NCBI RefSeq assembly: GCF_016820655.1
Contig: NZ_WSFT01000028.1
Location: 62,001-126,000, forward strand
Length of the DNA: 64,000 nucleotides
DNA from: Anaeromonas frigoriresistens
Lineage (GTDB): Bacteria; Bacillota; Clostridia; Tissierellales; SIT17
Reading direction: 5' to 3'
Below, piece by piece: positions 1 to 64,000 of the stretch (its first letter is position 1; the number at the start of each line of letters is the position of its first letter). A model generated the notes under the pieces. That model was not told the DNA's origin, searched no databases, and worked only from the letters and a program-made list of their open reading frames with translations. A program made the translations under genes and the position numbers.

Positions 1-652
1 CATTACTTTTGATATATATATTACTTATTTTATTTATTCCTTCTATCTTATATCCTCCCACTTTAGTTAAGTCTTTTAATACACCATTAGAAATAGTATA
101 TCTGCCTAAATAACTAAATGTAGGCCGTACTACAGTCTTTTCATATATATGTTCATTTGTATTTTCATCTTTTCTTCTAAATATCTTTAATGGGTCTATA
201 AAGTATCCTGAAAAATCCTTCTTTATCTCAAATGTAGGTACCGGTATTACATGTTTACCTTCCATCATTCTAGAGTTTTTGGCTTTTGATATTTCATCTT
301 CATTAGATATTTGATTAATATATATCTTTTCTTGTATCTCTCCAAGATTTAATATCTTAGCTATCTTTTCTACCATTCTATCAGAAGTACCTAATATAAG
401 AATTCTATCTGGATTATTATTATTAATAGCATTTATCACCTGTTCTCTATGGGACTCCTCCATAAACAATGCTCTTTTTACAGCACTTATTATTGATTGT
501 TCCCTTTTAGCAGATTTTCCTGCTATCACCCTAGCTCCCTTAATTAACAATCCATCATCCAATATATACTCTATTTTTTTATCCTTAGCTACCATTATTG
601 CCTTATAGCTTTTTCCACTACCACTCTCTCCAACTAAAGCAAAAACTTTCAT
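1..652 (-). CDS. P-loop NTPase with Asp23-like C-terminal region (partial)
   Basis: The reading frame is open from an ATG at 652 to the left window edge (217 codons visible). A GGAGG lies 7 bases before the ATG. The N-terminus MKVFALVGESGSGKS holds a Walker A loop at about residues 8-15, so nucleotide binding is likely. The middle contains a stretch reading RILILGTSDRMVEKIAKIL. The last visible part (VVRPTFSYLGRYTISNGVLKD and on to EGINKI) resembles the start of an Asp23/Gls24 envelope-stress domain. The ATPase call rests on the motif; the Asp23 relation is my pattern reading and the domain is cut by the edge. No characterised function is recognised. Confidence 0.6.
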   Translation of the reverse strand, partial: MKVFALVGESGSGKSYKAIMVAKDKKIEYILDDGLLIKGARVIAGKSAKREQSIISAVKRALFMEESHREQVINAINNNNPDRILILGTSDRMVEKIAKILNLGEIQEKIYINQISNEDEISKAKNSRMMEGKHVIPVPTFEIKKDFSGYFIDPLKIFRRKDENTNEHIYEKTVVRPTFSYLGRYTISNGVLKDLTKVGGYKIEGINKISNIYIKSN

Positions 653-697
653 ATGAATTCCTCCAGGGGTGATGTATTTATTTTTTAAATATTATAT

Positions 698-739
698 TGT
701 CATCCTGAACAAAGTGAAGAATCTTTAAGACTCTTCACA
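698..739. repeat. Interspersed GTCATCCTGA/GAAGAATCTT repeat, locus 1
   Basis: One imperfect copy of the window-wide repeat (GTCATCCTGAAC, four variable bases, GTGAAGAATCTT) followed by an inverted partial copy (AAGACTCTTCAC). It lies between the left-edge gene and the terminator of the chemoreceptor. Confidence 0.75.
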
Positions 740-757
740 TCAACCCTATTATAACAC

Positions 758-788
758 AAAAGGGACTAATATATATTAGTCCCTTTTT
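758..788 (-). terminator. Intrinsic terminator after chemoreceptor gene
   Basis: The hairpin AAAGGGACTAAT/ATTAGTCCCTTT with a very short AT loop lies just past the stop of the 794-2902 gene. On the minus strand a T-run follows the stem. Confidence 0.8.
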
Positions 789-793
789 ATCAT

Positions 794-2902
794 CTATATT
801 TGAAATTTATCCATTTCTTTATTTAATCTATCTGCTAAAGCATTTAAATTATCTGCTAATGTTGCCACTTGCTCTACTGCACTAGTTTGTTGTTGCATTG
901 AAGCACTTACCTCCTCTGAGGCTGCTGCAGTCTCCTCAGATACAGAAGATATGTTTTCTATTGAATCAACTAATGAATTCTTACCTTGATCTATATCAGT
1001 GATAAAGTCATTCATAGTCTCTATTTTTGCAGATATTTCATCTATCTTAGATGAGATATTGGTAAAACTCTCATTTACCATATTTACTGCTTCTCCTTGC
1101 TTAATAGAACTTTCCTTTACTTCTCCCATAACTTTCACAGTGTTTTCACTCTGATCTTGGATTCCAGTAACTATTCCTCTGATTTCTTCAGCTGCTTTAC
1201 CAGATCCTTCTGCTAATTCTCTAATCTCATTAGCAACTACTGCAAATCCTCTTCCATGTTCTCCCGCTCTTGCTGCTTCAATAGAGGCATTTAGAGCTAG
1301 TAGATTAGTTTGCTCTGCAATAGATGTTATAGTTTGAAGTATATTTCCGATATCTTTAGACTTATCACTTAATCCTAGTACTGCTTTTTCTATATTATCT
1401 GTAGTATATTTACTCTCTTCATTTTCATTCTTTAAAGTTTCCACTGCCTTTACTCCATTTAGGTTGGCATCCATAACATCTTGAGTAACCTTTATTATTT
1501 CATCACTATTTGTTACTAGGTTATTTATTTTATTTCCTAAAGCAGATACCATTGAAGCTCCACTTTCTGCATCTGATGCTTGTTCTGATGCTCCCTTAGC
1601 TATTTCTTCTACTGTTCGGGATACCTCTTCAGCTGATGCGCTAGTCTCCTCAGAGGTAGCAGCTAACTCTTGAGAGGCATGGATAACTTCTTGAGATACA
1701 CCTCTAGAACGAGATATTAAGTTTTTAACCTCATTTATCATTAAATTAAAGGTATCAGATAATGTACCTATTTCATCATTAGATTTTACATTTGATACTA
1801 CAGTGAAGTCTCCTATCTTAACCCTTTCCATATCAGTCACTAATACACCTAAAGGTTTTGTTATCATTTTAGAGAATATAATAGCTCCAATAATACCTAT
1901 TATCAAAACAATTCCACCAATAGTTAATATATCAAATAATATTCCATTAACGCTTTCCCTTAATTCTTTTATATAGCTGGTACCTAATACTTTCCAATCT
2001 AATCTATCTATAGTTGTAAATGTGGTGAATTTCTGTTCTGTAACTCCATTTTCTTCCATTGCATAATCTACTGACCCGGATGTTTGATTATTAAGAGCAG
2101 TTTTGATTTCTTCAACAGGCATGTCCTTACCTATTAACTCTTTATTACTATGAGTCATTATATTATCATTTTTATCTACTAATACTACCTCTCCATACTT
2201 CCCTAATTGTATACCATTTAGTCTATTGGATATAGTAGTTAATGGTATATCTATTGCCATAACCCCTACAAATCTATTCCCATCATAGATAGGCTTAGAA
2301 AGAGTAGTAACATATTCTCCAGTATCTGCATCTATATATGGGTCATTCCATACCATCTTATCCTCTTCTACAGCCTTTATATACCATGGTCTAGATGTAG
2401 GAATATAATCATCCCCCATATCTGTTATAGGATAATCATAAAAATCATTATTTTCAGCAGCTATATAGACACTTATTACCTCATCATAGGTCTCTATATA
2501 TTTCTTAAATACTTCTTGAATATCCTGTACTCCAGTAGATACTACAGGCATTGTTATAGATTCTTCTCCTTCTCCTTCTACTTCTACTTCCTCCTCAGGA
2601 ATAACTTCTTCTTCTATTCCAAAGTTCAATAGACTTGTCTCTTTAGAAAGTAAATCTACACTTTCCTCATATTTTATTAAATATGTATCGATCGAATTCC
2701 TTACTTCTTCTACAAACTGCTCCCCTGATATCTTGAGCTCAGCTTCTAAAGCTTCTACTGAGTTAATATAAGAAGAAACACCTAATGCCCCTATAGGAAT
2801 TAATATTAACAAGATTATAAATGCTACTAATTTTCTGAATAGTTTTCCTCTTTTCTTTTCACTGCTTTTTTCTTTAGATTTTTTATTAAATATTTTTTTC
2901 AT
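794..2902 (-). CDS. Methyl-accepting chemotaxis protein, dCache type
   Basis: A 702-residue chemoreceptor. It has a basic N-tail, TM1 at about 24-46, an extracytoplasmic double-Cache-like region to about 320, TM2 at about 321-345, a HAMP linker, and a signalling domain whose tip is typical ([20 protein letters not shown]). The segment RPWYIKA followed by [14 protein letters not shown] resembles the ligand pocket of amino-acid-sensing dCache domains; that ligand class is inferred. A strongly acidic insert at about 97-115 ([18 protein letters not shown]) is unusual. The start has AAAGGAGG upstream, a sigma-28-type promoter lies further up, and a terminator follows, so it is probably monocistronic and expressed with the flagellar regulon. 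Confidence 0.95.
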
Positions 2903-2924
2903 AAGTCCCCACCTCCTTTTATAT

Positions 2925-2952
2925 TTATCGACAGTATTTTCAATTTTCTTTA
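2925..2952 (-). promoter_or_regulatory. Sigma-28 (SigD/FliA-type) promoter for chemoreceptor
   Basis: On the minus strand TAAA, a 16-base spacer and GTCGATAA, close to the motility consensus TAAA-N15-GCCGATAA (one mismatch, spacer one longer). It lies 23 bases upstream of the chemoreceptor ATG. Confidence 0.7.
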
Positions 2953-2983
2953 ATCTTTTTGCAAATTTTTTATAAGATCAATA

Positions 2984-3032
2984 AAAAAGACCAAGGATAC
3001 TCCTTGGTGAAAGGCGTTTAATATCCTTGGTC
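2984..3032 (-). terminator. Terminator of acd-etfB-etfA operon
   Basis: The stem GACCAAGGATA/TATCCTTGGTC is 11 perfect pairs. It is followed on the minus strand by six T residues and lies about 77 bases past the etfA stop. Confidence 0.85.
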
Positions 3033-3108
3033 CTTATATTTATATGATGGGGGTCATACATTTTGTTTTAATGGTCAGTTGTATCTTAACGAAATCAACT
3101 GCCTACGC

Positions 3109-4332
3109 TTAAGCTTCTACTGCTTTTAAAGCTTGAACTATGTCATCTACATTGTCAAGAGCCTCTAGTAATTGAGGGATTACTTCATATAGGTCTCCTA
3201 CAATACCATAGTCTGCAACTTTAAATATTGGTGCATCTGCATTCTTATTTATAGCAACAATACAATCTGATGATTGCATACCAGCTAAATGCTGAATAGC
3301 TCCAGATATTCCAGCTGCTATATATAATTTAGGTCTTACTGTTGTTCCTGTTTGACCTACCTGATGAGAATGCTCGATCCATCCTTCGTCAACTGCTGCA
3401 CGGGATGCTCCCACTACTCCACCAAGTTTATCTGCTAATTTTTCTAATAGTTCAAATCCTTTTCCGTCCGTTAATCCTCTACCACCAGATACGATGATTG
3501 GAGCTTCATCAAGAGCTACTGCTGCCTTTTCACTCTTAACTATTTCTACTACTTCTGTTTTTAATTCTCCATCAGCAAAGGATACTTCTTTCTTTTCTAT
3601 GTTTCCTACATTATTCTCGTTGAATTTAGCCTTCTCCATAACTCCAGGTCTTACTGTTGACATCTGTGGTCTATGGTTTGGACAAACTATTGTAGCCATT
3701 AAGTTTCCACCGAAAGCTGGACGAGTTTGTAGTAACTTTCCATCTTCTTCATCTATTTCTAAACGAGTACAGTCTGCTGTAAGTCCAGTCTTAACTCTAG
3801 CTGATACTCTAGGTCCTAAATCTCTACCTATTGTTGTAGCACCGATTAACATAATTTCTGGTTTCTTCTCATTGATTAGATCAGCTATTACCTTAGTATA
3901 TGCATCTGTGGTATAAACAGCAAGTTTCTCATTATCTACTGCTATAACATTGTCTGCTCCGTATTTAACTAACATTTCAGCATTTTCATCTAGGTTCTCA
4001 CCTAATAATACTGCTGTAAGCTCTACATTACGTATATCTGCTATTTTTCTACCTTCTCCCAGAAGTTCGATTGATACATTTAAAACTTCTCCTCCTCTTT
4101 GCTCAGCAAATACCCATACACCTTTATAATCTTCGATATTAATCTTTTGCTCAACTTCTTCTTCTTCCATAACAATTGCATCCACTGGACAAGCATCAAC
4201 ACATGCTCCACATAATGTACAATTATCTTTTATTACCGCTATCTTATCTATCATATCTATAGCATCAAATGGACATACTTTCACACATATACCGCATCCA
4301 ATACATTTATCACTAATTACTCTTATAGACAT
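3109..4332 (-). CDS. etfA: Electron transfer flavoprotein alpha subunit with N-terminal 2x[4Fe-4S] ferredoxin domain
   Basis: 407 residues, longer than plain EtfA because of a ferredoxin module at residues 1-55. Two CxxCxxCxxxCP clusters are visible (C10, C13, C16, C20 and C38, C41, C44, C48). EtfA N-domain and the C-terminal FAD domain follow ([19 protein letters not shown], then [17 protein letters not shown]). The protein pairs with EtfB to pass electrons between the adjacent acyl-CoA dehydrogenase, NADH and ferredoxin. A ferredoxin-fused EtfA with gene order dehydrogenase-etfB-etfA matches the bifurcating caffeyl-CoA reductase complex (CarCDE). Bifurcation here is inferred from that architecture. 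It is last in a three-gene operon, with AGGAGG before the ATG. Confidence 0.95.
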
Positions 4333-4353
4333 TTTTCTACCTCCTTTGGCAAA

Positions 4354-5142
4354 TTAAATAATCTGTCTTTCTTTAAGTCTTACTATAAGGTCTCTTACCT
4401 TATCTTGAGTACTTCCCTCTAACATTTCTCCTGCACTTTTAGTAGCTGGAGTAAAGGATCTCTTAACTTGTGTAGGTGAACCTTTAAGTCCGATTTGAGA
4501 AGTATCTACTATAATGTCATCTAATGACCATACTTTTATTTCTTTCTCTCTGAAAGCTTCATATATACCTTTGATAGAAGGGTATCTTGGCTCGTTTAAT
4601 TCTCCAATAGCTGTTAATACAACTGGCATTTCAGTTTTAACTATATAGTGTCCATCCTCTACTGCCCTATGAGCTATAGCAGTATTTCCATCTATCTCTA
4701 AGTCTTCTACATAAGTTATCTGTGGTAAATCTAAACGCTCTGCAATTTGAGGTCCAACTTGAGCTGTATCTCCGTCTATTGCTTGTCTTCCACAGAATAT
4801 AATATCAAAATTGCCTAATCTCTTTATTGCTCCTGCTAATGTAGTAGATGTAGCCCAAGTATCAGCTCCAGCAAAAGCTCTATCACTTAATAATATCGCT
4901 TCGTCTGCTCCCATAGCTAATGCTTCTTTTAAAGCAACCTCTGCTTGTGGAGGTCCCATAGTAAGAACTGTAACCTTTGCATCTTCATATTTATCTTTAA
5001 GTCTTAATGCCTCTTCTAAAGCATTTTTATCATCAGGGTTTATTATACTTGGAACCCCTTCTCTAATAAGTGTTCCTGTCTTTTGATCTATTCTAACTTC
5101 GTTAGTATCAGGAACTTGCTTAATACATGCGATTATATTCAT
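4354..5142 (-). CDS. etfB: Electron transfer flavoprotein beta subunit
   Basis: 262 residues starting MNIIACIKQVPDTNEVRID, the usual EtfB opening. An in-frame ATG six codons upstream (5160) is possible, but AGGAGG sits 7 bases before the ATG at 5142 and decides the start. The family signature region VEDGHYIVKTEMPVVLTAI is present. EtfB forms the flavin-bearing heterodimer with the downstream EtfA and accepts electrons from the upstream acyl-CoA dehydrogenase. The gap to acd is about 20 bases, so the two are co-transcribed. Confidence 0.95.
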   Translation of the reverse strand: MNIIACIKQVPDTNEVRIDQKTGTLIREGVPSIINPDDKNALEEALRLKDKYEDAKVTVLTMGPPQAEVALKEALAMGADEAILLSDRAFAGADTWATSTTLAGAIKRLGNFDIIFCGRQAIDGDTAQVGPQIAERLDLPQITYVEDLEIDGNTAIAHRAVEDGHYIVKTEMPVVLTAIGELNEPRYPSIKGIYEAFREKEIKVWSLDDIIVDTSQIGLKGSPTQVKRSFTPATKSAGEMLEGSTQDKVRDLIVRLKERQII

Positions 5143-5165
5143 AGTTTTTCCTCCTATCATAATTT

Positions 5166-6305
5166 CTACGCTAACACATTACCTGCTATAACCATCTTTT
5201 GAACTTCTGAAGTACCTTCATATATCTCAGTAATCTTAGCATCTCTCATCATTCTCTCAACTGGATAATCTCTTGTGTATCCATATCCACCATGTAATTG
5301 AACAGCTTTTGTAGTTACTTCCATTGCTACCTCTGCAGCATATAACTTAGCCATTGCTGCTTCTTTACCATAGGATAGTCCTGCTGTTTTTCTACAAGCA
5401 GCATTATATACTAAATGTCTTGCAGCATTAATCTTAGTTTCCATTTCTGCTATCATCCATTGTAACCCTTGGAATTTAGCTATAGGTCTTCCAAACTGCT
5501 CTCTTTCTTTTACATACTTAACAGTTTCATCCATAGCTCCTTGAGCAATTCCTAAAGCTTGAGCAGCTATTCCTATTCTTCCTCCATCAAGAGTTGTCAT
5601 AGCAACTTTGAATCCTTTACCTTCTGCTGCTAGAAGATTTTCTTTAGGAACTCTAACATTTTCAAATATAAGTTCCGTTGTAGCTGATGCTCTAATACCT
5701 AATTTATCTTCTTTTTTACCAATCTTGAATCCTTCGTAATCCGCCTCAACTATAAAAGCACTGATTCCTCTAGTACCTTTAGACTTATCTGTCATAGCCA
5801 TTATGATATAGATATCTGCTTTACCACCATTTGTAATGAATACTTTTGATCCATTTAATAAATAGTGATCTCCATCTAATACTGCAATAGTCTGTTGTCC
5901 TGCTGCATCTGTTCCTGCATTAGGCTCTGTTAAACCAAAAGCTCCTAATAATTTACCTTCTGCTAAGGGCTTAAGATATTTTTGCTTTTGCTCTTCTGTA
6001 CCATACTTATATATCGGCCATGCACCTAAAGATGTATGAGCTGATAATATAACTCCAGTAGTACCACATTTCTTAGATAATTCTTCTATTGCTATTGCAT
6101 AGGCTAAATCATCTCCACCTGCTCCACCATATTCCTTAGGAAATGGAATTCCCATCATTTCTGCTTTTACCATTTTCTCAACTGTTTCACTTGGGAATCT
6201 TTCTGTCTCGTCGATTTCTGCTGCAATAGGCTTTACTTCCTTTTCAGCAAAGTCATTCATGACTTTTCTAATCATTTCTTGCTCTTTAGTCAAACTGAAA
6301 TTCAT
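5166..6305 (-). CDS. Acyl-CoA dehydrogenase (butyryl-CoA dehydrogenase type)
   Basis: 379 residues, normal family length. The FAD/substrate motifs [12 protein letters not shown] and [17 protein letters not shown] are present, as is the catalytic base motif YEGTS with E363 in the position of the short-chain enzyme glutamate. It catalyses flavin-linked alpha,beta-desaturation, or in this partnership probably reduction of an enoyl-CoA. No crotonase, thiolase or hydroxybutyryl-CoA dehydrogenase is adjacent, so the substrate cannot be fixed from context. First gene of acd-etfB-etfA. The start has AAGGAGGG upstream and a sigma-54 promoter lies about 100 bases before it. Confidence 0.93.
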
Positions 6306-6404
6306 TATTTTCCCTCCTTAAATATATAAAAACTTAATTAATTTTTTAAATAGGCTATATACCTATTAAAAATATATATTACTTTTCCTTGCACCACTAT
6401 ATAA

Positions 6405-6420
6405 TGCATAGACCGTGCCA
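6405..6420 (-). promoter_or_regulatory. Sigma-54 (-24/-12) promoter for acd-etfBA
   Basis: The minus strand reads TGGCACGGTCTATGCA. This matches TGGCACG-N4-TTGCA at all but one position, with exactly 10 bases between the invariant GG and GC. Transcription would start near 6393, about 88 bases before the acd ATG. The next gene upstream encodes a sigma-54 activator, which supports the call. Confidence 0.85.
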
Positions 6421-6532
6421 AAAACGAAATCTTTGTTAAAAATATATCCTATTTTGTATAAATTTTATCATAATTTCCGGGTAAGACCGTTGATTTCATC
6501 TGTTTTTATGAAAAAATACTTTTTATTAAAAC

Positions 6533-6562
6533 ACAAAAATAAGACCCTCAAACAGGTCTTAT
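6533..6562 (-). terminator. Terminator of sigma-54 activator gene
   Basis: Stem ATAAGACC/GGTCTTAT, 8 pairs with an 8-base loop. On the minus strand TTTTTGTGTTTT follows. It separates the activator transcript from the acd operon. Confidence 0.7.
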
Positions 6563-6576
6563 CTCCTTAATTGTAT

Positions 6577-6594
6577 TTGTTAATTAATTAACTA
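6577..6594. promoter_or_regulatory. Rex-box-like palindrome
   Basis: TTGTTAATTAATTAACTA matches the Rex operator TTGTTAA-N4-TTAACAA at 13 of 14 specified positions. It lies about 160 bases upstream of the sigma-54 promoter and rex is two genes away. It could equally be an activator site or chance in AT-rich DNA. Confidence 0.45.
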
Positions 6595-6710
6595 TATCTG
6601 TACAGTATTCCTTACACATTTATAGTAATGGTCTTCAACCCTTGTTAAATCCATGACAATTCTATCATGTGTTAATTTTTATACACAGTCCGAAGAATCG
6701 TACATGCTTT

Positions 6711-6776
6711 CGCTACCCCGTGAGATTTTCGAAGAGTCTTAAAGATAAGATCCTTCTCTACGTTCAGGATGACATA
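6711..6776. repeat. Interspersed repeat, locus 2
   Basis: CGAAGAGTCTTAAAG and then AAGATCCTTCTCTACG with TTCAGGATGACA, in the reverse orientation of the family. It sits between the sigma-54 activator stop and its terminator region. The rest of the 6306-6796 gap holds the promoter, terminator and Rex-like site listed separately. Confidence 0.75.
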
Positions 6777-6796
6777 CTTTCTTTGCATAACAAAGT

Positions 6797-8860
6797 TTAA
6801 CTCTTCGTTATATCATACCTATCCAACTTTTCATACAAAGTAGATCTACTTATATTCAGTATTTTAGCTGCCTTAGCCCTATTTCCATCAGTGAATTTCA
6901 AGCAATCTATTATAGTATTTCTCTCTGCCTCTTCCACTGCATTCTTAAGGGAGAAAGTATTATCAAAATTTACTTTCTCTCCCCCTTTAATATATTGAGG
7001 AAGATTTATAGGCTTTATTTCTTCTCCTGACTCAACTAAGTTTATAGCTCTTTCCACTGCATTCTCTAGTTCTCTTACATTTCCTGGCCAATGATATCCC
7101 TTTAATATTTTTATGGCTTCTTTAGATATTCCTGGAATAAATTTTCCCACATCGTTTCTATGCTTTTGAAATAATATATCTATTAATATCTCTAAGTCTT
7201 CTTTTCTTTCTCTTAAAGAAGGAACCTCTAATTTTATAACATTCAGCCTATAATATAGGTCCTTTCTAAACTTTCCCTCATTAACCATCTTAGTAAGATT
7301 TCTATTGGTAGCAGCTATAACTCTTGCATCTATTTTTAATGTAGTATTTGAACCAATAGGTTCTACTTCTTTTTCTTGTAATACCCTTAGAATTTTTGCT
7401 TGCATATTTAGAGGCATATCTCCTATCTCATCTAAAAATATAGTTCCACCATCAGCTAATTTAAACTTCCCTACCTTTCCACCCTTCCTGGATCCAGTAA
7501 AGGCTCCTTCTTCGTATCCAAAGAGCTCTGATTCTAGTAAATCTGCTGGAATTGCTGCACAATTCATTTTTACAAAGGGCTTCATATGCCTTGGGCTAGC
7601 ATTATGAATGGAATGAGCAAATAATTCTTTTCCAGTACCACTTTCTCCTATTATTAATATTGTGGAGTTACTTCTTGATGCCTTTAAAGCTAGACTCTTT
7701 ACATCATTCATTTTTTTACTTTCTGAGGGAATATTTTCAAAGGAGTATTTTGCTTGACGCTCCTTTATAAGCTCAGATTTATAATATTGTAGTTCTCTTT
7801 CCACATCACTTAACTTAGAAGCTAAGGATTTTACTTCTTGAACATCTCTGAACATTATTTTTCCCATGGCTCCAACTACATTATTTCCTTCTCTAATAGG
7901 AACTCGCATTGCCACTATATTTTTGGAACCAATCTTTTGAATCTCCCCTATTTCTGATTGACCAGTTTTTAAAATAATATGGAGTCTTGTATTTTCTATT
8001 ACATCAGTAACTATTTCACCTATCACTTCATCTTTATCTACTCCTAAAAACTTAGCATAGGAATTATTTATCATTGTAATTTTCTTATCCTTATCAATTA
8101 CCACAATACCATCATAGGCATTATCAAGGATTGTTCTCAAAATTCCTGTAAGATTCTTTTCTGTATTTAATTCCTTTAAAGCATCCTGTAATGTGGTTAT
8201 ATCATTTAATTCTACTATTACTCCTTCTATTACTTCTTCCTTCATAAATGGAGTTACATTTATTATGATATTTTTACCTCTGATATTAAAACTATTGCCA
8301 ATAGAGTCTTTTCTTTTATTTAATACTTCCCTAACTACCTCTTCAAAGGGAAGATTATTTATATCATTCAATGACTCTCTTTTAAGTATTTCTTTAGCTG
8401 ATTTATTAATATTTTTAATTTTCCCTTTACTATCAACTAACATTATACCATTATGAATAGCTGTAAATATGGTATTTAACTCCTCATTTATATAGCTATT
8501 TCTATTATGGTATTCCTTAAGTAAATCCTTAGTAGTCACTATCCCTATAACTTTTTTATCATCATCTATTACTGGAAGCCTACCCACATTTAATTTGAAT
8601 ATTTCATCTGTGTTGTCTTCCTTTTTAAGGTAGCTTATTTCCTTTTTCATAATATCCTTAACTCTAGTTGTAGTGTCTATATCATTCATTACAGAATAAT
8701 ATAGGTCCCCCTTAGTAAATAATCCAACCAATATATCATGATTATCAACTACAGGAATTCCATCAATATTATTTTCTAGCATTAAGGAAGTGGCATCAAT
8801 TATACTCATATCCTCATTTATAATTATAGGGTTTTTAGTCATTATATCTTCTACCCTCAT
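6797..8860 (-). CDS. Sigma-54-dependent activator with CBS pair and two PAS domains
   Basis: 687 residues. Order: two CBS motifs (about 1-118), PAS 1 (about 125-228), PAS 2 (about 238-345), AAA+ domain with Walker A GESGTGKE (405-412), a GAFTGS loop (452-457, the sigma-54 contact, with S for the usual last A), Walker B GGTIFLDE (471-478), and a C-terminal Fis-type helix-turn-helix (NRAKAAKILNISRSTLYEKL). CBS domains usually bind adenine nucleotides and PAS domains small ligands or flavin, so an energy or redox signal is plausible. The adjacent sigma-54 promoter makes acd-etfBA the likely target; this is inferred. GGAGG precedes the ATG. Confidence 0.93.
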   Translation of the reverse strand: MRVEDIMTKNPIIINEDMSIIDATSLMLENNIDGIPVVDNHDILVGLFTKGDLYYSVMNDIDTTTRVKDIMKKEISYLKKEDNTDEIFKLNVGRLPVIDDDKKVIGIVTTKDLLKEYHNRNSYINEELNTIFTAIHNGIMLVDSKGKIKNINKSAKEILKRESLNDINNLPFEEVVREVLNKRKDSIGNSFNIRGKNIIINVTPFMKEEVIEGVIVELNDITTLQDALKELNTEKNLTGILRTILDNAYDGIVVIDKDKKITMINNSYAKFLGVDKDEVIGEIVTDVIENTRLHIILKTGQSEIGEIQKIGSKNIVAMRVPIREGNNVVGAMGKIMFRDVQEVKSLASKLSDVERELQYYKSELIKERQAKYSFENIPSESKKMNDVKSLALKASRSNSTILIIGESGTGKELFAHSIHNASPRHMKPFVKMNCAAIPADLLESELFGYEEGAFTGSRKGGKVGKFKLADGGTIFLDEIGDMPLNMQAKILRVLQEKEVEPIGSNTTLKIDARVIAATNRNLTKMVNEGKFRKDLYYRLNVIKLEVPSLRERKEDLEILIDILFQKHRNDVGKFIPGISKEAIKILKGYHWPGNVRELENAVERAINLVESGEEIKPINLPQYIKGGEKVNFDNTFSLKNAVEEAERNTIIDCLKFTDGNRAKAAKILNISRSTLYEKLDRYDITKS

Positions 8861-8879
8861 CAGTTCCCCTCCATTATTC

Positions 8880-8907
8880 GAAAAAAGACCATCATTTCTG
8901 ACGGCCT
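8880..8907 (-). terminator. Terminator of rex
   Basis: Nine-pair stem with two G-T wobbles and a GAAA loop on the minus strand, followed by TTTTTT. It lies directly after the rex stop. Confidence 0.85.
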
Positions 8908-8914
8908 TACAACT

Positions 8915-9544
8915 TTAGTCGTTTTCTTTTAATAAATATGAAAGTGTAAATAGACTCTCATTTAAGTGTACATTTTCTACTGTTATTTCCTCAGGAAGTT
9001 TTAAGTCAGCTGGAGCAAAGTTCCAGATTCCACTGATTCCATTTTTCACCATTTCTTCAGCTATTTCTTGACTTCCTTCTTTAGGAGTACATATTATGCC
9101 AATTTCAATATCATTTTCTTTTATGAAGTTTGACATTTCATCTACATCTTCAATTTCTACATCTCTTAATTTTATTCCTATCATTTTAGGATTCTTATCG
9201 AATATACCCATTATCTTAAATCCAGAATCTTCAAACCCTCTATAATTAGCAATTGCTTGACCTAAATTACCAGCTCCTACTAATACCGCTTTATATGTTT
9301 TATCCAATCCAAGGATTCTTCCTAATTCCTTATGCAAATCTTCAACATTATATCCATATCCCTGTTGTCCAAATCCTCCAAAGTTGTTTAGATCTTGTCT
9401 GATTTGAGATGCAGTAAAATCTGTTAATTTACTTAATTCCTGAGATGATATTCTTTTTATATCATTATCCAATAAATCTGTTAAATACCTATAATATTTT
9501 GGCAACCTTCTTATTACCGCCATTGAAACTTTTTTATTTTTCAT
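8915..9544 (-). CDS. rex: Redox-sensing transcriptional repressor Rex
   Basis: 209 residues, standard Rex length. The N-terminal winged helix contains LSKLTDFTASQIRQDLNNFG, and the Rossmann NAD(H) motif AVLVGAGNLGQAI follows. Rex senses the NADH/NAD+ ratio and in clostridia represses fermentation operons including bcd-etf. Its position next to the sigma-54 activator and acd-etfBA, with a Rex-box-like site before that operon, fits such control. The gene is a single unit ending in its own hairpin. GAGGG lies before the ATG. Confidence 0.97.
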   Translation of the reverse strand: MKNKKVSMAVIRRLPKYYRYLTDLLDNDIKRISSQELSKLTDFTASQIRQDLNNFGGFGQQGYGYNVEDLHKELGRILGLDKTYKAVLVGAGNLGQAIANYRGFEDSGFKIMGIFDKNPKMIGIKLRDVEIEDVDEMSNFIKENDIEIGIICTPKEGSQEIAEEMVKNGISGIWNFAPADLKLPEEITVENVHLNESLFTLSYLLKEND

Positions 9545-9888
9545 TATTCTATCCCTCGCAATATAATATTTTTTCTCTTTATGTCAAAAGTATATCAAAG
9601 TACTTTCTATACAATCATTTAGAAATTCAAATCCACTATATATTATAATCCTTTTAATACCCAAATAGGTATAAGATATGTTAATTATATATCAAGATTA
9701 TTTATCCAGTCAATTTGAACTCTTTCTATTATACTAAATTTTTTATTCAATATCAAAAAGCTATACAATATTTTATATTTACCCTAATATATACTTAATT
9801 ATAACCAATTATCACTTTAATTCTACATAATACTCCATATCTAATGTATAATATACTTATACCCTCATAGAGTAAGGAGGCTAATAAA
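9545..9888. other. Divergent rex/ABC-F intergenic region
   Basis: A 344-base AT-rich gap with no gene that I can support. For the plus-strand gene, TATAAT at 9847-9852 is a reasonable -10 box without a good -35. For rex, TTGACA at 9582-9587 with TATATT at 9560-9565 (16-base spacer) looks like a promoter, but its start point would fall inside the ribosome binding site, so I do not rely on it. Confidence 0.4.
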
Positions 9889-11799
9889 ATGATAATTCTA
9901 TCTTGTAATAATATAACCAAAAGCTATATTGCAGAAAAAACACTAAATAATGTATCCTTTGCTATAAATGATGGGGAAAAAGTAGGTCTTGTAGGACTGA
10001 ATGGCGCAGGCAAAACTACCCTATTTAAGATATTAACTGATGAAATTTCTAGAGATTCGGGAGATATCTATCTAGCCAAAAAAACTAAAATAGGATATCT
10101 AAAACAGAATACCACCTTTAATAGTGAGAAAACTGTATATGATGAGACATTGACAGTTTTTGAAAATATTATACAAATGGAAAAAGATTTAAGAGACTTA
10201 GAAAAAGATATTAGTATTGAAGGTAAAAAACAAAACTCTGAAAAGTTAGATAACCTAATGAATAGGTATTCAAGATTAATGGAAAAGTTTACTGAGAATA
10301 ATGGATATGGATATGAAAGTGAAGTTAGGGGAGTTCTAAAAGGCCTAGGTTTTAGTGAAGAAGAATTCAATCAGCCCATAAATAATCTAAGCGGTGGTCA
10401 AAAAACTAGAGTTACTTTAGCAAAGCTATTATTAGAAAAACCTAATTTATTACTCCTAGATGAACCAACTAACCACTTAGATATCGATGCAATAAATTGG
10501 TTAGAAAGGTATATAAGAGAATATAAAGGAGCAGCTATAATAATCTCCCATGATAGATATTTTCTAGATTCTACTGTATCTAAAATTCTTCAGTTAGAGA
10601 ATAATCAGCTAAAGTCCTATAATGGTAATTACTCTGTATATATACAAAAAAGAAAGAAAGAATTAGAGCTTTTAACCAAAAATTACGAACAACAACAAAA
10701 GGAAGTTAAAAGACAAGAAGAAATGATAAATAATCTATCTTTAGGTGGCAAGCGGGCTATAAGGCAAGCAAAAAGTAGAGAAAAAATGCTTGATAAAATG
10801 AAGAAATTAGATAAACCTACCACTGTTAATGGTAAAGCTAAGATTCGCTTTGAACCAAAGGTCAAAAGTGGTAATGATGTTTTAAAAGTAGAGGAGCTCT
10901 CTAAATCCTTTGATGATAAAGAAGTTTTTAAAAATGTATCCTTTAATATTTATCGAGGGGAAAAAGTAGGTCTTATTGGACCTAATGGTATAGGGAAATC
11001 TACTATATTTAAAATATTACTAAATAATTTAAATTATGATGAGGGTATAGTAAATATTGGTCATAAGGTGAATACAGCCTATTATGATCAGGAACAAACA
11101 AATTTGGATAATGATAAGACAATTGTAGATGAAATTTGGGATGATAATCCTACTCTTGATCATTTTCAAATAAGAAGTATTCTAGCCAGATTCCTCTTTA
11201 CCGGGGATGATATCTTTAAGGAAATATCCACATTAAGTGGCGGGGAAAAAAGCAGAGTATCCTTAATAAAGCTTATGTTATCAGAAGCTAACTTCCTATT
11301 AATGGACGAGCCAACTAACCATTTAGACATCGACTCTAAAGAGGCCTTAGAGGATTCCCTTATTGATTATAATGGTACTCTTTTTGTTATCTCCCACGAT
11401 AGATACTTCTTAAATAAGGTTACAGATAAAATACTAGAATTAAGCAGAGATGGCATAGAAGAATACCTTGGTAATTATAACTATTATATAGAAAAAAAGA
11501 ATAGTCTAGTGGAAGAAGAAGAAATAGTATCTACCGAAACAAAAACCGAAATAAAAAATAGAAGAAAAAAAGAACGTGAAAAAATCAGAGAAGATCAACG
11601 AAAAAAGAAACGCCTGACTAATATAGAAAAAGAAATAGCATCTTTAGAAAAAGAATTAACTACTTTAGAAGATCTGATGTGTAAAGAAGAAGTATACTCA
11701 GATCCAGATAAAAGCTTAGAAATACATCAGAGGACTACTAATGTAAAAAATAGTCTAGAAGAATTATATGAGGAATGGGAAAATCTACTTGTTGATTAA
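9889..11799 (+). CDS. ABC-F family ATPase (YdiF/Uup-like)
   Basis: 636 residues with two ABC domains in one chain and no membrane segments, the ABC-F layout. Walker A motifs GLNGAGKT and GPNGIGKS, signatures LSGGQKTR and LSGGEKSR, and Walker B runs LLLLDEPTNHLD and LLMDEPTNHLD are present. The linker between the domains (GGKRAIRQAKSREKM) is that of ribosome-binding ABC-F proteins. The C-terminal part from about residue 545 is a charged coiled coil. Members act on the ribosomal E site in translation or antibiotic protection; which role applies cannot be read here. AAGGAGG precedes the ATG. It is one of only four plus-strand genes. Confidence 0.93.
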   Translation: MIILSCNNITKSYIAEKTLNNVSFAINDGEKVGLVGLNGAGKTTLFKILTDEISRDSGDIYLAKKTKIGYLKQNTTFNSEKTVYDETLTVFENIIQMEKDLRDLEKDISIEGKKQNSEKLDNLMNRYSRLMEKFTENNGYGYESEVRGVLKGLGFSEEEFNQPINNLSGGQKTRVTLAKLLLEKPNLLLLDEPTNHLDIDAINWLERYIREYKGAAIIISHDRYFLDSTVSKILQLENNQLKSYNGNYSVYIQKRKKELELLTKNYEQQQKEVKRQEEMINNLSLGGKRAIRQAKSREKMLDKMKKLDKPTTVNGKAKIRFEPKVKSGNDVLKVEELSKSFDDKEVFKNVSFNIYRGEKVGLIGPNGIGKSTIFKILLNNLNYDEGIVNIGHKVNTAYYDQEQTNLDNDKTIVDEIWDDNPTLDHFQIRSILARFLFTGDDIFKEISTLSGGEKSRVSLIKLMLSEANFLLMDEPTNHLDIDSKEALEDSLIDYNGTLFVISHDRYFLNKVTDKILELSRDGIEEYLGNYNYYIEKKNSLVEEEEIVSTETKTEIKNRRKKEREKIREDQRKKKRLTNIEKEIASLEKELTTLEDLMCKEEVYSDPDKSLEIHQRTTNVKNSLEELYEEWENLLVD

Positions 11800-11891
11800 T
11801 TTCAATAGGTAGATTTTTATGTTTACCAAACAGACGTACTATTAATACCAAATTTTTCTAAGAAAAATGGAAAAAATTTATTTTAACCATT

Positions 11892-12019
11892 TTATCCACA
11901 ATTTATGCACATAATCCCCAGCGTTATCCACATATTTATCATGGGACAGGCTCTTTTGTCTATTGATTTTCCACATTATCCACAAAATTTGTATATAAAT
12001 CTGTCAACAATGTGGATAA
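11892..12019. other. DnaA-box cluster 1
   Basis: Five 9-mers fit TTATNCACA: TTATCCACA at 11892-11900, TTATGCACA at 11903-11911, TTATCCACA at 11924-11932 and 11976-11984, and its complement TGTGGATAA at 12011-12019. A one-mismatch copy (TTTTCCACA) is at 11967-11975. AT-rich DNA follows to about 12150. No dnaA, dnaN or rpmH is present, so a DnaA-titrating or regulatory cluster is more likely than oriC. Confidence 0.75.
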
Positions 12020-12192
12020 AATGTTTATAAAGCTTGTCCAGACAATTTTCGTCAATTTATACCATAATGGTTAACATAAACTTATAAAAACAAGGCATTT
12101 TACATTATTCGATTTACAAAAATATTGTTTTTTTACTTTCTTTTTCTAATAAGTGCTATGTACCTGCGAGCCTAGTCCAGGGGTCCTAAATA

Positions 12193-12304
12193 TAAGATCC
12201 TTCGCTACGTTCAGGATGACTACTCTATTGTCCCTCTTAGCGTAGTCGAAGAGTCTTGTTTTAATTTGTATGTTTTTTCAAGAACCTTAAAGACAAGATT
12301 CTTT
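12193..12304. repeat. Interspersed repeat, locus 3
   Basis: Two or three partial copies: AAGATCCTTCGCTACG with TTCAGGATGAC (reverse orientation), then CTTAGCGTAGTCGAAGAGTCTT (forward, read in two halves), then a degenerate AAGACAAGATTCTT. It lies between DnaA-box cluster 1 and the TM2 gene terminator. Confidence 0.7.
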
Positions 12305-12320
12305 GGAGGATTATTATACC

Positions 12321-12355
12321 ATAAAAAAAATGATCCCTCTAGGGAATCATTTTTA
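12321..12355 (-). terminator. Terminator of TM2-domain gene
   Basis: On the minus strand ATGATTCCCT/AGGGATCAT with one bulge, followed by eight T residues, directly after the stop at 12359. Confidence 0.8.
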
Positions 12356-12358
12356 CTA

Positions 12359-12559
12359 CTAGTTATATTTTCTATCGAAATCTTTCTTTGTCATAAGTAA
12401 CATTAATACTCCTTGGAAAATTCCTATTATCTCTGGAATACCAGTCCAAGCAAATAAAAGCATCAATATTCCTTGCCCAGTTTGTCCTAAATAAAACTTA
12501 TGTATTCCGAATCCTCCAAGAAAAATCGCTAACAATCCAGCCACTACTTTACTTTTCAT
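12359..12559 (-). CDS. TM2 domain membrane protein
   Basis: 66 residues from the ATG at 12559, chosen because AAAGGTGG lies 5 bases upstream; a longer in-frame start at 12610 lacks such a site. The protein has two hydrophobic helices with the TM2 pattern AGLLAIFLGGFGIHKFYLGQ, followed by a TGIPEIIGI turn. TM2 proteins are small membrane proteins without an agreed biochemical role in bacteria. It is followed by its own terminator. A short intergenic gap separates it from tsaD upstream. Confidence 0.88.
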   Translation of the reverse strand: MKSKVVAGLLAIFLGGFGIHKFYLGQTGQGILMLLFAWTGIPEIIGIFQGVLMLLMTKKDFDRKYN

Positions 12560-12633
12560 ATTAACCACCTTTATCTTCTTTAGTTTATACTTTAATATAT
12601 TTATACCCATAAAGGTGGAAGTTAATAATTGAA

Positions 12634-13653
12634 CTACTTATCCCCGAGTTTTAAATTAGGTACTGCATTTAGATCTAAATCTGATATTCTTCCCTTTATA
12701 TAATCATAATATCCTGCACACCCGATCATGGCAGCATTATCTGTACACAATATTTTTGATGGATACTTCACATCTATACCTAATCCCTTAGCTTTTTCTT
12801 CCATAAGCTTTCTAAGACCCTCATTGGCTGCCACCCCGCCTGCTATTGTTATGATATTAGAGTTCTTTAAGTTAGCAGCTCTTAAGGTCTTATTCACTAA
12901 TACTTCAATAACAGCTTGCTGAAAACTAGCTGCCACATCTTCTACTACTATATCTAAATCCTTTTGCTTTTGGTTATTTAAATAGTTTAGAACTGCTGAT
13001 TTTAATCCACTGAAACTAAAATCAAAGCTATCTTCCTCTAAATATACCCTAGGAAAATTAACAGCATCTTTATTACCTTCTTTTGATAATTCATCAATTA
13101 TTGGTCCTCCAGGATATCCTAGATTCATGGCTCTGGCTATTTTATCAAAGGCTTCTCCGGCAGCATCATCTCTTGTTCTACCTAATATTTCATATTCGCC
13201 ATAATCCTTTATATATACTAAATGAGAATGACCTCCTGAAACAATTAGACATACAAAGGGAGGCTCCAACTCTGGATGTTCAATAAAGTTTGCGTTTATA
13301 TGTCCTTCTATATGGTTTACTCCTACTAAAGGCTTATCTAAAGCATAGGCTAAAGCTTTACCATAGGATAGACCTACCAAAAGTGCTCCTACTAATCCCG
13401 GTCCGTAAGTAACAGCTATATTATCTATATCATTTAATGATATATTTGCTTCCTTCAATGCATCATCTAATATATAGTCAATGGTCTCTATATGCTTTCT
13501 TGAAGCAACTTCAGGAACTACCCCACCAAATTTTTTATGTAATTCTATTTGTGAAGATATTCTATTACTTAAAATTTCCCTACCATTTTTTAATACCCCT
13601 ATAGATGTTTCATCACATGAGGTTTCTATAGCCAATGTAATTATATTTTCCAA
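12634..13653 (-). CDS. tsaD: tRNA N6-adenosine threonylcarbamoyltransferase TsaD
   Basis: 339 residues of the ASKHA/Kae1 fold. The opening [15 protein letters not shown], the metal-binding motif [11 protein letters not shown] and [12 protein letters not shown] are all present, and [13 protein letters not shown] lies near the C-terminus. It transfers threonylcarbamoyl to A37 of ANN-decoding tRNAs together with TsaB and TsaE, encoded 2-3 kb away. The first codon is TTG at 13653, supported by GGAGGG 7 bases upstream. Confidence 0.97.
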
Positions 13654-13799
13654 AAAAATCCCTCCAGCTATTTAATCTTCTGTTCATTATATAATATACC
13701 CTTTAATTTAAACAAGCTTTCCATTAATTCTCCTTAAGAATAATTTATCCTATTAATATGAATACTAAGTATAGGGATTATCACAAAAGGAGTGATTAG

Positions 13800-13976
13800 A
13801 TGGCTAAAAATAGGCATCCTGGGTATAATGGCGTAGATAGAAATAGAGATTTCCCTACAGATCTTTACAAAGCAACCATATTTGGTGACCTATCCTTCTA
13901 TAATCAAGTTCACAATTTTGCTAATCCCTATGAAGGAAAAATTCATTTTGATAAAAGAAAAAATGAATTTAGGTAG
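13800..13976 (+). CDS. Small hypothetical protein, 58 residues
   Basis: A short open frame on the plus strand, MAKNRHPGYNGVDRNRDF onward, with AAGGAG 8 bases before the ATG. It is divergent from tsaD and ends just before a 28-bp palindrome. The protein is polar with several aromatic residues (FGDLSFYNQVHNFANPYEGK) and has no membrane segment or cysteine. I do not recognise a family. The good ribosome binding site and the terminator-like palindrome directly after the stop argue that it is real; no function can be assigned. Confidence 0.6.
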   Translation: MAKNRHPGYNGVDRNRDFPTDLYKATIFGDLSFYNQVHNFANPYEGKIHFDKRKNEFR

Positions 13977-13984
13977 TCTAAAAG

Positions 13985-14012
13985 AATTAGGGCACCCTAG
14001 GGTGCCCTAATT
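13985..14012. terminator. 28-bp perfect palindrome, bidirectional terminator-like
   Basis: AATTAGGGCACCCT followed by its exact reverse complement. It lies between the convergent 58-residue ORF and the 71-residue gene and overlaps the stop of the latter. T-runs on both sides are short, so termination is probable but not certain. Confidence 0.6.
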
Positions 14013-14226
14013 AATCAAGTTTAACGTCCATATTTGATAGTATCTGATCTATAAGATTCAGATTGCATTTATGCTCAGAATTAAAATGCTCACAATTCTC
14101 ACAACTAGAGACAGTTTCACCCATACTTTTAACATCAGATCGTAATGAACTATCTCGCTCAAATCTATACTGACTACATCTTTCAGCTATATTCTTTAAT
14201 TGATCTTTATTAACCATATTTCCCAT
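14011..14226 (-). CDS. Small cysteine-containing hypothetical protein
   Basis: 71 residues with AGGAGG 8 bases before the ATG. Four of its five cysteines are in the pattern SSCENCEHFNSEHKCNL plus C17 earlier, which could bind a metal or iron-sulfur centre; this is speculation from spacing. There is no membrane helix. It stands alone between the 28-bp palindrome and the Yip1 family gene. I do not recognise a characterised family. Confidence 0.65.
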   Translation of the reverse strand: MGNMVNKDQLKNIAERCSQYRFERDSSLRSDVKSMGETVSSCENCEHFNSEHKCNLNLIDQILSNMDVKLD

Positions 14227-14307
14227 ATATTCATCCTCCTAAGTAATTATATTAATTCCTTATTTTCATACCTTTAGTATAACTAACTTAGAGGATTATA
14301 TTCAGAT

Positions 14308-15012
14308 TTAAATCATACCGCCATAACTTAACACATGAAGACCTGCGGAAAATATTATCCATATAATCCAAGGAAGTATTACTGGGATTAATGCTTTTTT
14401 TCTTGAAATTTCAAATATATAAGATGTTCCTATAAGAGATAATACTTGATACCAAATTACAAGAATATCCATTCTTAATGCAATACCATATACTAATCCT
14501 CCAGCCATAGATTCGGGCAAAATTTGGGCTAAGCTTAATTCTATTGGATTTGTTCCTAAAAGATAAGCTATCACTGCCAACACTAAAGTTCCTACTGCAA
14601 CTGGGATATAAGCATAGGTAGTTACTACCATTGCATCTGTATAGTCACTATCTCCCCCTGCTAATACTGCCAAGCCACTTATCATAAAAGCCTTAAAGAA
14701 TATCACAAATAAAGGCACTAAGGGTATCAATGCTATTGTAATATATACGTAAGCATTTAATGTACTACCAGAAGGGGTAGTTCCTCCCATACTTTTCAAT
14801 ACATTATTAATAAATTCTTCAGAATTAATCTGTAAAAATGCCGTTAATACTGTTGTTATTACAATTACAAATATAGATAGTTTTAAATTAGGATAAAATT
14901 TTAAACTCTTAAACAGTCTTTTAGGATCTATAAAAACATCTCTAACTTTTTCCCACCATTTTAATTCAGTAACATCACTATAATCTTCAAATTCATTGAA
15001 ATTATCACTCAT
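14308..15012 (-). CDS. Yip1 family membrane protein
   Basis: 234 residues from the ATG at 15012, which has GGGGAG upstream; the ATG six codons earlier lacks one. The soluble N-tail MSDNFNEFEDYSDVTELKWW is followed by FIDPKRLFKSL and about five hydrophobic segments. This is the layout of bacterial Yip1-domain proteins, whose role is not established. It lies downstream of rimI but is separated from it by a repeat locus. Confidence 0.75.
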   Translation of the reverse strand: MSDNFNEFEDYSDVTELKWWEKVRDVFIDPKRLFKSLKFYPNLKLSIFVIVITTVLTAFLQINSEEFINNVLKSMGGTTPSGSTLNAYVYITIALIPLVPLFVIFFKAFMISGLAVLAGGDSDYTDAMVVTTYAYIPVAVGTLVLAVIAYLLGTNPIELSLAQILPESMAGGLVYGIALRMDILVIWYQVLSLIGTSYIFEISRKKALIPVILPWIIWIIFSAGLHVLSYGGMI

Positions 15013-15043
15013 ATAATCTCCCCTTTTCATATAATACTTAAAA

Positions 15044-15130
15044 CCAAGATCCTTCGTTGCTCTCAGGATGACAATACATAGTGATATCTATGTCCTTAAG
15101 TTTGTCATACTGAACGGAGTGAAGAATCTT
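15044..15130. repeat. Interspersed repeat, locus 4 (inverted pair)
   Basis: AAGATCCTTCGTTGCTCTCA with GGATGACA, then 25 bases later TTGTCATACTGAACGGAG with TGAAGAATCTT. The two copies are inverted relative to each other and could form a long hairpin. The locus lies right after the rimI stop and may act as its terminator. Confidence 0.75.
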
Positions 15131-15132
15131 TT

Positions 15133-15591
15133 TTATATTTCCTTCCACATAATAACCGCATCTTCCTTATTATCAGCATAATAACCAGGTCTTATCCCTA
15201 TATCTTCAAACCCGTGACCCTTGTACAAATTTCTAGCAGGAGTATTTGACTCCCTTACTTCTAGGGTCATTCTTTCAATATTCAATTTCTTACAGATATC
15301 AACTAAACCATCTACTAGAATATGACCTATTCCATATCCTCTATAGCCTTTATGAACAGCAATATTAGTAATATGTCCTTCATCTAGGATTAACCACACT
15401 CCACCATATCCTATAATAGTATCATCTATCTCCGCTACCATATATCTAGCCAAGTTATTCTCAGTTACTTCCTTTACAAATGCATCACGAGACCAAGGAG
15501 TAGAAAAGGACATTTTCTCCACAACCAATACCCCATCTATATCTTTTTTTTCCATTTTTCTTAATTTAACTTTATTCTTCATATTTTCCAT
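15133..15591 (-). CDS. rimI: Ribosomal-protein-alanine N-acetyltransferase RimI-like
   Basis: 152 residues of the GNAT fold. The acetyl-CoA motif GYRGYGIGHIL and the RimI-type C-terminal part SNTPARNLYKGHGFEDIG are present. RimI acetylates the N-terminus of ribosomal protein S18 in E. coli; in Firmicutes the gene habitually sits with tsaB and tsaE, as here. It overlaps the tsaB end by 20 bases, so translation is coupled. The ATG at 15591 is used; a second ATG three codons on (15582) is also possible. Confidence 0.9.
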   Translation of the reverse strand: MENMKNKVKLRKMEKKDIDGVLVVEKMSFSTPWSRDAFVKEVTENNLARYMVAEIDDTIIGYGGVWLILDEGHITNIAVHKGYRGYGIGHILVDGLVDICKKLNIERMTLEVRESNTPARNLYKGHGFEDIGIRPGYYADNKEDAVIMWKEI

Positions 15592-16288
15592 TCATCCTCA
15601 TATCATATTCCCTCTCTGCTTGGGATTTTCTTAAATAGTCAGGAACTAATTTTCTATAGTCTATTCCTTTCCCATCCTTTATCTTCCTAAGAGCTAACTC
15701 CGCCACAGAAGATGCCCTAGGCATATTTGTAGAATTAGGAGAAAACATTACTCTTTCCTTAAGTCTTTCTACTAATATTTCTCTATACTTTTTTGCTCCA
15801 TCTCCATTTATAATAATTCTTTCATTTCTCTTAAGTAAAATATCTATCATTTCCTCCACTGGAAGAACATCCTGCTCCATTATAGTATAGAAAGCTCCAT
15901 CTTCCCATTTATATATGCCAGTATATACTCTATCCCGTCTAGCATCCATCATAGGAACTACTATACCTTCTGCATAGGGTATATTGAAGGCTAGAGCATC
16001 TATAGTAGGTATTCCTATTACTTCCTTTTCATGGGCATGGGCCATAGCTTTAATTGAGGCCAGACCTATTCTAAGTCCAGTAAAGGAGCCTGGACCCACT
16101 GCTCCAGCATATACATCAATATCCTCTGGTTTTAAATCTAGACTATTCATTAATTCCCTTATAGCAGGCATTAATTTTTTTGAATGGGTCATTTTATCGT
16201 TTATTATATATTCTCCTAAAAGGTTTTCATCATCCATAACAGCACAGGTAGCTACTCTACTGGAAGATTCTATTGCAAGTATCTTCAT
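15572..16288 (-). CDS. tsaB: tRNA threonylcarbamoyladenosine biosynthesis protein TsaB
   Basis: 238 residues, ASKHA fold but without the TsaD metal histidines. The opening MKILAIESSSRVATCAVMDD and the motif AGAVGPGSFTGLRIGL are diagnostic. TsaB is the scaffold partner of TsaD in t6A synthesis. The ATG overlaps the tsaE stop by one base (TAATG), and rimI overlaps its end, so tsaE-tsaB-rimI is one operon. Confidence 0.96.
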   Translation of the reverse strand: MKILAIESSSRVATCAVMDDENLLGEYIINDKMTHSKKLMPAIRELMNSLDLKPEDIDVYAGAVGPGSFTGLRIGLASIKAMAHAHEKEVIGIPTIDALAFNIPYAEGIVVPMMDARRDRVYTGIYKWEDGAFYTIMEQDVLPVEEMIDILLKRNERIIINGDGAKKYREILVERLKERVMFSPNSTNMPRASSVAELALRKIKDGKGIDYRKLVPDYLRKSQAEREYDMRMNGKYEE

Positions 16289-16743
16289 TACTTATCCAAC
16301 TCCTTAATTAACTCTTTATTACCCTTACCCTTTACTTCTATCTTTATTTCTCTACCATCATCTTGAAGTTTATTTATCTTTATCTCTACCCTATCCTCTG
16401 GTAATATCTCATCAATCATTGATGCCCATTCTATTATTGTAACACTATCTGAATAAACATACTCTTCATATCCTATATCATACATTTCATCTACATCAGC
16501 TATTCTATATACATCAAAATGATTAACATGGAATCTTCCCTCATATTCATTAACTATAGTAAATGTAGGACTAGTCACATAGTCATCCACATCTAAACCC
16601 TTTGCTATAGATTGCGTCAAAGTAGTCTTTCCCGCACCTAAATCTCCATCTAAGCAAAGAACATCTCCTGATTTAAGTGATTTTCCTATTTTCTCTCCTA
16701 ATTTTTCTGTCTCTTTTAGTGAGTTTGTTATTATTTTAATCAT
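16288..16743 (-). CDS. tsaE: tRNA threonylcarbamoyladenosine biosynthesis ATPase TsaE
   Basis: 151 residues. Walker A LDGDLGAGKTTLTQ, then TSPTFTIVNEYEG and the Walker B-like FHVNHFDVYRI identify TsaE, the small ATPase that resets the TsaB-TsaD complex. IIEWASM near residue 105 is the conserved tryptophan segment. First gene of tsaE-tsaB-rimI. Upstream on the minus strand TTGTGT (16820-16825) and TATAAT (16797-16802) with a 17-base spacer form a plausible sigma-A promoter. Confidence 0.96.
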   Translation of the reverse strand: MIKIITNSLKETEKLGEKIGKSLKSGDVLCLDGDLGAGKTTLTQSIAKGLDVDDYVTSPTFTIVNEYEGRFHVNHFDVYRIADVDEMYDIGYEEYVYSDSVTIIEWASMIDEILPEDRVEIKINKLQDDGREIKIEVKGKGNKELIKELDK

Positions 16744-16796
16744 ATCCCATTCCTTCTTCTATATCTTTTGTTATTAAAAATATGTACTTACTAAAT

Positions 16797-16825
16797 ATTA
16801 TATAATTCTTACCAAGTATACACAA
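16797..16825 (-). promoter_or_regulatory. Putative sigma-A promoter of tsaE-tsaB-rimI
   Basis: TTGTGT, 17 bases, TATAAT on the minus strand. The -10 box is exact and the -35 matches three of six positions. Confidence 0.4.
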
Positions 16826-16849
16826 GATTATTAATTTTACTTGGTTTTT

Positions 16850-16886
16850 TGTAAAAAATAAAAACCGAAGCTTAAGGCTTCGGTTT
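16850..16886 (-). terminator. Terminator of ribU
   Basis: AAACCGAAGC/GCTTCGGTTT with a 5-base loop overlapping the ribU stop, followed on the minus strand by TTTATTTTTTAC. Confidence 0.85.
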
Positions 16887-17487
16887 ACTTGTGAAGTAAT
16901 GGTGATATTCTTTTATATAGTGGTATAGTTACCACTGATATCATTATCCCTTTTACTATGTTGAAGGGAGATATTGCAAAGATTACTAATGTTTTTACAT
17001 CATTTACAAACTTATTAACTGCTGCTCCCATTTCTACGAAGGATTCTAAAGGTGCTCCATATAGTTTTGCATAGAAGGGTAATAAGAAGAAATAATTTGC
17101 AAAGGCTGCTACTACTGTCATTGCTATAGTTCCTGATATGAGTCCTATTATTGCACTTTTTAAGCTCTTATTCCTATTGTAAATACTTGCCGCTGTATAT
17201 ACGAATACACTACCTACTATAAAGTTTGCTAACTCTCCTACTCCTACTGTAGTGGTTCCCTTTAGAGCTATATGAAGAACATTTTTGATAAGCTCTATTA
17301 CTACTCCTGTCATAGGTCCTAATGCAAAGGCTCCTATTAAGGCAGGAATATCACTAAAATCCACCTTTAAAAATGGGGGTGCAAACCATAGGGGAACTTC
17401 GATGAACATTATTAAAAAAGCTAATACTGATAACACTGCTGTTTTTGTAAGATACCTTGTGTCAAATTTTTTCTTTGTAGCTAACAT
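16885..17487 (-). CDS. ribU: Riboflavin ECF transporter substrate-binding protein RibU
   Basis: 200 residues with about five to six membrane segments. The sequence LMFIEVPLWFAPPFLKVDFSDIPALIGAFALGP and the following FVKNVLHIALKG-like stretch (IELIKNVLHIALKG) match RibU proteins. It binds riboflavin at the outer face and works with the shared energising module EcfAA'T, whose genes are not in this window. The FMN riboswitch directly upstream confirms the substrate class. A basic N-tail (MLATKKKFDTRYLTK) precedes the first helix; AGGAGG lies upstream of the ATG. Confidence 0.95.
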   Translation of the reverse strand: MLATKKKFDTRYLTKTAVLSVLAFLIMFIEVPLWFAPPFLKVDFSDIPALIGAFALGPMTGVVIELIKNVLHIALKGTTTVGVGELANFIVGSVFVYTAASIYNRNKSLKSAIIGLISGTIAMTVVAAFANYFFLLPFYAKLYGAPLESFVEMGAAVNKFVNDVKTLVIFAISPFNIVKGIMISVVTIPLYKRISPLLHK

Positions 17488-17526
17488 AAAAACCTACCTC
17501 CTGTTTTAGTCTTTCTTCAGATAGAT

Positions 17527-17557
17527 TAAAATAGCCCTTGGATAAACTCCAAGGGCT
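17527..17557 (-). terminator. Riboswitch expression-platform terminator
   Basis: AGCCCTTGG/CCAAGGGCT with a 7-base loop, then ATTTTAATC on the minus strand, between the FMN aptamer and ribU. It would end transcription when FMN is bound. Confidence 0.75.
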
Positions 17558-17588
17558 TTAAAATTCTACATTATTAAGTATGTAACAT

Positions 17589-17712
17589 ACTTAATCCTCT
17601 TCCATCCAGACTTTACTGTCGGTCCTGGAATTTCACCAAGTCAACCGTATTTTCATACGGGTCGCGGACTTTACCGCCGGTCGGGAATTTCACCCTGCCC
17701 TGAAGATTAACT
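17589..17712 (-). promoter_or_regulatory. FMN riboswitch (RFN element)
   Basis: The minus strand holds the conserved RFN blocks in order: CAGGGTGAAATTCCCGACCG, GCGGTAAAGTCCGCGACCC, a variable hairpin (GTATGAAAATAC), TTGACTTGGTGAAATTCC and AGGACCGACAGTAAAGTC with TGGATGGAAGAGG. This is an almost consensus aptamer. A further hairpin TTAAGTATG/CATACTTAA (17572-17592) abuts its 3' end and may belong to the antiterminator switch. Confidence 0.97.
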
Positions 17713-17825
17713 ATTAATTTTTATTTTATTCTTAACTTTATTATAAAATATAGTTATTATTTTGTCAATAATATGTTAAGTGTTTTTTATTGTAAATTAT
17801 TACTCAAGTAATCCTGGTCGGTCCT

Positions 17826-17893
17826 CAGACTCTTCGACTACGCTCAGAGTGACAGTATAGTTGTCATCCTGAGCATAGCGAAGGATCTTATCT
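17826..17893. repeat. Interspersed repeat, locus 5 (inverted pair)
   Basis: AGACTCTTCGACTACG with CTCAGAGTGACA, then TTGTCATCCTGAGCATAG with CGAAGGATCTTA. The two halves are imperfect reverse complements separated by about 10 bases. The locus abuts the stop of the amidohydrolase. The rest of the 17713-17825 gap is AT-rich without visible features. Confidence 0.8.
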
Positions 17894-19053
17894 TATCCTC
17901 TATGAACAATTTTACCATCTATTATTGTAACTGCTGCTTTAGCACTAATGTCTCTTAAGGGATGTCCATCAAATATTACTATATCCGCATCCTTACCCTT
18001 TTCTATACTACCTATTCTATCCTCTACTCCTAATATCTCAGCAGCGTTTATAGTGATAGCTCTTAAAGCTTCTTCTTCATCTAAGCCAGCATTTACTGCC
18101 CAGGCAGCACATAAAGCTAATCTATCTAAAGGTATTACTGGAGCATCAGTCATTATTGCAAATTTTACTCCTGCTTCGTGAAGTACTTTCGGTGTTTCAA
18201 AACTCTTATTCTTTAACTCAAATTTTGATTTATGACCAAAGGTAGGTCCTATTATAACTGATTTACCATCCTTAGCTAATTCATCAGCTATAAGATGACC
18301 TTCAGTGCAATGCTCTAATGTGATATCCACATCAAATTCCTTAGCTATTCTAAGAGCAGTAAATATATCATCTGCTCTATGGGCATGGGCCTTTAATGGG
18401 ATCTCTTTTCTGATAACTCTAGCCATTGCCTCCATCTTCATATCAAATTCTGGCATTTTAGTCTGATCACCCTCTGCCCTGTCTTGCTTTTCTACATAAG
18501 CTTTAGCTTTGAATAGTGTCTCTCTTAATATGGATGCTGTAGCCATTCTAGTAGAAGGAGACTTTTTCATGCTATGATAAACCCTCTTAGGGTTTTCTCC
18601 AAAAGCTATTTTCATAGCAATACTTTCATCAATGATCATATTATCTATTCTGCTACCATAGGTTTTTATCAATGCAAATTGGCCACCTACTACATTAGCA
18701 CTTCCAGGTCCAGTAGCAGCAGAAGTAACTCCCGCTTCATAGGCTTCTTTTAATGTTTCATCCATTGGATTTATCCCATCTATTGCTCTTAATTGTGGAG
18801 TTACTGGATCAGTCATTTCATTTCCATCGTCCCCTTCAAACCCAATAGAACTTTCAAATAACCCCACATGACAATGGGCATCGATAAGTCCCGGTAGTAC
18901 TATCTTACCACCAGCATCAATTATTTCTGCATCTAAAGTCGCTACTATGTCTTTACCAACCTCTTTAATCTTTCCGTTTTCAATAAGTATACTACCGCCT
19001 TCTATCATCTCTCCAGCCATAGTATGAATATTACCATTTCTAATAAGTATCAT
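17893..19053 (-). CDS. Metal-dependent amidohydrolase (imidazolonepropionase-like)
   Basis: 386 residues. The composite beta-sandwich start (ILIRNGNIHTMAGEMIEGG), metal motif LPGLIDAHCHVG, later histidines KAHAHRADD and LEHCTEGH, and ITINAAEILGVEDRIGSIEKGKDADIVIFDG at the end define the amidohydrolase superfamily. The substrate is unknown; relatives in Clostridia are annotated only as amidohydrolases. Conserved Asp in MTDAPVIPL would be the catalytic base. It stands alone, with repeats on both sides. Confidence 0.88.
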   Translation of the reverse strand: MILIRNGNIHTMAGEMIEGGSILIENGKIKEVGKDIVATLDAEIIDAGGKIVLPGLIDAHCHVGLFESSIGFEGDDGNEMTDPVTPQLRAIDGINPMDETLKEAYEAGVTSAATGPGSANVVGGQFALIKTYGSRIDNMIIDESIAMKIAFGENPKRVYHSMKKSPSTRMATASILRETLFKAKAYVEKQDRAEGDQTKMPEFDMKMEAMARVIRKEIPLKAHAHRADDIFTALRIAKEFDVDITLEHCTEGHLIADELAKDGKSVIIGPTFGHKSKFELKNKSFETPKVLHEAGVKFAIMTDAPVIPLDRLALCAAWAVNAGLDEEEALRAITINAAEILGVEDRIGSIEKGKDADIVIFDGHPLRDISAKAAVTIIDGKIVHRG

Positions 19054-19112
19054 TTTGTTACCCCCTTTAAAATTGTATGTAAAAAATTATTTATCATAAT
19101 TAATAACTATAT

Positions 19113-19210
19113 AGTTGTCATCCTGAATATAGTTAAGAAACTTAAGACTCTTCGACAAGCTCAGAGTGACAGATTAGTAGTGTCATCCTGAGCAAAGCGA
19201 AGGATCTTTC
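19113..19210. repeat. Interspersed repeat, locus 6 (three partial copies)
   Basis: GTTGTCATCCTGAATATAG, then AAGACTCTTCGACAAG with CTCAGAGTGACA, then GTGTCATCCTGAGCAAAG with CGAAGGATCTT. Orientation is forward, reverse, forward. Upstream of the amidohydrolase and beside the structured element. Confidence 0.8.
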
Positions 19211-19309
19211 TTTTAATTATTGTTCGTCTGAGTACTGATAGATATATCACAATTCCTTCATTATTATGTCAAAAAATCTAGCAAAGATAAGAGAACCATT
19301 GTGGATATT

Positions 19310-19485
19310 TAGTTTGAAAACTTGACGAGGGTGAATGCAGAAAATCCGTGGATGAGACAGTAGGTCTCATCAGCCCCTATGGGACAAGACGTCCCACTGG
19401 GGCGGTTAGGATTTTCAAATGAACCCAGGCAGTAGTTTTCTCTAAATTTTAACCTGGTGAACGTTCTTTACTAGATTTTCAATAT
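19310..19485. ncRNA. Candidate structured RNA, multi-stem element of unknown class
   Basis: A compact set of nested stems. Outer pair TTGAAAA (19314-19320) with TTTTCAA (19476-19482). GAAAATCC (19340-19347) with GGATTTTC (19409-19416) encloses two hairpins: GATGAGAC/GTCTCATC (19351-19371), and CCCC..TGGGAC/GTCCCA..GGGG (19374-19402). A third arm pairs GAACCCAGG (19421-19429) with CCTGG and GTTC (19453-19466). GC content is well above the flanks and no frame is open. Strand is not determined. It does not fit the known riboswitches or ribozymes that I can recall. Confidence 0.6.
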
Positions 19486-19503
19486 TGCCAATATTAAAAT
19501 TTC

Positions 19504-20778
19504 CTACTCACTATAAATATTCTTACAATTAGTCTCCTTGATGAGAAACAATGACACTAATGAGATGATAATAACAACTAAACAAACCATAAAGGCCTTA
19601 TTATATGCCTCTACAGAGTAAACCCCTCCAGCTCCATCGGACTGTTCTAATACAAATCCAATAATAGGCTGAATTATAGCTGCAAATAGGAAACCACCCA
19701 TATTAGCTATAGAAGTAGATACCCCTGCATATTTCTCAGGGTTAACTTCCTTACCACAAGCCCAGGATAATACAAACCCTGAAGAAGTAAGTCCCATAAG
19801 GAAGAATAGCACATACATAAATCCTAAACTCATATTTCCTGGATTAACAAATAAAAATACTATCCATACCACTAAATATACAATAGAAAAAGCAGCAAAA
19901 GGTAATCTTCTCTTACCTAGCCTATCAGAGATATTTCCTACGATCAAACTTCCTATCATAAGCCCTAATGTCACCATCATAGTAAATATTGAAGCTTCTC
20001 CTTTGGTTAGACCATATACATCTATCATATATGGAACTCCCCAAGTTCCCATAAAAGCAATAACTGATCCAAATATTCCTCCCATTGCGAAGAATGCTGG
20101 CCATGTACGAGGATTAGTAAATACTATTTTAAGTCCATCCTTAATACTAGATTTCTTCTTTTCTTTTATAATAACTATAGGATCTAATCCTAAATCTTCA
20201 GGCTTGTTTCTTACTAGAATATAAGTAACTATAGCAATAATAACACTTATTCCCCCAATAACAGAGAAAGACTTTCTCCATCCAATAGCTGCCACTAATA
20301 CAACTAAAGGATATTGAGCAAGTAGTGCTCCTCCATTTCCGATAAAGGAAGTAAGTCCTGACATCCTACCAAACTCATCAGGCTTAAACCATTGAGATAA
20401 TATCTTTAAGGTTGAAATAAATACTACAGATACTCCCAGTCCTACCGTAAGTCTTCCTATATAAGCAAAGGTAATATTCGGGGCAAATCCAAATATCAAA
20501 GATCCAATACCTGCTAATATGATTCCTACAGATACAGTTTTTCTCGCTCCTAAAGTATCAGCCAAAATACCACTAGGTATTTGCATTAACATATATGGAT
20601 AAAAGTACATTGCTCCAAAATTCCCAAACTCTACATCAGTAATATTAAAAGAATTGATTAATTCTTGTCTTACTACTCCAGCAGCCACTCTATGGAAGAA
20701 AACGATTACATAAGCCATAGCTAAAACTCCCCATATAACCCATCTTCTATTGTAGCTTTTCTGATTTACACTCTCCAA
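19504..20778 (-). CDS. MFS transporter
   Basis: 424 residues from a TTG at 20778 that has GGGGGAG 5 bases upstream; an ATG ten codons further up (20808) has no such site. Twelve hydrophobic segments are evident. The MFS motif between TM2 and TM3 reads GILADTLGARKT, with a counterpart GNISDRLGKRRLP in the second half. The pattern RRWVIWGVLAMAYVIVFFHR resembles sugar-phosphate/anion permease and OFA-like carriers. The substrate is not determinable. It lies alone between the structured element and repeat locus 7. Confidence 0.88.
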   Translation of the reverse strand: MESVNQKSYNRRWVIWGVLAMAYVIVFFHRVAAGVVRQELINSFNITDVEFGNFGAMYFYPYMLMQIPSGILADTLGARKTVSVGIILAGIGSLIFGFAPNITFAYIGRLTVGLGVSVVFISTLKILSQWFKPDEFGRMSGLTSFIGNGGALLAQYPLVVLVAAIGWRKSFSVIGGISVIIAIVTYILVRNKPEDLGLDPIVIIKEKKKSSIKDGLKIVFTNPRTWPAFFAMGGIFGSVIAFMGTWGVPYMIDVYGLTKGEASIFTMMVTLGLMIGSLIVGNISDRLGKRRLPFAAFSIVYLVVWIVFLFVNPGNMSLGFMYVLFFLMGLTSSGFVLSWACGKEVNPEKYAGVSTSIANMGGFLFAAIIQPIIGFVLEQSDGAGGVYSVEAYNKAFMVCLVVIIISLVSLFLIKETNCKNIYSE

Positions 20779-20871
20779 GAAAACTCCCCCTTCGCATAAT
20801 ATGTCCACCTTAAAGTATATCTCAATTTTCTGAATTATTAAAGTAGTTTATTCCTTTCACTATAGTATAGA

Positions 20872-20909
20872 GTCTAAAAGATAAGATCTTTCGCTATGCT
20901 CAGGATTAC
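20872..20909. repeat. Interspersed repeat, locus 7
   Basis: AGTCTAAAAGATAAGATCTT then TCGCTATGCTCAGGATTACA, a single reverse-orientation copy between the MFS gene and the znuB terminator. Confidence 0.65.
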
Positions 20910-20911
20910 AA

Positions 20912-20944
20912 ATAAAAAAACCTCGGAGTGCACCCTCCAAGGTT
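20912..20944 (-). terminator. Terminator of zinc transporter operon
   Basis: AACCTTGGAG/CTCCGAGGTT with a 6-base loop and seven T residues on the minus strand, overlapping the znuB stop. Confidence 0.85.
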
Positions 20945-21755
20945 AACTTTTAAATATTTTCCCTTTAGCAAAAGCCGATATAAAATAAGCAGAAGCTGAT
21001 AAAAGTATGATGGTTGCTCCTGATGCTATATTAAAAGCATAGGATATAAATAATCCTGAAACAGTAAATAATACACCTAATAGACTTGATATAATCATAA
21101 TATTTTTCAAATCATAAGTGAATAACTTGGCAATAGCCGGGGGTATAGTAAGTAGGGCTATTACTAAGATAATACCCACTACTTTCAGTAATACTACTAT
21201 AGTAAGGGCTATCATAATAAAAAGGAAATTCTCCAGTAGTCTAGTTGGAATTCCTAATACTGATGCAAATTCTTCATCAAATAAATATACCTTCCAATAA
21301 TTAAATAATAATACCACTGAAGCTACTACTACTATATTTGCTATAATCATAATATTCATTGAGAAATCTGAAACAGTTAATATATCTCCAAATAAATAAG
21401 AAGTCATATCCGGTGGATATCCAGGCATTAAGGATACAAAGAAAATACCCAAAGCCATTCCAACAGACCAGAATATTCCCACTAATGCATCAGAGTTTGT
21501 CCTAGCCTTTCTATTTATACTAGATATAGATAGGGCAGCAAATACTGCAAATCCAAAAGCTCCAAGTATAGGTTCGAACCCTAATAAATATCCAAGACCT
21601 ATTCCTCCAAAGGAAGTATGGGCAATACCACCACTCATCATAACTAATTTTTTCTCTACTATAATAGTACCTATAATTCCACATACAATACTAGCTAGGA
21701 TTGCTGATATAAATGCATTTTGAAAAAAATTATAACTGAAGGCTTCTAATATCAT
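20943..21755 (-). CDS. znuB: Zinc/manganese ABC transporter permease (ABC-3 family)
   Basis: 270 residues with about seven to eight membrane segments. The start (SYNFFQNAFISAILASIVCGIIGTIIV) and the inner part VGIILVIALLTIPPAIAKL are typical ABC-3 permease features. It forms the channel with the ATPase encoded just upstream (4-base overlap) and receives metal from the lipoprotein encoded two genes upstream. Metal choice is inferred from the histidine-rich binding protein. Last gene of the operon. Confidence 0.92.
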   Translation of the reverse strand: MILEAFSYNFFQNAFISAILASIVCGIIGTIIVEKKLVMMSGGIAHTSFGGIGLGYLLGFEPILGAFGFAVFAALSISSINRKARTNSDALVGIFWSVGMALGIFFVSLMPGYPPDMTSYLFGDILTVSDFSMNIMIIANIVVVASVVLLFNYWKVYLFDEEFASVLGIPTRLLENFLFIMIALTIVVLLKVVGIILVIALLTIPPAIAKLFTYDLKNIMIISSLLGVLFTVSGLFISYAFNIASGATIILLSASAYFISAFAKGKIFKS

Positions 21756-22504
21756 TTCTCATCCTCCTCGTGAATCTTCAATACCCTATGAGGAGTTGGT
21801 CCATGGGCTACTAATTCCACAGGACAACCGTATACCTTTTCTAGAACATTTTGATCTAATTTAGTATCGTCTCCATGATAGTGAAGATTCCTATTTAAAC
21901 ATGCCACCGTATCAATATATGAGTTTATTACTCCCATATCATGGCTTACAACTAGAATAGTTTTATCTTTATTTAAAAGCTTTAATAAATTGTATATCTC
22001 TGTTTTAGAGTTGGCATCTAAGCTTGCTGTGGGCTCATCTAATATCATAACCTCTGGCTCTACCATAAGAGCTCTTGCTATCAATACCTTTTGAAGTTGT
22101 CCACCAGAAAGCTGAGATATCTGTCTATCTTTAAACTCTAATATACCTAGAGATTTCATTATTTCTTCTGCTTTTTTAACTTGATCTTTCTTAAATTTAT
22201 GAAGAATCTTAATTTTCCCTTCTAATGCCCCTAAAAGTATTACATCTAGGACACTTATAGGAAATTCCCTATCAAAGTGACTGAATTGGGGAACATAACC
22301 AATAGGTTTTTTAAAATTAATCTCGACTTCCCCATGATTAGGTTTGATCAATCCTAATAAAACCTTCAAAAGAGTAGTCTTTCCACCCCCATTAGGTCCT
22401 ATTATTCCTAAGAACTCTCCTTTTTCTACCTGTAGATTTATATTATCTAAAGCTCTAACTGGTCCATAATCTACACTAAGATCCTTTACTTCTATAACAT
22501 TCAT
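21752..22504 (-). CDS. znuC: Zinc ABC transporter ATP-binding protein
   Basis: 250 residues. Walker A GPNGGGKT, signature LSGGQLQK, Walker B VMILDEPTASLD and the switch histidine in VVSHDMG are all visible. The C-terminus KVYGCPVELVAHGPTPHRVL is typical of metal-type ABC ATPases of this family. It powers the permease encoded downstream. The gap to the binding protein gene is 10 bases. Confidence 0.94.
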   Translation of the reverse strand: MNVIEVKDLSVDYGPVRALDNINLQVEKGEFLGIIGPNGGGKTTLLKVLLGLIKPNHGEVEINFKKPIGYVPQFSHFDREFPISVLDVILLGALEGKIKILHKFKKDQVKKAEEIMKSLGILEFKDRQISQLSGGQLQKVLIARALMVEPEVMILDEPTASLDANSKTEIYNLLKLLNKDKTILVVSHDMGVINSYIDTVACLNRNLHYHGDDTKLDQNVLEKVYGCPVELVAHGPTPHRVLKIHEEDEK

Positions 22505-22514
22505 AAACTCACCT

Positions 22515-23459
22515 CTATTGAAGTACTTCCTTAAATTTTTCCGCTATCTCTTTCATACTCTCAATGTAATCCATAGATAATGTATCTATACTTATTGCAG
22601 CTCCATCAATCTCTTTTGCTATAGTTTGCGCTTGGGATTTATCAAATTCTTCTTGGTAGAATACGAATTTAATATTATTTTCTTTTGCAAAATCAATAAC
22701 TTCTCTAAGCTTTTTAGCTGAGGCTTCTTTGCCAGACTCTTCAATAGCCACCATATTTAGACCATAATCATCAGCAAAGTATCCCATAGAAGGATGATAT
22801 ATAATAAAGGATTGTTGACTAGCTCCTTCTACGCTTTCTTTTATTTCTTTATCTACTTTATCTATTTTACTTAAATATTCTTTAGCATTATTTTCATAGA
22901 ACTCTTTATTATCAGAATCTAACTTTATAAGTTCATCTCTTATTGTTTCTACCATCACCTTAGATCTTCTAGGTGACATCCATATATGAGGATCTACTCC
23001 TTCATGATCATGATCATCTTCTTCATGTTCATCTTCCCCATCATGACTATGCTCCTCATCTTCACTGAAATTTCTTTCAGGATGAACCTCTGCTACTATA
23101 TCAGATAAATAAACTATTTTTATATCTTCATTAAAATCTTCTATGTTTGGTAATATATTATTAACCTCTGCCGGTACCTCTATTGAAAAGTATAAATTAG
23201 CATCACTTAATTTAGTTAATTCCTTAGGTGTAGGTTGATAGTTAGCTTCACTATTTCCTGGTGGTATCATAGTAATCACTTCAACCTTATCTTTAGCGAT
23301 TTCTCTAATGAAAGATTCTTGAGGAGGTATTGATACCCCTACGATAGGTCTTTCTTCTCCATTCTCTTCGTTTTCTACATTTCCAACATCGGAAGTACAT
23401 CCAGTAGATATCACTATTAAACTTAATATTAAAATACTTATTGTAATTATTCTTTTCAT
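22515..23459 (-). CDS. znuA: Zinc-binding lipoprotein of ABC transporter
   Basis: 314 residues. Signal peptide with lipobox VISTGC, cleavage before C21, so it is anchored outside. Cluster A-1 fold. A long acidic, histidine-rich loop (EHSHDGEDEHEEDDHDHEG, about residues 145-163) precedes GVDPHIWMSPRRSK, the conserved metal-ligand helix. Such loops are typical of zinc rather than manganese binders. First gene of znuA-znuC-znuB, behind a strong promoter and a Zur-like palindrome. Confidence 0.95.
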   Translation of the reverse strand: MKRIITISILILSLIVISTGCTSDVGNVENEENGEERPIVGVSIPPQESFIREIAKDKVEVITMIPPGNSEANYQPTPKELTKLSDANLYFSIEVPAEVNNILPNIEDFNEDIKIVYLSDIVAEVHPERNFSEDEEHSHDGEDEHEEDDHDHEGVDPHIWMSPRRSKVMVETIRDELIKLDSDNKEFYENNAKEYLSKIDKVDKEIKESVEGASQQSFIIYHPSMGYFADDYGLNMVAIEESGKEASAKKLREVIDFAKENNIKFVFYQEEFDKSQAQTIAKEIDGAAISIDTLSMDYIESMKEIAEKFKEVLQ

Positions 23460-23470
23460 TATATCTCCCC

Positions 23471-23493
23471 TTATTGCAAATCATTTGCATTAA
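23471..23493. promoter_or_regulatory. Zur/Fur-family-like operator
   Basis: TGCAAAT-C-ATTTGCA (23475-23489) is a perfect 7-1-7 palindrome, and pairing extends to 23471/23493 with one mismatch. The layout with an AAT-N-ATT centre equals that of Zur boxes in Bacillus. It lies between the promoter and the ribosome binding site of znuA. Confidence 0.7.
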
Positions 23494-23506
23494 AATTCAT
23501 ACTACT

Positions 23507-23534
23507 ATTTTATCAGAATTTTTTCATCTGTCAA
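23507..23534 (-). promoter_or_regulatory. Sigma-A promoter of znuACB
   Basis: TTGACA (23529-23534), 16-base spacer, TAAAAT (23507-23512) on the minus strand. The Zur-like palindrome begins about 14 bases downstream. Confidence 0.75.
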
Positions 23535-23639
23535 TAGAATTATTTTATTCTTACCCTATATGAAAAAACTTTACCTTAAATGTCACAGATAATTTCATTA
23601 TTAACAAAAGTAAGTATTATTAGACATGATATAGACAAT

Positions 23640-23672
23640 AAAAAAAGGCTAGGTGACAACCTAGCACTTTTT
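23640..23672 (-). terminator. Terminator of M20 amidohydrolase gene
   Basis: GCTAGGT/ACCTAGC with a 4-base loop, followed on the minus strand by CCTTTTTTTATTG. Confidence 0.85.
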
Positions 23673-23682
23673 ATTGTCTATT

Positions 23683-24846
23683 TTATTTGATAGATTCATC
23701 AAATTCTTTTTTTATATCTTTTAAAGCTTCAGGATTCTTAATGACTTCAACTCCTGTTAATACTAATGCTTTAATTGTTCTTTTCATATTATCATAAGCC
23801 TCCTCTGTTAAGGTGGCTTCTGCAAACTCTTTAGTATGAGCTATTATCTCTTTACTACTTATCCCAAAGAAAGGATGGATAGTAGCACATTTATGACTTA
23901 CATTTCCAGCATCTAAAGATCCATAACTTTGCTCGGGATCAATAATCTCTTCTACTCCTGCCTCTTTAAGAAACTTAGTATAGATATTGGATAATACTTT
24001 ATTTGTTACCATATTATCATAGGAAGCTTCATAGTTCCTAAATTCTAAAGTAGTTCCTGCTGCTAATGAAGCTCCTCTAGCACAGTTTTTAACCTTTTCT
24101 GATAACTCTATTAAATATTTTTTAGTAGTTGCCCTTACATAAAACTGAGCTATGGCTAAGTCAGGGACAATATTAGCTGCCTTTCCTCCTTCTTTTATTA
24201 TTCCATGAATTCTTGCTGAAGGTTTCACATGCTCCCTTAATGCATTGATATTATTAAATGTATTTATAGCACCATCTAAGGCATTAATTCCTTTATCAGG
24301 ATCGGATGCAGCATGGGCACTTTTTCCCTGAAAAATAAATTCTATAGCTTCCATAGCTAAAGATTCTCCACTTTTACAATATTCCTTGGATGGATGGGCT
24401 ACCATAGCTACATCTACATTATTAAAAGCTCCTTTATCGGCCATTTCTACCTTTGCTCCACTGGTTTCCTCAGCAGGAGTGCCAAATACAATAACTTTTC
24501 CCCCAATACCTTTTATTAGTTTGCTCAGTACTATACCAGCTCCAGTATTAGTAGCTCCTAGGATATTATGACCACATCCATGACCAATCCCTGGTAATGC
24601 ATCGTATTCTGAAAGAAATGCAATAGTTGGTCCATCTTTTCCACTATCAAATTCTGCTCTAAAGGCTGTATCCATATTCATATACTTTTCATCCACATCA
24701 AAGTCATATTTCTTCAATAGGTCTACATGGGCTTTACTGGACTTATGCTCTTCATATCCTAATTCTGGATTATTATATATATATTCACTTAAATCTATAA
24801 GTTCCCTTTCCAATTCCCCTATTAATTTATCTATATCTTTATCCAC
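23683..24846 (-). CDS. M20 family amidohydrolase/peptidase
   Basis: 387 residues, probably starting at a GTG (24846) with GGGAGG upstream. Metal motifs of the M20D type are seen: GIGHGCGHNILGATNTG, TPAEETSGAK with the catalytic EE, and VAHPSKEYC. The dimerisation part includes FQGKSAHAASDPDKGINALDG. The ending SYGSLDAGNVSHKCATIHPFFGI recalls the aminobenzoyl-glutamate/dipeptide amidohydrolase subgroup. The true substrate is unknown. It is close downstream of the PLP racemase gene (gap 72 bases), so the two may be co-transcribed and act on an amino acid derivative. Confidence 0.88.
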   Translation of the reverse strand: MDKDIDKLIGELERELIDLSEYIYNNPELGYEEHKSSKAHVDLLKKYDFDVDEKYMNMDTAFRAEFDSGKDGPTIAFLSEYDALPGIGHGCGHNILGATNTGAGIVLSKLIKGIGGKVIVFGTPAEETSGAKVEMADKGAFNNVDVAMVAHPSKEYCKSGESLAMEAIEFIFQGKSAHAASDPDKGINALDGAINTFNNINALREHVKPSARIHGIIKEGGKAANIVPDLAIAQFYVRATTKKYLIELSEKVKNCARGASLAAGTTLEFRNYEASYDNMVTNKVLSNIYTKFLKEAGVEEIIDPEQSYGSLDAGNVSHKCATIHPFFGISSKEIIAHTKEFAEATLTEEAYDNMKRTIKALVLTGVEVIKNPEALKDIKKEFDESIK

Positions 24847-24918
24847 TATAATATCCCTCCCTTTTCTTGTATGTATTTTTCACTATTAGCATGAAACACA
24901 TAGAGCCCTTATTTCTTT

Positions 24919-25992
24919 TCAAATATACTCTCTATATAGATATTTAGAGTCCATAGCCCTTAATATAGCAATATAGTTTAGGTAAAAATCTACTTTATCT
25001 CCCACCTTATAAGTATGCTTAGAGTTAGTAATATCTAAAATAGTATGGTCACTACTTCCCCCTAGAATGGTTATATCTTTATCAAAAGGGGTCATCCAAT
25101 CTATAGCTACATCTTGCTTACCTACTGCACATATAGCTCTAATCATATCTCCTTTATCATCAAAATGAGGAACTTCACCAAAGGCATTTAAACTAATATC
25201 ACCTATTGGTTTTGATGGTTTCTTCTTTACTTCCACTATCTCTGTTGTTAATTTAAATGCATCTATAAAAGTATCTTCTATTCTACTATCCGTAACCTCC
25301 ACAGTACCTAGCATCAAGGCAGTTCCAAGTCTTAATTGATTTATTCCTTTAGGAAGTTTTTCTTTTTGTATTAAATGAAAACTACTAGAATTCCCCCCTG
25401 AAAGAGTACTGATATCAACATTAAATTCTTCTTTAATTTTCTTTTTTAATACTACAAGTTTCTCTAAATTTTCTATACTAGGCAATACTCCACCAAAGCA
25501 AGATAGGTTTGTTCCTAGTCCTATTAATTTAATCCCTTTTAACTTCAATATTTCTTCTACAATTAGTAAAATTTCTTCCTCGTCAAATATTCCTTCTCTT
25601 AAATCTCCCACATCAATCATTAAAATAATACGATGGATTATATTTCTTTTTAAAGCCTCCTTTGATAACTCCTTGATAGTCTCTATCTCTGAATTCAAGG
25701 ATATATCTGCATAGCGAACTACTTCTTCTGCATTACTAATCATAGGTAGTCTTAAAAGCATCTTTTCTGCCTTAATGTCTTTTAATAATTCAAGACTTTC
25801 TATCCTTGATTCCCCAATTATTTTTACTCCCCCATCCACTAGAGCCTGGGCAGTCTCTAATGATGCAGAGGTCACTTTGTTCACCCCTACTATTTCTACT
25901 CCTAATGAATCACATATCTCTACTAATCTTTTGGTATTATGAGTTATTTTGTTTAAGTCAATCTGAAGTCTTGGATATTTTGTCTCCCCCAT
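24919..25992 (-). CDS. Alanine/ornithine racemase-like PLP enzyme
   Basis: 357 residues. The N-terminal TIM barrel of alanine-racemase fold begins PRLQIDLNKITHNTKRLV; the PLP lysine is K39 in VGVNKVTSAS. GLGTNLSCFGGVLPS and TLSGGNSSSFH are features of the ornithine racemase (Orr) group known from Stickland-fermenting clostridia. D-ornithine formation is therefore possible, but no ornithine aminomutase gene is in the window, so the substrate is not settled. GAGG precedes the ATG. Confidence 0.8.
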   Translation of the reverse strand: MGETKYPRLQIDLNKITHNTKRLVEICDSLGVEIVGVNKVTSASLETAQALVDGGVKIIGESRIESLELLKDIKAEKMLLRLPMISNAEEVVRYADISLNSEIETIKELSKEALKRNIIHRIILMIDVGDLREGIFDEEEILLIVEEILKLKGIKLIGLGTNLSCFGGVLPSIENLEKLVVLKKKIKEEFNVDISTLSGGNSSSFHLIQKEKLPKGINQLRLGTALMLGTVEVTDSRIEDTFIDAFKLTTEIVEVKKKPSKPIGDISLNAFGEVPHFDDKGDMIRAICAVGKQDVAIDWMTPFDKDITILGGSSDHTILDITNSKHTYKVGDKVDFYLNYIAILRAMDSKYLYREYI

Positions 25993-26091
25993 ATTATCCT
26001 CATCCTTTTTTTAATTTTAGTCTTATTAAAATATATTCTTTCTTATTTTTAAATCCCCTTCATTTTATCGAAAATTTTAATTAGTTCTCTA

Positions 26092-26131
26092 CTTAAAAAA
26101 AGTCTGTCGATTTAATAATCGACAGACTTTT
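26092..26131 (-). terminator. Terminator of tex
   Basis: AAAAGTCTGTCGAT/ATCGACAGACTTTT, 14 pairs with a 6-base loop, and a further T-run on the minus strand. Confidence 0.9.
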
Positions 26132-26133
26132 AT

Positions 26134-28311
26134 TTATATTCCTTTCATAGTAAGAGAGATTCTACCCTTTTGTATATCTACTTCCATTATTTTAACCTTT
26201 ACTTGATCTCCTACAGACACTACAGCCATAGGATTTTTAACATATTTATCACTTAATTGAGATATATGGACTAATCCATCCTGCTTCACTCCAATATCAA
26301 CGAAGGCCCCGAAATCTACAACATTTCGAACTGTACCACCTAATATCATATCTGATTTCAAATCCTCCATTTTCAGTACATCACTTCTAAATACTGGCTT
26401 TGGCATATCTTCTCTAGGGTCTCTACCAGGCTTCTTTATTTCTGATATTATATCTTTCAGGGTAGGAACCCCTACTTCTAATTCTTCTGCTAGTTTATCT
26501 ATAGCCTTATCTATATCTCCCATAGATTGGTATTCTTTTATTTTTGCATCTATATTTTTAAGCCTACCCTTTTCTATATCTTCCTTAGTGTAACCTAATT
26601 TATCTATAAGCTTCATTGTAATACTATAGGACTCAGGGTGAACCGATGTATTATCTAAAGGATTTGTTCCTCCTGATATTCTTAAGAATCCTGCGCATTG
26701 TTCAAAGGTCTTCCCACCTAGCCTTTTAACCTTCTTAATTTCTTTTCTATCCTTAAATTTTCCTATCTCTTCTCTATATTTAACGATATTTTTTGAGACT
26801 GCTGGAGATAATCCTGCCACATAATTAAGTAATGATGGAGAGGCTGTATTTAAATCAACTCCCACTGTATTTACACAATCCTCCACTACATCCTTTAAGG
26901 ATTCACCTAATTTAGTTTGGTTTAAGTCATGCTGATATTGACCTACACCTATATGTTTAGGATCAATTTTTACTAGTTCAGCTAATGGGTCTTGAAGTCT
27001 TCTTCCAATGCTTATAGCCCCTCTTATAGATACATCCACATCAGGATATTCCTCTGTTCCTAGCTTTGATGCTGAGTAAACAGAAGCTCCTGCTTCACTT
27101 ACTATTGTGTAATGTACTTCTTCTTCTATTTCTTTTATCATTTCAGAAACTAAAGTTTCAGTTTCCCTTGATGCTGTACCATTTCCTATTGGTATAATAT
27201 CTATATCATATTTCTTAATAATTTCCTTCATTATCTTCTTAGATTCCTCTACTTTATTATGAGGTTCATTTGGATATATTGTAGTATAATGTAGCATTTT
27301 TCCTGTTTCATCTAATACTGCAATCTTACATCCCGTTCTATAACTAGGGTCAATAGCCATCACTTTTACTCCTGCTACTGGAGGTATCATTAATAATGGT
27401 TTAGTATTTTTTGCAAATACTTTTATTGCCTCTTCTTCTGCTCTTTCTGTAAGTAGTCCTCTAATCTCCCTTTCAATTGATGGAGATATCAATCTTTTAT
27501 ATGAGTCCTCTATTGCTTCTATTATTGTGTTTTTAAATATGGATTTATCGTTAGTTATAACATTTCGTTTAAGATAGTCCAATATAATATCATCTGGATT
27601 TATTATATTTATCTTTAATATTCCCTCTTTTTCTCCTCTATTTACCGCTAATACTCTATGATTTGGTATTCCACTTACCTTCTCATTATAATCATAATAC
27701 ATTTCATATACTGATTCTTCTTCCTCATTAGAAGCTTTAGAGCTAAGGGTCCCCTTATTATAAGCAACACTTCTAATATATTTTCTATAGTCAGCATTAT
27801 CAGATACTATCTCAGCTATTATATCCTTTGCTCCTACAATAGCATCTTCTACTGTATTTACTTCCTTTTCTTCATCAATATATTTAAGAGCTTCATCTTC
27901 TGTACTTCCAGACTCCATTCTCTGTTCTAATATTGTCTCTGCTAAGGGCTCTAGGCCTTTTTCCTTAGCCTTTGTAGCTCTTGTTCTTCTCTTTTGTTTA
28001 TAGGGTCTATATAGATCCTCTACCCTTTGTAGTACTTCTGCTTCTAATATATCCTTTTCTAATTCCTCTGTAAGCTTTTCTTGCTCATCTATTAACCTTA
28101 TAACTTCTTCTTTTCTAGCTTCTAGATTCCTTAGATATGTAAGTCTCTCACTTAAGTCTCTTAATAACTCATCTGATAATCCACCGGTCATTTCCTTTCT
28201 ATATCTAGCTATAAAAGGAATGGTATTTCCTTCATCAATTAAACTAATTGTATCTTCTACTTGCTTTTTTCGTATATCAAATTCTTTAGCTAACTTTAAA
28301 GCCATATCCAT
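26134..28311 (-). CDS. tex: Tex family RNA-binding transcription accessory protein
   Basis: 725 residues in the usual Tex order: N-terminal helical domain with TIPFIARYRKEMTGGLSD, a YqgF-like RNase H fold (MAIDPSYRTGCKIAVLD), helix-hairpin-helix part (VDLNTASPSLLNYVAGLS and the GKFKDRKEIKKVKRLGGKTFEQ segment), and a C-terminal S1 domain (GTVRNVVDFGAFVDIGVKQD) that binds RNA. Tex is widespread in bacteria and is linked to transcription and toxin expression; its exact activity is unsettled. AGGAGG precedes the ATG. Monocistronic between the racemase and repeat locus 8. Confidence 0.96.
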   Translation of the reverse strand: MDMALKLAKEFDIRKKQVEDTISLIDEGNTIPFIARYRKEMTGGLSDELLRDLSERLTYLRNLEARKEEVIRLIDEQEKLTEELEKDILEAEVLQRVEDLYRPYKQKRRTRATKAKEKGLEPLAETILEQRMESGSTEDEALKYIDEEKEVNTVEDAIVGAKDIIAEIVSDNADYRKYIRSVAYNKGTLSSKASNEEEESVYEMYYDYNEKVSGIPNHRVLAVNRGEKEGILKINIINPDDIILDYLKRNVITNDKSIFKNTIIEAIEDSYKRLISPSIEREIRGLLTERAEEEAIKVFAKNTKPLLMIPPVAGVKVMAIDPSYRTGCKIAVLDETGKMLHYTTIYPNEPHNKVEESKKIMKEIIKKYDIDIIPIGNGTASRETETLVSEMIKEIEEEVHYTIVSEAGASVYSASKLGTEEYPDVDVSIRGAISIGRRLQDPLAELVKIDPKHIGVGQYQHDLNQTKLGESLKDVVEDCVNTVGVDLNTASPSLLNYVAGLSPAVSKNIVKYREEIGKFKDRKEIKKVKRLGGKTFEQCAGFLRISGGTNPLDNTSVHPESYSITMKLIDKLGYTKEDIEKGRLKNIDAKIKEYQSMGDIDKAIDKLAEELEVGVPTLKDIISEIKKPGRDPREDMPKPVFRSDVLKMEDLKSDMILGGTVRNVVDFGAFVDIGVKQDGLVHISQLSDKYVKNPMAVVSVGDQVKVKIMEVDIQKGRISLTMKGI

Positions 28312-28400
28312 ATTTTTCTACCTCCTAAAATCTCATGTTACTATTATATATTTTTGTAAAGCTTTACTCAAGGTGAAGTTATTAATCACTCCTCTCAGTG

Positions 28401-28516
28401 TTGTCATTCTGAACACAGTGAAGAATCTTAAAGACAAGATCCTTCGTTACCTCAGGATGACATACATAGTAGTGACTCTTCACAGTTCTGTCATTATGAC
28501 CATAGGAAAGAATCTT
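28401..28516. repeat. Interspersed repeat, locus 8 (three partial copies)
   Basis: TTGTCATTCTGAACACAG with TGAAGAATCTTAAAG, then AAGATCCTTCGTTACCTCAG with GATGACA, then a degenerate TGTCATTATGACCATAG with GAAAGAATCTTA. It fills most of the divergent tex/oxidoreductase gap. Confidence 0.8.
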
Positions 28517-28569
28517 ATATTTATGATATAATAAAATTATATAGAAATATCATTTTGGGAGCTGATATA

Positions 28570-29559
28570 ATGATAAAATTTGGTGTGATAGGCACTAGTT
28601 GGATAACAGAAAGATTTTTAAACTGTGCCAAATTAAACAATGACTTCAAACTCAATGCAGTTTACTCTCGTACTGAAAATAGAGCAAAGGAATTTGCCGA
28701 TAAATATGGAGTTAAAAATATATTTACTGATGTTGAAGCTATGGCTAAAAGTGATTGTATTGATGCGGTATACATAGCAAGTCCCAACTCTCTTCATTCT
28801 AAGTATTCATTGATATTCTTAGAAAATGAAAAGCATGTTTTCTGTGAGAAACCAATAGCATCAGATTTATATCAATTAAATTCTATGATAGACAAAGCTA
28901 AAGAAAAAAATGTGTTATTAATGGAAGGAATGGTGTCCTCATTCTTACCAAATTTCCAATCTATAAAGGATAATTTACATAAAATAGGTAAAATAAGAAG
29001 ATACGTAGCAAACTTCTGTCGATATTCATCCAGATATGATCAATATAAAAGGGGAGAAAATCCCAACACCTTTAACCCAGAGTTTTCTAATGGATCTCTT
29101 ATGGATATTGGAGTCTATGGAGTTCATCCTGTACTACATCTTTTTGGAGAACCCGATAGCATAAAGGCCAATGGAGTCTTACTAGAATCAGGAGTAGATG
29201 GAGAAGGGTCTGTAGTTCTAACCTATGAAGATATGGATGCTATAATAATCCATTCCAAAATATCTAACTCCTATATGCCTAGCGAAATACAAGGCGAGGA
29301 AGGCAGCATGATAATAGATAAACTATCCACTCCACAAAACGTAAAAATAGTTTATAAAAATGGAGAAGAAGAAGATATCACTGTGGAGCAATTAGAAGCT
29401 AAAATGTACTATGAAGCTACAGAGTTTATAGAATTAATAAAATCAGGAGAAACAGAATCAAGTATAAATACCTTCGATATTTCAAGAAAAGCAATGAAAA
29501 TATTAGAAGAGTCTAGAAGACAAATGGGAGTAATATATCCTTCCGATAGGGAAAAATAG
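28570..29559 (+). CDS. Gfo/Idh/MocA family oxidoreductase
   Basis: 329 residues from the ATG at 28570, with GGGAG 8 bases before; a TTG five codons upstream is less likely. N-terminal Rossmann fold IKFGVIGTSWITERFL, and the family motif HVFCEKPIASDLYQL with the conserved EKP lysine. MDIGVYGVHPVLHLFG is the second conserved region. These enzymes reduce or oxidise sugars or their derivatives with NAD(P). Convergent with the GalNAc operon and sharing its terminator, so it is a separate unit; a sugar substrate is plausible only by family. Confidence 0.9.
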   Translation: MIKFGVIGTSWITERFLNCAKLNNDFKLNAVYSRTENRAKEFADKYGVKNIFTDVEAMAKSDCIDAVYIASPNSLHSKYSLIFLENEKHVFCEKPIASDLYQLNSMIDKAKEKNVLLMEGMVSSFLPNFQSIKDNLHKIGKIRRYVANFCRYSSRYDQYKRGENPNTFNPEFSNGSLMDIGVYGVHPVLHLFGEPDSIKANGVLLESGVDGEGSVVLTYEDMDAIIIHSKISNSYMPSEIQGEEGSMIIDKLSTPQNVKIVYKNGEEEDITVEQLEAKMYYEATEFIELIKSGETESSINTFDISRKAMKILEESRRQMGVIYPSDREK

Positions 29560-29594
29560 GATAGGGCATAGATGATACTTGCCCTATCCTATTT
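29554..29594. terminator. Shared bidirectional terminator
   Basis: AAATAGGATAGGGCA/TGCCCTATCCTATTT, 15 perfect pairs with an 11-base loop, between convergent genes and overlapping both stops. T-rich bases follow on each side. Confidence 0.9.
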
Positions 29595-30248
29595 CTTTAG
29601 TACTTTTTTCAAATTATCTTTACTAAAATTTTCAATAACCATATCAGCTAATTCTAAACTTTGAAACTCACTTTTTCTATTACTGAGTCCTATACATTTC
29701 ATTCCTGCCCTTTTAGCAGCCCTCACTCCATGCTGAGAATCTTCTATAACGATACACTCTTTAGGGTCTAATTCTAACTTTTCTGCTGCCTTTAAAAATA
29801 TATCCGGTGCTGGTTTTCCATTTTCTACAGCATTTCCATCCACATATCCTTCCATATATAATCCTAAATTAAACTTCTCATATATAAAGTTAATAATTCT
29901 ACTATGGGATGAAGAAGCTATGATCATTTTAATGCCATTATCTTTGAAATATTTTAACCATTCTTCTAGACCAGACATCAAAACTAAACTCTCGTGATTC
30001 TTTAATTTTATATAGAACTCATTCACATGATGTTGATAAACTTCATCGACTGTGTATTTTTCATGCAGATTATTTTTCTCAAGCAATTCTTTCCATATTT
30101 CCCTTAAATTAACCCCTATATAGTTTTCTATTTCCTTTTCTGAAAGATATATATCATAATCACTAAAAACCTCTTTATCTATCTCTATATAAATAGGCTC
30201 GGTATCAACAATCACTCCATCCATATCAAATATCACACCTCTAAACAT
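29589..30248 (-). CDS. HAD superfamily phosphatase/phosphomutase (beta-PGM-like)
   Basis: 219 residues. HAD motif I is DMDGVIVDTEP with the nucleophile D8 and acid D10; motif II IIASSS; motif III KPAPDIF; motif IV VIEDSQHGVRAA. The cap is of the C1 helical type, as in beta-phosphoglucomutase and sugar phosphatases. It closes the GalNAc operon, 11 bases after the kinase gene, so it may dephosphorylate or isomerise a sugar phosphate of that pathway. That role is inferred. Confidence 0.88.
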   Translation of the reverse strand: MFRGVIFDMDGVIVDTEPIYIEIDKEVFSDYDIYLSEKEIENYIGVNLREIWKELLEKNNLHEKYTVDEVYQHHVNEFYIKLKNHESLVLMSGLEEWLKYFKDNGIKMIIASSSHSRIINFIYEKFNLGLYMEGYVDGNAVENGKPAPDIFLKAAEKLELDPKECIVIEDSQHGVRAAKRAGMKCIGLSNRKSEFQSLELADMVIENFSKDNLKKVLKK

Positions 30249-30259
30249 ATTACCTCTCC

Positions 30260-31186
30260 TTATAAAATAACAACCTCTATTTTTTCTAAAATTTCATTCA
30301 CCACTGTGACATCTATTTTTCCTGTTTCTTTTTCCATAGCATTAGCCACACCACAGGCATTAGCATACTTAAGAACTTCTATAATATCTAGATTCTTAGA
30401 TATTCCATAAGCAAAACCAGCGATAGAGCTATCTCCTGAACCCACAGGATTTATTGCTTTTATTTTTGGAATATTAACTTTGAAATTTCCTAATTTACCA
30501 AAAAAGTACATTCCTTCACTACCTAGAGAAATAGCTATATTCTGAGCTCCTAGATCTAATATTTTCTTAGCAGACTTTTTTATATCTTCTTCTGTATTTA
30601 GTACTCCCCCTATTATATTTTCTAACTCTTCCCTATTAGGCTTTACTAAAAAAGGTCTAGAATCTAAATTAACTATTAAATCCCTACCACTCGTATCTAA
30701 TATAGCTTTTTTTCCCTTTTCATTTATAACCTTTATTAACTTTCCATAAATATCATTATCTATACCTTTAGGTAAACTCCCAGACAAAGTAACTACATCT
30801 AAATTATCTATTTGACTTTTAAATACCTTTAATAGCCTATTCTCTTCGTCTTTTGTTATGGTGGGACCTCCTTCTAATATTTCAATATTATCCCCTAGTT
30901 CATCTATTATATTTAGACAAGTTCTAGTAGTTCCTTTTATATTAATAAAGTAAGATTTTATTCCCAATTCACTTATTTTCCTTTGGATGAAATCTCCTTC
31001 ACTTCCCCCTAGAAATCCAAATGCCAAAACTTTTTCTCCTAATATTCGAACCACTCTAGATACATTTAATCCCTTACCTCCTGCTGTAGCTGAATAATCC
31101 GATGTCCTTTTTACTATGTTTATATCCAGTTTATCAACATTATATCTTCTATCTATTGCAGGGTTTAGAGTAACTGTTCCAATCAT
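30260..31186 (-). CDS. PfkB family tagatose-6-phosphate/1-phosphofructokinase
   Basis: 308 residues from the ATG at 31186, preceded by AGGTGA; a GTG three codons upstream (31195) directly abuts the aldolase stop. The opening MIGTVTLNPAIDRRYNVDK and TAGGKGLNVSRVVRILG are FruK/LacC signatures, and INPVGSGDSSIAGFAYGI holds the catalytic Asp of the GxGD motif. In this operon it most likely phosphorylates tagatose-6-phosphate to the 1,6-bisphosphate for the aldolase encoded just upstream. The FruK versus LacC choice comes from context. Confidence 0.88.
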   Translation of the reverse strand: MIGTVTLNPAIDRRYNVDKLDINIVKRTSDYSATAGGKGLNVSRVVRILGEKVLAFGFLGGSEGDFIQRKISELGIKSYFINIKGTTRTCLNIIDELGDNIEILEGGPTITKDEENRLLKVFKSQIDNLDVVTLSGSLPKGIDNDIYGKLIKVINEKGKKAILDTSGRDLIVNLDSRPFLVKPNREELENIIGGVLNTEEDIKKSAKKILDLGAQNIAISLGSEGMYFFGKLGNFKVNIPKIKAINPVGSGDSSIAGFAYGISKNLDIIEVLKYANACGVANAMEKETGKIDVTVVNEILEKIEVVIL

Positions 31187-31195
31187 TTTAATCAC

Positions 31196-33206
<2,011 letters not shown>

Positions 33207-33215
33207 TTTACCACC

Positions 33216-33647
33216 CTAAATTCCATCTTCGATTTTTATTTCTTTTTCTTTTTTACTTTCCTTTAATTCAAAGGATAGAATCTGTTTTTTACCAGTTTCT
33301 ATAGCTCTTTGTTTTAATTTTTCTACTTCTTCATTATCTCTATCAAATAATATCTCCATTATCATAGGTACATTGGTACCTGAAATCACTTCAATATTCT
33401 CATTATCCATTGAGACTTCCACAGATGCTTTAAAGGGAGATCCCCCTGGAATATCCGTGAATATCAAATAACTGTTACAATTTAACTCATTAATATTTTC
33501 CAGTATATTTCTTTTTAAATCCTCTGTAGAGTGTTGTTCTAAAAAATCTACAATTCTTATATTTTCTTGTTCTCCTACTATAAGTTTTATTACAGATTCT
33601 ATTCCTGATGCAAAATTTCCATGTCCAGCTATTATTACTCCTACCAT
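33216..33647 (-). CDS. agaF: PTS mannose-family EIIA component
   Basis: 143 residues from the ATG at 33647, with AGGAG 8 bases before it; an ATG six codons upstream has none. The start MVGVIIAGHGNFASGIES carries the phosphorylated H9. EIIA of the mannose family takes phosphate from HPr and passes it to EIIB. Separate EIIA, EIIB, EIIC and EIID genes are all present here. An intra-operon hairpin lies between the EIID gene and this one. Confidence 0.93.
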   Translation of the reverse strand: MVGVIIAGHGNFASGIESVIKLIVGEQENIRIVDFLEQHSTEDLKRNILENINELNCNSYLIFTDIPGGSPFKASVEVSMDNENIEVISGTNVPMIMEILFDRDNEEVEKLKQRAIETGKKQILSFELKESKKEKEIKIEDGI

Positions 33648-33668
33648 ATCTTCCACTCCTATCATTTA

Positions 33669-33699
33669 AAATATGGAAGGCCAATGGCCTTCCATATTT
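33669..33699 (-). terminator. Intra-operon hairpin between EIID and EIIA genes
   Basis: AAATATGGAAGGCC/GGCCTTCCATATTT, 14 perfect pairs with a 3-base loop. On the minus strand TTTTAAATG follows. It could be a partial terminator or an mRNA-processing/stability element that sets the ratio of transport to catabolic genes. Confidence 0.6.
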
Positions 33700-33706
33700 A
33701 ATTTAA

Positions 33707-34552
33707 TTAAAAGATTCCTATATATTTACCTCCAACACCTACTAATACTGTTATACCAATAAGTTTTATAGGTGACCAACCTCTCTTTAATAGATAATAC
33801 ATCAGTAATGCATAACCTAAGGGAAGCATTTTTGGCATTATCTTATCTAAAACATCTGCTTGCAATGCTACTTTTGCTTCTCCTGCTTTTATAACTAAGC
33901 TTGTTGATAAGTTTATATAAGAAGCTATTAAAGCACCTACAACTGAAAGTCCTAAAATACTTGCTGCTCTTGAAACTAATTTTGTATTATCTTTAAGGGC
34001 ACCTATAGAATTAACTCCTGTTCTATATCCATAGTGCATAAGTCCAAATCTAAGTAGAAAATGTACTATATTAAACATTATCAAGAATATTATAGGCCCT
34101 GCTACACTGCCTTCTATTGCTAAAGAAGCACCTATACCTGCACTAATAGGTAATAATGTTAACCAGAATAAAGCATCTCCAATTCCTCCAAGAGGACCCA
34201 TTGTAGCTACCTTTACTCCTCTGATTGTCTCTGTATCATTCTTATTCTCTTCCATAGCAGCTACTATACCCATTATGAAAGTTACTAAGAAAGGATGAGT
34301 ATTAAAAAATTCCATATGAAGCTTCATTGATTTTGACAAATCTTCTTTTTTCTTATGAATCTTTTTAAGCGCTGGAGCCATTGAATATAACCATCCAGCA
34401 GCTTGCATTCTCTCATAGTTAAAGGATGCTTGCAATAGTAATGATCTCCACGCCATCTTATTCAAATCTTTTTTATCTAACTTTACATCAGTTGTTTGAT
34501 CTTGATATTCAGGATTTGTTGATAAATTCTCTCTATTAATATTAGATTCCAT
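33707..34552 (-). CDS. agaE: PTS mannose-family EIID component
   Basis: 281 residues. After a polar N-tail come LNKMAWRSLLLQASFNYERMQAAGWLYSMAPALKK and FFNTHPFLVTFIMG, both hallmarks of EIID, then MGPLGGIGDALFW. EIID and EIIC together form the membrane translocator. The gene overlaps the end of the EIIC gene by 11 bases. The ribosome binding site is GGGGGG inside the EIIC reading frame. Confidence 0.95.
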   Translation of the reverse strand: MESNINRENLSTNPEYQDQTTDVKLDKKDLNKMAWRSLLLQASFNYERMQAAGWLYSMAPALKKIHKKKEDLSKSMKLHMEFFNTHPFLVTFIMGIVAAMEENKNDTETIRGVKVATMGPLGGIGDALFWLTLLPISAGIGASLAIEGSVAGPIIFLIMFNIVHFLLRFGLMHYGYRTGVNSIGALKDNTKLVSRAASILGLSVVGALIASYINLSTSLVIKAGEAKVALQADVLDKIMPKMLPLGYALLMYYLLKRGWSPIKLIGITVLVGVGGKYIGIF

Positions 34553-35315
34553 CAGTTATTCCCCCCTCATCAAAATTAGGTGGTGTGTTGCCTTTATTCT
34601 TATTATTGTAATAATCATATAGAGCTATTGCAGTTCCAATAAGGGCTACAGCTAATATCGGTAATTCAAGATAAGCCACTAAAACGAATCCTACTAATAA
34701 GAACCCTGCATATTCTTTTTTCAACATAATTTTAAGTAATAATGCAAAACCTATAGCTGGCATCATCCCTCCTGCAACAGATAAACCATCAATAAATGTC
34801 TGAGGTAATTTATTCACTACTGTTGCTGCAGTATCTGCACCAAAATATATTGGTAAGAATACTACTATGAAATATGATACAAATAATATTGTTATTCCTA
34901 AATAATTTATTTTGTCAATTCCCTTTAAGTTAGCCTTTTCAGCATACTCATCAGCCTTGTGCATTACTGGTGAAAATGCTGTAAATAATAATGTTATTCC
35001 TGCTTGGGCTGCCACTGCAAAGGGTACCGCTATACCTACTGCTACATTTGGATCTTGATTTGCTAATATAGCAAAGGACGCTCCTATTATACCACCTACC
35101 ACAACGTTTGGTGGTTGTGCTCCAGCTAATGGAGCCATCCCCATCCAAACTAACTCAAGCATACCTCCTGTTATAAGTCCAGTTTGAACATCGCCTAATA
35201 TTAATCCTACTACTAAGCCTGATACTAAAGGTCTATGAATATGGGTTAGACCATTGAATAAATCAATTCCCGTTATTCCAGCCCAAAGTGCTAAAAGTAA
35301 AGCTTCTAATAACAT
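34542..35315 (-). CDS. agaW: PTS mannose-family EIIC component
   Basis: 257 residues, about seven to eight hydrophobic segments. DLFNGLTHIHRPLVSGLVVGLILGD and GGMLELVWMGMAPLAGAQPPN are the conserved EIIC features of the mannose/sorbose/aga group. It forms the sugar path across the membrane with EIID. AGGGGG precedes the ATG. Confidence 0.95.
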   Translation of the reverse strand: MLLEALLLALWAGITGIDLFNGLTHIHRPLVSGLVVGLILGDVQTGLITGGMLELVWMGMAPLAGAQPPNVVVGGIIGASFAILANQDPNVAVGIAVPFAVAAQAGITLLFTAFSPVMHKADEYAEKANLKGIDKINYLGITILFVSYFIVVFLPIYFGADTAATVVNKLPQTFIDGLSVAGGMMPAIGFALLLKIMLKKEYAGFLLVGFVLVAYLELPILAVALIGTAIALYDYYNNKNKGNTPPNFDEGGITDGI

Positions 35316-35366
35316 ATATTAAACCCCCTTAAAATTATTTATATAAAAATCTACTATTGTAGATAT

Positions 35367-35840
35367 CTATATCAAATTCATTATATCTTTTCCTTTTTCA
35401 TCAGGTACCTTTCTTAAATCAAGTTTAACACCCAATTTATTTAATTCTCTAAAGGTTTCTTTATCATTTTCATCTACAGAAATAGTTGAAGTAATCTGTT
35501 CTTTTCCTTCAGCATAGTGCATGTTACCCACATTAACTTCCTTGATTGGGACTCCACCCTTTACTAAAGCCAATACATCTTGAGGAGATTTACAAACTAT
35601 AAATATCTTTTGTCTATCCGCCGCCTTATGAATAACATCTATAGTCTTTTGTAGAGTAAAAAATCTTGTTTGAACAGTATCTGGTAATACCATATCCATT
35701 AGATTTTGTCTTACTGTATCTTTAGCGACATCATCATTAGCAACTAAAACTAAGTTAGCACCCAGATGATTCGTCCATGTAACACCTACCTGCCCATGGA
35801 CAAGTCTGTTATCAATTCTTGTTAGTAAAATATTTGGCAT
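35367..35840 (-). CDS. agaV: PTS mannose-family EIIB component
   Basis: 157 residues. The start PNILLTRIDNRLVHGQVGV has the phosphorylated H15. VANDDVAKDTVRQNLM and NVGNMHYAEGKEQIT are further EIIB features. It phosphorylates the incoming sugar at the 6 position. The gene lies 14 bases after the agaS stop with AGGAGG before the ATG. Confidence 0.95.
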   Translation of the reverse strand: MPNILLTRIDNRLVHGQVGVTWTNHLGANLVLVANDDVAKDTVRQNLMDMVLPDTVQTRFFTLQKTIDVIHKAADRQKIFIVCKSPQDVLALVKGGVPIKEVNVGNMHYAEGKEQITSTISVDENDKETFRELNKLGVKLDLRKVPDEKGKDIMNLI

Positions 35841-35853
35841 ATGAATTCCTCCT

Positions 35854-37041
35854 TTATATTTGTAAACTTAATTTATTATAAGGATAAATAGTTACCCCTT
35901 TTACCACCCTATTCACACTACCATCAGGACTAGGATTATCTGGACTTATTCCTAATTTCAATGACTTTAATAATGCGAGAATTTGAGGATAAATTATATA
36001 GTTAATAGCTGTGAAGACCTGATCTATATCAGACTGCTCTATACCCATCGATAGTTGGTAATCACACAGTTTCTCTATAGCTTTATCCTTATTTTCTGAT
36101 ATTACTAATACTTTGTAACCTCTATCTTCAGAGGCTAATTCCTTTAATAAATCAATGTCATACTGCCTTGGATAATCCTCACGAGATAAAAATAAAACTA
36201 TCAGAGAATTATCATCTACTATGGATTTAGGTCCATGTCTAAATCCTAATGGAGTATCATATCTAGTTACTACTTTTCCTTGAGTTAATTCTAATAGCTT
36301 TAAAGAAGCTTCCTTAGCTAATCCATAAAAACAATTAGCTCCCAAATAAATTATTTTATCAAATTCAACATCTGCTATATCTTCAATTTTATTGGTATCA
36401 TCTAGAATTTTTTCTCCTGATCTAATTAAATTATCTATTTCTTCTTTAATATCATCTAGAGTTTCTATATTAAATAATATTAAAGTGGATAAAACCATTG
36501 AAGTATAACTACTTGTCATTGCAAAGCCCTTGTCATTAGATTCTTCTGGCAATAAAATCATTCTATCCTTATCTGTTTTCATTTTTTTTGCTAATTTCCC
36601 TTCAGCATTACAAGTCACCACTATTTGGTATAATTCATCCACTAAGTTTTCTGCTAATTCAACTGTGGCAACACTTTCTGGACTATTACCAGATCTAGCA
36701 AAGGATATCAATAAAGTAGGTATATCTTTTTTAAAGTAACTTTCAGGATGACTTACTATATCAGTTGTGTGTATAGATTCTACTGAATTTTTATCAATCT
36801 TATTCTTTATATAGGGTGCTACTGTATCTCCAATAAATCCTGAAGTGCCAGCTCCAGTAAATATTATTCTTAAATTATCAATATTAAGAATGTTTTTAAC
36901 ATAGTTTTCTAATTCTTCCTTCTCTTTACATATTACTTCATAAGATTTTTCCCATACTTTAGGTTGTCTATATATCTCTTCAGCAGTAATATCTCCTCCT
37001 TCTTTCTTTAATTCTTCCTTATTAATTCCAAAAAAATTCAT
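35854..37041 (-). CDS. agaS: Galactosamine-6-phosphate deaminase/isomerase, SIS domain (AgaS)
   Basis: 395 residues from the ATG at 37041, which has GGGAG 8 bases upstream; the ATG at 37056 lacks a site. Two SIS domains: IIFTGAGTSGFIGDT and FARSGNSPESVATVELA in the first, GANCFYGLAKEASLKLLELT and RHGPKSIVDDNSLIV in the second. The C-terminal ISPDNPSPDGSVNRVVKGV is typical of AgaS, which converts galactosamine-6-phosphate to tagatose-6-phosphate and ammonia. This gene fixes the operon substrate as N-acetylgalactosamine/galactosamine rather than GlcNAc. Confidence 0.93.
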   Translation of the reverse strand: MNFFGINKEELKKEGGDITAEEIYRQPKVWEKSYEVICKEKEELENYVKNILNIDNLRIIFTGAGTSGFIGDTVAPYIKNKIDKNSVESIHTTDIVSHPESYFKKDIPTLLISFARSGNSPESVATVELAENLVDELYQIVVTCNAEGKLAKKMKTDKDRMILLPEESNDKGFAMTSSYTSMVLSTLILFNIETLDDIKEEIDNLIRSGEKILDDTNKIEDIADVEFDKIIYLGANCFYGLAKEASLKLLELTQGKVVTRYDTPLGFRHGPKSIVDDNSLIVLFLSREDYPRQYDIDLLKELASEDRGYKVLVISENKDKAIEKLCDYQLSMGIEQSDIDQVFTAINYIIYPQILALLKSLKLGISPDNPSPDGSVNRVVKGVTIYPYNKLSLQI

Positions 37042-37073
37042 TTTTTCATCTCCCATTCATATAATGTCATCAT

Positions 37074-37090
37074 TACCAGTTGTTTTAATT
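37074..37090. promoter_or_regulatory. Candidate AgaR-type operator upstream of agaS
   Basis: TACCAGTTGTTTTAATT repeats the 17-base TACCAGTTGTTCTAATT at 37854-37870 with one difference. Finding the same sequence before gntR and before agaS suggests an operator for the encoded GntR protein. Confidence 0.55.
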
Positions 37091-37093
37091 TTT

Positions 37094-37822
37094 TTATTTA
37101 TCTAATAATACTCTATATTCAAATTTATCTCCTCTAGCTATTCCTATAGTATATTCTATTATATCTTCCTTCTCATAAGTAAATCTTTCTATCATCATAC
37201 TAGGAATTTTACTACTAATTTCTAATATTTTTGCCTCATCTCTACGAGTATTTACTGGCTTAAATCTCTCCTCAGCTTTCGAGAAGGTTACATCGTATTT
37301 ATTCCTAAAGATATCATACATAGCATTGTTATTAAGATTTTCTCTAGTTAAATTAGGAAATCTATCTACTGGTAAATAACTTGTTTCTAGCATCATAGGT
37401 TCATTATCAGCTAATCTTATTCTTGTAAATTTATATAAATTTATTGTTATAGGGCAATTTAATTTTTTAGATAACTTCTCAGTACAAGTTATAATCTCAA
37501 AATCTATTACTTCTGAAGAAGGTTCCTTTCCCATCTTCTTCATTTCCTCTGTAAAACTATAGAATTTCAACAAATCTTGTTTAAAAGCTTGAGGGGATAC
37601 AAATATTCCCTTTCCATGCTTTTTGTAAATATATCCTTCCTTCTCTAATTCACTCATAGCTTGCCTTACCGTAGATCTACTAATATCATATTCCTCACAT
37701 AGTTCTCTCTCTGAAGGTATCTTATCATTTTCTTTATAATCACCTGACTCGATTTTACCCACTATAATCTCATATAGCTGGTAGTATAAAGGTAACTTAT
37801 TCTTTTTATTTATATTTATCAC
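37094..37822 (-). CDS. GntR/UTRA (HutC subfamily) transcriptional regulator
   Basis: 242 residues, start GTG at 37822 with AGGTGA upstream. Winged helix: IPSERELCEEYDISRSTVRQAMSELEKEGYIYKKHGKG. The C-terminal UTRA ligand domain contains ETSYLPVDRFPNL and ends MIERFTYEKEDIIEYTIGIARGDKFEYRV. Relatives (NagR/YvoA, AgaR2) bind amino-sugar phosphates and repress uptake operons. It heads the GalNAc operon and probably controls it and itself through the TACCAGTTGTT sites. Confidence 0.93.
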   Translation of the reverse strand: MININKKNKLPLYYQLYEIIVGKIESGDYKENDKIPSERELCEEYDISRSTVRQAMSELEKEGYIYKKHGKGIFVSPQAFKQDLLKFYSFTEEMKKMGKEPSSEVIDFEIITCTEKLSKKLNCPITINLYKFTRIRLADNEPMMLETSYLPVDRFPNLTRENLNNNAMYDIFRNKYDVTFSKAEERFKPVNTRRDEAKILEISSKIPSMMIERFTYEKEDIIEYTIGIARGDKFEYRVLLDK

Positions 37823-37836
37823 TTTATCACCTACTT

Positions 37837-37866
37837 AGTTGTTCTGTTGTACGTACCAGTTGTTCT
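37837..37866. promoter_or_regulatory. Operator region of the GalNAc GntR gene
   Basis: Direct repeat AGTTGTTCT at 37837-37845 and 37858-37866, exactly two helical turns (21 bases) apart, flanking the near-palindrome TTGTACGTACCA (37847-37858). It begins right at the predicted transcription start. Confidence 0.55.
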
Positions 37867-37873
37867 AATTAAT

Positions 37874-37903
37874 ATTCTACACCTTGTACTTAAAAGTTGT
37901 CAA
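37874..37903 (-). promoter_or_regulatory. Sigma-A promoter of the GalNAc operon
   Basis: TTGACA (37898-37903), 18-base spacer, TAGAAT (37874-37879) on the minus strand, about 50 bases before the GTG start of gntR. Confidence 0.7.
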
Positions 37904-37939
37904 GTGATTTATTTTAAATATATATGCTTAGAACTATAA

Positions 37940-38010
37940 AAAGATTCCTTGACAAGCTCAAAATAAGAGTATGATTTTGTCATCCTGAACTTAGTCAAAG
38001 AACCTTATTT
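37940..38010. repeat. Interspersed repeat, locus 9 (degenerate)
   Basis: AAAGATTCCTTGACAAGCTC then TTGTCATCCTGAACTTAG with TCAAAGAACCTTA. More diverged than other copies. It lies between the AGCS symporter stop and the gntR promoter. Confidence 0.55.
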
Positions 38011-38024
38011 ATTTATAAATTCTA

Positions 38025-39479
38025 TTAATTTTTTTTACTTTCTAAAATTTTATCTTCATAGAAAACTTTGAAATTTTTATCAACATCTTTCTTTTTAATA
38101 TACCTATTATTATAATCCTTTACTAACTCTATAAATTTAGGACTTAATAATAATAATGCTATTATGTTAGCAAATATAGGTAAGGCTGTAGACATATCTG
38201 CAAATAGCCATACTTGAATACCCGGTAACCCATAATAAACAGCTACTACTACCATTAAAAATCCTGGTAGTGGGTATAACCATTTATATACTGAAAGTAT
38301 CTTATCCTTATTTTTATTTTTAGGTCCTAATGTATACCTTAGTAAAACTTCAATTTGTGCATAAATACCTGAAACTGTTGTTAAACCAAATAGGAATATT
38401 CCTACAGTAAGCACTATTCTACCAATATTTCCAAGCCCCAACTCAAATGCACTTAATGTTAAAGCTGCTCCATCAAGCCCTGATGACCACTGTCCTGTAG
38501 TCATTATTACTAAAGATGTAATTGTAAGAATTACAATTGTATCCATAAAAACTTCAAATATGCCAAGTAATCCTTGACTTATAGGATGATTAGTTTTAGC
38601 GGAAGCATGAATCATAGGAGATGATCCCCAACCTGCTTCATTACTAAATACCGCTCTTGACATTCCTATTTTTATTGCTTGAGCAACTGTTGCACCTATA
38701 AATCCTCCTGTAGCTGCTGAACCAGTTAAAGCACTAGAAAAAATTAATCTAAAAGATTCAGGTAACATATCTATATTTTTAAATATAATAAATAATCCAC
38801 CAGCTAAATAAAATAAGACCATGAAAGGTACTAATTTAGAAGCTATTTTAGCTAGTGATGAAAGTCCCCCTGCTATAATTCCATATAATAAAAGAGTAAA
38901 AACTGCACTAACTAAAATCATATTTAAATCAAATGTTGTAGCAATTGCTTCTGTTATAGTATAATTTTGTACTGTAAGAAAGAACCCTGTACCAAAACCA
39001 AATATGAATATAAAATTAAGTATTTTTGATAATCCCATCAGATTCTTTTCTTTTCCTAAACCTCTATGAATATAATATGTTGGACCACCATAAGTTTCTC
39101 CTTTTTCATCCTTTTCACGATAATGAACTGCTAGGGAGATTTCTGCCATCTTTATTATTGGTCCTAAAAGACCAGCAATCCAAAGCCAAAATACTGCACC
39201 AGGACCACCAAATGCAATAGCTGTCGCAACTCCTCCTATATTTCCAACACCAACTGTAGCTCCAAGAGCTACACTTAATGCTTCAAGCGGTGATATAACT
39301 CCTTCAGCATCATCATTTTCAGATTTTAATTCTTTAAATGTCTTTTTAAGAGAATAATTAAACCTTCTGAATTGAAAAAACTTAGTATAAAATGTAAAGA
39401 AAATACCTGCAAATAATACTAAAACAACTAATGGTAATCCCCACAAATAATCATAAACTATCTTTTCAAGTAACGCCAT
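38025..39479 (-). CDS. AGCS family sodium:alanine/glycine symporter
   Basis: 484 residues with about ten to eleven membrane segments. Family signatures: ALSVALGATVGVGNIGGVATAIAFGGPGAVFW, GGPTYYIHRGL, and GMSRAVFSNEAGWGSSPMIHASAKT. AGCS carriers bring in small neutral amino acids with sodium. Here it follows a cluster of guanidino-compound enzymes, so it may import or exchange a related amino acid. It is separated from the DDAH-like gene by a strong palindrome and a 7-base tandem repeat in its leader. Confidence 0.93.
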   Translation of the reverse strand: MALLEKIVYDYLWGLPLVVLVLFAGIFFTFYTKFFQFRRFNYSLKKTFKELKSENDDAEGVISPLEALSVALGATVGVGNIGGVATAIAFGGPGAVFWLWIAGLLGPIIKMAEISLAVHYREKDEKGETYGGPTYYIHRGLGKEKNLMGLSKILNFIFIFGFGTGFFLTVQNYTITEAIATTFDLNMILVSAVFTLLLYGIIAGGLSSLAKIASKLVPFMVLFYLAGGLFIIFKNIDMLPESFRLIFSSALTGSAATGGFIGATVAQAIKIGMSRAVFSNEAGWGSSPMIHASAKTNHPISQGLLGIFEVFMDTIVILTITSLVIMTTGQWSSGLDGAALTLSAFELGLGNIGRIVLTVGIFLFGLTTVSGIYAQIEVLLRYTLGPKNKNKDKILSVYKWLYPLPGFLMVVVAVYYGLPGIQVWLFADMSTALPIFANIIALLLLSPKFIELVKDYNNRYIKKKDVDKNFKVFYEDKILESKKN

Positions 39480-39496
39480 AACATCTTCACCTTCCT

Positions 39497-39524
39497 TTAT
39501 TAATTATTAATTATTAATTATTAA
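39497..39524. repeat. Tandem heptanucleotide repeat, 4 x TTATTAA
   Basis: Four exact tandem copies of TTATTAA in the 5' leader of the AGCS gene, about 10 bases before its ribosome binding site region. Tracts of this kind can change length by slipped-strand pairing. Confidence 0.8.
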
Positions 39525-39553
39525 TAAACTTAATATTCTGAATATTTAAATTA

Positions 39554-39589
39554 ATATATATGGACTTTTTATAAAAAGTCCATATATAT
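39554..39589 (-). terminator. 36-bp palindrome after DDAH-like gene
   Basis: ATATATATGGACTTTTTA and its exact reverse complement, directly after the stop at 39596. On RNA the GGACTTTTT/AAAAAGTCC stem would form. It probably ends or weakens transcription before the AGCS gene. Confidence 0.65.
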
Positions 39590-39595
39590 ATTCTA

Positions 39596-40366
39596 TTAAA
39601 ACCTTAATGATAAACAGCTTAATCCTCCATCTAATTTTCTATACTCAGATGTATCTACTGTAATAACTTCATATCCTGCATCTTCAATTGATTTTTTAGT
39701 ATTAGGATACCCTTCAGGTACTATTACCTTTCCATTTACCCAAATACTATTAGCTGAGTATTGCTCATCTTCATCTATTATTATTTTGTTGAAATCTTTA
39801 AATATAGGATTATCAATGAATTCTCCTGTTACTAATAAGTTATTATTTTCAAGATAAGCTACTCCTGTTTTCAGATGTAAAAATTCTTTTAATTCTACTA
39901 CAGAACCGATAAGACCATGCTTTTCTAATATTTCTATAAATTGCTTTGCACCTTCTTCATTTGTTCTAGCAGATAATCCTATATAGAAATGATCTCCTAC
40001 CATCATAACATCTCCACCTTCTAATGTACCCGGAGATTTTATATATCCAATTTTATCTTCAGGATAGAATTTTTTAATCACACCTATCATTTCTTCTTCT
40101 TCACCTTTTCTACTTTCAGCTCCAGGATTAGTTATTATTGCACAATTATTTGATAATACAGCCACATCTTCTACAAAACAAGAATCAGGATATTTATCAT
40201 CTAATTCTAACACTGTAAGTTCTACACCACATTCTTTTAAAGCTTTCCTATAATTCTCATGTTGCTTTAATGCCAACTCATAATCTGGTTTTCCTAGTTC
40301 TGGTGCTGATGTGATACCTTCTACCATAGACTTTGCTGGCTTTCTTACTATAACATTTTTAAACAT
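39596..40366 (-). CDS. Dimethylargininase-like (DDAH) hydrolase
   Basis: 256 residues of the guanidine-modifying superfamily. DSCFVEDVAVL, TLEGGDVMMVGDHFYIGLSARTN and HLKTGVAYLE carry the conserved acidic residues and histidine; the catalytic Cys is C251 in DGGLSCLSLRF. DDAH enzymes release citrulline and methylamines from methylated arginines; bacterial relatives may also act on other substituted arginines. It follows the rocB-like gene by 24 bases in the same operon. Confidence 0.9.
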   Translation of the reverse strand: MFKNVIVRKPAKSMVEGITSAPELGKPDYELALKQHENYRKALKECGVELTVLELDDKYPDSCFVEDVAVLSNNCAIITNPGAESRKGEEEEMIGVIKKFYPEDKIGYIKSPGTLEGGDVMMVGDHFYIGLSARTNEEGAKQFIEILEKHGLIGSVVELKEFLHLKTGVAYLENNNLLVTGEFIDNPIFKDFNKIIIDEDEQYSANSIWVNGKVIVPEGYPNTKKSIEDAGYEVITVDTSEYRKLDGGLSCLSLRF

Positions 40367-40390
40367 ATGAATCTCCCCTTTTATTTTTAT

Positions 40391-42055
40391 TTACCAATCT
40401 AATACTATTGATATTGCATGATTTGATATTCTTGGTGTTCTATAAAATAAATCTTCCTTTAGTACTCTTTCTGTTAATTTATGAAAATCTTTTCCTAAAG
40501 GCCCTATATTGATGCAAGGCATTGAATTTTGTTCTATTTTTTCTACTGGTATAGAATATATCTCATTATAAAACGGCATATTTTTTGCTAAGCTTATCAT
40601 TATTGATTTACTTTCTTTTATGGATGAATAGCTTAAGTCAGATATACCTGTATAAAAGTATTCTCTAGTATATTGTTGATTAAATTCATCCCTTACATAT
40701 TTCTTAATCTCATTTGAAATGTTTTTTATTTTTTCATCTATATTAGCGAAATAAATATTAGATACATTAGGATAATAAGGCGGTGATAAACCTATTACTA
40801 CTTTTGGTGATAATTCATTTATGTATTGAAATATAGTATCTACTAATTCCAAGTTGCCTTCTATCATGTTTATTTCATTATTTATTACTTTTTGTTTTAT
40901 GTTTTCAAATTCTTTGTTATAGTTTTTAGTGAATTCTTCTTTGTAATTTTTATATGCTTCATTATATAATTCATCAAAGGTTACAACTTTAGTTTTCCAA
41001 GGTAATTTTTTATACTCCTTATCAGTTTTTTCTCTAAAAATTTTATATCTCTTATTCATTTCATTTATTACATTGTTAAATGAATTAACACAAATTTTTC
41101 TTATATCTTCCATTAAATCCTGTGGTTCTTTATTTAATGTAAGTACACTAAAGCAACCCCCAATACTAAGTGGCATCGATACATCATAATCATATTTTCT
41201 ATCTTTTAAATATAACCATGTAGGTGGAGGGGCTGATTCTCCATTTATAAAATCTGAAAGCTCAATATTTAATTCTGTTCTTCTTACAATCTCACTCATT
41301 AAATTAGTTGGATTAAATCCTTCAAAAACTTTACCTGCATGACTCATTGAACCTCTTATATATACAAAAGGCATCATTTTACCTACTGATCCTTCTGATA
41401 TAATTCCTATATTTTCATCTAATCTTTGATGGGGTTCTGAATTAATCATTAATTTATATTTTAAATTATATTTTTGTCTCAATTCATCCAGTAATAAAAC
41501 TGCTGCTCTCATTCCACTGGACAAATTTTCTTCATCAGGTACACTTAAAAGAATAATATTTCCTTTTGAATTTTTAAGTGATGAATATTCTTTTATTAAA
41601 GAAAGTTGGATTGCTCCTCCTGCTTTCATATCAGCTGTACCTTTTCCAAAAATATATTTTTTGCTTTCTAAATCTATTTTTGATTCATCTGATAAACTAT
41701 CTTTATATTTAAATAGTTCTTTTTCAAGTTGTTCTGGATTAAAAGCATATGGCTTAAAGTTCTTATAATCTTCTATACCTACAATGTCATTATGATGAAT
41801 AAGAACTACTGTGTCAGACCCCTCGCCCTTTACCATTGCCCAACTAACTTTTCTTTTCAAAGAATCCCCTTCAATATTATATAATCCATATTTATCAGGA
41901 TTTTTTTGGAAGTAATCAATACTTTCAAAAAAATTAATTAAAAATTCTTCTGTTAATTTTTCATCTTTTGTTGATGTATAACCTTTTATTTTAATATAAT
42001 CATAAAAAATATCTTTTATTTCATGTGATAAGTTCTCAAAATTTATTTTACTCAT
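40391..42055 (-). CDS. rocB: M20 peptidase, RocB-like arginine utilisation protein
   Basis: 554 residues, the long RocB form of M20. Metal-site motifs: VLIHHNDIVG, FGKGTADMKAGGAIQL with the catalytic Asp, and SVPDEENLSSGMRAAV with the EE pair; INSEPHQR comes later. RocB is linked to arginine catabolism in Bacillus but its reaction is not known. Between two guanidine-modifying enzyme genes here, it may release arginine or a derivative from an acylated or peptide form. Base composition is slightly more AT-rich than its neighbours. Confidence 0.9.
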   Translation of the reverse strand: MSKINFENLSHEIKDIFYDYIKIKGYTSTKDEKLTEEFLINFFESIDYFQKNPDKYGLYNIEGDSLKRKVSWAMVKGEGSDTVVLIHHNDIVGIEDYKNFKPYAFNPEQLEKELFKYKDSLSDESKIDLESKKYIFGKGTADMKAGGAIQLSLIKEYSSLKNSKGNIILLSVPDEENLSSGMRAAVLLLDELRQKYNLKYKLMINSEPHQRLDENIGIISEGSVGKMMPFVYIRGSMSHAGKVFEGFNPTNLMSEIVRRTELNIELSDFINGESAPPPTWLYLKDRKYDYDVSMPLSIGGCFSVLTLNKEPQDLMEDIRKICVNSFNNVINEMNKRYKIFREKTDKEYKKLPWKTKVVTFDELYNEAYKNYKEEFTKNYNKEFENIKQKVINNEINMIEGNLELVDTIFQYINELSPKVVIGLSPPYYPNVSNIYFANIDEKIKNISNEIKKYVRDEFNQQYTREYFYTGISDLSYSSIKESKSIMISLAKNMPFYNEIYSIPVEKIEQNSMPCINIGPLGKDFHKLTERVLKEDLFYRTPRISNHAISIVLDW

Positions 42056-42080
42056 ATTATATCCTCACTTATTTTATGAT

Positions 42081-42956
42081 TTATTTTCTATATAAAGGCA
42101 TTGTTAGACAAGTTGGTCCACCTGTTCCTCTATATGAAAGATCATAACCTTCATATTCAAAAACTTCTGCTCCAGCTTCTATTAATTTTTTCTTTGTAAT
42201 AGGATTTCCCTTTAACATTAAACATTTTCTAGGTGATAAGGCTAATACATTTGAACCTAAATATTCATATTCTTTATCATTTACTTCAATAAGTTTTATT
42301 CCTTTTTCTAACAAATAATCTCTAAAAAATACCGGCATATATTTTGAATATACTACAGCTAGGTCTCTATCTACCATGCTTATGATACTCATTAGATGTA
42401 AGCATTCATCAGGTCCCTCTGCATGAGGAAGTTGTACTACTATTACTTCTTTTACAAAATCTTTTACTAATTCTTTAAATTGCTTTATTCCTTCATCATT
42501 AGTTCTATAACCTCTTCCAATAGCTACAGTTTCTTCATCAATCCATACCACATCTCCACCTTCCATTTTACCTTTACCTTTTATTTGACCAAGTGTTGGG
42601 ATGCCTATAGATTCAAGATATTCTTTAGTAGCTTCAGGTTCTCCTCTTCGCAAACGTTTACCCATTGGAAAATAAATAGCACCTTTGGATGTTATTTTAG
42701 CAGTATCATGTGTATATATTGAATCTAGTCCTGTATTATCATCCTTAGGTAAATAATATATATTTTCAACGTAATCTTTAATAATCTGTTCAAAAGTTTT
42801 ATATTCCTCTAAAACTTTTTCATAATCAGGACAACCTATATAATTGAATTCTTCATGTTTTTCTTTAAGGTTTTCTTGACTTATAAATGCATCTTTAGGA
42901 TGTTTAATCAATATACTTCCTATAGTACTTACCATGGATTGACTATCATATTTCAT
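42081..42956 (-). CDS. Arginine deiminase-superfamily/amidinotransferase-like protein
   Basis: 291 residues from the ATG at 42956, chosen because GGGAGG lies 6 bases upstream. Superfamily features: GKMEGGDVVWIDEETVAIGRGYRTNDEG, LPHAEGPDECLHLMSIISM with the catalytic His, and the nucleophile C283 in GTGGPTCLTMPL. It is distinct from the DDAH-like protein in the same operon. The reaction could be arginine deimination or amidino transfer; sequence alone does not decide. First gene of the cluster, divergent from a GntR regulator. Confidence 0.88.
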   Translation of the reverse strand: MKYDSQSMVSTIGSILIKHPKDAFISQENLKEKHEEFNYIGCPDYEKVLEEYKTFEQIIKDYVENIYYLPKDDNTGLDSIYTHDTAKITSKGAIYFPMGKRLRRGEPEATKEYLESIGIPTLGQIKGKGKMEGGDVVWIDEETVAIGRGYRTNDEGIKQFKELVKDFVKEVIVVQLPHAEGPDECLHLMSIISMVDRDLAVVYSKYMPVFFRDYLLEKGIKLIEVNDKEYEYLGSNVLALSPRKCLMLKGNPITKKKLIEAGAEVFEYEGYDLSYRGTGGPTCLTMPLYRK

Positions 42957-42979
42957 AATGTTCCTCCCATTAGTTATTT

Positions 42980-42989
42980 TTGTATACAA
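42980..42989. promoter_or_regulatory. FadR/FCD-GntR-like operator TTGTATACAA
   Basis: A perfect 10-base palindrome with the TGTATACA core common for FCD-type GntR proteins, in the divergent promoter region of the guanidino operon and its GntR gene. It overlaps the left arm of the 37-bp inverted repeat. Confidence 0.5.
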
Positions 42990-43020
42990 TATATTATATA
43001 TTATATATAATATATTGTAT
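42984..43020. repeat. 37-bp perfect inverted repeat in divergent promoter region
   Basis: ATACAATATATTATATA (42984-43000), centre TTA, then its exact complement (43004-43020). The arms extend one more base to 18. It lies midway between the ADI-like gene and the divergent gntR gene and contains no G except one, so it could act as operator, promoter pair or both. Confidence 0.85.
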
Positions 43021-43136
43021 ATTACACTATATTAATAACTATGTCCAGTATTTTCTGAATATTCACTTAAATATGTTTGAAAATTAATTTTCAAAATAAC
43101 AAGCTATATAGTATAATATTTTTAAGGAGGCATATT

Positions 43137-43784
43137 ATGGCATTATATTTATCATTAAAAGATCATGTATATAATTTTATACAAAAAAAAATAAATGATG
43201 GAACATTAAAAGCAAATGAAAAAATAAATGAGCAACTAATTTACGAAACGTTACAAGTTAGTAGAACGCCAGTAAGAGAAGCCTTAATTCAGCTATCTAC
43301 TGAAGGTTATTTAGAAAAACTTCCTAGACGAGGATTTATTGTAAGACCTATTGATGAGAAAAAGGCAAAAGAATTATACCTCACAATTGGTACCTTAGAT
43401 GGATTAGCTGCTAATTTAGCTACCAATTTTATCACTGAAAACGAAATTTCTGAAATGAAAAGAAAAGTAAATGATATGAATAAGAGAATAGATGAAAATA
43501 ATTTTGACCTTTATTATAAATTACAAAAAGAATTTCACGATATTTATATTGATATATGCGATAATGAAGAACTTATCCGTATTTTAAATCAACTTAGAAG
43601 AAGTTTTATCAAACAACCTTATGATGATTCTAGCATGGAAAACATTATTAAAATACTTAAAGAAACTAATAATGAACATAAAAACATTGTAGATTTATTT
43701 GAAAAAAAAAGAAAAAATGAACTTGAAAAATACATAAGATATACTCATTGGGATATTTCTCATGCTAAATTTGAGGAGTTATAG
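43137..43784 (+). CDS. GntR family regulator, FCD (FadR-like) subfamily
   Basis: 215 residues from the ATG at 43137, which has AAGGAGG 6 bases upstream; a longer frame begins at 43077 without one. Winged helix: LKANEKINEQLIYETLQVSRTPVREALIQLSTEGYLEKLPRRG. The C-terminal all-helical FCD domain includes EFHDIYIDICDNEELIRILNQLRR with metal-site-like His and Asp. It is divergent from the guanidino operon and probably controls it through the inverted repeat between them. Confidence 0.92.
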   Translation: MALYLSLKDHVYNFIQKKINDGTLKANEKINEQLIYETLQVSRTPVREALIQLSTEGYLEKLPRRGFIVRPIDEKKAKELYLTIGTLDGLAANLATNFITENEISEMKRKVNDMNKRIDENNFDLYYKLQKEFHDIYIDICDNEELIRILNQLRRSFIKQPYDDSSMENIIKILKETNNEHKNIVDLFEKKRKNELEKYIRYTHWDISHAKFEEL

Positions 43785-43799
43785 AGATTGTATTTTAAA

Positions 43800-43868
43800 A
43801 AAAGATCCTTCGTTTCTCTCAGGATGACAACTTCAATGTCTTCCTGAAGGAACTGAAGGATCTTATCT
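43800..43868. repeat. Interspersed repeat, locus 10 (inverted pair)
   Basis: AAGATCCTTCGTTTCTCTCA with GGATGACA, then ATGTCTTCCTGAAGGAAC with TGAAGGATCTTA. The pair lies between the convergent gntR and chemoreceptor genes, where no other terminator is seen, so it may do that job. Confidence 0.75.
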
Positions 43869-43880
43869 TATCTTTTCTTT

Positions 43881-46043
43881 TTATTTTATCTTAAATTCTT
43901 TAACAATATCTATTAATTCATCCGCCATTTTATCTAACTGATCGGATAATTCCTCCACATGCTCAATAGCTGACTGCTGTTCCTCTGCACTAGCAAGAAC
44001 TGTTTGAGTTCCAGCTCCTGTTTGCTGGGATACTGCACTTACCACATGGATACTTCTTTCTATTTCTTCCATTCCCACCGTTAATCCCTCTACTATACTT
44101 GAGAAATCACTTACTATATCACTTACCTTGCCTGTTTCTTCCTTAATATTATTAAAGGAATCTGTTGCCTTATTTATTACTTCTGTTCCTTTATTTACTT
44201 CTACAATACTATCATCCATGGAGGATGTAACATCCTTCATTTCCTTCTGTATTTCTGTAATTATCTTAACTATATCCTTAGATGCATTTCCTGTTTGCTC
44301 AGCTAGCTTCCTTATCTCATCGGCTACTACAGTAAAACCTCTCCCTGCTTCCCCTGCCCTAGCTGCTTCAATTGCTGCATTTAATGCTAGTAAGTTTGTT
44401 TGATCGGAGATATTATCTATAAATGTGATTATCTTTCCGATCTCTTTAGTTTGATTAGTTAATGTGTTGATTTGTCCTGAAGCCTTTTGTACCTTATCCA
44501 CTATATTAGATATAGAAGTCTGAGTATCATTTATATGTACAGTTCCCTTTGATGCAATATCTGTAGCATGGATTGACGCTCCTTCAATATCTTTAACTCT
44601 ACCTTCAACATCCTTTACCTGCTCAGCCATTTTCCCAATAATTTGAGAGGTGTTTTCTACACTTTGGATTTGATTCTCTGTTCCAGCAGCCACTTGTTCT
44701 GCCACTGCTGATATTTCCTCGGAAGCTCTTACTGTAAGGTCAGAACGTTGTTTTAATTCCTCTATGGAATCCTTAACATTTTGTGATGAAGTATTTACTT
44801 TTGTTATAACATTAGTCAAAGACTCTATCATACTATTGAAGGAACCTTGTAATAGACCAATCTCATTCTTTGATGTAACCTTAATATCCTCAGTCATATC
44901 TCCATCTTTGATTCTATTTGCACTTTTCGCTAAGTTATTAATTGGTTTTGCAAATAATCTAGAGATTATTGCTGTTAGAATCGCTATCACTAACCCCGCT
45001 AAAATGGTTATTATACCAGTTCTTTGAAGAACCCCAGCTGCATTTTTCTCTATTTCAGATACATTTTGTTCTACTACTACTCCCCAGTTTGTATAGGCAA
45101 CTTTTGTATAAGCTCCTATAACTTCTTCATTATTCTCATTATCATAAGTCATTACATCAGTATTTCCTGCTATAGCTGCTATTGCTCCTTTATTACCGTT
45201 ATCTGAGTAATTATATCTCTTTAAAACTTTATTAAAGAAATCCTCATGCCCAATAACAGCCCCTGTCCTATCTACTATGTATGCTATTCCAGTATCACCA
45301 ATTCTTTGAAATTTAGCTATATTACTAAGTTCGTTTACATTTAATTTAGCTGCGATAACTCCCTCAACCTGTCCTATAAAATTCTTTACTGGTATAGAAA
45401 TCATTACTCCTGGTTTTTTAGTTTTATCATCTATGAAGGAATTAGAAACATATCTAGTCCCCCCCTTTGCTTTAACAAAATATAACTCATTAGCAAGGGA
45501 TTCAGTCATAGTCTTGGTTCCCACTACTACATTCCCATTATTATCCATGACATAGATATCCTCTACAGCCTCTAATTCATCTCTAACATTCATTAAGGTA
45601 GTAGTTGATTCTTGAGACTCCATTTCAGAGAAATTATTTGCTATAGCTAATGTTTCTAAAGAACTAAAAGAATTTGTTATCATATAGTTTGCTTGATTGG
45701 CTATAGATTTAGCTATAGTAAGATTTGAATCCTTGATCATTTCAATCCTACCGGATTTTTCAAAATTATAATTGATAATTCCTACTACAATCATTGGTAT
45801 AAGTGCTAATACAAGAACCATTGCTATTAATTGATTTTTAATTTTATACTTTGTTTTAAAAGTACTATCCTTTTTCTTTTTACCTTTAGTAAATTTAAAA
45901 AGTCCTTTCTTTTCTTTTTTTGGTTTTGTTTCTCCTTTTTTCTTTCTCTTTAAAAATTTAAATAATTTCTTATCTTTTTTCTCTTTTTTATCCTTATTCT
46001 TAAGCTTAGGTTTAAGAGATTTCTTCCCTATTTTCCCTAACAA
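43881..46043 (-). CDS. Methyl-accepting chemotaxis protein with lysine-rich N-tail
   Basis: 720 residues. Residues 1-70 are a very basic cytoplasmic tail (33 lysines) with an internal repeat of the kind KKEKK..LFKF.K.KKK (about 20-36 and 42-58). TM1 at about 71-92, a Cache sensor with [22 protein letters not shown]2 at about 343-365, HAMP, and a signalling domain with the tip [22 protein letters not shown]. The ligand is unknown. There is no sigma-28 box upstream, unlike the other chemoreceptor here; TATAAT and an 18-bp palindrome lie in its leader. Confidence 0.95.
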
Positions 46044-46134
46044 TTATAATCTCCCCCATTCAATATTATGTAATATATATTTTTGCTCTTTTATGAATTC
46101 TATAAATATTCTGTTAATCCTCTTTTTTTGTAGA

Positions 46135-46152
46135 AAATTTCCCGGGAAATTT
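46135..46152. promoter_or_regulatory. 18-bp palindrome in chemoreceptor leader
   Basis: AAATTTCCCGGGAAATTT, a perfect palindrome, 92 bases before the chemoreceptor ATG and just downstream of TATAAT (46169-46174, minus strand). CCCGGG is rare in this AT-rich DNA, which makes an operator plausible. Confidence 0.5.
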
Positions 46153-46228
46153 GGTGAATGTTGTAGGTATTATACTATAAAATTTGCTTTTGTTGCTATT
46201 GCTATAGTCCCTCAAAGGTCAACTTTCT

Positions 46229-46258
46229 CGTCATCCTGAGCTTGTCGAAGGATCTTAT
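46229..46258. repeat. Interspersed repeat, locus 11
   Basis: CGTCATCCTGAGCTTG with TCGAAGGATCTTAT, one nearly consensus copy in forward orientation between prfB and the chemoreceptor gene. Confidence 0.8.
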
Positions 46259-46306
46259 ATCATTATTTACTTAAAAATCTACAATAATAAGTAGAATGCT
46301 GTACAA

Positions 46307-46341
46307 AAATAGGACTAAGGGTCTAGCTCTTAGTCCTATTT
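46307..46341 (-). terminator. Terminator of secA-prfB
   Basis: AAATAGGACTAAG/CTTAGTCCTATTT, 13 pairs with a 9-base loop, overlapping the prfB stop, with TTTTT on the minus strand. Confidence 0.9.
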
Positions 46342-47443
46342 CATTGCTTTATATTTTAAATATGCATTTATAAATTTATCTATATCTCCATCCATTACTT
46401 TATCAGTATTACCTTCTTCCACATTGGTACGATGATCCTTTACCAAATTGTAGGGATGAAATACATAGGATCTTATTTGAGATCCCCAGGATATTTGATT
46501 ATAATTCCCTTGAATATCCTCTATCTTTTCTTTTTGTTCCATTTCTTTAAGCTCTATTAATTTTCCTTGAAGCATTTTCATTGCAGTAGCTTTATTTTTA
46601 TGTTGAGACCTCTCGCTTTGACATTGGACTACTACTCCAGTAGGCACATGGGTAATCCTTATAGCTGAATCTGTAGTGTTTACATGCTGTCCCCCAGCTC
46701 CACTGGCTCTATAGGTATCTATTCTAAGATCACTAGTATTTATATCTATATCCAAATCATCATCTAACTCTGGCATTATATCTACCGATGCAAAGGATGT
46801 ATGACGTCTCCCTGAAGAGTCAAAGGGTGATATTCTAACCAAACGATGAACACCCTTTTCACTTTTTAGGTACCCATAGGCATTTTCGCCCTTGATAGAA
46901 AGAGTTACACTTTTTATTCCTGCTTCCGTATCAGGAAGAATATCTAAAGTACTTAATTTATATCCCTTTCTTTCTGCCCATCTTGAATACATTCTAAGAA
47001 GCATCTCTGCCCAGTCTTGAGCCTCTAATCCTCCTGCTCCTGAGTTGATGGATAGAATAGCACTATTATTGTCATACTCTCCACTTAATAAAGTCTTTAT
47101 TCTAAATTCATCTAATCGATTATCTATTTCCTTTGTCTTTTCTTCGATATCTTCTAGTAAGGTTTTATCCTGTTCTTCTTCAGCTAATACTAATAAAACC
47201 TCTAAATCATCAATCTCATCAGATAAACTTTCATGTTCATCTATTTTTTCTTTTATCACATTAGATCTTTGTATTATGTCTTGAGCCCTATTATTATCAT
47301 TCCAAAAATCAGGCTGAGACATTTCTTTTTCTAATTCCTTAAACTTATCTTTCAAAGAAGATAAGTCAAAGAGACACACCTACCTCATCAAGTCTCTTTC
47401 TAAAGGAGTCTACTACTCCATTATACTTTTCTAGCTCTAACAT
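46336..47443 (-). CDS. prfB: Peptide chain release factor 2, with programmed +1 frameshift
   Basis: The gene starts at the ATG at 47443 (AGGAGAG upstream) and reads 25 codons to a TGA at 47368-47366 in the context CTT TGA C, preceded by the SD-like AGGTAGGTG. A +1 shift at CTT continues into GAC and the main frame (DLSSLKDKFKELEKEM), giving about 368 residues. This is the classic RF2 autoregulation: RF2 itself reads the TGA. SPF (ISPFDSSGRR) and GGQ (SGAGGQHVN) motifs are intact. It lies 10 bases after secA. Start-to-stop coordinates span the frameshift; it is not a pseudogene. Confidence 0.96.
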
Positions 47444-47453
47444 TTAATCTCTC

Positions 47454-50192
47454 CTATCTGCCACAGCATTTTTTATATTTCTTACCACTACCACAAGGGC
47501 AAGGATCATTTCTTCCTATCTTATCTCCCTTTATCACGGTCTTTTGTACTGGTTTCTCTTGATTTCCATGACTAGATCCTGTGACTTTCGCTACTCTTTT
47601 TCTTTCAATATTTTCTGCCGGTTGTAAATTATATAAATGCTTCACTGTATCTAATTGAATATTCTTAATCATTTCATTAAACATATCAAATCCTTCTACC
47701 TGATATGCACGAACAGGATCCTCATTGCCCATAGCTCTTAAGTTAATACCCTGACGTAATTGATCCATTGCATCTATATGATCCATCCATTTACTATCTA
47801 CTACTCTAAGAAGTACTACTCTCTCTAATTCTCTTAATTGTTCTTCTCCTACTTCTTCCTCTTTATCTTCATATTGTTCTTTAGCTATTTCTAATAACTG
47901 GTCCTTTAAACTTTCCTTAGTCAAGGACTCTTTATCCTCTATTTGAAGTCCACTTTCAGGTAAATATATATTTCCAAGATAATCTTCTATTCCTTGATAG
48001 TCCCAATCCTCAGGATATTTTGCATTGGCAGTGTATAATTCTACTACCCCATCAACCATATCATTGATCATAGTGAAGATATGGTCCTTCATGTCTTCTC
48101 CTTCAAGAACCTTTTTCCTCTCATCATATATTACTTCTCTTTGCTTATTCATTACATCATCATATTGTAATACATGTTTTCTTATAGAGAAGTTTCTGCT
48201 CTCTACTTTACGCTGAGCTGTCTCTATGGATCTATTTAATAGGTTATGTTCTAAAGGTTCATCATCAGGCATACCTAAAGTATCTACTACTCCTTTAATT
48301 CTCTCACTACCAAATAGTCTCATCAAATCGTCTTCTAAAGATATAAAGAACTGGGATGACCCTGGGTCTCCTTGACGACCAGCACGTCCTCTTAGCTGAT
48401 TATCTATACGTCTAGATTCATGTCTTTCCGTACCTATTATATGAAGGCCTCCAGCCCCTAATACTTTCTTTTGTTCATCCTTTGTTTCTGACTCATGCTT
48501 TTGAAGGAGCGCTTTATATACTTCTTTAGCATCTATCACTTCTTCATCATTACTTTCAATAGGGCTATCTGCTAAAGCAATAATATGGTCTGAATATCCT
48601 TTCTTCTTCATATCTGATTTAGCCATAAACTCAGGGTTACCCCCTAGAACGATATCCGTACCACGACCAGCCATATTTGTAGCAATTGTAACTACTTCAT
48701 ATCTACCTGCCTGAGCTACTATCTCTGCTTCTCTTTCATGTTGCTTTGCATTTAATACCTCATGCTTTATTCCTTGTTTTCTTAGAAGTCTACTTAAAGT
48801 TTCAGAATTCTCTATACTAATAGTACCAACTAATATCGGCTGTCCTTTTAGATGTCTTTCTTTAATTTCTTCTATAATTGCATTGAATTTTGCTTCTTCA
48901 TTTTTATATATTAAATCGGACTTATCATCTCTAATTACTGGTTTATTTGTAGGTATCTCCACTACATTCATATTATATATTTCTCTAAATTCATCTTCTT
49001 CTGTTTTAGCAGTACCAGTCATTCCTGATAGTTTGCTATACATTCTAAAGAAATTTTGGAATGTGATCGTTGCTAGAGTCTTTGATTCCCTTCTAACATC
49101 TAATCCTTCCTTTGCTTCTATGGCTTGATGAAGACCATTTGAATATCTTCTACCAAACATAAGTCTACCAGTGAAATCATCTACTATAATTACTTCACCG
49201 TCTTTTACCACATAGTCCTTATCTTTATACATTATATTTTGTGCTTTTAATGCTTGATTTATATGGTGACTTAATTCCATATTTTGAGGATCAGCTAGAT
49301 TTTCTACCCCAAAGAAGTCTTCTGCCTTTTGTACTCCCTTTTCAGATATAGTAACAGATTTAGCCTTCTCATCTATGGTATAATCCATTTTCTCTTCTTT
49401 CATCTCTCTGTTGAAGGGATCCTTCTTAGTTTCACTTTGGTCAATTATTCTTCCCTTTAATGTTCTTGCAAAGGTATCTGCAGCTTTATATAATTCAGTG
49501 GGTTTATCTCCGCTTCCTGATATGATTAAAGGTGTTCTAGCCTCATCTATAAGGATAGAGTCAACCTCATCTATTACGGCAAAATTAAGATCCCTTTGAA
49601 CCATTTCCTTTTTATATATAACCATATTATCCTTAAGATAATCAAAACCATATTCATTATTTGTTCCATAAGTAATATCACAACTATATGCTTCTCTTCT
49701 CTCTTCTATACTAAGACCATGAACTATTATACCTGTGCTTAATCCCAAGAAATTATATAGTTTACTCATAGTTTCCCCTTGGAAGGATGCAAGATAATCA
49801 TTTACTGTAACTAAATGGGCTCCCTTTCCTTCTAAAGCATTTAGATATAAAGGCATTGATGCAACATATGTTTTACCTTCACCAGTTTTCATCTCAGCAA
49901 TATTTCCTTCATGTAGGACAATTCCACCAAGAAGCTGAACTCTATAAGGTCTTAAACCTAAGACCCTTACCGAGGCTTCCCTTACTACTGCAAAGGCTTC
50001 TGGTAGTATATCATCTAATGTTTCTCCATTTTTCAATCTATTTTTAAATTCTTCAGTTTTTTGCTGTAAAGCCTTGTCTTCTAGTTTTTTCATTTCAGGT
50101 TCTAGGGCTTCTATTTTGTCTAATATCGGATTTAGTCTTTTTATCTCCCTATTACTGTAAGTACCAAATATTTTTTCAAATATTCCTTTCAT
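47454..50192 (-). CDS. secA: Preprotein translocase ATPase SecA
   Basis: 912 residues, full length. [14 protein letters not shown] is the Walker A region, [21 protein letters not shown] the DEAD segment, and [17 protein letters not shown] and [14 protein letters not shown] the helicase motifs. The C-terminus keeps the zinc/SecB-binding motif [18 protein letters not shown]. SecA drives export through SecYEG. GGAGGG precedes the ATG. prfB follows in the same operon, an arrangement common in Firmicutes. Confidence 0.98.
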
Positions 50193-50275
50193 TTATAAAC
50201 CACCCTCCATAGTTTGCCTATCATATAATTTTATCATTAAACAACTTTCTATACAAGATTATGCATAGTTTACAA

Positions 50276-50311
50276 AAAGAAAAAGATAAACAGTAAATTT
50301 ACTATTTATCT
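50276..50311 (-). terminator. Terminator of DUF5317-like gene
   Basis: AGATAAA.AGTAAA/TTTACT.TTTATCT with one mismatch, overlapping the stop, followed by TTTTTCTTTTTG on the minus strand. Confidence 0.75.
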
Positions 50312-50887
50312 TCCAAATCCAAAATCTACTCGTCTATCGAGACCTTTACTAGTCATTGCGCTCTCTATAAATATAAATAATCCTAGTCCTATTATGAAGT
50401 CCCCTATACTAAACACTTGTGGAAAAGGGAAAGATTCATGAATAGAAATTACCTGACCTAAATGCCCATATTTAGTAGTCTCAGTTAGGCTTGTATATAG
50501 CTTAAGTTGTCCTGACTGAATTATTTCTACTACCTCATTCATTCCAGCTAATTTTAACCCTTCTAGAGATACTGGTATATTTCCATCATTCATTATAAAT
50601 ACAAAGAAATTCAACACACTTCCTACTAGAATTATTAATAAAGGTCTGTTTTTAATATTTATTATAATTCCAATAAATAATAATATATATGAGGCTATAT
50701 AAATCTCAGTAAAATAATCCGAAATAAATTTTATATCTTGCCCTCCAAAAAGAATAATTAAATATTGAAGGAGTAATGCCACAATAAACATCCATAAATA
50801 TCTAAAATCTAAATTACCTAATCGTCTTAATTTTCCACCTTTAAGCCACCCAACAATAATGGCAAAGATTAAAAACATCCATATCAT
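50306..50887 (-). CDS. DUF5317-like membrane protein
   Basis: 193 residues with about five hydrophobic segments (MIWMFLIFAIIVGWLKGG, YLWMFIVALLLQYLIILFG, IASYILLFIGIIINI, LLIILVGSVLNFFVFIMN, and one near the end). The soluble loop NDGNIPVSLEGLKLAGM and the end DFIIGLGLFIFIESAM recall DUF5317 proteins, whose function is unknown. It lies between hpf and secA as a single unit with GGGGAGG before the ATG. Confidence 0.75.
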   Translation of the reverse strand: MIWMFLIFAIIVGWLKGGKLRRLGNLDFRYLWMFIVALLLQYLIILFGGQDIKFISDYFTEIYIASYILLFIGIIINIKNRPLLIILVGSVLNFFVFIMNDGNIPVSLEGLKLAGMNEVVEIIQSGQLKLYTSLTETTKYGHLGQVISIHESFPFPQVFSIGDFIIGLGLFIFIESAMTSKGLDRRVDFGFGR

Positions 50888-51038
50888 TTAATCCTATACC
50901 TCCCCGCTTTTTCTATTATTATATCTAATTCTATATCTATATCAAATATCCTTCTTTTTTTAACTGTTATTATTATACAATTTTCTAAAATAATCTAATC
51001 AAAGTAATTAATTTATGCTAGAATCTTTATTATATTTT

Positions 51039-51146
51039 GTCATCCCGAGCATAGTTGAAGGATCTGACATGCTTTATGTCACCCTGAACATTGTGAAGGA
51101 TCTGACTGTACCATCGTCATCCTGAGCGTAGTCGAAGGATCTTATC
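51039..51146. repeat. Interspersed repeat, locus 12 (three tandem copies)
   Basis: Three head-to-tail forward copies: TTGTCATCCCGAGCATAG with TTGAAGGATCT, TGTCACCCTGAACATTG with TGAAGGATCT, and CGTCATCCTGAGCGTAG with TCGAAGGATCTTAT. This is the only purely tandem locus. The other part of the 50888-51194 gap is AT-rich without recognised features. Confidence 0.85.
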
Positions 51147-51153
51147 TCTCCAT

Positions 51154-51182
51154 TAAAAAAGGCGGAGAGTTTCTCTCCACCT
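51154..51182 (-). terminator. Terminator of hpf
   Basis: AGGCGGAGAG/CTCTCCACCT (one wobble), a 3-base loop and six T residues on the minus strand. Confidence 0.85.
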
Positions 51183-51194
51183 ATTATTTATATT

Positions 51195-51731
51195 TTAAAA
51201 CTCTGGCTCTATTAAGCCGTAGTTTCCATCCTTCCTTCTATATACTACATTAGTCTCATTTGTATTTGCATCTTTATATACAAAGAAGTTATGACCTAAT
51301 AACTCCATCTGTAATATAGCTTCCTCTTCATCCATTGGCTTCATTGCAAATCTCTTTGTCTTTACAATGCTTGGTTCATTTGTATCTGCTGCAATATCTC
51401 TATAATCTGGAATATTCTCAAATCTTATAGTTCTACCATTATGCTTTCTTTTTTCTAGCTTTGTTTTATGTTTTCTAATTTGTCTTTCTAATATATCTAT
51501 TACTTTGTCGATAGATGTGTACATATCATTCGTATCTTCCTCTGCACGAATTATAGTACCTGAAAATGGAACATTAACCTCAATTATCTGTCTATTCTTT
51601 TCAACAGTCATTGTCACATCCACTCTAGCATCCTTATGGAAGTACTTCTCTAATCTTTCTATCTTCCTGTCTACTGCATCTCTAAGTCCTTCTGTCACCT
51701 GCATATTTTTTCCACTAATAATAATGTCCAT
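51195..51731 (-). CDS. hpf: Ribosome hibernation promoting factor, long form
   Basis: 178 residues from the ATG at 51731 with GGGAG upstream; a TTG six codons before is unlikely. The N-terminal domain (MDIIISGKNMQVTEGLRDAVDRK) is the YfiA/HPF fold that sits in the 30S decoding region. The C-terminal domain (SIVKTKRFAMKPMDEEEAILQMELLGHNFFVYKDANT) dimerises and joins 70S particles to 100S. Its leader carries a hairpin (51762-51778), and a long non-coding region with DnaA boxes lies further upstream. Confidence 0.96.
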   Translation of the reverse strand: MDIIISGKNMQVTEGLRDAVDRKIERLEKYFHKDARVDVTMTVEKNRQIIEVNVPFSGTIIRAEEDTNDMYTSIDKVIDILERQIRKHKTKLEKRKHNGRTIRFENIPDYRDIAADTNEPSIVKTKRFAMKPMDEEEAILQMELLGHNFFVYKDANTNETNVVYRRKDGNYGLIEPEF

Positions 51732-51761
51732 AAATTCAACTCCCTTCAATTTATGTGAAGT

Positions 51762-51778
51762 AATCGGCTAAGCCGATT
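51762..51778 (-). promoter_or_regulatory. Leader hairpin of hpf
   Basis: AATCGGCT-A-AGCCGATT, an 8-pair hairpin about 30 bases before the hpf ATG, just upstream of the SD. A second, AT-only 12-pair inverted repeat is at 51839-51868 (AATAAATATATG/CATATATTTATT). Either could affect hpf mRNA stability or translation. Confidence 0.45.
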
Positions 51779-52068
51779 AAAAATAAATATCAACTATAAA
51801 TTAAGTTTTTCTTTAGGTTATTATCTTTATTAATACCCAATAAATATATGTCCTAACATATATTTATTATTAAATTTCTACATTAAGTCGTATTATGTCT
51901 AATACTACTAATATAAGCTAGATCCTCATTTTTAAACTATTAAAGTATCAATAGTCCTTTAAGTATATCCATTAGGTTAATATGATTCCCTAAAATTTTA
52001 CACTTAACTATATATTTTATCTATATATATTATATTTTATGCAGTCTATTGAATAATTATTTAGACAT

Positions 52069-52147
52069 TTATCCACATATTTTTTCTGTGTATATGTGGA
52101 TAAAATTATGGCATTTCTGTGGATAGTGTGTATAACTCTGTGGATTA
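52069..52147. other. DnaA-box cluster 2
   Basis: TTATCCACA at 52069-52077, TGTGGATAA at 52095-52103 and TGTGTATAA at 52127-52135 fit TTATNCACA on one strand or the other. TGTGGATAG (52118-52126) and TGTGGATTA (52139-52147) have one mismatch. The surrounding 51780-52320 is very AT-rich and non-coding. No dnaA gene is near. Confidence 0.7.
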
Positions 52148-52195
52148 GTGTAAAATAGTACAAGTTATTGTGTGGAGAAAAGTGTGGAGAAGATG

Positions 52196-52228
52196 TTAAT
52201 CTTGTTAATTCTTTATTAACAAGATTAA
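52196..52228. repeat. 13-bp inverted repeat beside DnaA-box cluster 2
   Basis: TTAATCTTGTTAA and its exact complement TTAACAAGATTAA, separated by 7 bases, about 50 bases from the last DnaA-like box. A T-rich stretch (TTTTCTAATTTTTT) follows on the plus strand, but no plus-strand gene precedes it. Confidence 0.7.
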
Positions 52229-52327
52229 TTTTCTAATTTTTTAATAAGTTATATTATAATTTATTTTAATATTCATTAAAAAATAACACTAATAATTAGT
52301 TATTTTCTATGTTATTTTTTTAAAAAA

Positions 52328-52353
52328 ATAGGGCAGGATATATCCTGCCCTAT
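52328..52353 (-). terminator. Terminator of GNAT gene / M20-YfcC operon
   Basis: A 26-bp perfect palindrome, ATAGGGCAGGATA and its complement, followed by seven T residues on the minus strand. Confidence 0.9.
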
Positions 52354-52362
52354 CATCCATAT

Positions 52363-52881
52363 TTAACATGGTTCATATTCAGTTTCTAAAATAGACATTA
52401 CTATCATGGATCTATATCCATTTTGCCCTTTTCTTGACTCCCTTAGGACTCCTTCTATTCTAAACTTTTTAGATAAATATAAGTTCAAAGCTTTATAGTT
52501 ATCATCATATACATCTAGCCATAACCTATGGCATTTTTCTTCTTCAAAGGCTAATCTCTTTATTAATTTAATACTTTCTCGACCGTAGCCCCTACCTTTT
52601 TCTTTTATTGCTATTCTTCTAAACTCTATAGATCCATGCGTATCACCTATACCAGATAATAAAACATAACCTATAATTGAATCTCTCTCCTTATCCCTTA
52701 TAGTAACATGAAGTTCATTGGGATTGTTTATAGCTTCAATATGTCTTTCTTTAGGCCAGGAAAAGATAAAGTTGCTATTTTCTTTCTGACTTTCAATAGA
52801 TATAATTTCATCTACATCTTTAACTTCAGTTTTTAAAAATATTATTTTATCTGATTCTATTAGTTTATTAATTGTTACCAC
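52363..52881 (-). CDS. GNAT family N-acetyltransferase (RimJ/RimL-like)
   Basis: 172 residues. The acetyl-CoA-binding loop is RRIAIKEKGRGYGRESIKLI, and the later strand HRLWLDVYDDNYKALNLYLSKKFRIEGVLRES matches the RimJ/SpeG-like group. The substrate is unknown. The gene begins 6 bases before the end of the YfcC carrier gene upstream (gap 6), so it is the last gene of that operon and may modify the imported compound. A strong terminator follows. Confidence 0.88.
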   Translation of the reverse strand: MVTINKLIESDKIIFLKTEVKDVDEIISIESQKENSNFIFSWPKERHIEAINNPNELHVTIRDKERDSIIGYVLLSGIGDTHGSIEFRRIAIKEKGRGYGRESIKLIKRLAFEEEKCHRLWLDVYDDNYKALNLYLSKKFRIEGVLRESRKGQNGYRSMIVMSILETEYEPC

Positions 52882-52887
52882 TCCTTT

Positions 52888-54276
52888 TTAGAAAGGTCCA
52901 TAATTAATTATAACAGATAGAGCCACAAATGCTGCACCTAATATAGTCCAAATAAGGAATAAAGGCCACATCCATTTTGCCCACTTTTCCCAAGAGATTC
53001 CACCTATAGCTATTGCAGCCATGAAGTACCCTGAAGTAGGAGATATTACATTTGAGAATCCATCTCCAAATTGGAAAGCTAATACAGCTGTTTGTCTAGT
53101 TATACCTACAACATCTGCCATTGGTGCCATTATAGGCATAGATACTGCTGCTTGACCACTTCCAGATGGAACAAATAGATTTGTTAAACTCTGTACTACA
53201 AACATTCCAATACCACTTATTGTAGGAGGAAGCCCTTGAACAACACTAGCCATACCATTGATTATTGTGTCTAATATTCTTCCATCTTCTAACACTACCA
53301 TGATAGATGTAGCTAGACCAATAACCAAAGCACCATATACTAGTTCCTGAGCACCTTTTACAAATTCTTCAGCTATTCTATTTACTCCTAATCCTCCAGC
53401 AATACCAGCTAAAAGACCGATAATTAAGAAGGTTGCCGTAAGCTCAGTTATATAGAATCCTAATTGTACTACGCCAAAAGCTAATATTGCCATTCCTATT
53501 ACTAATATAGCTACAACTATTTTATGTCTTGTAGTAAAATCAGGTAAATTAGCTAAATCTAAATTCTCATGCTTTATCTTATCTTTTTCATAAGTAGGAC
53601 TTATGGTTGGATCCTTCTGTACTTTACCTGCATATCTATATACATATATAATTGTAACTCCTAATATAGTCACATACACTATTAGTCTAAACCATATTCC
53701 TGAGAATAATGGTAACCCAGCTATACCTTGAGCTATACCTATAGTAAAGGGGTTTAAAAATGCTCCTGCAAATCCTGCCCCAGCCCCTAATAATACCATG
53801 GCTGTACCAGTAAGGGTATCAAATCCTAAAGCTAAAGAAAGGGCAATGACAATTGGATAGAAGGGTAGCATCTCTTCTGCTGATCCCAACATAGCTCCTG
53901 CTAAAGAGAATATAAACATAATAACAGGGATAACTAATTTTTCTTTTCCTTTCATTAATACGACTGTTTTACCTATACCAGCATCTATAGCACCGGTAGC
54001 TTGAAGTATTCCAAATGAACCTCCAATCATAAGTACAAAGAAAATAATATATCCTGCTTTTTCCATTCCCTTAGGTATAGCTTTAAAAAGACCAAAAGGA
54101 GAAACAGGCTCATTCTCTACTTCATGAAAACTATTTGGAACAACAAATATTCTACCGGTATCAGCATCCTCTGCCCTATCGAATTCTCCAGCAGGCACTA
54201 CATATGTTAAAACTGTAGCTAAAATTATAATAAAAAATAATAATGCATAAGTATGGGGTAACCTGATTCTTTTCAT
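52888..54276 (-). CDS. YfcC family permease, copy 1
   Basis: 462 residues with about eleven to thirteen membrane segments. PHTYALLFFIIILATVLTYVVPAGEFDR is the family start; GSAEEMLPFYPIVIALSLALGFD, GAGFAGAFLNPFTIGIAQGIAGLPLFSG, VPSGSGQAAVSMPIMAPMADV and FQFGDGFSNVISPTSGYFMAAIAIGGISWEKW are the conserved regions. YfcC proteins are IT-superfamily carriers thought to move amino acid or peptide derivatives or dicarboxylates; the substrate here is unknown. It follows an M20 peptidase gene by 11 bases. Confidence 0.9.
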   Translation of the reverse strand: MKRIRLPHTYALLFFIIILATVLTYVVPAGEFDRAEDADTGRIFVVPNSFHEVENEPVSPFGLFKAIPKGMEKAGYIIFFVLMIGGSFGILQATGAIDAGIGKTVVLMKGKEKLVIPVIMFIFSLAGAMLGSAEEMLPFYPIVIALSLALGFDTLTGTAMVLLGAGAGFAGAFLNPFTIGIAQGIAGLPLFSGIWFRLIVYVTILGVTIIYVYRYAGKVQKDPTISPTYEKDKIKHENLDLANLPDFTTRHKIVVAILVIGMAILAFGVVQLGFYITELTATFLIIGLLAGIAGGLGVNRIAEEFVKGAQELVYGALVIGLATSIMVVLEDGRILDTIINGMASVVQGLPPTISGIGMFVVQSLTNLFVPSGSGQAAVSMPIMAPMADVVGITRQTAVLAFQFGDGFSNVISPTSGYFMAAIAIGGISWEKWAKWMWPLFLIWTILGAAFVALSVIINYGPF

Positions 54277-54287
54277 AAAAATTCCTC

Positions 54288-55463
54288 CTATTTACAAATT
54301 TTTTCTATCAAATCAAAATATATTTCTGCTGCTTGATATATTTCTTCTGTATCACAAAACTCATCATTGGCATGGGCTTGGTTAATGTTTCCAGGCCCTA
54401 ATATAATAGCTTCAGTATCACCATTATTACTTAATAGAGCTGCATCACTCCAAGCTGGAAAAGCTACAGGTTCCTTCTTATCTCCAGTAAATTTCTCTGT
54501 AGATTCTAGAGCTTCTTTTACTAACCTATGGTCCCTATCAATACTGTGGGGGGTGTTTATCATTGAAGCAGTAAATTCTCTCAATGCTCTTATCTCATAC
54601 TTCCCACCAATTTTATCCACTGCCCTTTTAGCTAACTCTTCTAATTCTCCATGTACTGATTCTAATGTTTCATTAGGTAACCATCTTCTATCAATTCTTA
54701 CACTACATTTATCTGGAATAATATTTGGATCATCACCACCTCTTATAACTCCTACATTTACAGTACCATGACCTAATAAATCAAATGTCCTATTTTCTAA
54801 TTTTTCTGAAAACTCTTCATAAACTAGTCTATTAAATTCAGAGGCAGCATAAATAGCATTTATTCCTTCCTTAGGTCTACTACCATGAGAAGATCTTCCT
54901 TTAAATGTTATCTCTATCCACTCCATACCTTTATGGGCTATAGATATATTTAGCTCTGTTGGCTCTCCTATTACTGCCATTTTTGGTATAATACCTTTCT
55001 TAATTAGTCTTTCTGTCCCTTTAGAACTTTCCTCTTCATCTATAACTCCTGCAAACATTACGGTTTTCTTTAAAGAAGCATTAGATCTCTTCATAGCTAT
55101 AAGAGCTGAAATCATTGCTGCTATTCCGCCCTTCATATCAGCACTTCCTCTGCCATAAAGCTTCCCATCTTTGATGAAAGGTTCAAAGGCTTCATAGTCC
55201 ATATTAAATCCTGGTATTGTATCTAAATGACCATTAAACATCAACTCTATCTCATCATCTTCCCCCTGGATTTTCCCATAAACATTTGGTCTATTTTCTT
55301 CGATGATATCCACATCATTTTCAATCTTTTCCTTTTTCAATAGCTCTTGAATATACTGAGCTACCTTTGATTCTTTAACTTCAATATCCTTATGACCTTC
55401 AATAGATACTAAATCCTTAGTAATTTGTATTACTTCTTCCTTAGTTATAAAATCTTTTAACAT
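54288..55463 (-). CDS. M20 family peptidase/deacylase (ArgE/DapE-like)
   Basis: 391 residues from the ATG at 55463, which has AGGAGGGG upstream; a longer frame to 55544 lacks a site. ELMFNGHLDTIPG gives the first metal ligand with its neighbouring Asp, LYGRGSADMKGGIAAMISAL the bridging Asp, and FAGVIDEEESSKGTERLI the catalytic Glu pair. FKGRSSHGSRPKEGINAI belongs to the dimerisation domain. The enzyme removes acyl groups or splits dipeptides; the exact substrate is unknown. It is probably co-expressed with the downstream carrier. Confidence 0.9.
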   Translation of the reverse strand: MLKDFITKEEVIQITKDLVSIEGHKDIEVKESKVAQYIQELLKKEKIENDVDIIEENRPNVYGKIQGEDDEIELMFNGHLDTIPGFNMDYEAFEPFIKDGKLYGRGSADMKGGIAAMISALIAMKRSNASLKKTVMFAGVIDEEESSKGTERLIKKGIIPKMAVIGEPTELNISIAHKGMEWIEITFKGRSSHGSRPKEGINAIYAASEFNRLVYEEFSEKLENRTFDLLGHGTVNVGVIRGGDDPNIIPDKCSVRIDRRWLPNETLESVHGELEELAKRAVDKIGGKYEIRALREFTASMINTPHSIDRDHRLVKEALESTEKFTGDKKEPVAFPAWSDAALLSNNGDTEAIILGPGNINQAHANDEFCDTEEIYQAAEIYFDLIEKICK

Positions 55464-55583
55464 AACTTCCCCTCCTGTTTCGTTTACATGTTTATACTTG
55501 TCTACGCGATAGGTAAAAATATACCTACCTAGTTTTATTTTCACACATCCCTCCTTGTTTTGTTTATAAGTTTAAGTATATCA

Positions 55584-55614
55584 ACATATATATTATATGT
55601 ATGCAGCACATACA
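55584..55614. promoter_or_regulatory. Candidate ArsR operator
   Basis: Two overlapping inverted repeats: ACATATA-TAT-TATATGT (55584-55600) and TGTATG-CAGCA-CATACA (55598-55614), between the M20 gene and the ArsR gene. Imperfect palindromes of this size are typical ArsR sites; assignment is inferred. Confidence 0.4.
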
Positions 55615-55621
55615 CAAAATA

Positions 55622-55906
55622 TTAGTAACTAATGAAGCCTAAAATTGATTGGGCTAAGGATGTAAGAACATAATTATTTACTGAATAGAAGGTTTCTTTA
55701 CCTTCTTTCCTGGCCTCTACTATTCTTGCTCTTCTCATTATCTGAAGATGATGAGAAATGGTAGGTCTCGAAACTCTAGAGTTCTGAGCAATCTCATTTA
55801 CATTCATTTCTTTATTTCCTAACAGTTTTAGTATATCTAGTCTAGTCTCATCTGCTAAAGCTTTTAATATATCAACATCTATTTCATTTTTATTAAATCC
55901 TAACAT
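55622..55906 (-). CDS. ArsR family transcriptional regulator
   Basis: 94 residues. Winged helix: LKALADETRLDILKLLGNKEMNVNEIAQNSRVSRPTISHHLQIMRRARIVEARKEGKETFYSV. There are no cysteines and no metal-site histidine cluster, so this is not a classic arsenic or zinc sensor. It lies between two YfcC carrier genes and probably controls the M20/YfcC operon downstream and perhaps the other carrier. Its ATG has no strong AGGAGG; GGGTAAAAT precedes it. Confidence 0.9.
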   Translation of the reverse strand: MLGFNKNEIDVDILKALADETRLDILKLLGNKEMNVNEIAQNSRVSRPTISHHLQIMRRARIVEARKEGKETFYSVNNYVLTSLAQSILGFISY

Positions 55907-55942
55907 ATTTTACCCCTACTATCTTTTTTATAAAAATATTTT

Positions 55943-57319
55943 TTAAAAAGGTCCATATCCTATTATACTAGAAATTACCAAAAGGATACAACCTTCTATG
56001 ACCCAAATGATAAATAAAGGCATCATCCATTTAGTCCATTTCCTCCAGGATATACCTCCAATGGCTAAGGCAGCCATAAAATATCCAGAGGTAGGGGATA
56101 AGACGTTAGTAAATCCATCACCAAATTGAAAAGCTAATACTGCTGTTTGTCTTGAAACTCCAGAAAAATCAGCTAATGTTTTCATTATTGGCATAGTCAC
56201 TGCTGCTTGTCCACTTCCCGATGTAACAAAAAGATTTATTAATGTTTGACTTATAAACATTCCAATTGATCCCATTATTGGTCCTACTCCACTTATTACT
56301 TTAGATAAGGCATATATCACAGTATCCATTATCTGACCATATTCCATCACTACCATCACTGATTTAGCAAGACCTATTATCAAGGCTCCATATACTTGAT
56401 TAGAAGCCCCTTTTATAAATTCTGATACAATTCTTCCAGAATTAAATCCTCCTACTAATCCAGAAATTATACCCATCATCAAAAAAGTAGTAGATATCTC
56501 TGTTATATAAAAATTATATTTAATAACACCAACTAAAAGGAATATAAAGAATAACAGTATAACTATAGTTACTCTTACATGCTTTGAGTTTAATGATGAT
56601 AAGTTATCAAAATTAAATTCTTCTTCAAATTCATAATTTTCATCGGAGTCTATTTTTTCTGATTTTACTTTGTTTGCATATCTATATACAAAAATTATAG
56701 AAGTAGATACAAATACTATATATGCGATGATTCTAAAATACATCCCTGAAAAAAGAGGTAATTGGGATATGTTTTGAGCAATTCCAGTGGTAAAAGGATT
56801 TAAAAAACCTGCAACAAATCCTGATCCAGTGCCTAAAAGGACCATTGCAACTCCTGTGAGTCTATCAAACCCTAATGCTAAGGATAAACTAATAAACATA
56901 GGATAAAATGGTAATGCCTCTTCTGCAGTACCGAAGACTGCTCCTGCCAAAGAGAATATAATCATAACTAATGGAATGATTTTCTTCTCTTTTCCACCAT
57001 ATCTTACTACTATATTTTCTATTATCCTATTAATAGTTCCTGTGGATTGGATAATACCAAAACTTCCACCAGCAATTAAAACAAATATTATTATATTTCC
57101 TGCCTGCATCATACCCTCTGGAATAGATTCAAATATTTTAAATACAGAAAGATAAGACTTAGGCATTTGCTCATAACTATCTGGTACAACATAGCTAATA
57201 CCAGTTTCACTATCTATGTATCTATCAAAACTTCCTGAAGGGATTATATAAGACATTATACCTATCAGTATAATTATAAGGAATAACAATACATATGTAT
57301 TTGGAATTCTTTTACTCAT
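55943..57319 (-). CDS. YfcC family permease, copy 2
   Basis: 458 residues, a clear paralogue of the carrier at 52888-54276: PNTYVLLFLIIILIGIMSYIIPSGSFDR, GTAEEALPFYPMFISLSLALGFD, VTSGSGQAAVTMPIMKTLADF and FQFGDGFTNVLSPTSGYFMAALAIGGISWRKW align throughout. Similar membrane topology. The substrate is unknown. It is 36 bases upstream of the ArsR gene, so they are likely co-transcribed. GGAGG precedes the ATG. Confidence 0.9.
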   Translation of the reverse strand: MSKRIPNTYVLLFLIIILIGIMSYIIPSGSFDRYIDSETGISYVVPDSYEQMPKSYLSVFKIFESIPEGMMQAGNIIIFVLIAGGSFGIIQSTGTINRIIENIVVRYGGKEKKIIPLVMIIFSLAGAVFGTAEEALPFYPMFISLSLALGFDRLTGVAMVLLGTGSGFVAGFLNPFTTGIAQNISQLPLFSGMYFRIIAYIVFVSTSIIFVYRYANKVKSEKIDSDENYEFEEEFNFDNLSSLNSKHVRVTIVILLFFIFLLVGVIKYNFYITEISTTFLMMGIISGLVGGFNSGRIVSEFIKGASNQVYGALIIGLAKSVMVVMEYGQIMDTVIYALSKVISGVGPIMGSIGMFISQTLINLFVTSGSGQAAVTMPIMKTLADFSGVSRQTAVLAFQFGDGFTNVLSPTSGYFMAALAIGGISWRKWTKWMMPLFIIWVIEGCILLVISSIIGYGPF

Positions 57320-57435
57320 ATTATATCCTCCAACTATTTATTATATGTTTATACTCATCAACCTATTATTTAATTATTCTACATATTTCGTCAAATTCCT
57401 TCTTATTTTTTAAAAAATCTGATAATTTAAAATTT

Positions 57436-57465
57436 AACAATAAAAAGACAGATTTCTCTGTCTTT
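57436..57465 (-). terminator. Terminator of fliD-flaG-fliS operon
   Basis: AAAGACAGA/TCTGTCTTT with a 4-base loop, followed by TTTTTATTG on the minus strand. A repeat locus sits between the last gene and this hairpin. Confidence 0.8.
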
Positions 57466-57471
57466 AAAATT

Positions 57472-57533
57472 TGTCCCTGTGAGCGAAGTCGAAGAGTCTT
57501 AAAAACAAGACTCTTCCCTCGGTTCAGGATAAT
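57472..57533. repeat. Interspersed repeat, locus 13 (inverted pair)
   Basis: TTGTCCCTGTGAGCGAAG with TCGAAGAGTCTT, then AAGACTCTTCCCTCGG with TTCAGGATAA. The halves are imperfect complements, between the FlgN/FliT-like gene and its terminator. Confidence 0.75.
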
Positions 57534-57545
57534 CCACTTTATTTG

Positions 57546-58013
57546 TCACTTCTTAGAGTCTATAAAATATCCCCCAGTAGATGCAGATTTATTATAATAC
57601 TTATTAGTAGTAGTTTTACCCCTTTTAATTTCTCTTAACTTTGTTTTCACATTATCAAATTTACTCTTCATGTTTTCGCTATTTTTCTTATCTAATTCTG
57701 CTATCTCCATCATTTTATCATTACATTTTTTAGTCACTTCCTGAAGTCTTAGAAGATAAATTCTCTCCACATTTAGCTCTGTTAGATCTGTGATACCATA
57801 CTTGTTTTTAACTTCATTAAATTTCTCTACAAACTCTGCATCTAACTTATCAATATTTTGTATAATCTTTTCTTTATTATTTACTAACCTATTTAGCTTT
57901 TCCATATCTGTGTCTTCAATAAGCTTTTTTTGAGCTAGAGTCAGTCGATAGAAGTCGTCTAATAGTATATTCTTATTATCTAATAGCTGTACTAACTTAT
58001 TTATTTCTTCCAT
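57546..58013 (-). CDS. FlgN/FliT-like flagellar export chaperone
   Basis: 155 residues, nearly all helical and charged, with coiled-coil character over about 1-125 (EEINKLVQLLDNKNILLDDF, then DMEKLNRLVNNKEKIIQNIDKLD). The C-terminus ends SASTGGYFIDSKK, resembling FlgN-type proteins. It follows fliS by 1 base, where FliT or FlgN chaperones usually lie. It would guard a late export substrate such as FliD or the hook-associated proteins. Which of the two families applies I cannot decide. Confidence 0.7.
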   Translation of the reverse strand: MEEINKLVQLLDNKNILLDDFYRLTLAQKKLIEDTDMEKLNRLVNNKEKIIQNIDKLDAEFVEKFNEVKNKYGITDLTELNVERIYLLRLQEVTKKCNDKMMEIAELDKKNSENMKSKFDNVKTKLREIKRGKTTTNKYYNKSASTGGYFIDSKK

Positions 58014-58014
58014 A

Positions 58015-58395
58015 TTATTTTCCCTTCTTGGCTAGTTTCATAGCTTGTTGCCAAGTATCCCTCAACTCTGTAGCCATTCCATATATTTCATTAAGTATTT
58101 CTACATCCTTCTTTATATTAGCCTCCATCAATCGTCTATTCATATATTCATAGAGATTAAATAGTTCTTCACCTACACTATAATTTCTATCTACAGTATT
58201 CATAAATTCATTTATTATAGCTTGGGCTCTTAAATTACTATTATGAGCTTTTTCTATGTTTTTTTCTTCTGCAAATATAATGGATTCCTTTATAAATCTC
58301 ATACATCCTTCATAAAGCTTAAGGGTAAGTTCCTCTGGAGATGCTGTCATTATTGAATTGTTCTGATATTGTGAATATGGATTTTTTAGTGCCAT
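58015..58395 (-). CDS. fliS: Flagellar export chaperone FliS
   Basis: 126 residues, standard length. The start NPYSQYQNNSIMTASPEELTLKLYEGCMRFI is diagnostic, and ANIKKDVEILNEIYGMATELRDTWQQAMK forms the last helices. FliS binds the C-terminus of flagellin and keeps it unfolded before export. Gene order fliD-flaG-fliS-chaperone is common in Firmicutes. AGGAGG precedes the ATG. Confidence 0.96.
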   Translation of the reverse strand: MALKNPYSQYQNNSIMTASPEELTLKLYEGCMRFIKESIIFAEEKNIEKAHNSNLRAQAIINEFMNTVDRNYSVGEELFNLYEYMNRRLMEANIKKDVEILNEIYGMATELRDTWQQAMKLAKKGK

Positions 58396-58438
58396 ACTTA
58401 TCTCCTCCTATATTTATCTCAAAATAACTGCTATATAC

Positions 58439-58810
58439 CTACACTCTTTCATCGACTATAATCCCAGCTAACTCCCACATTTTGCCTATCATATCTAATA
58501 TTTTTTCTGATGGTATTTCTCGTATAACTTCATCTTTTTCAGTATCTACTAATTTAACCATAATAGTATTTGTTTTTTCGTGTATTGAATACTGAAGTTT
58601 TCTATCATAAAGTTTTAAACTTTCATTTGATGCATTAATTGCATGAATTAATTCATCTTTACTGACTTTTCTTTCACCTTGAAACCCATTACCAGATGAA
58701 ATTTTTACTGTTTTATTGCTCTCTTCATGTTTAATATGTGGATTTACCTCTTTACTAATACTTGCCCCAATATTCATCATTTGTGAACCTGCTATTCCCT
58801 CTATAGACAT
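58439..58810 (-). CDS. flaG: FlaG family flagellar protein
   Basis: 123 residues. The conserved C-terminal half (LKLYDRKLQYSIHEKTNTIMVKLVDTEKDEVIREIPSEKILDMIGKMWELAGIIVDERV) is FlaG; the N-terminal 50 residues are polar and less conserved. FlaG affects filament length in other bacteria. It lies between fliD and fliS in the same operon. Confidence 0.93.
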   Translation of the reverse strand: MSIEGIAGSQMMNIGASISKEVNPHIKHEESNKTVKISSGNGFQGERKVSKDELIHAINASNESLKLYDRKLQYSIHEKTNTIMVKLVDTEKDEVIREIPSEKILDMIGKMWELAGIIVDERV

Positions 58811-58864
58811 TATTTATGTCCCCCTTTAGTTTTGCTAATATATTTAATTACTTATATTAAAAGA

Positions 58865-61315
58865 TTACATTCCACCACCTGTTTGTTGCATTAACCATGA
58901 AGATTGTGCACTCATTTGAGAAATAGCCTTCTCCATTCGTGCAAACATAGTATAATAATAATTTTCTTTAGATGCTAAATCATCAAGTAAATTATATATT
59001 CTATCTTCATAATCATTTATCTTTTCATTCATTATGTTCTTGAATTCAGTAACATCGCCTTCTATACCAGCTTTTTCTAATAATATACCCTTTCTTCCAT
59101 TAGCATCTCTAGTAATTCTGATATTATCTTTTAGAATATCATTTAATCGCTCTGATAATCCTTCAGTTCTATACCTATCACTTCTATTTACAGAATCTTC
59201 ATAGTCGACAGTAGAGTCTTTAGTAAATAATGCTATTACATCTCCGGGTTTATCAGTAAGAGCTTGTCTCAATTTCGTTTCATTTATAACCAATTTTCCT
59301 TTATCTAGATAGTTTGAACTGGTTTTTATACCAATATCATAAAGACTGATGTCTACTCCCTCTACCTTATCATATAATGATCTTCTCATTTCATCGGTTA
59401 TCTTTTGCAATATAGAATCACTTCTTAATAGACCACTTTTAGCTTTTTCATCCCAAAGCTCAATATCTTTCTCACTCATTTCTTTCTTTTGTTCGTCTGT
59501 TAGTGGTTTATAATCTCTATGTTTCTTTTCACCTAACTCCCCGTTTATCTTACTAATAACTTCGTTATATTTTTCTACAAATTCCTTTATTTTATCTAAA
59601 GTATCATCTGGATTTGAATTTATAGAAATATTAATTTCCCCTACTTCTTCAGCTTTTAATGTATACGCTACTCCATCTATAGTAAATTCATTAGAACTTC
59701 TACTGGTAGTTACTCCATTAAAGGTAAAATTAGCATCTTGAGCACTTTGGTCTTGTACTAATCCTAAAGCTCCAGTTAAAAAATTTCCAGAATCATCACT
59801 AATAGTTATATCATTCATTAAGCCGGTTTGCTTTGATTCTAGTTGAAACTCATCAGTTACACTATTAAAAGTTAGATTAACCCCGGCATTACTAGAGTTC
59901 ACAGTATCTATAACATCTTTTACAGTGTTAGTATCATTAAATGTAAAGCTCTCATTATTTATAGTAAATGATATCTCATTTCCAACAAACGTAATGCCTT
60001 CAGCGAATTTTGCATCTTTAAGTTGGTCATTTAAATTTATAGTATTTTTTTGACCATCTATAAATCCCAAATCATCTACTATACCTTCAGTACTATTAGA
60101 AATTTTTATTTCTTCTCCATTAGTTCCTATAAATGTTAATTTACCGTCTAGCACACTTGCATTTATTGTTCCATGGGTTAATTGAGAATTTATTTCCGTT
60201 ACTAAACTAGAAACATCAGTAAAATCACTAACTAAATCTATATGATAATCCGTACCATCTATATTGATATTGAATTCTTTTCCTATTTCAGATATATCTA
60301 TATTAGGTATACCTTCTAGTTTTGTAATCTTAGCTCCATTAGAAATCCCCAATTTGCTTATAACATCATCCGTTGCTCCGCTTTTGAATGTTACTTTATC
60401 AGAAGTGTCATAGGATATTAACTTTACTTTATCTCCGTCATTACTAACTTTAATATTGCCTGCTCCCAATGCAGTATCAATATTACTTTGAAGTTGAGAA
60501 GTAAATTGTGTAATATCAGTAGCATTAATATTAATTGCCACTTCAGTCTCTGTTCCATTAATATCCACCTTAATGTTTCCTGCAAAGGTCACTGGATTTG
60601 TAAAGTCAATTTCAGCTCCTAGAATAGAGTTGGATTGATTATTCTTAAACCCTAAACTTGATACGTATGTATGAGGAGCATTTTTTATTTGTAAATTATG
60701 TCCTACAGAGTCAATTTGAATGTTTCCTCCATTATCTGATAATGCAATGTTTCCAGCTCCAAAAGCTGAGTCTAGTTTAGTCTGTAAGTCTGATATTAAA
60801 TCATTAGTAGTTAAAGCTGCGTAGTCTTTATCAAGAGTTATAGTTTTCTCTACACCATCTAGATTAATGTTAAAGCTTTTTCCTTGTTTTAAATTAGCCA
60901 TATTTAAGCTTGTTCCTACCATATTAGATAAGCTTTTAGTATTATCAGTACTCCAGATAGCCTTTTTTGCTAATGAAATATTGCTAATGGTATAGTTTCC
61001 AGGATTTGCACTTCCTGAAGGGTTTATACTTATAGCATCTGTATCTATTCCATTCATTTTTATACTAGATTCAAAAGCAGAAAAAGCAGATGTTGATCTG
61101 AAATTTGTTGAAGGCTTAACAACATTAAAGTATTCATCTTGAAATCCTCTAAGTAAATTTCCTATTTCTCTGTAAGCTTCCATTTTCCATTCTGTATAAG
61201 TCTTTTGTTGCTCTACCTTATCTACCCTAGTTCTCTCAACCTTCATTAATTTTTCTATCATAGCTTCCGTATCCATTCCTGATGCCATCCCTGTTATCCT
61301 TAACATATCACTCAT
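58865..61315 (-). CDS. fliD: Flagellar hook-associated protein 2 (filament cap FliD), enlarged
   Basis: 816 residues, well above the usual 450-680. Conserved N-terminus (MLRITGMASGMDTEAMIEKLM) and C-terminus (ENYYYTMFARMEKAISQMSAQSSWL) coil into the cap core. The middle holds about four repeats of roughly 95 residues (137-235, 236-335, 336-433, 434-525) with the pattern fxINLDG....I....d..dl...i...l.....I..s..g..i.l and an LGF/LGI/LGL close, like flagellin hook-IN modules. They would enlarge the exposed cap surface. A sigma-28 promoter precedes it; the SD is GGCGGTG. Confidence 0.95.
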   Translation of the reverse strand: MSDMLRITGMASGMDTEAMIEKLMKVERTRVDKVEQQKTYTEWKMEAYREIGNLLRGFQDEYFNVVKPSTNFRSTSAFSAFESSIKMNGIDTDAISINPSGSANPGNYTISNISLAKKAIWSTDNTKSLSNMVGTSLNMANLKQGKSFNINLDGVEKTITLDKDYAALTTNDLISDLQTKLDSAFGAGNIALSDNGGNIQIDSVGHNLQIKNAPHTYVSSLGFKNNQSNSILGAEIDFTNPVTFAGNIKVDINGTETEVAININATDITQFTSQLQSNIDTALGAGNIKVSNDGDKVKLISYDTSDKVTFKSGATDDVISKLGISNGAKITKLEGIPNIDISEIGKEFNINIDGTDYHIDLVSDFTDVSSLVTEINSQLTHGTINASVLDGKLTFIGTNGEEIKISNSTEGIVDDLGFIDGQKNTINLNDQLKDAKFAEGITFVGNEISFTINNESFTFNDTNTVKDVIDTVNSSNAGVNLTFNSVTDEFQLESKQTGLMNDITISDDSGNFLTGALGLVQDQSAQDANFTFNGVTTSRSSNEFTIDGVAYTLKAEEVGEINISINSNPDDTLDKIKEFVEKYNEVISKINGELGEKKHRDYKPLTDEQKKEMSEKDIELWDEKAKSGLLRSDSILQKITDEMRRSLYDKVEGVDISLYDIGIKTSSNYLDKGKLVINETKLRQALTDKPGDVIALFTKDSTVDYEDSVNRSDRYRTEGLSERLNDILKDNIRITRDANGRKGILLEKAGIEGDVTEFKNIMNEKINDYEDRIYNLLDDLASKENYYYTMFARMEKAISQMSAQSSWLMQQTGGGM

Positions 61316-61357
61316 GAAATCACCGCCTCTAATATAAAGTTTCTTTTTCTATATATA

Positions 61358-61384
61358 ATATCGACTAAAAATATAATTTCTTTA
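61358..61384 (-). promoter_or_regulatory. Sigma-28 promoter of fliD operon
   Basis: TAAA (61381-61384), exactly 15 bases, GTCGATAT (61358-61365) on the minus strand: one mismatch from TAAA-N15-GCCGATAT. It lies 43 bases before the fliD ATG and directly after the maf gene stop. Confidence 0.85.
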
Positions 61385-61387
61385 ATT

Positions 61388-63253
61388 TTATATAGAATTA
61401 TTCTCTTTCTGTCCTATTAATTCGTTTATAGTTTCTTTTAAAATAGGCAAAGTAAACTCTGCTGCTTCTGATAATGACTTATAAAAAATTAATGACCTTT
61501 TCATAATAGAAATATCATCTTTGTTGCTATCTTCAATAGTATTTTCCAGAAAAACCCTGTACACTATAGGTTTTATCACATGATTTATCATATCAAATTC
61601 TTCTCTTTTTTCTTTTATATATCTGTCTATATCATTTAATCTATGTAATTTAGGTTCTATATTAGTATTTTCTATCTTATCAGTTTCATATAAATTTATT
61701 ATTTTATTACATATTTTTATCCCAGCTTGAGATTTATCATTAATTGTCTCCAAGTTTTCAAACATATCCTGTAATTTTTTGATTAATAAATTTAGTTCAT
61801 GATTATTAAACTTTACATCATCTTTTAAAGCCTCATCAATTGTTTTAGAAACATCTATATCTTCCCTACAATACTTATCAATAGTATCTTTAAAACTAAT
61901 TATTTCAGTGCCTTTTATTTTTGCTCCACCTTCTGTGGCATCTATATACTTACGATTACTTTTATCATTTTCTATTTCATTTTCAAACCACTTAAGAAAG
62001 CTAAACAAATCATGGCCTGTTAGTATTTTATCTCCACTTATACTCTCTACTTCTAAATACTTATTTTTTATTGAATTAGAATCTTTTACATATCTAGTTC
62101 CTTCTGCATGAGTTTTATTGTTTGTATAGGCTAAGTCCTGTCCAATAAATATAATAGGGTCAGATCCAATTTTTTTAGCAATATTAAAAGCAACACAAGC
62201 TACTGAACCCCCTGAATTTATAGAGCCTACTTCTTTATTAAACTCTTTAAATAATTCTTTAATATATCCACTTATGTTATCTGCTAATATTTTCCTACCA
62301 TTATGTCTTTTTAATATCTTAGGATGAGCAGTAGCCATATAAATTAAAGGGATATCATCAAATTCTAAATTATCAAAAAGCCCTAAAGTTAATTCTCCAC
62401 CATCAGCTGTAACAACAAAATCTGGTCTAATATCTTTACTTAACAATACTTTAAGAGCAGTATCTACACAAATAATTATAGCTTTTTCTTTTATATCTTT
62501 TAATAAGTCTACATTTTTATTCAGTGAAGGTCCCGCTGAAACTATCACTATAGGTCTACCTAAAAACGATTTCTCTAATTGATTTATATAGTAACTTTGT
62601 GTAGCAAAATTCATATTTTTAAGTAAATTCTTTTGCCAGTCCCTATCAAATCTAAGCACTGTATTTCTATCTATTTTACTTATATATATATGTTCCTCAA
62701 CTATCTTGCGTATATCTTTCTCTGTATTACCAAAAAACTTCTTATAGTTAGAGAAGGCATAATATTCAATTAAATGCCAATTATCCCAAAATATGTTATT
62801 AAAAAGGAAGCTCTTTAAGATATCATTATCTTCTCCTATCATAATTTCAATATTTTTATTTTGTATAATATCAGTAATATCTATATTTTTAATTATTTGA
62901 TTAAATATTGATAGACTGGGCTCAATTAATAATAATTTTGTAGAATCATCCATTTTATTTATCAGCTCTTTGATATGATATATCATACCAATTCCATATA
63001 CTATATAAATTCTATCTTTTCTAACCTCCAAGTCCGATATCCATCTCTCGGCTTCTCTTTGTGGGTTAAACCTACTATGTAAATGAAGTCTACTATCTTC
63101 TTTATAAATAACAAATGATTTTTGGTCGTTTCTTGCTTCAATAACTTCTACAGTAATATCATTTTCTTTTTTATTTATATCTTCTAAAATATTATAATAT
63201 CTTTTATTTATCTCTTCTATGTTTTTGATATATACATCATGATCTCTATTCAT
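61388..63253 (-). CDS. Motility accessory factor (Maf/DUF115), flagellin nonulosonic acid transfer
   Basis: 621 residues. The DUF115 core begins with GRPIVIVSAGPSLNKNVDLL and continues IICVDTALKVLLSKDIRPDFVVTADGG, SGGSVACVAFNIAKKIGSDPIIFIGQDLAYTNNKTHAEG, and KYIDATEGGAKIKGTEI. Maf proteins attach pseudaminic or legionaminic acid to flagellin before export. The ATG overlaps the end of a second maf gene upstream by 8 bases. It lies just before fliD, consistent with a flagellin modification island. Confidence 0.92.
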   Translation of the reverse strand: MNRDHDVYIKNIEEINKRYYNILEDINKKENDITVEVIEARNDQKSFVIYKEDSRLHLHSRFNPQREAERWISDLEVRKDRIYIVYGIGMIYHIKELINKMDDSTKLLLIEPSLSIFNQIIKNIDITDIIQNKNIEIMIGEDNDILKSFLFNNIFWDNWHLIEYYAFSNYKKFFGNTEKDIRKIVEEHIYISKIDRNTVLRFDRDWQKNLLKNMNFATQSYYINQLEKSFLGRPIVIVSAGPSLNKNVDLLKDIKEKAIIICVDTALKVLLSKDIRPDFVVTADGGELTLGLFDNLEFDDIPLIYMATAHPKILKRHNGRKILADNISGYIKELFKEFNKEVGSINSGGSVACVAFNIAKKIGSDPIIFIGQDLAYTNNKTHAEGTRYVKDSNSIKNKYLEVESISGDKILTGHDLFSFLKWFENEIENDKSNRKYIDATEGGAKIKGTEIISFKDTIDKYCREDIDVSKTIDEALKDDVKFNNHELNLLIKKLQDMFENLETINDKSQAGIKICNKIINLYETDKIENTNIEPKLHRLNDIDRYIKEKREEFDMINHVIKPIVYRVFLENTIEDSNKDDISIMKRSLIFYKSLSEAAEFTLPILKETINELIGQKENNSI

Positions 63254-64000
63254 AATAATCTCCCCATAGCAAATTTATTTTCTCATTATTATCTTCTGTA
63301 CAAAACTTTTCTATAGACTTATTTAGGGTCAATATTTTTGTTCCATCAATAAGAGCTCCTCCCTCTGTAGAGTCTATGAAAGAAATATTATTTTCTTCTT
63401 TTATTCTGTTTTCAAACCATCTTAAATATATATATAGATTCTTAGATGTGTATATTTCATTACCATTGATATCTAATACTTTTCTTAATCTATTCTGATT
63501 AGTTATTTTCTTGTGATTTGCTTGTTCAGAATGAGTTTTTTCTTCACTAAAGGCTAAATCTTGTCCAACAAACACAATTGGATTACATCCCATTCTAATA
63601 AGTATATCTAATCCAGTAGTAGCTACAGAACCGCCTGTTTCAACAGTTTTATATCCTTTTTCTTCAGAAAATTTTTCTGCAAGGTTAAATCCATTTTGAA
63701 ATGCTACATATTTTTTCCCTTTATAATTCAAAGCTACTTGCATGTTACAAGTAGATAGAATTATTAAAGGTATATCTATATCTAAACCTCTTATCTGCTC
63801 AAACACTATATCTTGAGGATCAGTGACTATTATTGCATTAGGTGTTATATTGTTATTTAATAGTGCTTTTAATGCTCTTCCTACGCATAAGATTAATCCT
63901 TTAACTCCTATATTCTTAAGTTTATCAATATTTTTATCTAGTGATGGTCCTGCTGATACTAAAAATGCAGGAATATTATTAAATTTATTAAAAAATACAT
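63246..64000 (-). CDS. Motility accessory factor (Maf/DUF115), paralogue (partial)
   Basis: The frame is open to the right window edge, so the N-terminal part is missing; about 250 residues are visible. It includes the DUF115 nucleotide motif PAFLVSAGPSLDKNIDKL, ICVG-like LILCVGRALKALLNNNITP, GGSVATTGLDILIRMGCNPIVFVGQDLAFSEEKTHSEQ and SFIDSTEGGALIDGTKIL. These align with the downstream maf gene along the whole visible length. The two are translationally coupled by overlap, a tandem duplication common in flagellin-glycosylating clostridia. An internal GTG at 63806 is not a real start. Confidence 0.9.
   Translation of the reverse strand, partial: VFFNKFNNIPAFLVSAGPSLDKNIDKLKNIGVKGLILCVGRALKALLNNNITPNAIIVTDPQDIVFEQIRGLDIDIPLIILSTCNMQVALNYKGKKYVAFQNGFNLAEKFSEEKGYKTVETGGSVATTGLDILIRMGCNPIVFVGQDLAFSEEKTHSEQANHKKITNQNRLRKVLDINGNEIYTSKNLYIYLRWFENRIKEENNISFIDSTEGGALIDGTKILTLNKSIEKFCTEDNNEKINLLWGDYYE

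Follow-up and report, generated by a model that had tools for sequence, protein, structure and literature searches.

Seven DnaA boxes are found within 123 bases (52069-52191) of the 613-base intergenic gap between a GNAT acetyltransferase gene and hpf, the gene for ribosome hibernation promoting factor, in the 64,000 nucleotides of Anaeromonas frigoriresistens DNA analysed here (the window). Directly supported are the boxes themselves, their near-fixed spacing, the conservation of the array at this site, a related and conserved cluster at tsaD, and the lack of origin features. The array is probably a DnaA-box cluster outside oriC, which would bind DnaA cooperatively and set the pool of free or ATP-bound DnaA. 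An unrecognised replication-control site had been suggested in a preliminary description of the sequence; a conserved DnaA-box array outside oriC is what stands of this suggestion, and the unwinding element attached to it is not supported.

Against the consensus TTATCCACA, two of the boxes are exact and five have one mismatch; six lie on the minus strand and one on the plus strand. Read in the direction of hpf, the spacing is a-12-b-32-c-12-d-9-e-23-f-26-g, with g reversed. Boxes a (52183-52191, minus) and b (52171-52179, minus) are both TTCTCCACA, with one mismatch; a is poorly kept among relatives, and b lies 32 bases before c. Box c (52139-52147, minus, TAATCCACA) opens a three-box core and is followed after a 3-base gap, the same as that between a and b, by box d (52127-52135, minus, TTATACACA), which box e (52118-52126, minus, CTATCCACA) abuts directly. 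Box f (52095-52103, minus), an exact TTATCCACA, lies 23 bases past e, and boxes c to f form part of alignment A1. Box g (52069-52077, plus), also exact, faces the other boxes 26 bases past f. The three consensus and two one-mismatch boxes in 79 bases of the preliminary description match the looser consensus TTATNCACA; under the stricter TTATCCACA the same five boxes are two exact and three one-mismatch, and the one-mismatch TTCTCCACA boxes at 52171 and 52183, which had been overlooked, bring the total to seven. As had been described, the orientation is mostly opposite to that of cluster 1, the other box cluster in the window (five plus, one minus).

The intergenic region has a GC content of only 22%, and an AT-rich word could cluster by chance or through base composition alone. 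However, shuffles of the 613-base gap (n = 2000) give a maximum of three boxes per 130 bases as compared with the seven observed, and none reaches even four; shuffles of the whole window (n = 200) also give at most three. In addition, the spacing recurs throughout the order, and a reversed control has no match among the rows listed for 398 genomes. The hpf-side box cluster is real, and chance can practically be discounted. Exact DnaA boxes were also listed across the whole genome, and other box groups are present on C1 (in or beside a pyr-type coding sequence), C42 (near an amidase gene) and C49.

The array does not have the setting of an origin. The dnaA gene is on contig C4, among jag, yidC, rnpA, dnaN, recF and gyrB, and the window is on contig C27. 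GC skew in 2-kb bins is negative throughout the window except at 10-12 kb, a bin with a gene on the other strand, and shows no switch. The preliminary description had called for a check on the GC-skew minimum; the window is without a skew switch, and oriC is on another contig beside dnaA. The array lies neither beside dnaA or dnaN nor at a skew switch, and with dnaA on contig C4 and no skew change it is ruled out as oriC. The bipartite oriC of Clostridia and Bacilli (rnpA-rpmH-dnaA-dnaN) has box clusters near AT-rich DNA, as the array does, but the array is without a dnaA or dnaN neighbour or skew switch and is on another contig.

Next to the array is an inverted repeat (52196-52228) with arms at 52196-52209 and 52215-52228 and a 5-base loop. 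Its arms, described earlier as a perfect 13 bp, are in fact perfect over 14 bases. A perfect 13-base arm with a loop of up to 10 bases occurs in 0.3% of 1000 shuffles of the intergenic sequence. Perfect inverted repeats are nevertheless not rare in this genome, because the real window has ten such places (27 nested hits), of which three are in the hpf gap and one is the terminator of the next gene. In the three genus-mates (L015-L017) the half sites are wider apart and the repeat is imperfect, and in the rest of the order this stretch differs. The inverted repeat is probably local, judging from these sequences, and it is ruled out as a conserved partner site since it is not kept among the genus-mates. 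A Rex operator, which we take to be TTGTTAA-N4-TTAACAA, was also rejected: half sites are present but are 7 bases apart, and by eye wider still in the genus-mates.

The AT-rich stretch and the repeat had been likened to an unwinding element. This is not supported, with the repeat imperfect in L015-L017, no skew switch and no dnaA or dnaN neighbour. Relatives show no conserved perfect repeat adjoining the array, and their hpf-side stretches are partly conserved in sequence. An ectopic or secondary origin carrying its own unwinding element would draw on the combination of box cluster, AT-rich flank and inverted repeat, but dnaA sits with the usual oriC genes on contig C4, the skew does not change at the array, and both repeat and flank vary among relatives. 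Such an origin is therefore very improbable.

The hpf gene (51195-51731, minus) has S30AE domains; its open reading frame opens at 51749, and the start at 51731 was chosen by trimming the listed frame to the first ATG. The upstream neighbour of the array, the GNAT acetyltransferase gene (52363-52881, minus), ends in an intrinsic terminator (52327-52354, minus) and has relatives only in L015 (= L044) among the compared loci. Many relatives have a FlgN-like gene directly upstream of the array. In the window, two YfcC-like transporter genes (a name presumed from the sequence), a peptidase gene and the GNAT gene stand between the FlgN-like gene and the array (52888-57319). FlgN-like, zf_Tbcl, solute-binding protein, ribonuclease III domain, GNAT and S30AE were assigned by Pfam; comF, exporter, secA, prfB, tsaD, ABC-F, sigH, xth, mrnC, dnaN, recF and gyrB are names presumed from the sequences.

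Conservation was assayed at hpf in 58 of 60 related genomes in which the gene was located, and in 80 named loci. A scan with the fixed spacing is circular because it is scored on that spacing, and therefore an unanchored histogram of spacings was made. Among the 58 relatives, the same-strand spacing 21 is present in 38, spacings 23 and 44 in 31, 9 and 12 in 28, and 32 in 26, some of these being sums of others; the next commonest, 53 (15 of 58), is itself such a sum. The fixed-spacing fit passes upstream of hpf in 42 loci, 38 of them distinct and 36 from the 58 relatives. Box b, with at least 8 of 9 matches and 30-33 bases before c, is present in 29 of the 38 distinct loci. The facing box g is less well kept (21 of 38, at least 8 of 9 matches, 25-27 bases past f). 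The genes upstream of the array vary (FlgN-like, comF, GNAT or exporter) and the array stays. It should be noted that the compared genomes are related and hence not independent.

A sequence model, R1, was built from 35 loci. It gives a co-directional match no more than 1.5 kb from hpf in 41 of the 58 relatives, 33 of them strong (12 families) and 8 weak (three more families); all 33 strong matches are training loci and are found by construction. At E <= 1e-13 there are 34 matches, and the one outside the training set, in genome G014 (contig C180, E 2.2e-19), is independent. Its array lies beside fliS and a FlgN-like gene, on a contig that ends before any hpf. The array is absent upstream of hpf in 17 of the 58 relatives (hpf families f3, f4 and f19, and two members of f17). 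Six of the 80 named loci carry it. For the other 74 (Clostridium, one Tissierellia MAG, Bacilli, Mollicutes and others), the 900 bases upstream contain no more than two near-boxes; the upstream sequence is shorter in some. Thus the array is dispensable. Besides the array, family f15 (L144, L145 and L147) displays a second tight group of boxes at -136 to -114 before hpf, with the 12-then-9 spacing in L144 and L145.

In a search of the class with R1, 227 of 391 genomes pass E 0.001, and the loci read are the 30 returned and four further stretches. Weak class-level matches may be other DnaA clusters; one (G302) is about 3.4 kb beyond gyrB, near dnaA. Among the 30 loci are that of the window and one from the same order (G007), which leaves 28 more. 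With one mismatch allowed per box, 20 of the 29 loci besides the window show the c-d-e core (12 then 9), and the other nine miss one core box at that level and retain other spacings. In 10 of the 29, an hpf gene lies no more than about 1.5 kb away. Longer stretches were read for 20 class genomes, of which 16 belong to the 29. The order zf_Tbcl, array, three-gene ABC transporter, hpf is found in six loci (L188, L190, L191, L193, L199 and L200), three of which have comF or fliS-FlgN further up, and in L202 hpf follows zf_Tbcl and the array directly. Family f40 has the array between sigH-zf_Tbcl and an ABC transporter; in L196 and L201 the transporter follows the array and roughly 7 kb of sequence beyond is without hpf, and in L186 and L189 the contigs run out. 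Family f44 (L165, L170, L171 and L180) has an array of related spacing not at hpf but between xth and mrnC, upstream of sigH. For the remaining class genomes, either the stretch or the contig is too short for hpf to be assessed, or the core is undetected.

The three-box core pattern is found in 188 of the 398 phylum genomes, and its reversed control in none among the rows listed. Of the 30 phylum loci returned, 16 are upstream of hpf (the window included), 11 are at tsaD and/or ABC-F, and three are elsewhere (L240, L248 and L250); these proportions are not those of a random sample, because the search tool chose the loci. The box layout of L240 is the same as that of L238 and L239 and a transposase-like gene lies alongside, so that L240 is possibly an ABC-F site that has been disturbed.

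Cluster 1 of the window (11892-12019, plus) has six boxes, four exact and two with one mismatch, between the convergent genes ABC-F and tsaD. It is without the 12-then-9 core, and the core pattern matches this genome once, at hpf. At least four boxes are found within 900 bases past tsaD in 29 of the 30 tsaD loci read, and none in L228. The spacings at these loci are partly recurrent (9, 42-43, 12 or 21, 11), and the window's set (11, 21, 43, 9, 35) is found in full in the genus-mate L207. The tsaD cluster is flanked on both sides by gene 3′ ends, which makes a promoter role for either gene unlikely. We take tsaD to correspond to gcp, and ABC-F to ydiF, of Bacillus subtilis. The hpf core pattern is also present at the 11 tsaD/ABC-F loci of the phylum sample, and cluster 1 has the same convergent gene pair as the B. 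subtilis site; it is without the core spacing at hpf, and its likeness to gcp/ydiF was drawn from the gene pair. The B. subtilis region described as "downstream of gcp; downstream of ydiF" is reported to be one of eight strong DnaA regions, also in vivo, and its DNA to be recovered 16-fold better by ATP-DnaA than by ADP-DnaA in vitro (PMC4447404).

Of the 41 genomes with an hpf match, tsaD shares the contig in 29 and lies on a different one in 12. The distance between hpf and tsaD is 13.7-50.3 kb in 28 of the 29 and 1.65 Mb in G043. For 23 genomes a tsaD-side R1 match is listed: in 21 of them the match faces the hpf array, and the other two have matches on both strands. The paired arrangement proposed from one genome is thus kept, with 28 of 29 same-contig relatives within 14-50 kb, although the pairing may be synteny rather than function because gene order is kept in the order. 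What was a guess from a single genome becomes two predicted, widely conserved DnaA sites.

The geometry could serve another protein with a DnaA-box-like word, or DnaA with a partner in conserved spacers. Some spacer bases are indeed kept, e.g., a CACAAAACA-N2-TGTTTTGTG dyad that adjoins the array in several loci of the class. However, the words closely match the DnaA consensus, and the B. subtilis counterpart of the tsaD site is a proven DnaA region; this reading is improbable. Dyads of the CACAAAACA-N2-TGTTTTGTG type lie past the three-box core in L161, L173, L175, L176, L178 and L183, and none is seen in the alignment of the order.

DnaA may also regulate transcription of hpf or of the operon that follows, with the array tying ribosome hibernation to the state of replication. 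The R1 match is upstream of hpf and points toward it in 41 of the 58 relatives while the upstream neighbours vary, and the steady association with hpf within the order fits as well. A promoter-like word, GGGTAT (51833-51838, minus), lies between array and start codon; GGGTA[TA] is found 57-200 bases before hpf in 30 of the 38 loci, with 1.2 expected from mononucleotide shuffles, and in seven loci a GTTTA word is present 12-16 bases before it. The pair resembles what we take to be a sigma-B-type promoter, with GGGTAT as a sigma-B-like -10. B. subtilis DnaA is reported to activate or repress genes that adjoin several clusters (PMC4447404). However, the distance from the array end to hpf ranges from about 0.1 to 1.1 kb, G044 has a 150-codon open reading frame between the two, other families insert an entire ABC transporter operon, and the tsaD cluster sits between two 3′ ends. 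Thus the variable distance, the inserted operons and the related site between gene ends disfavour a promoter role alone. Regulation of hpf is a credible but less probable reading; control of the DnaA pool is favoured over it, and both can hold.

For control of the DnaA pool, several DnaA molecules would assemble cooperatively on the ordered array. Most likely the array would, once copied by the fork, either draw DnaA, mainly the ATP form, from oriC or change the nucleotide state of DnaA. Either step would help to time the next initiation. Binding of DnaA to the array, with an effect on initiation, is expected from established DnaA biology. Which of the two steps operates, plain titration or a change in the state of DnaA that depends on geometry, is weakly indicated. 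Simple titration depends on the number of boxes and not on their spacing. Plain titration is disfavoured because it leaves the kept spacing unexplained, and a spacing kept across families despite changing neighbours suggests a defined complex. In E. coli, DnaA in vivo is reported to prefer box pairs 2-3 bases apart, with one added base abolishing binding (PMC11317965); in the array, the a-b and c-d gaps are 3 bases, with an abutting box in addition.

The distance between array and dnaA is 5.0-21.0% of the genome in all 11 single-contig genomes tabulated, and the array points with the fork. Five of these genomes belong to the order and have the array at hpf; the other six are class members (E <= 1.5e-9), two of which (G191 and G253) have it at mrnC and not at hpf. 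Left out were G232 (about 705 kb from dnaA) and G435 (about 628 kb, in the opposite orientation), both with unread neighbourhoods, further single-contig genomes with weaker or non-hpf matches (G023, G058, G084, G100, G121, G129, G147, G202, G206, G221, G245, G351, G369 and G383), and those of two or three contigs (G006, G044, G051 and G416). The origin-side position fits an early-duplicated site, but proximity to the origin may be a consequence of the secA neighbourhood or have other reasons. Titration near the origin has recently been supported in E. coli (PMC12371093).

DnaA-box clusters outside oriC are a known kind of element, and the tsaD-side site is known in B. subtilis. A literature search (titles, mainly open literature) gave no report of the hpf-side site, its near-fixed geometry or its spread. 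The array resembles the B. subtilis clusters (DBCs) in being an intergenic many-box cluster away from oriC: its seven boxes in 123 bases are intergenic, with dnaA on another contig. The gene neighbourhood of a known DBC (gcp/ydiF) is found at cluster 1 and not at the hpf array, and hpf (yvyD) does not appear in the eight-region table of one report (PMC4447404). Removal of six clusters in B. subtilis is reported to cause early initiation (PMC5295017, PMC13220808).

The array also resembles E. coli datA, DARS1 and DARS2, short DnaA-box loci outside oriC with a defined box arrangement, and could possibly work similarly. However, datA acts with IHF, which a 2026 review describes as missing from B. 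subtilis along with datA and DARS; the review also calls it unknown whether any regulators keep ADP- and ATP-DnaA in balance there (PMC13220808). The likeness drawn here is one of position and box layout. A Bacillota counterpart of datA/DARS, with near-invariant spacing, a specific assembly that would alter the nucleotide state of DnaA, a partner at tsaD, and an hpf copy that may couple hibernation to replication, is a speculative and rather unlikely reading. If true, it would give these bacteria a control of the nucleotide cycle that they are believed to lack. The array is a small, cloneable element for testing how the DnaA cycle is governed in bacteria without Hda, SeqA, IHF, datA and DARS.

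An RNA element at the array was considered and rejected, since the only Rfam match in the window at the gathering threshold is an FMN riboswitch elsewhere (RF00050, 125 bits, 17590-17711, minus). Short dispersed repeats of the catcctgagcgtagtcgaaggatc type are present near both DnaA clusters, at 51040-51145 and 12190-12255.
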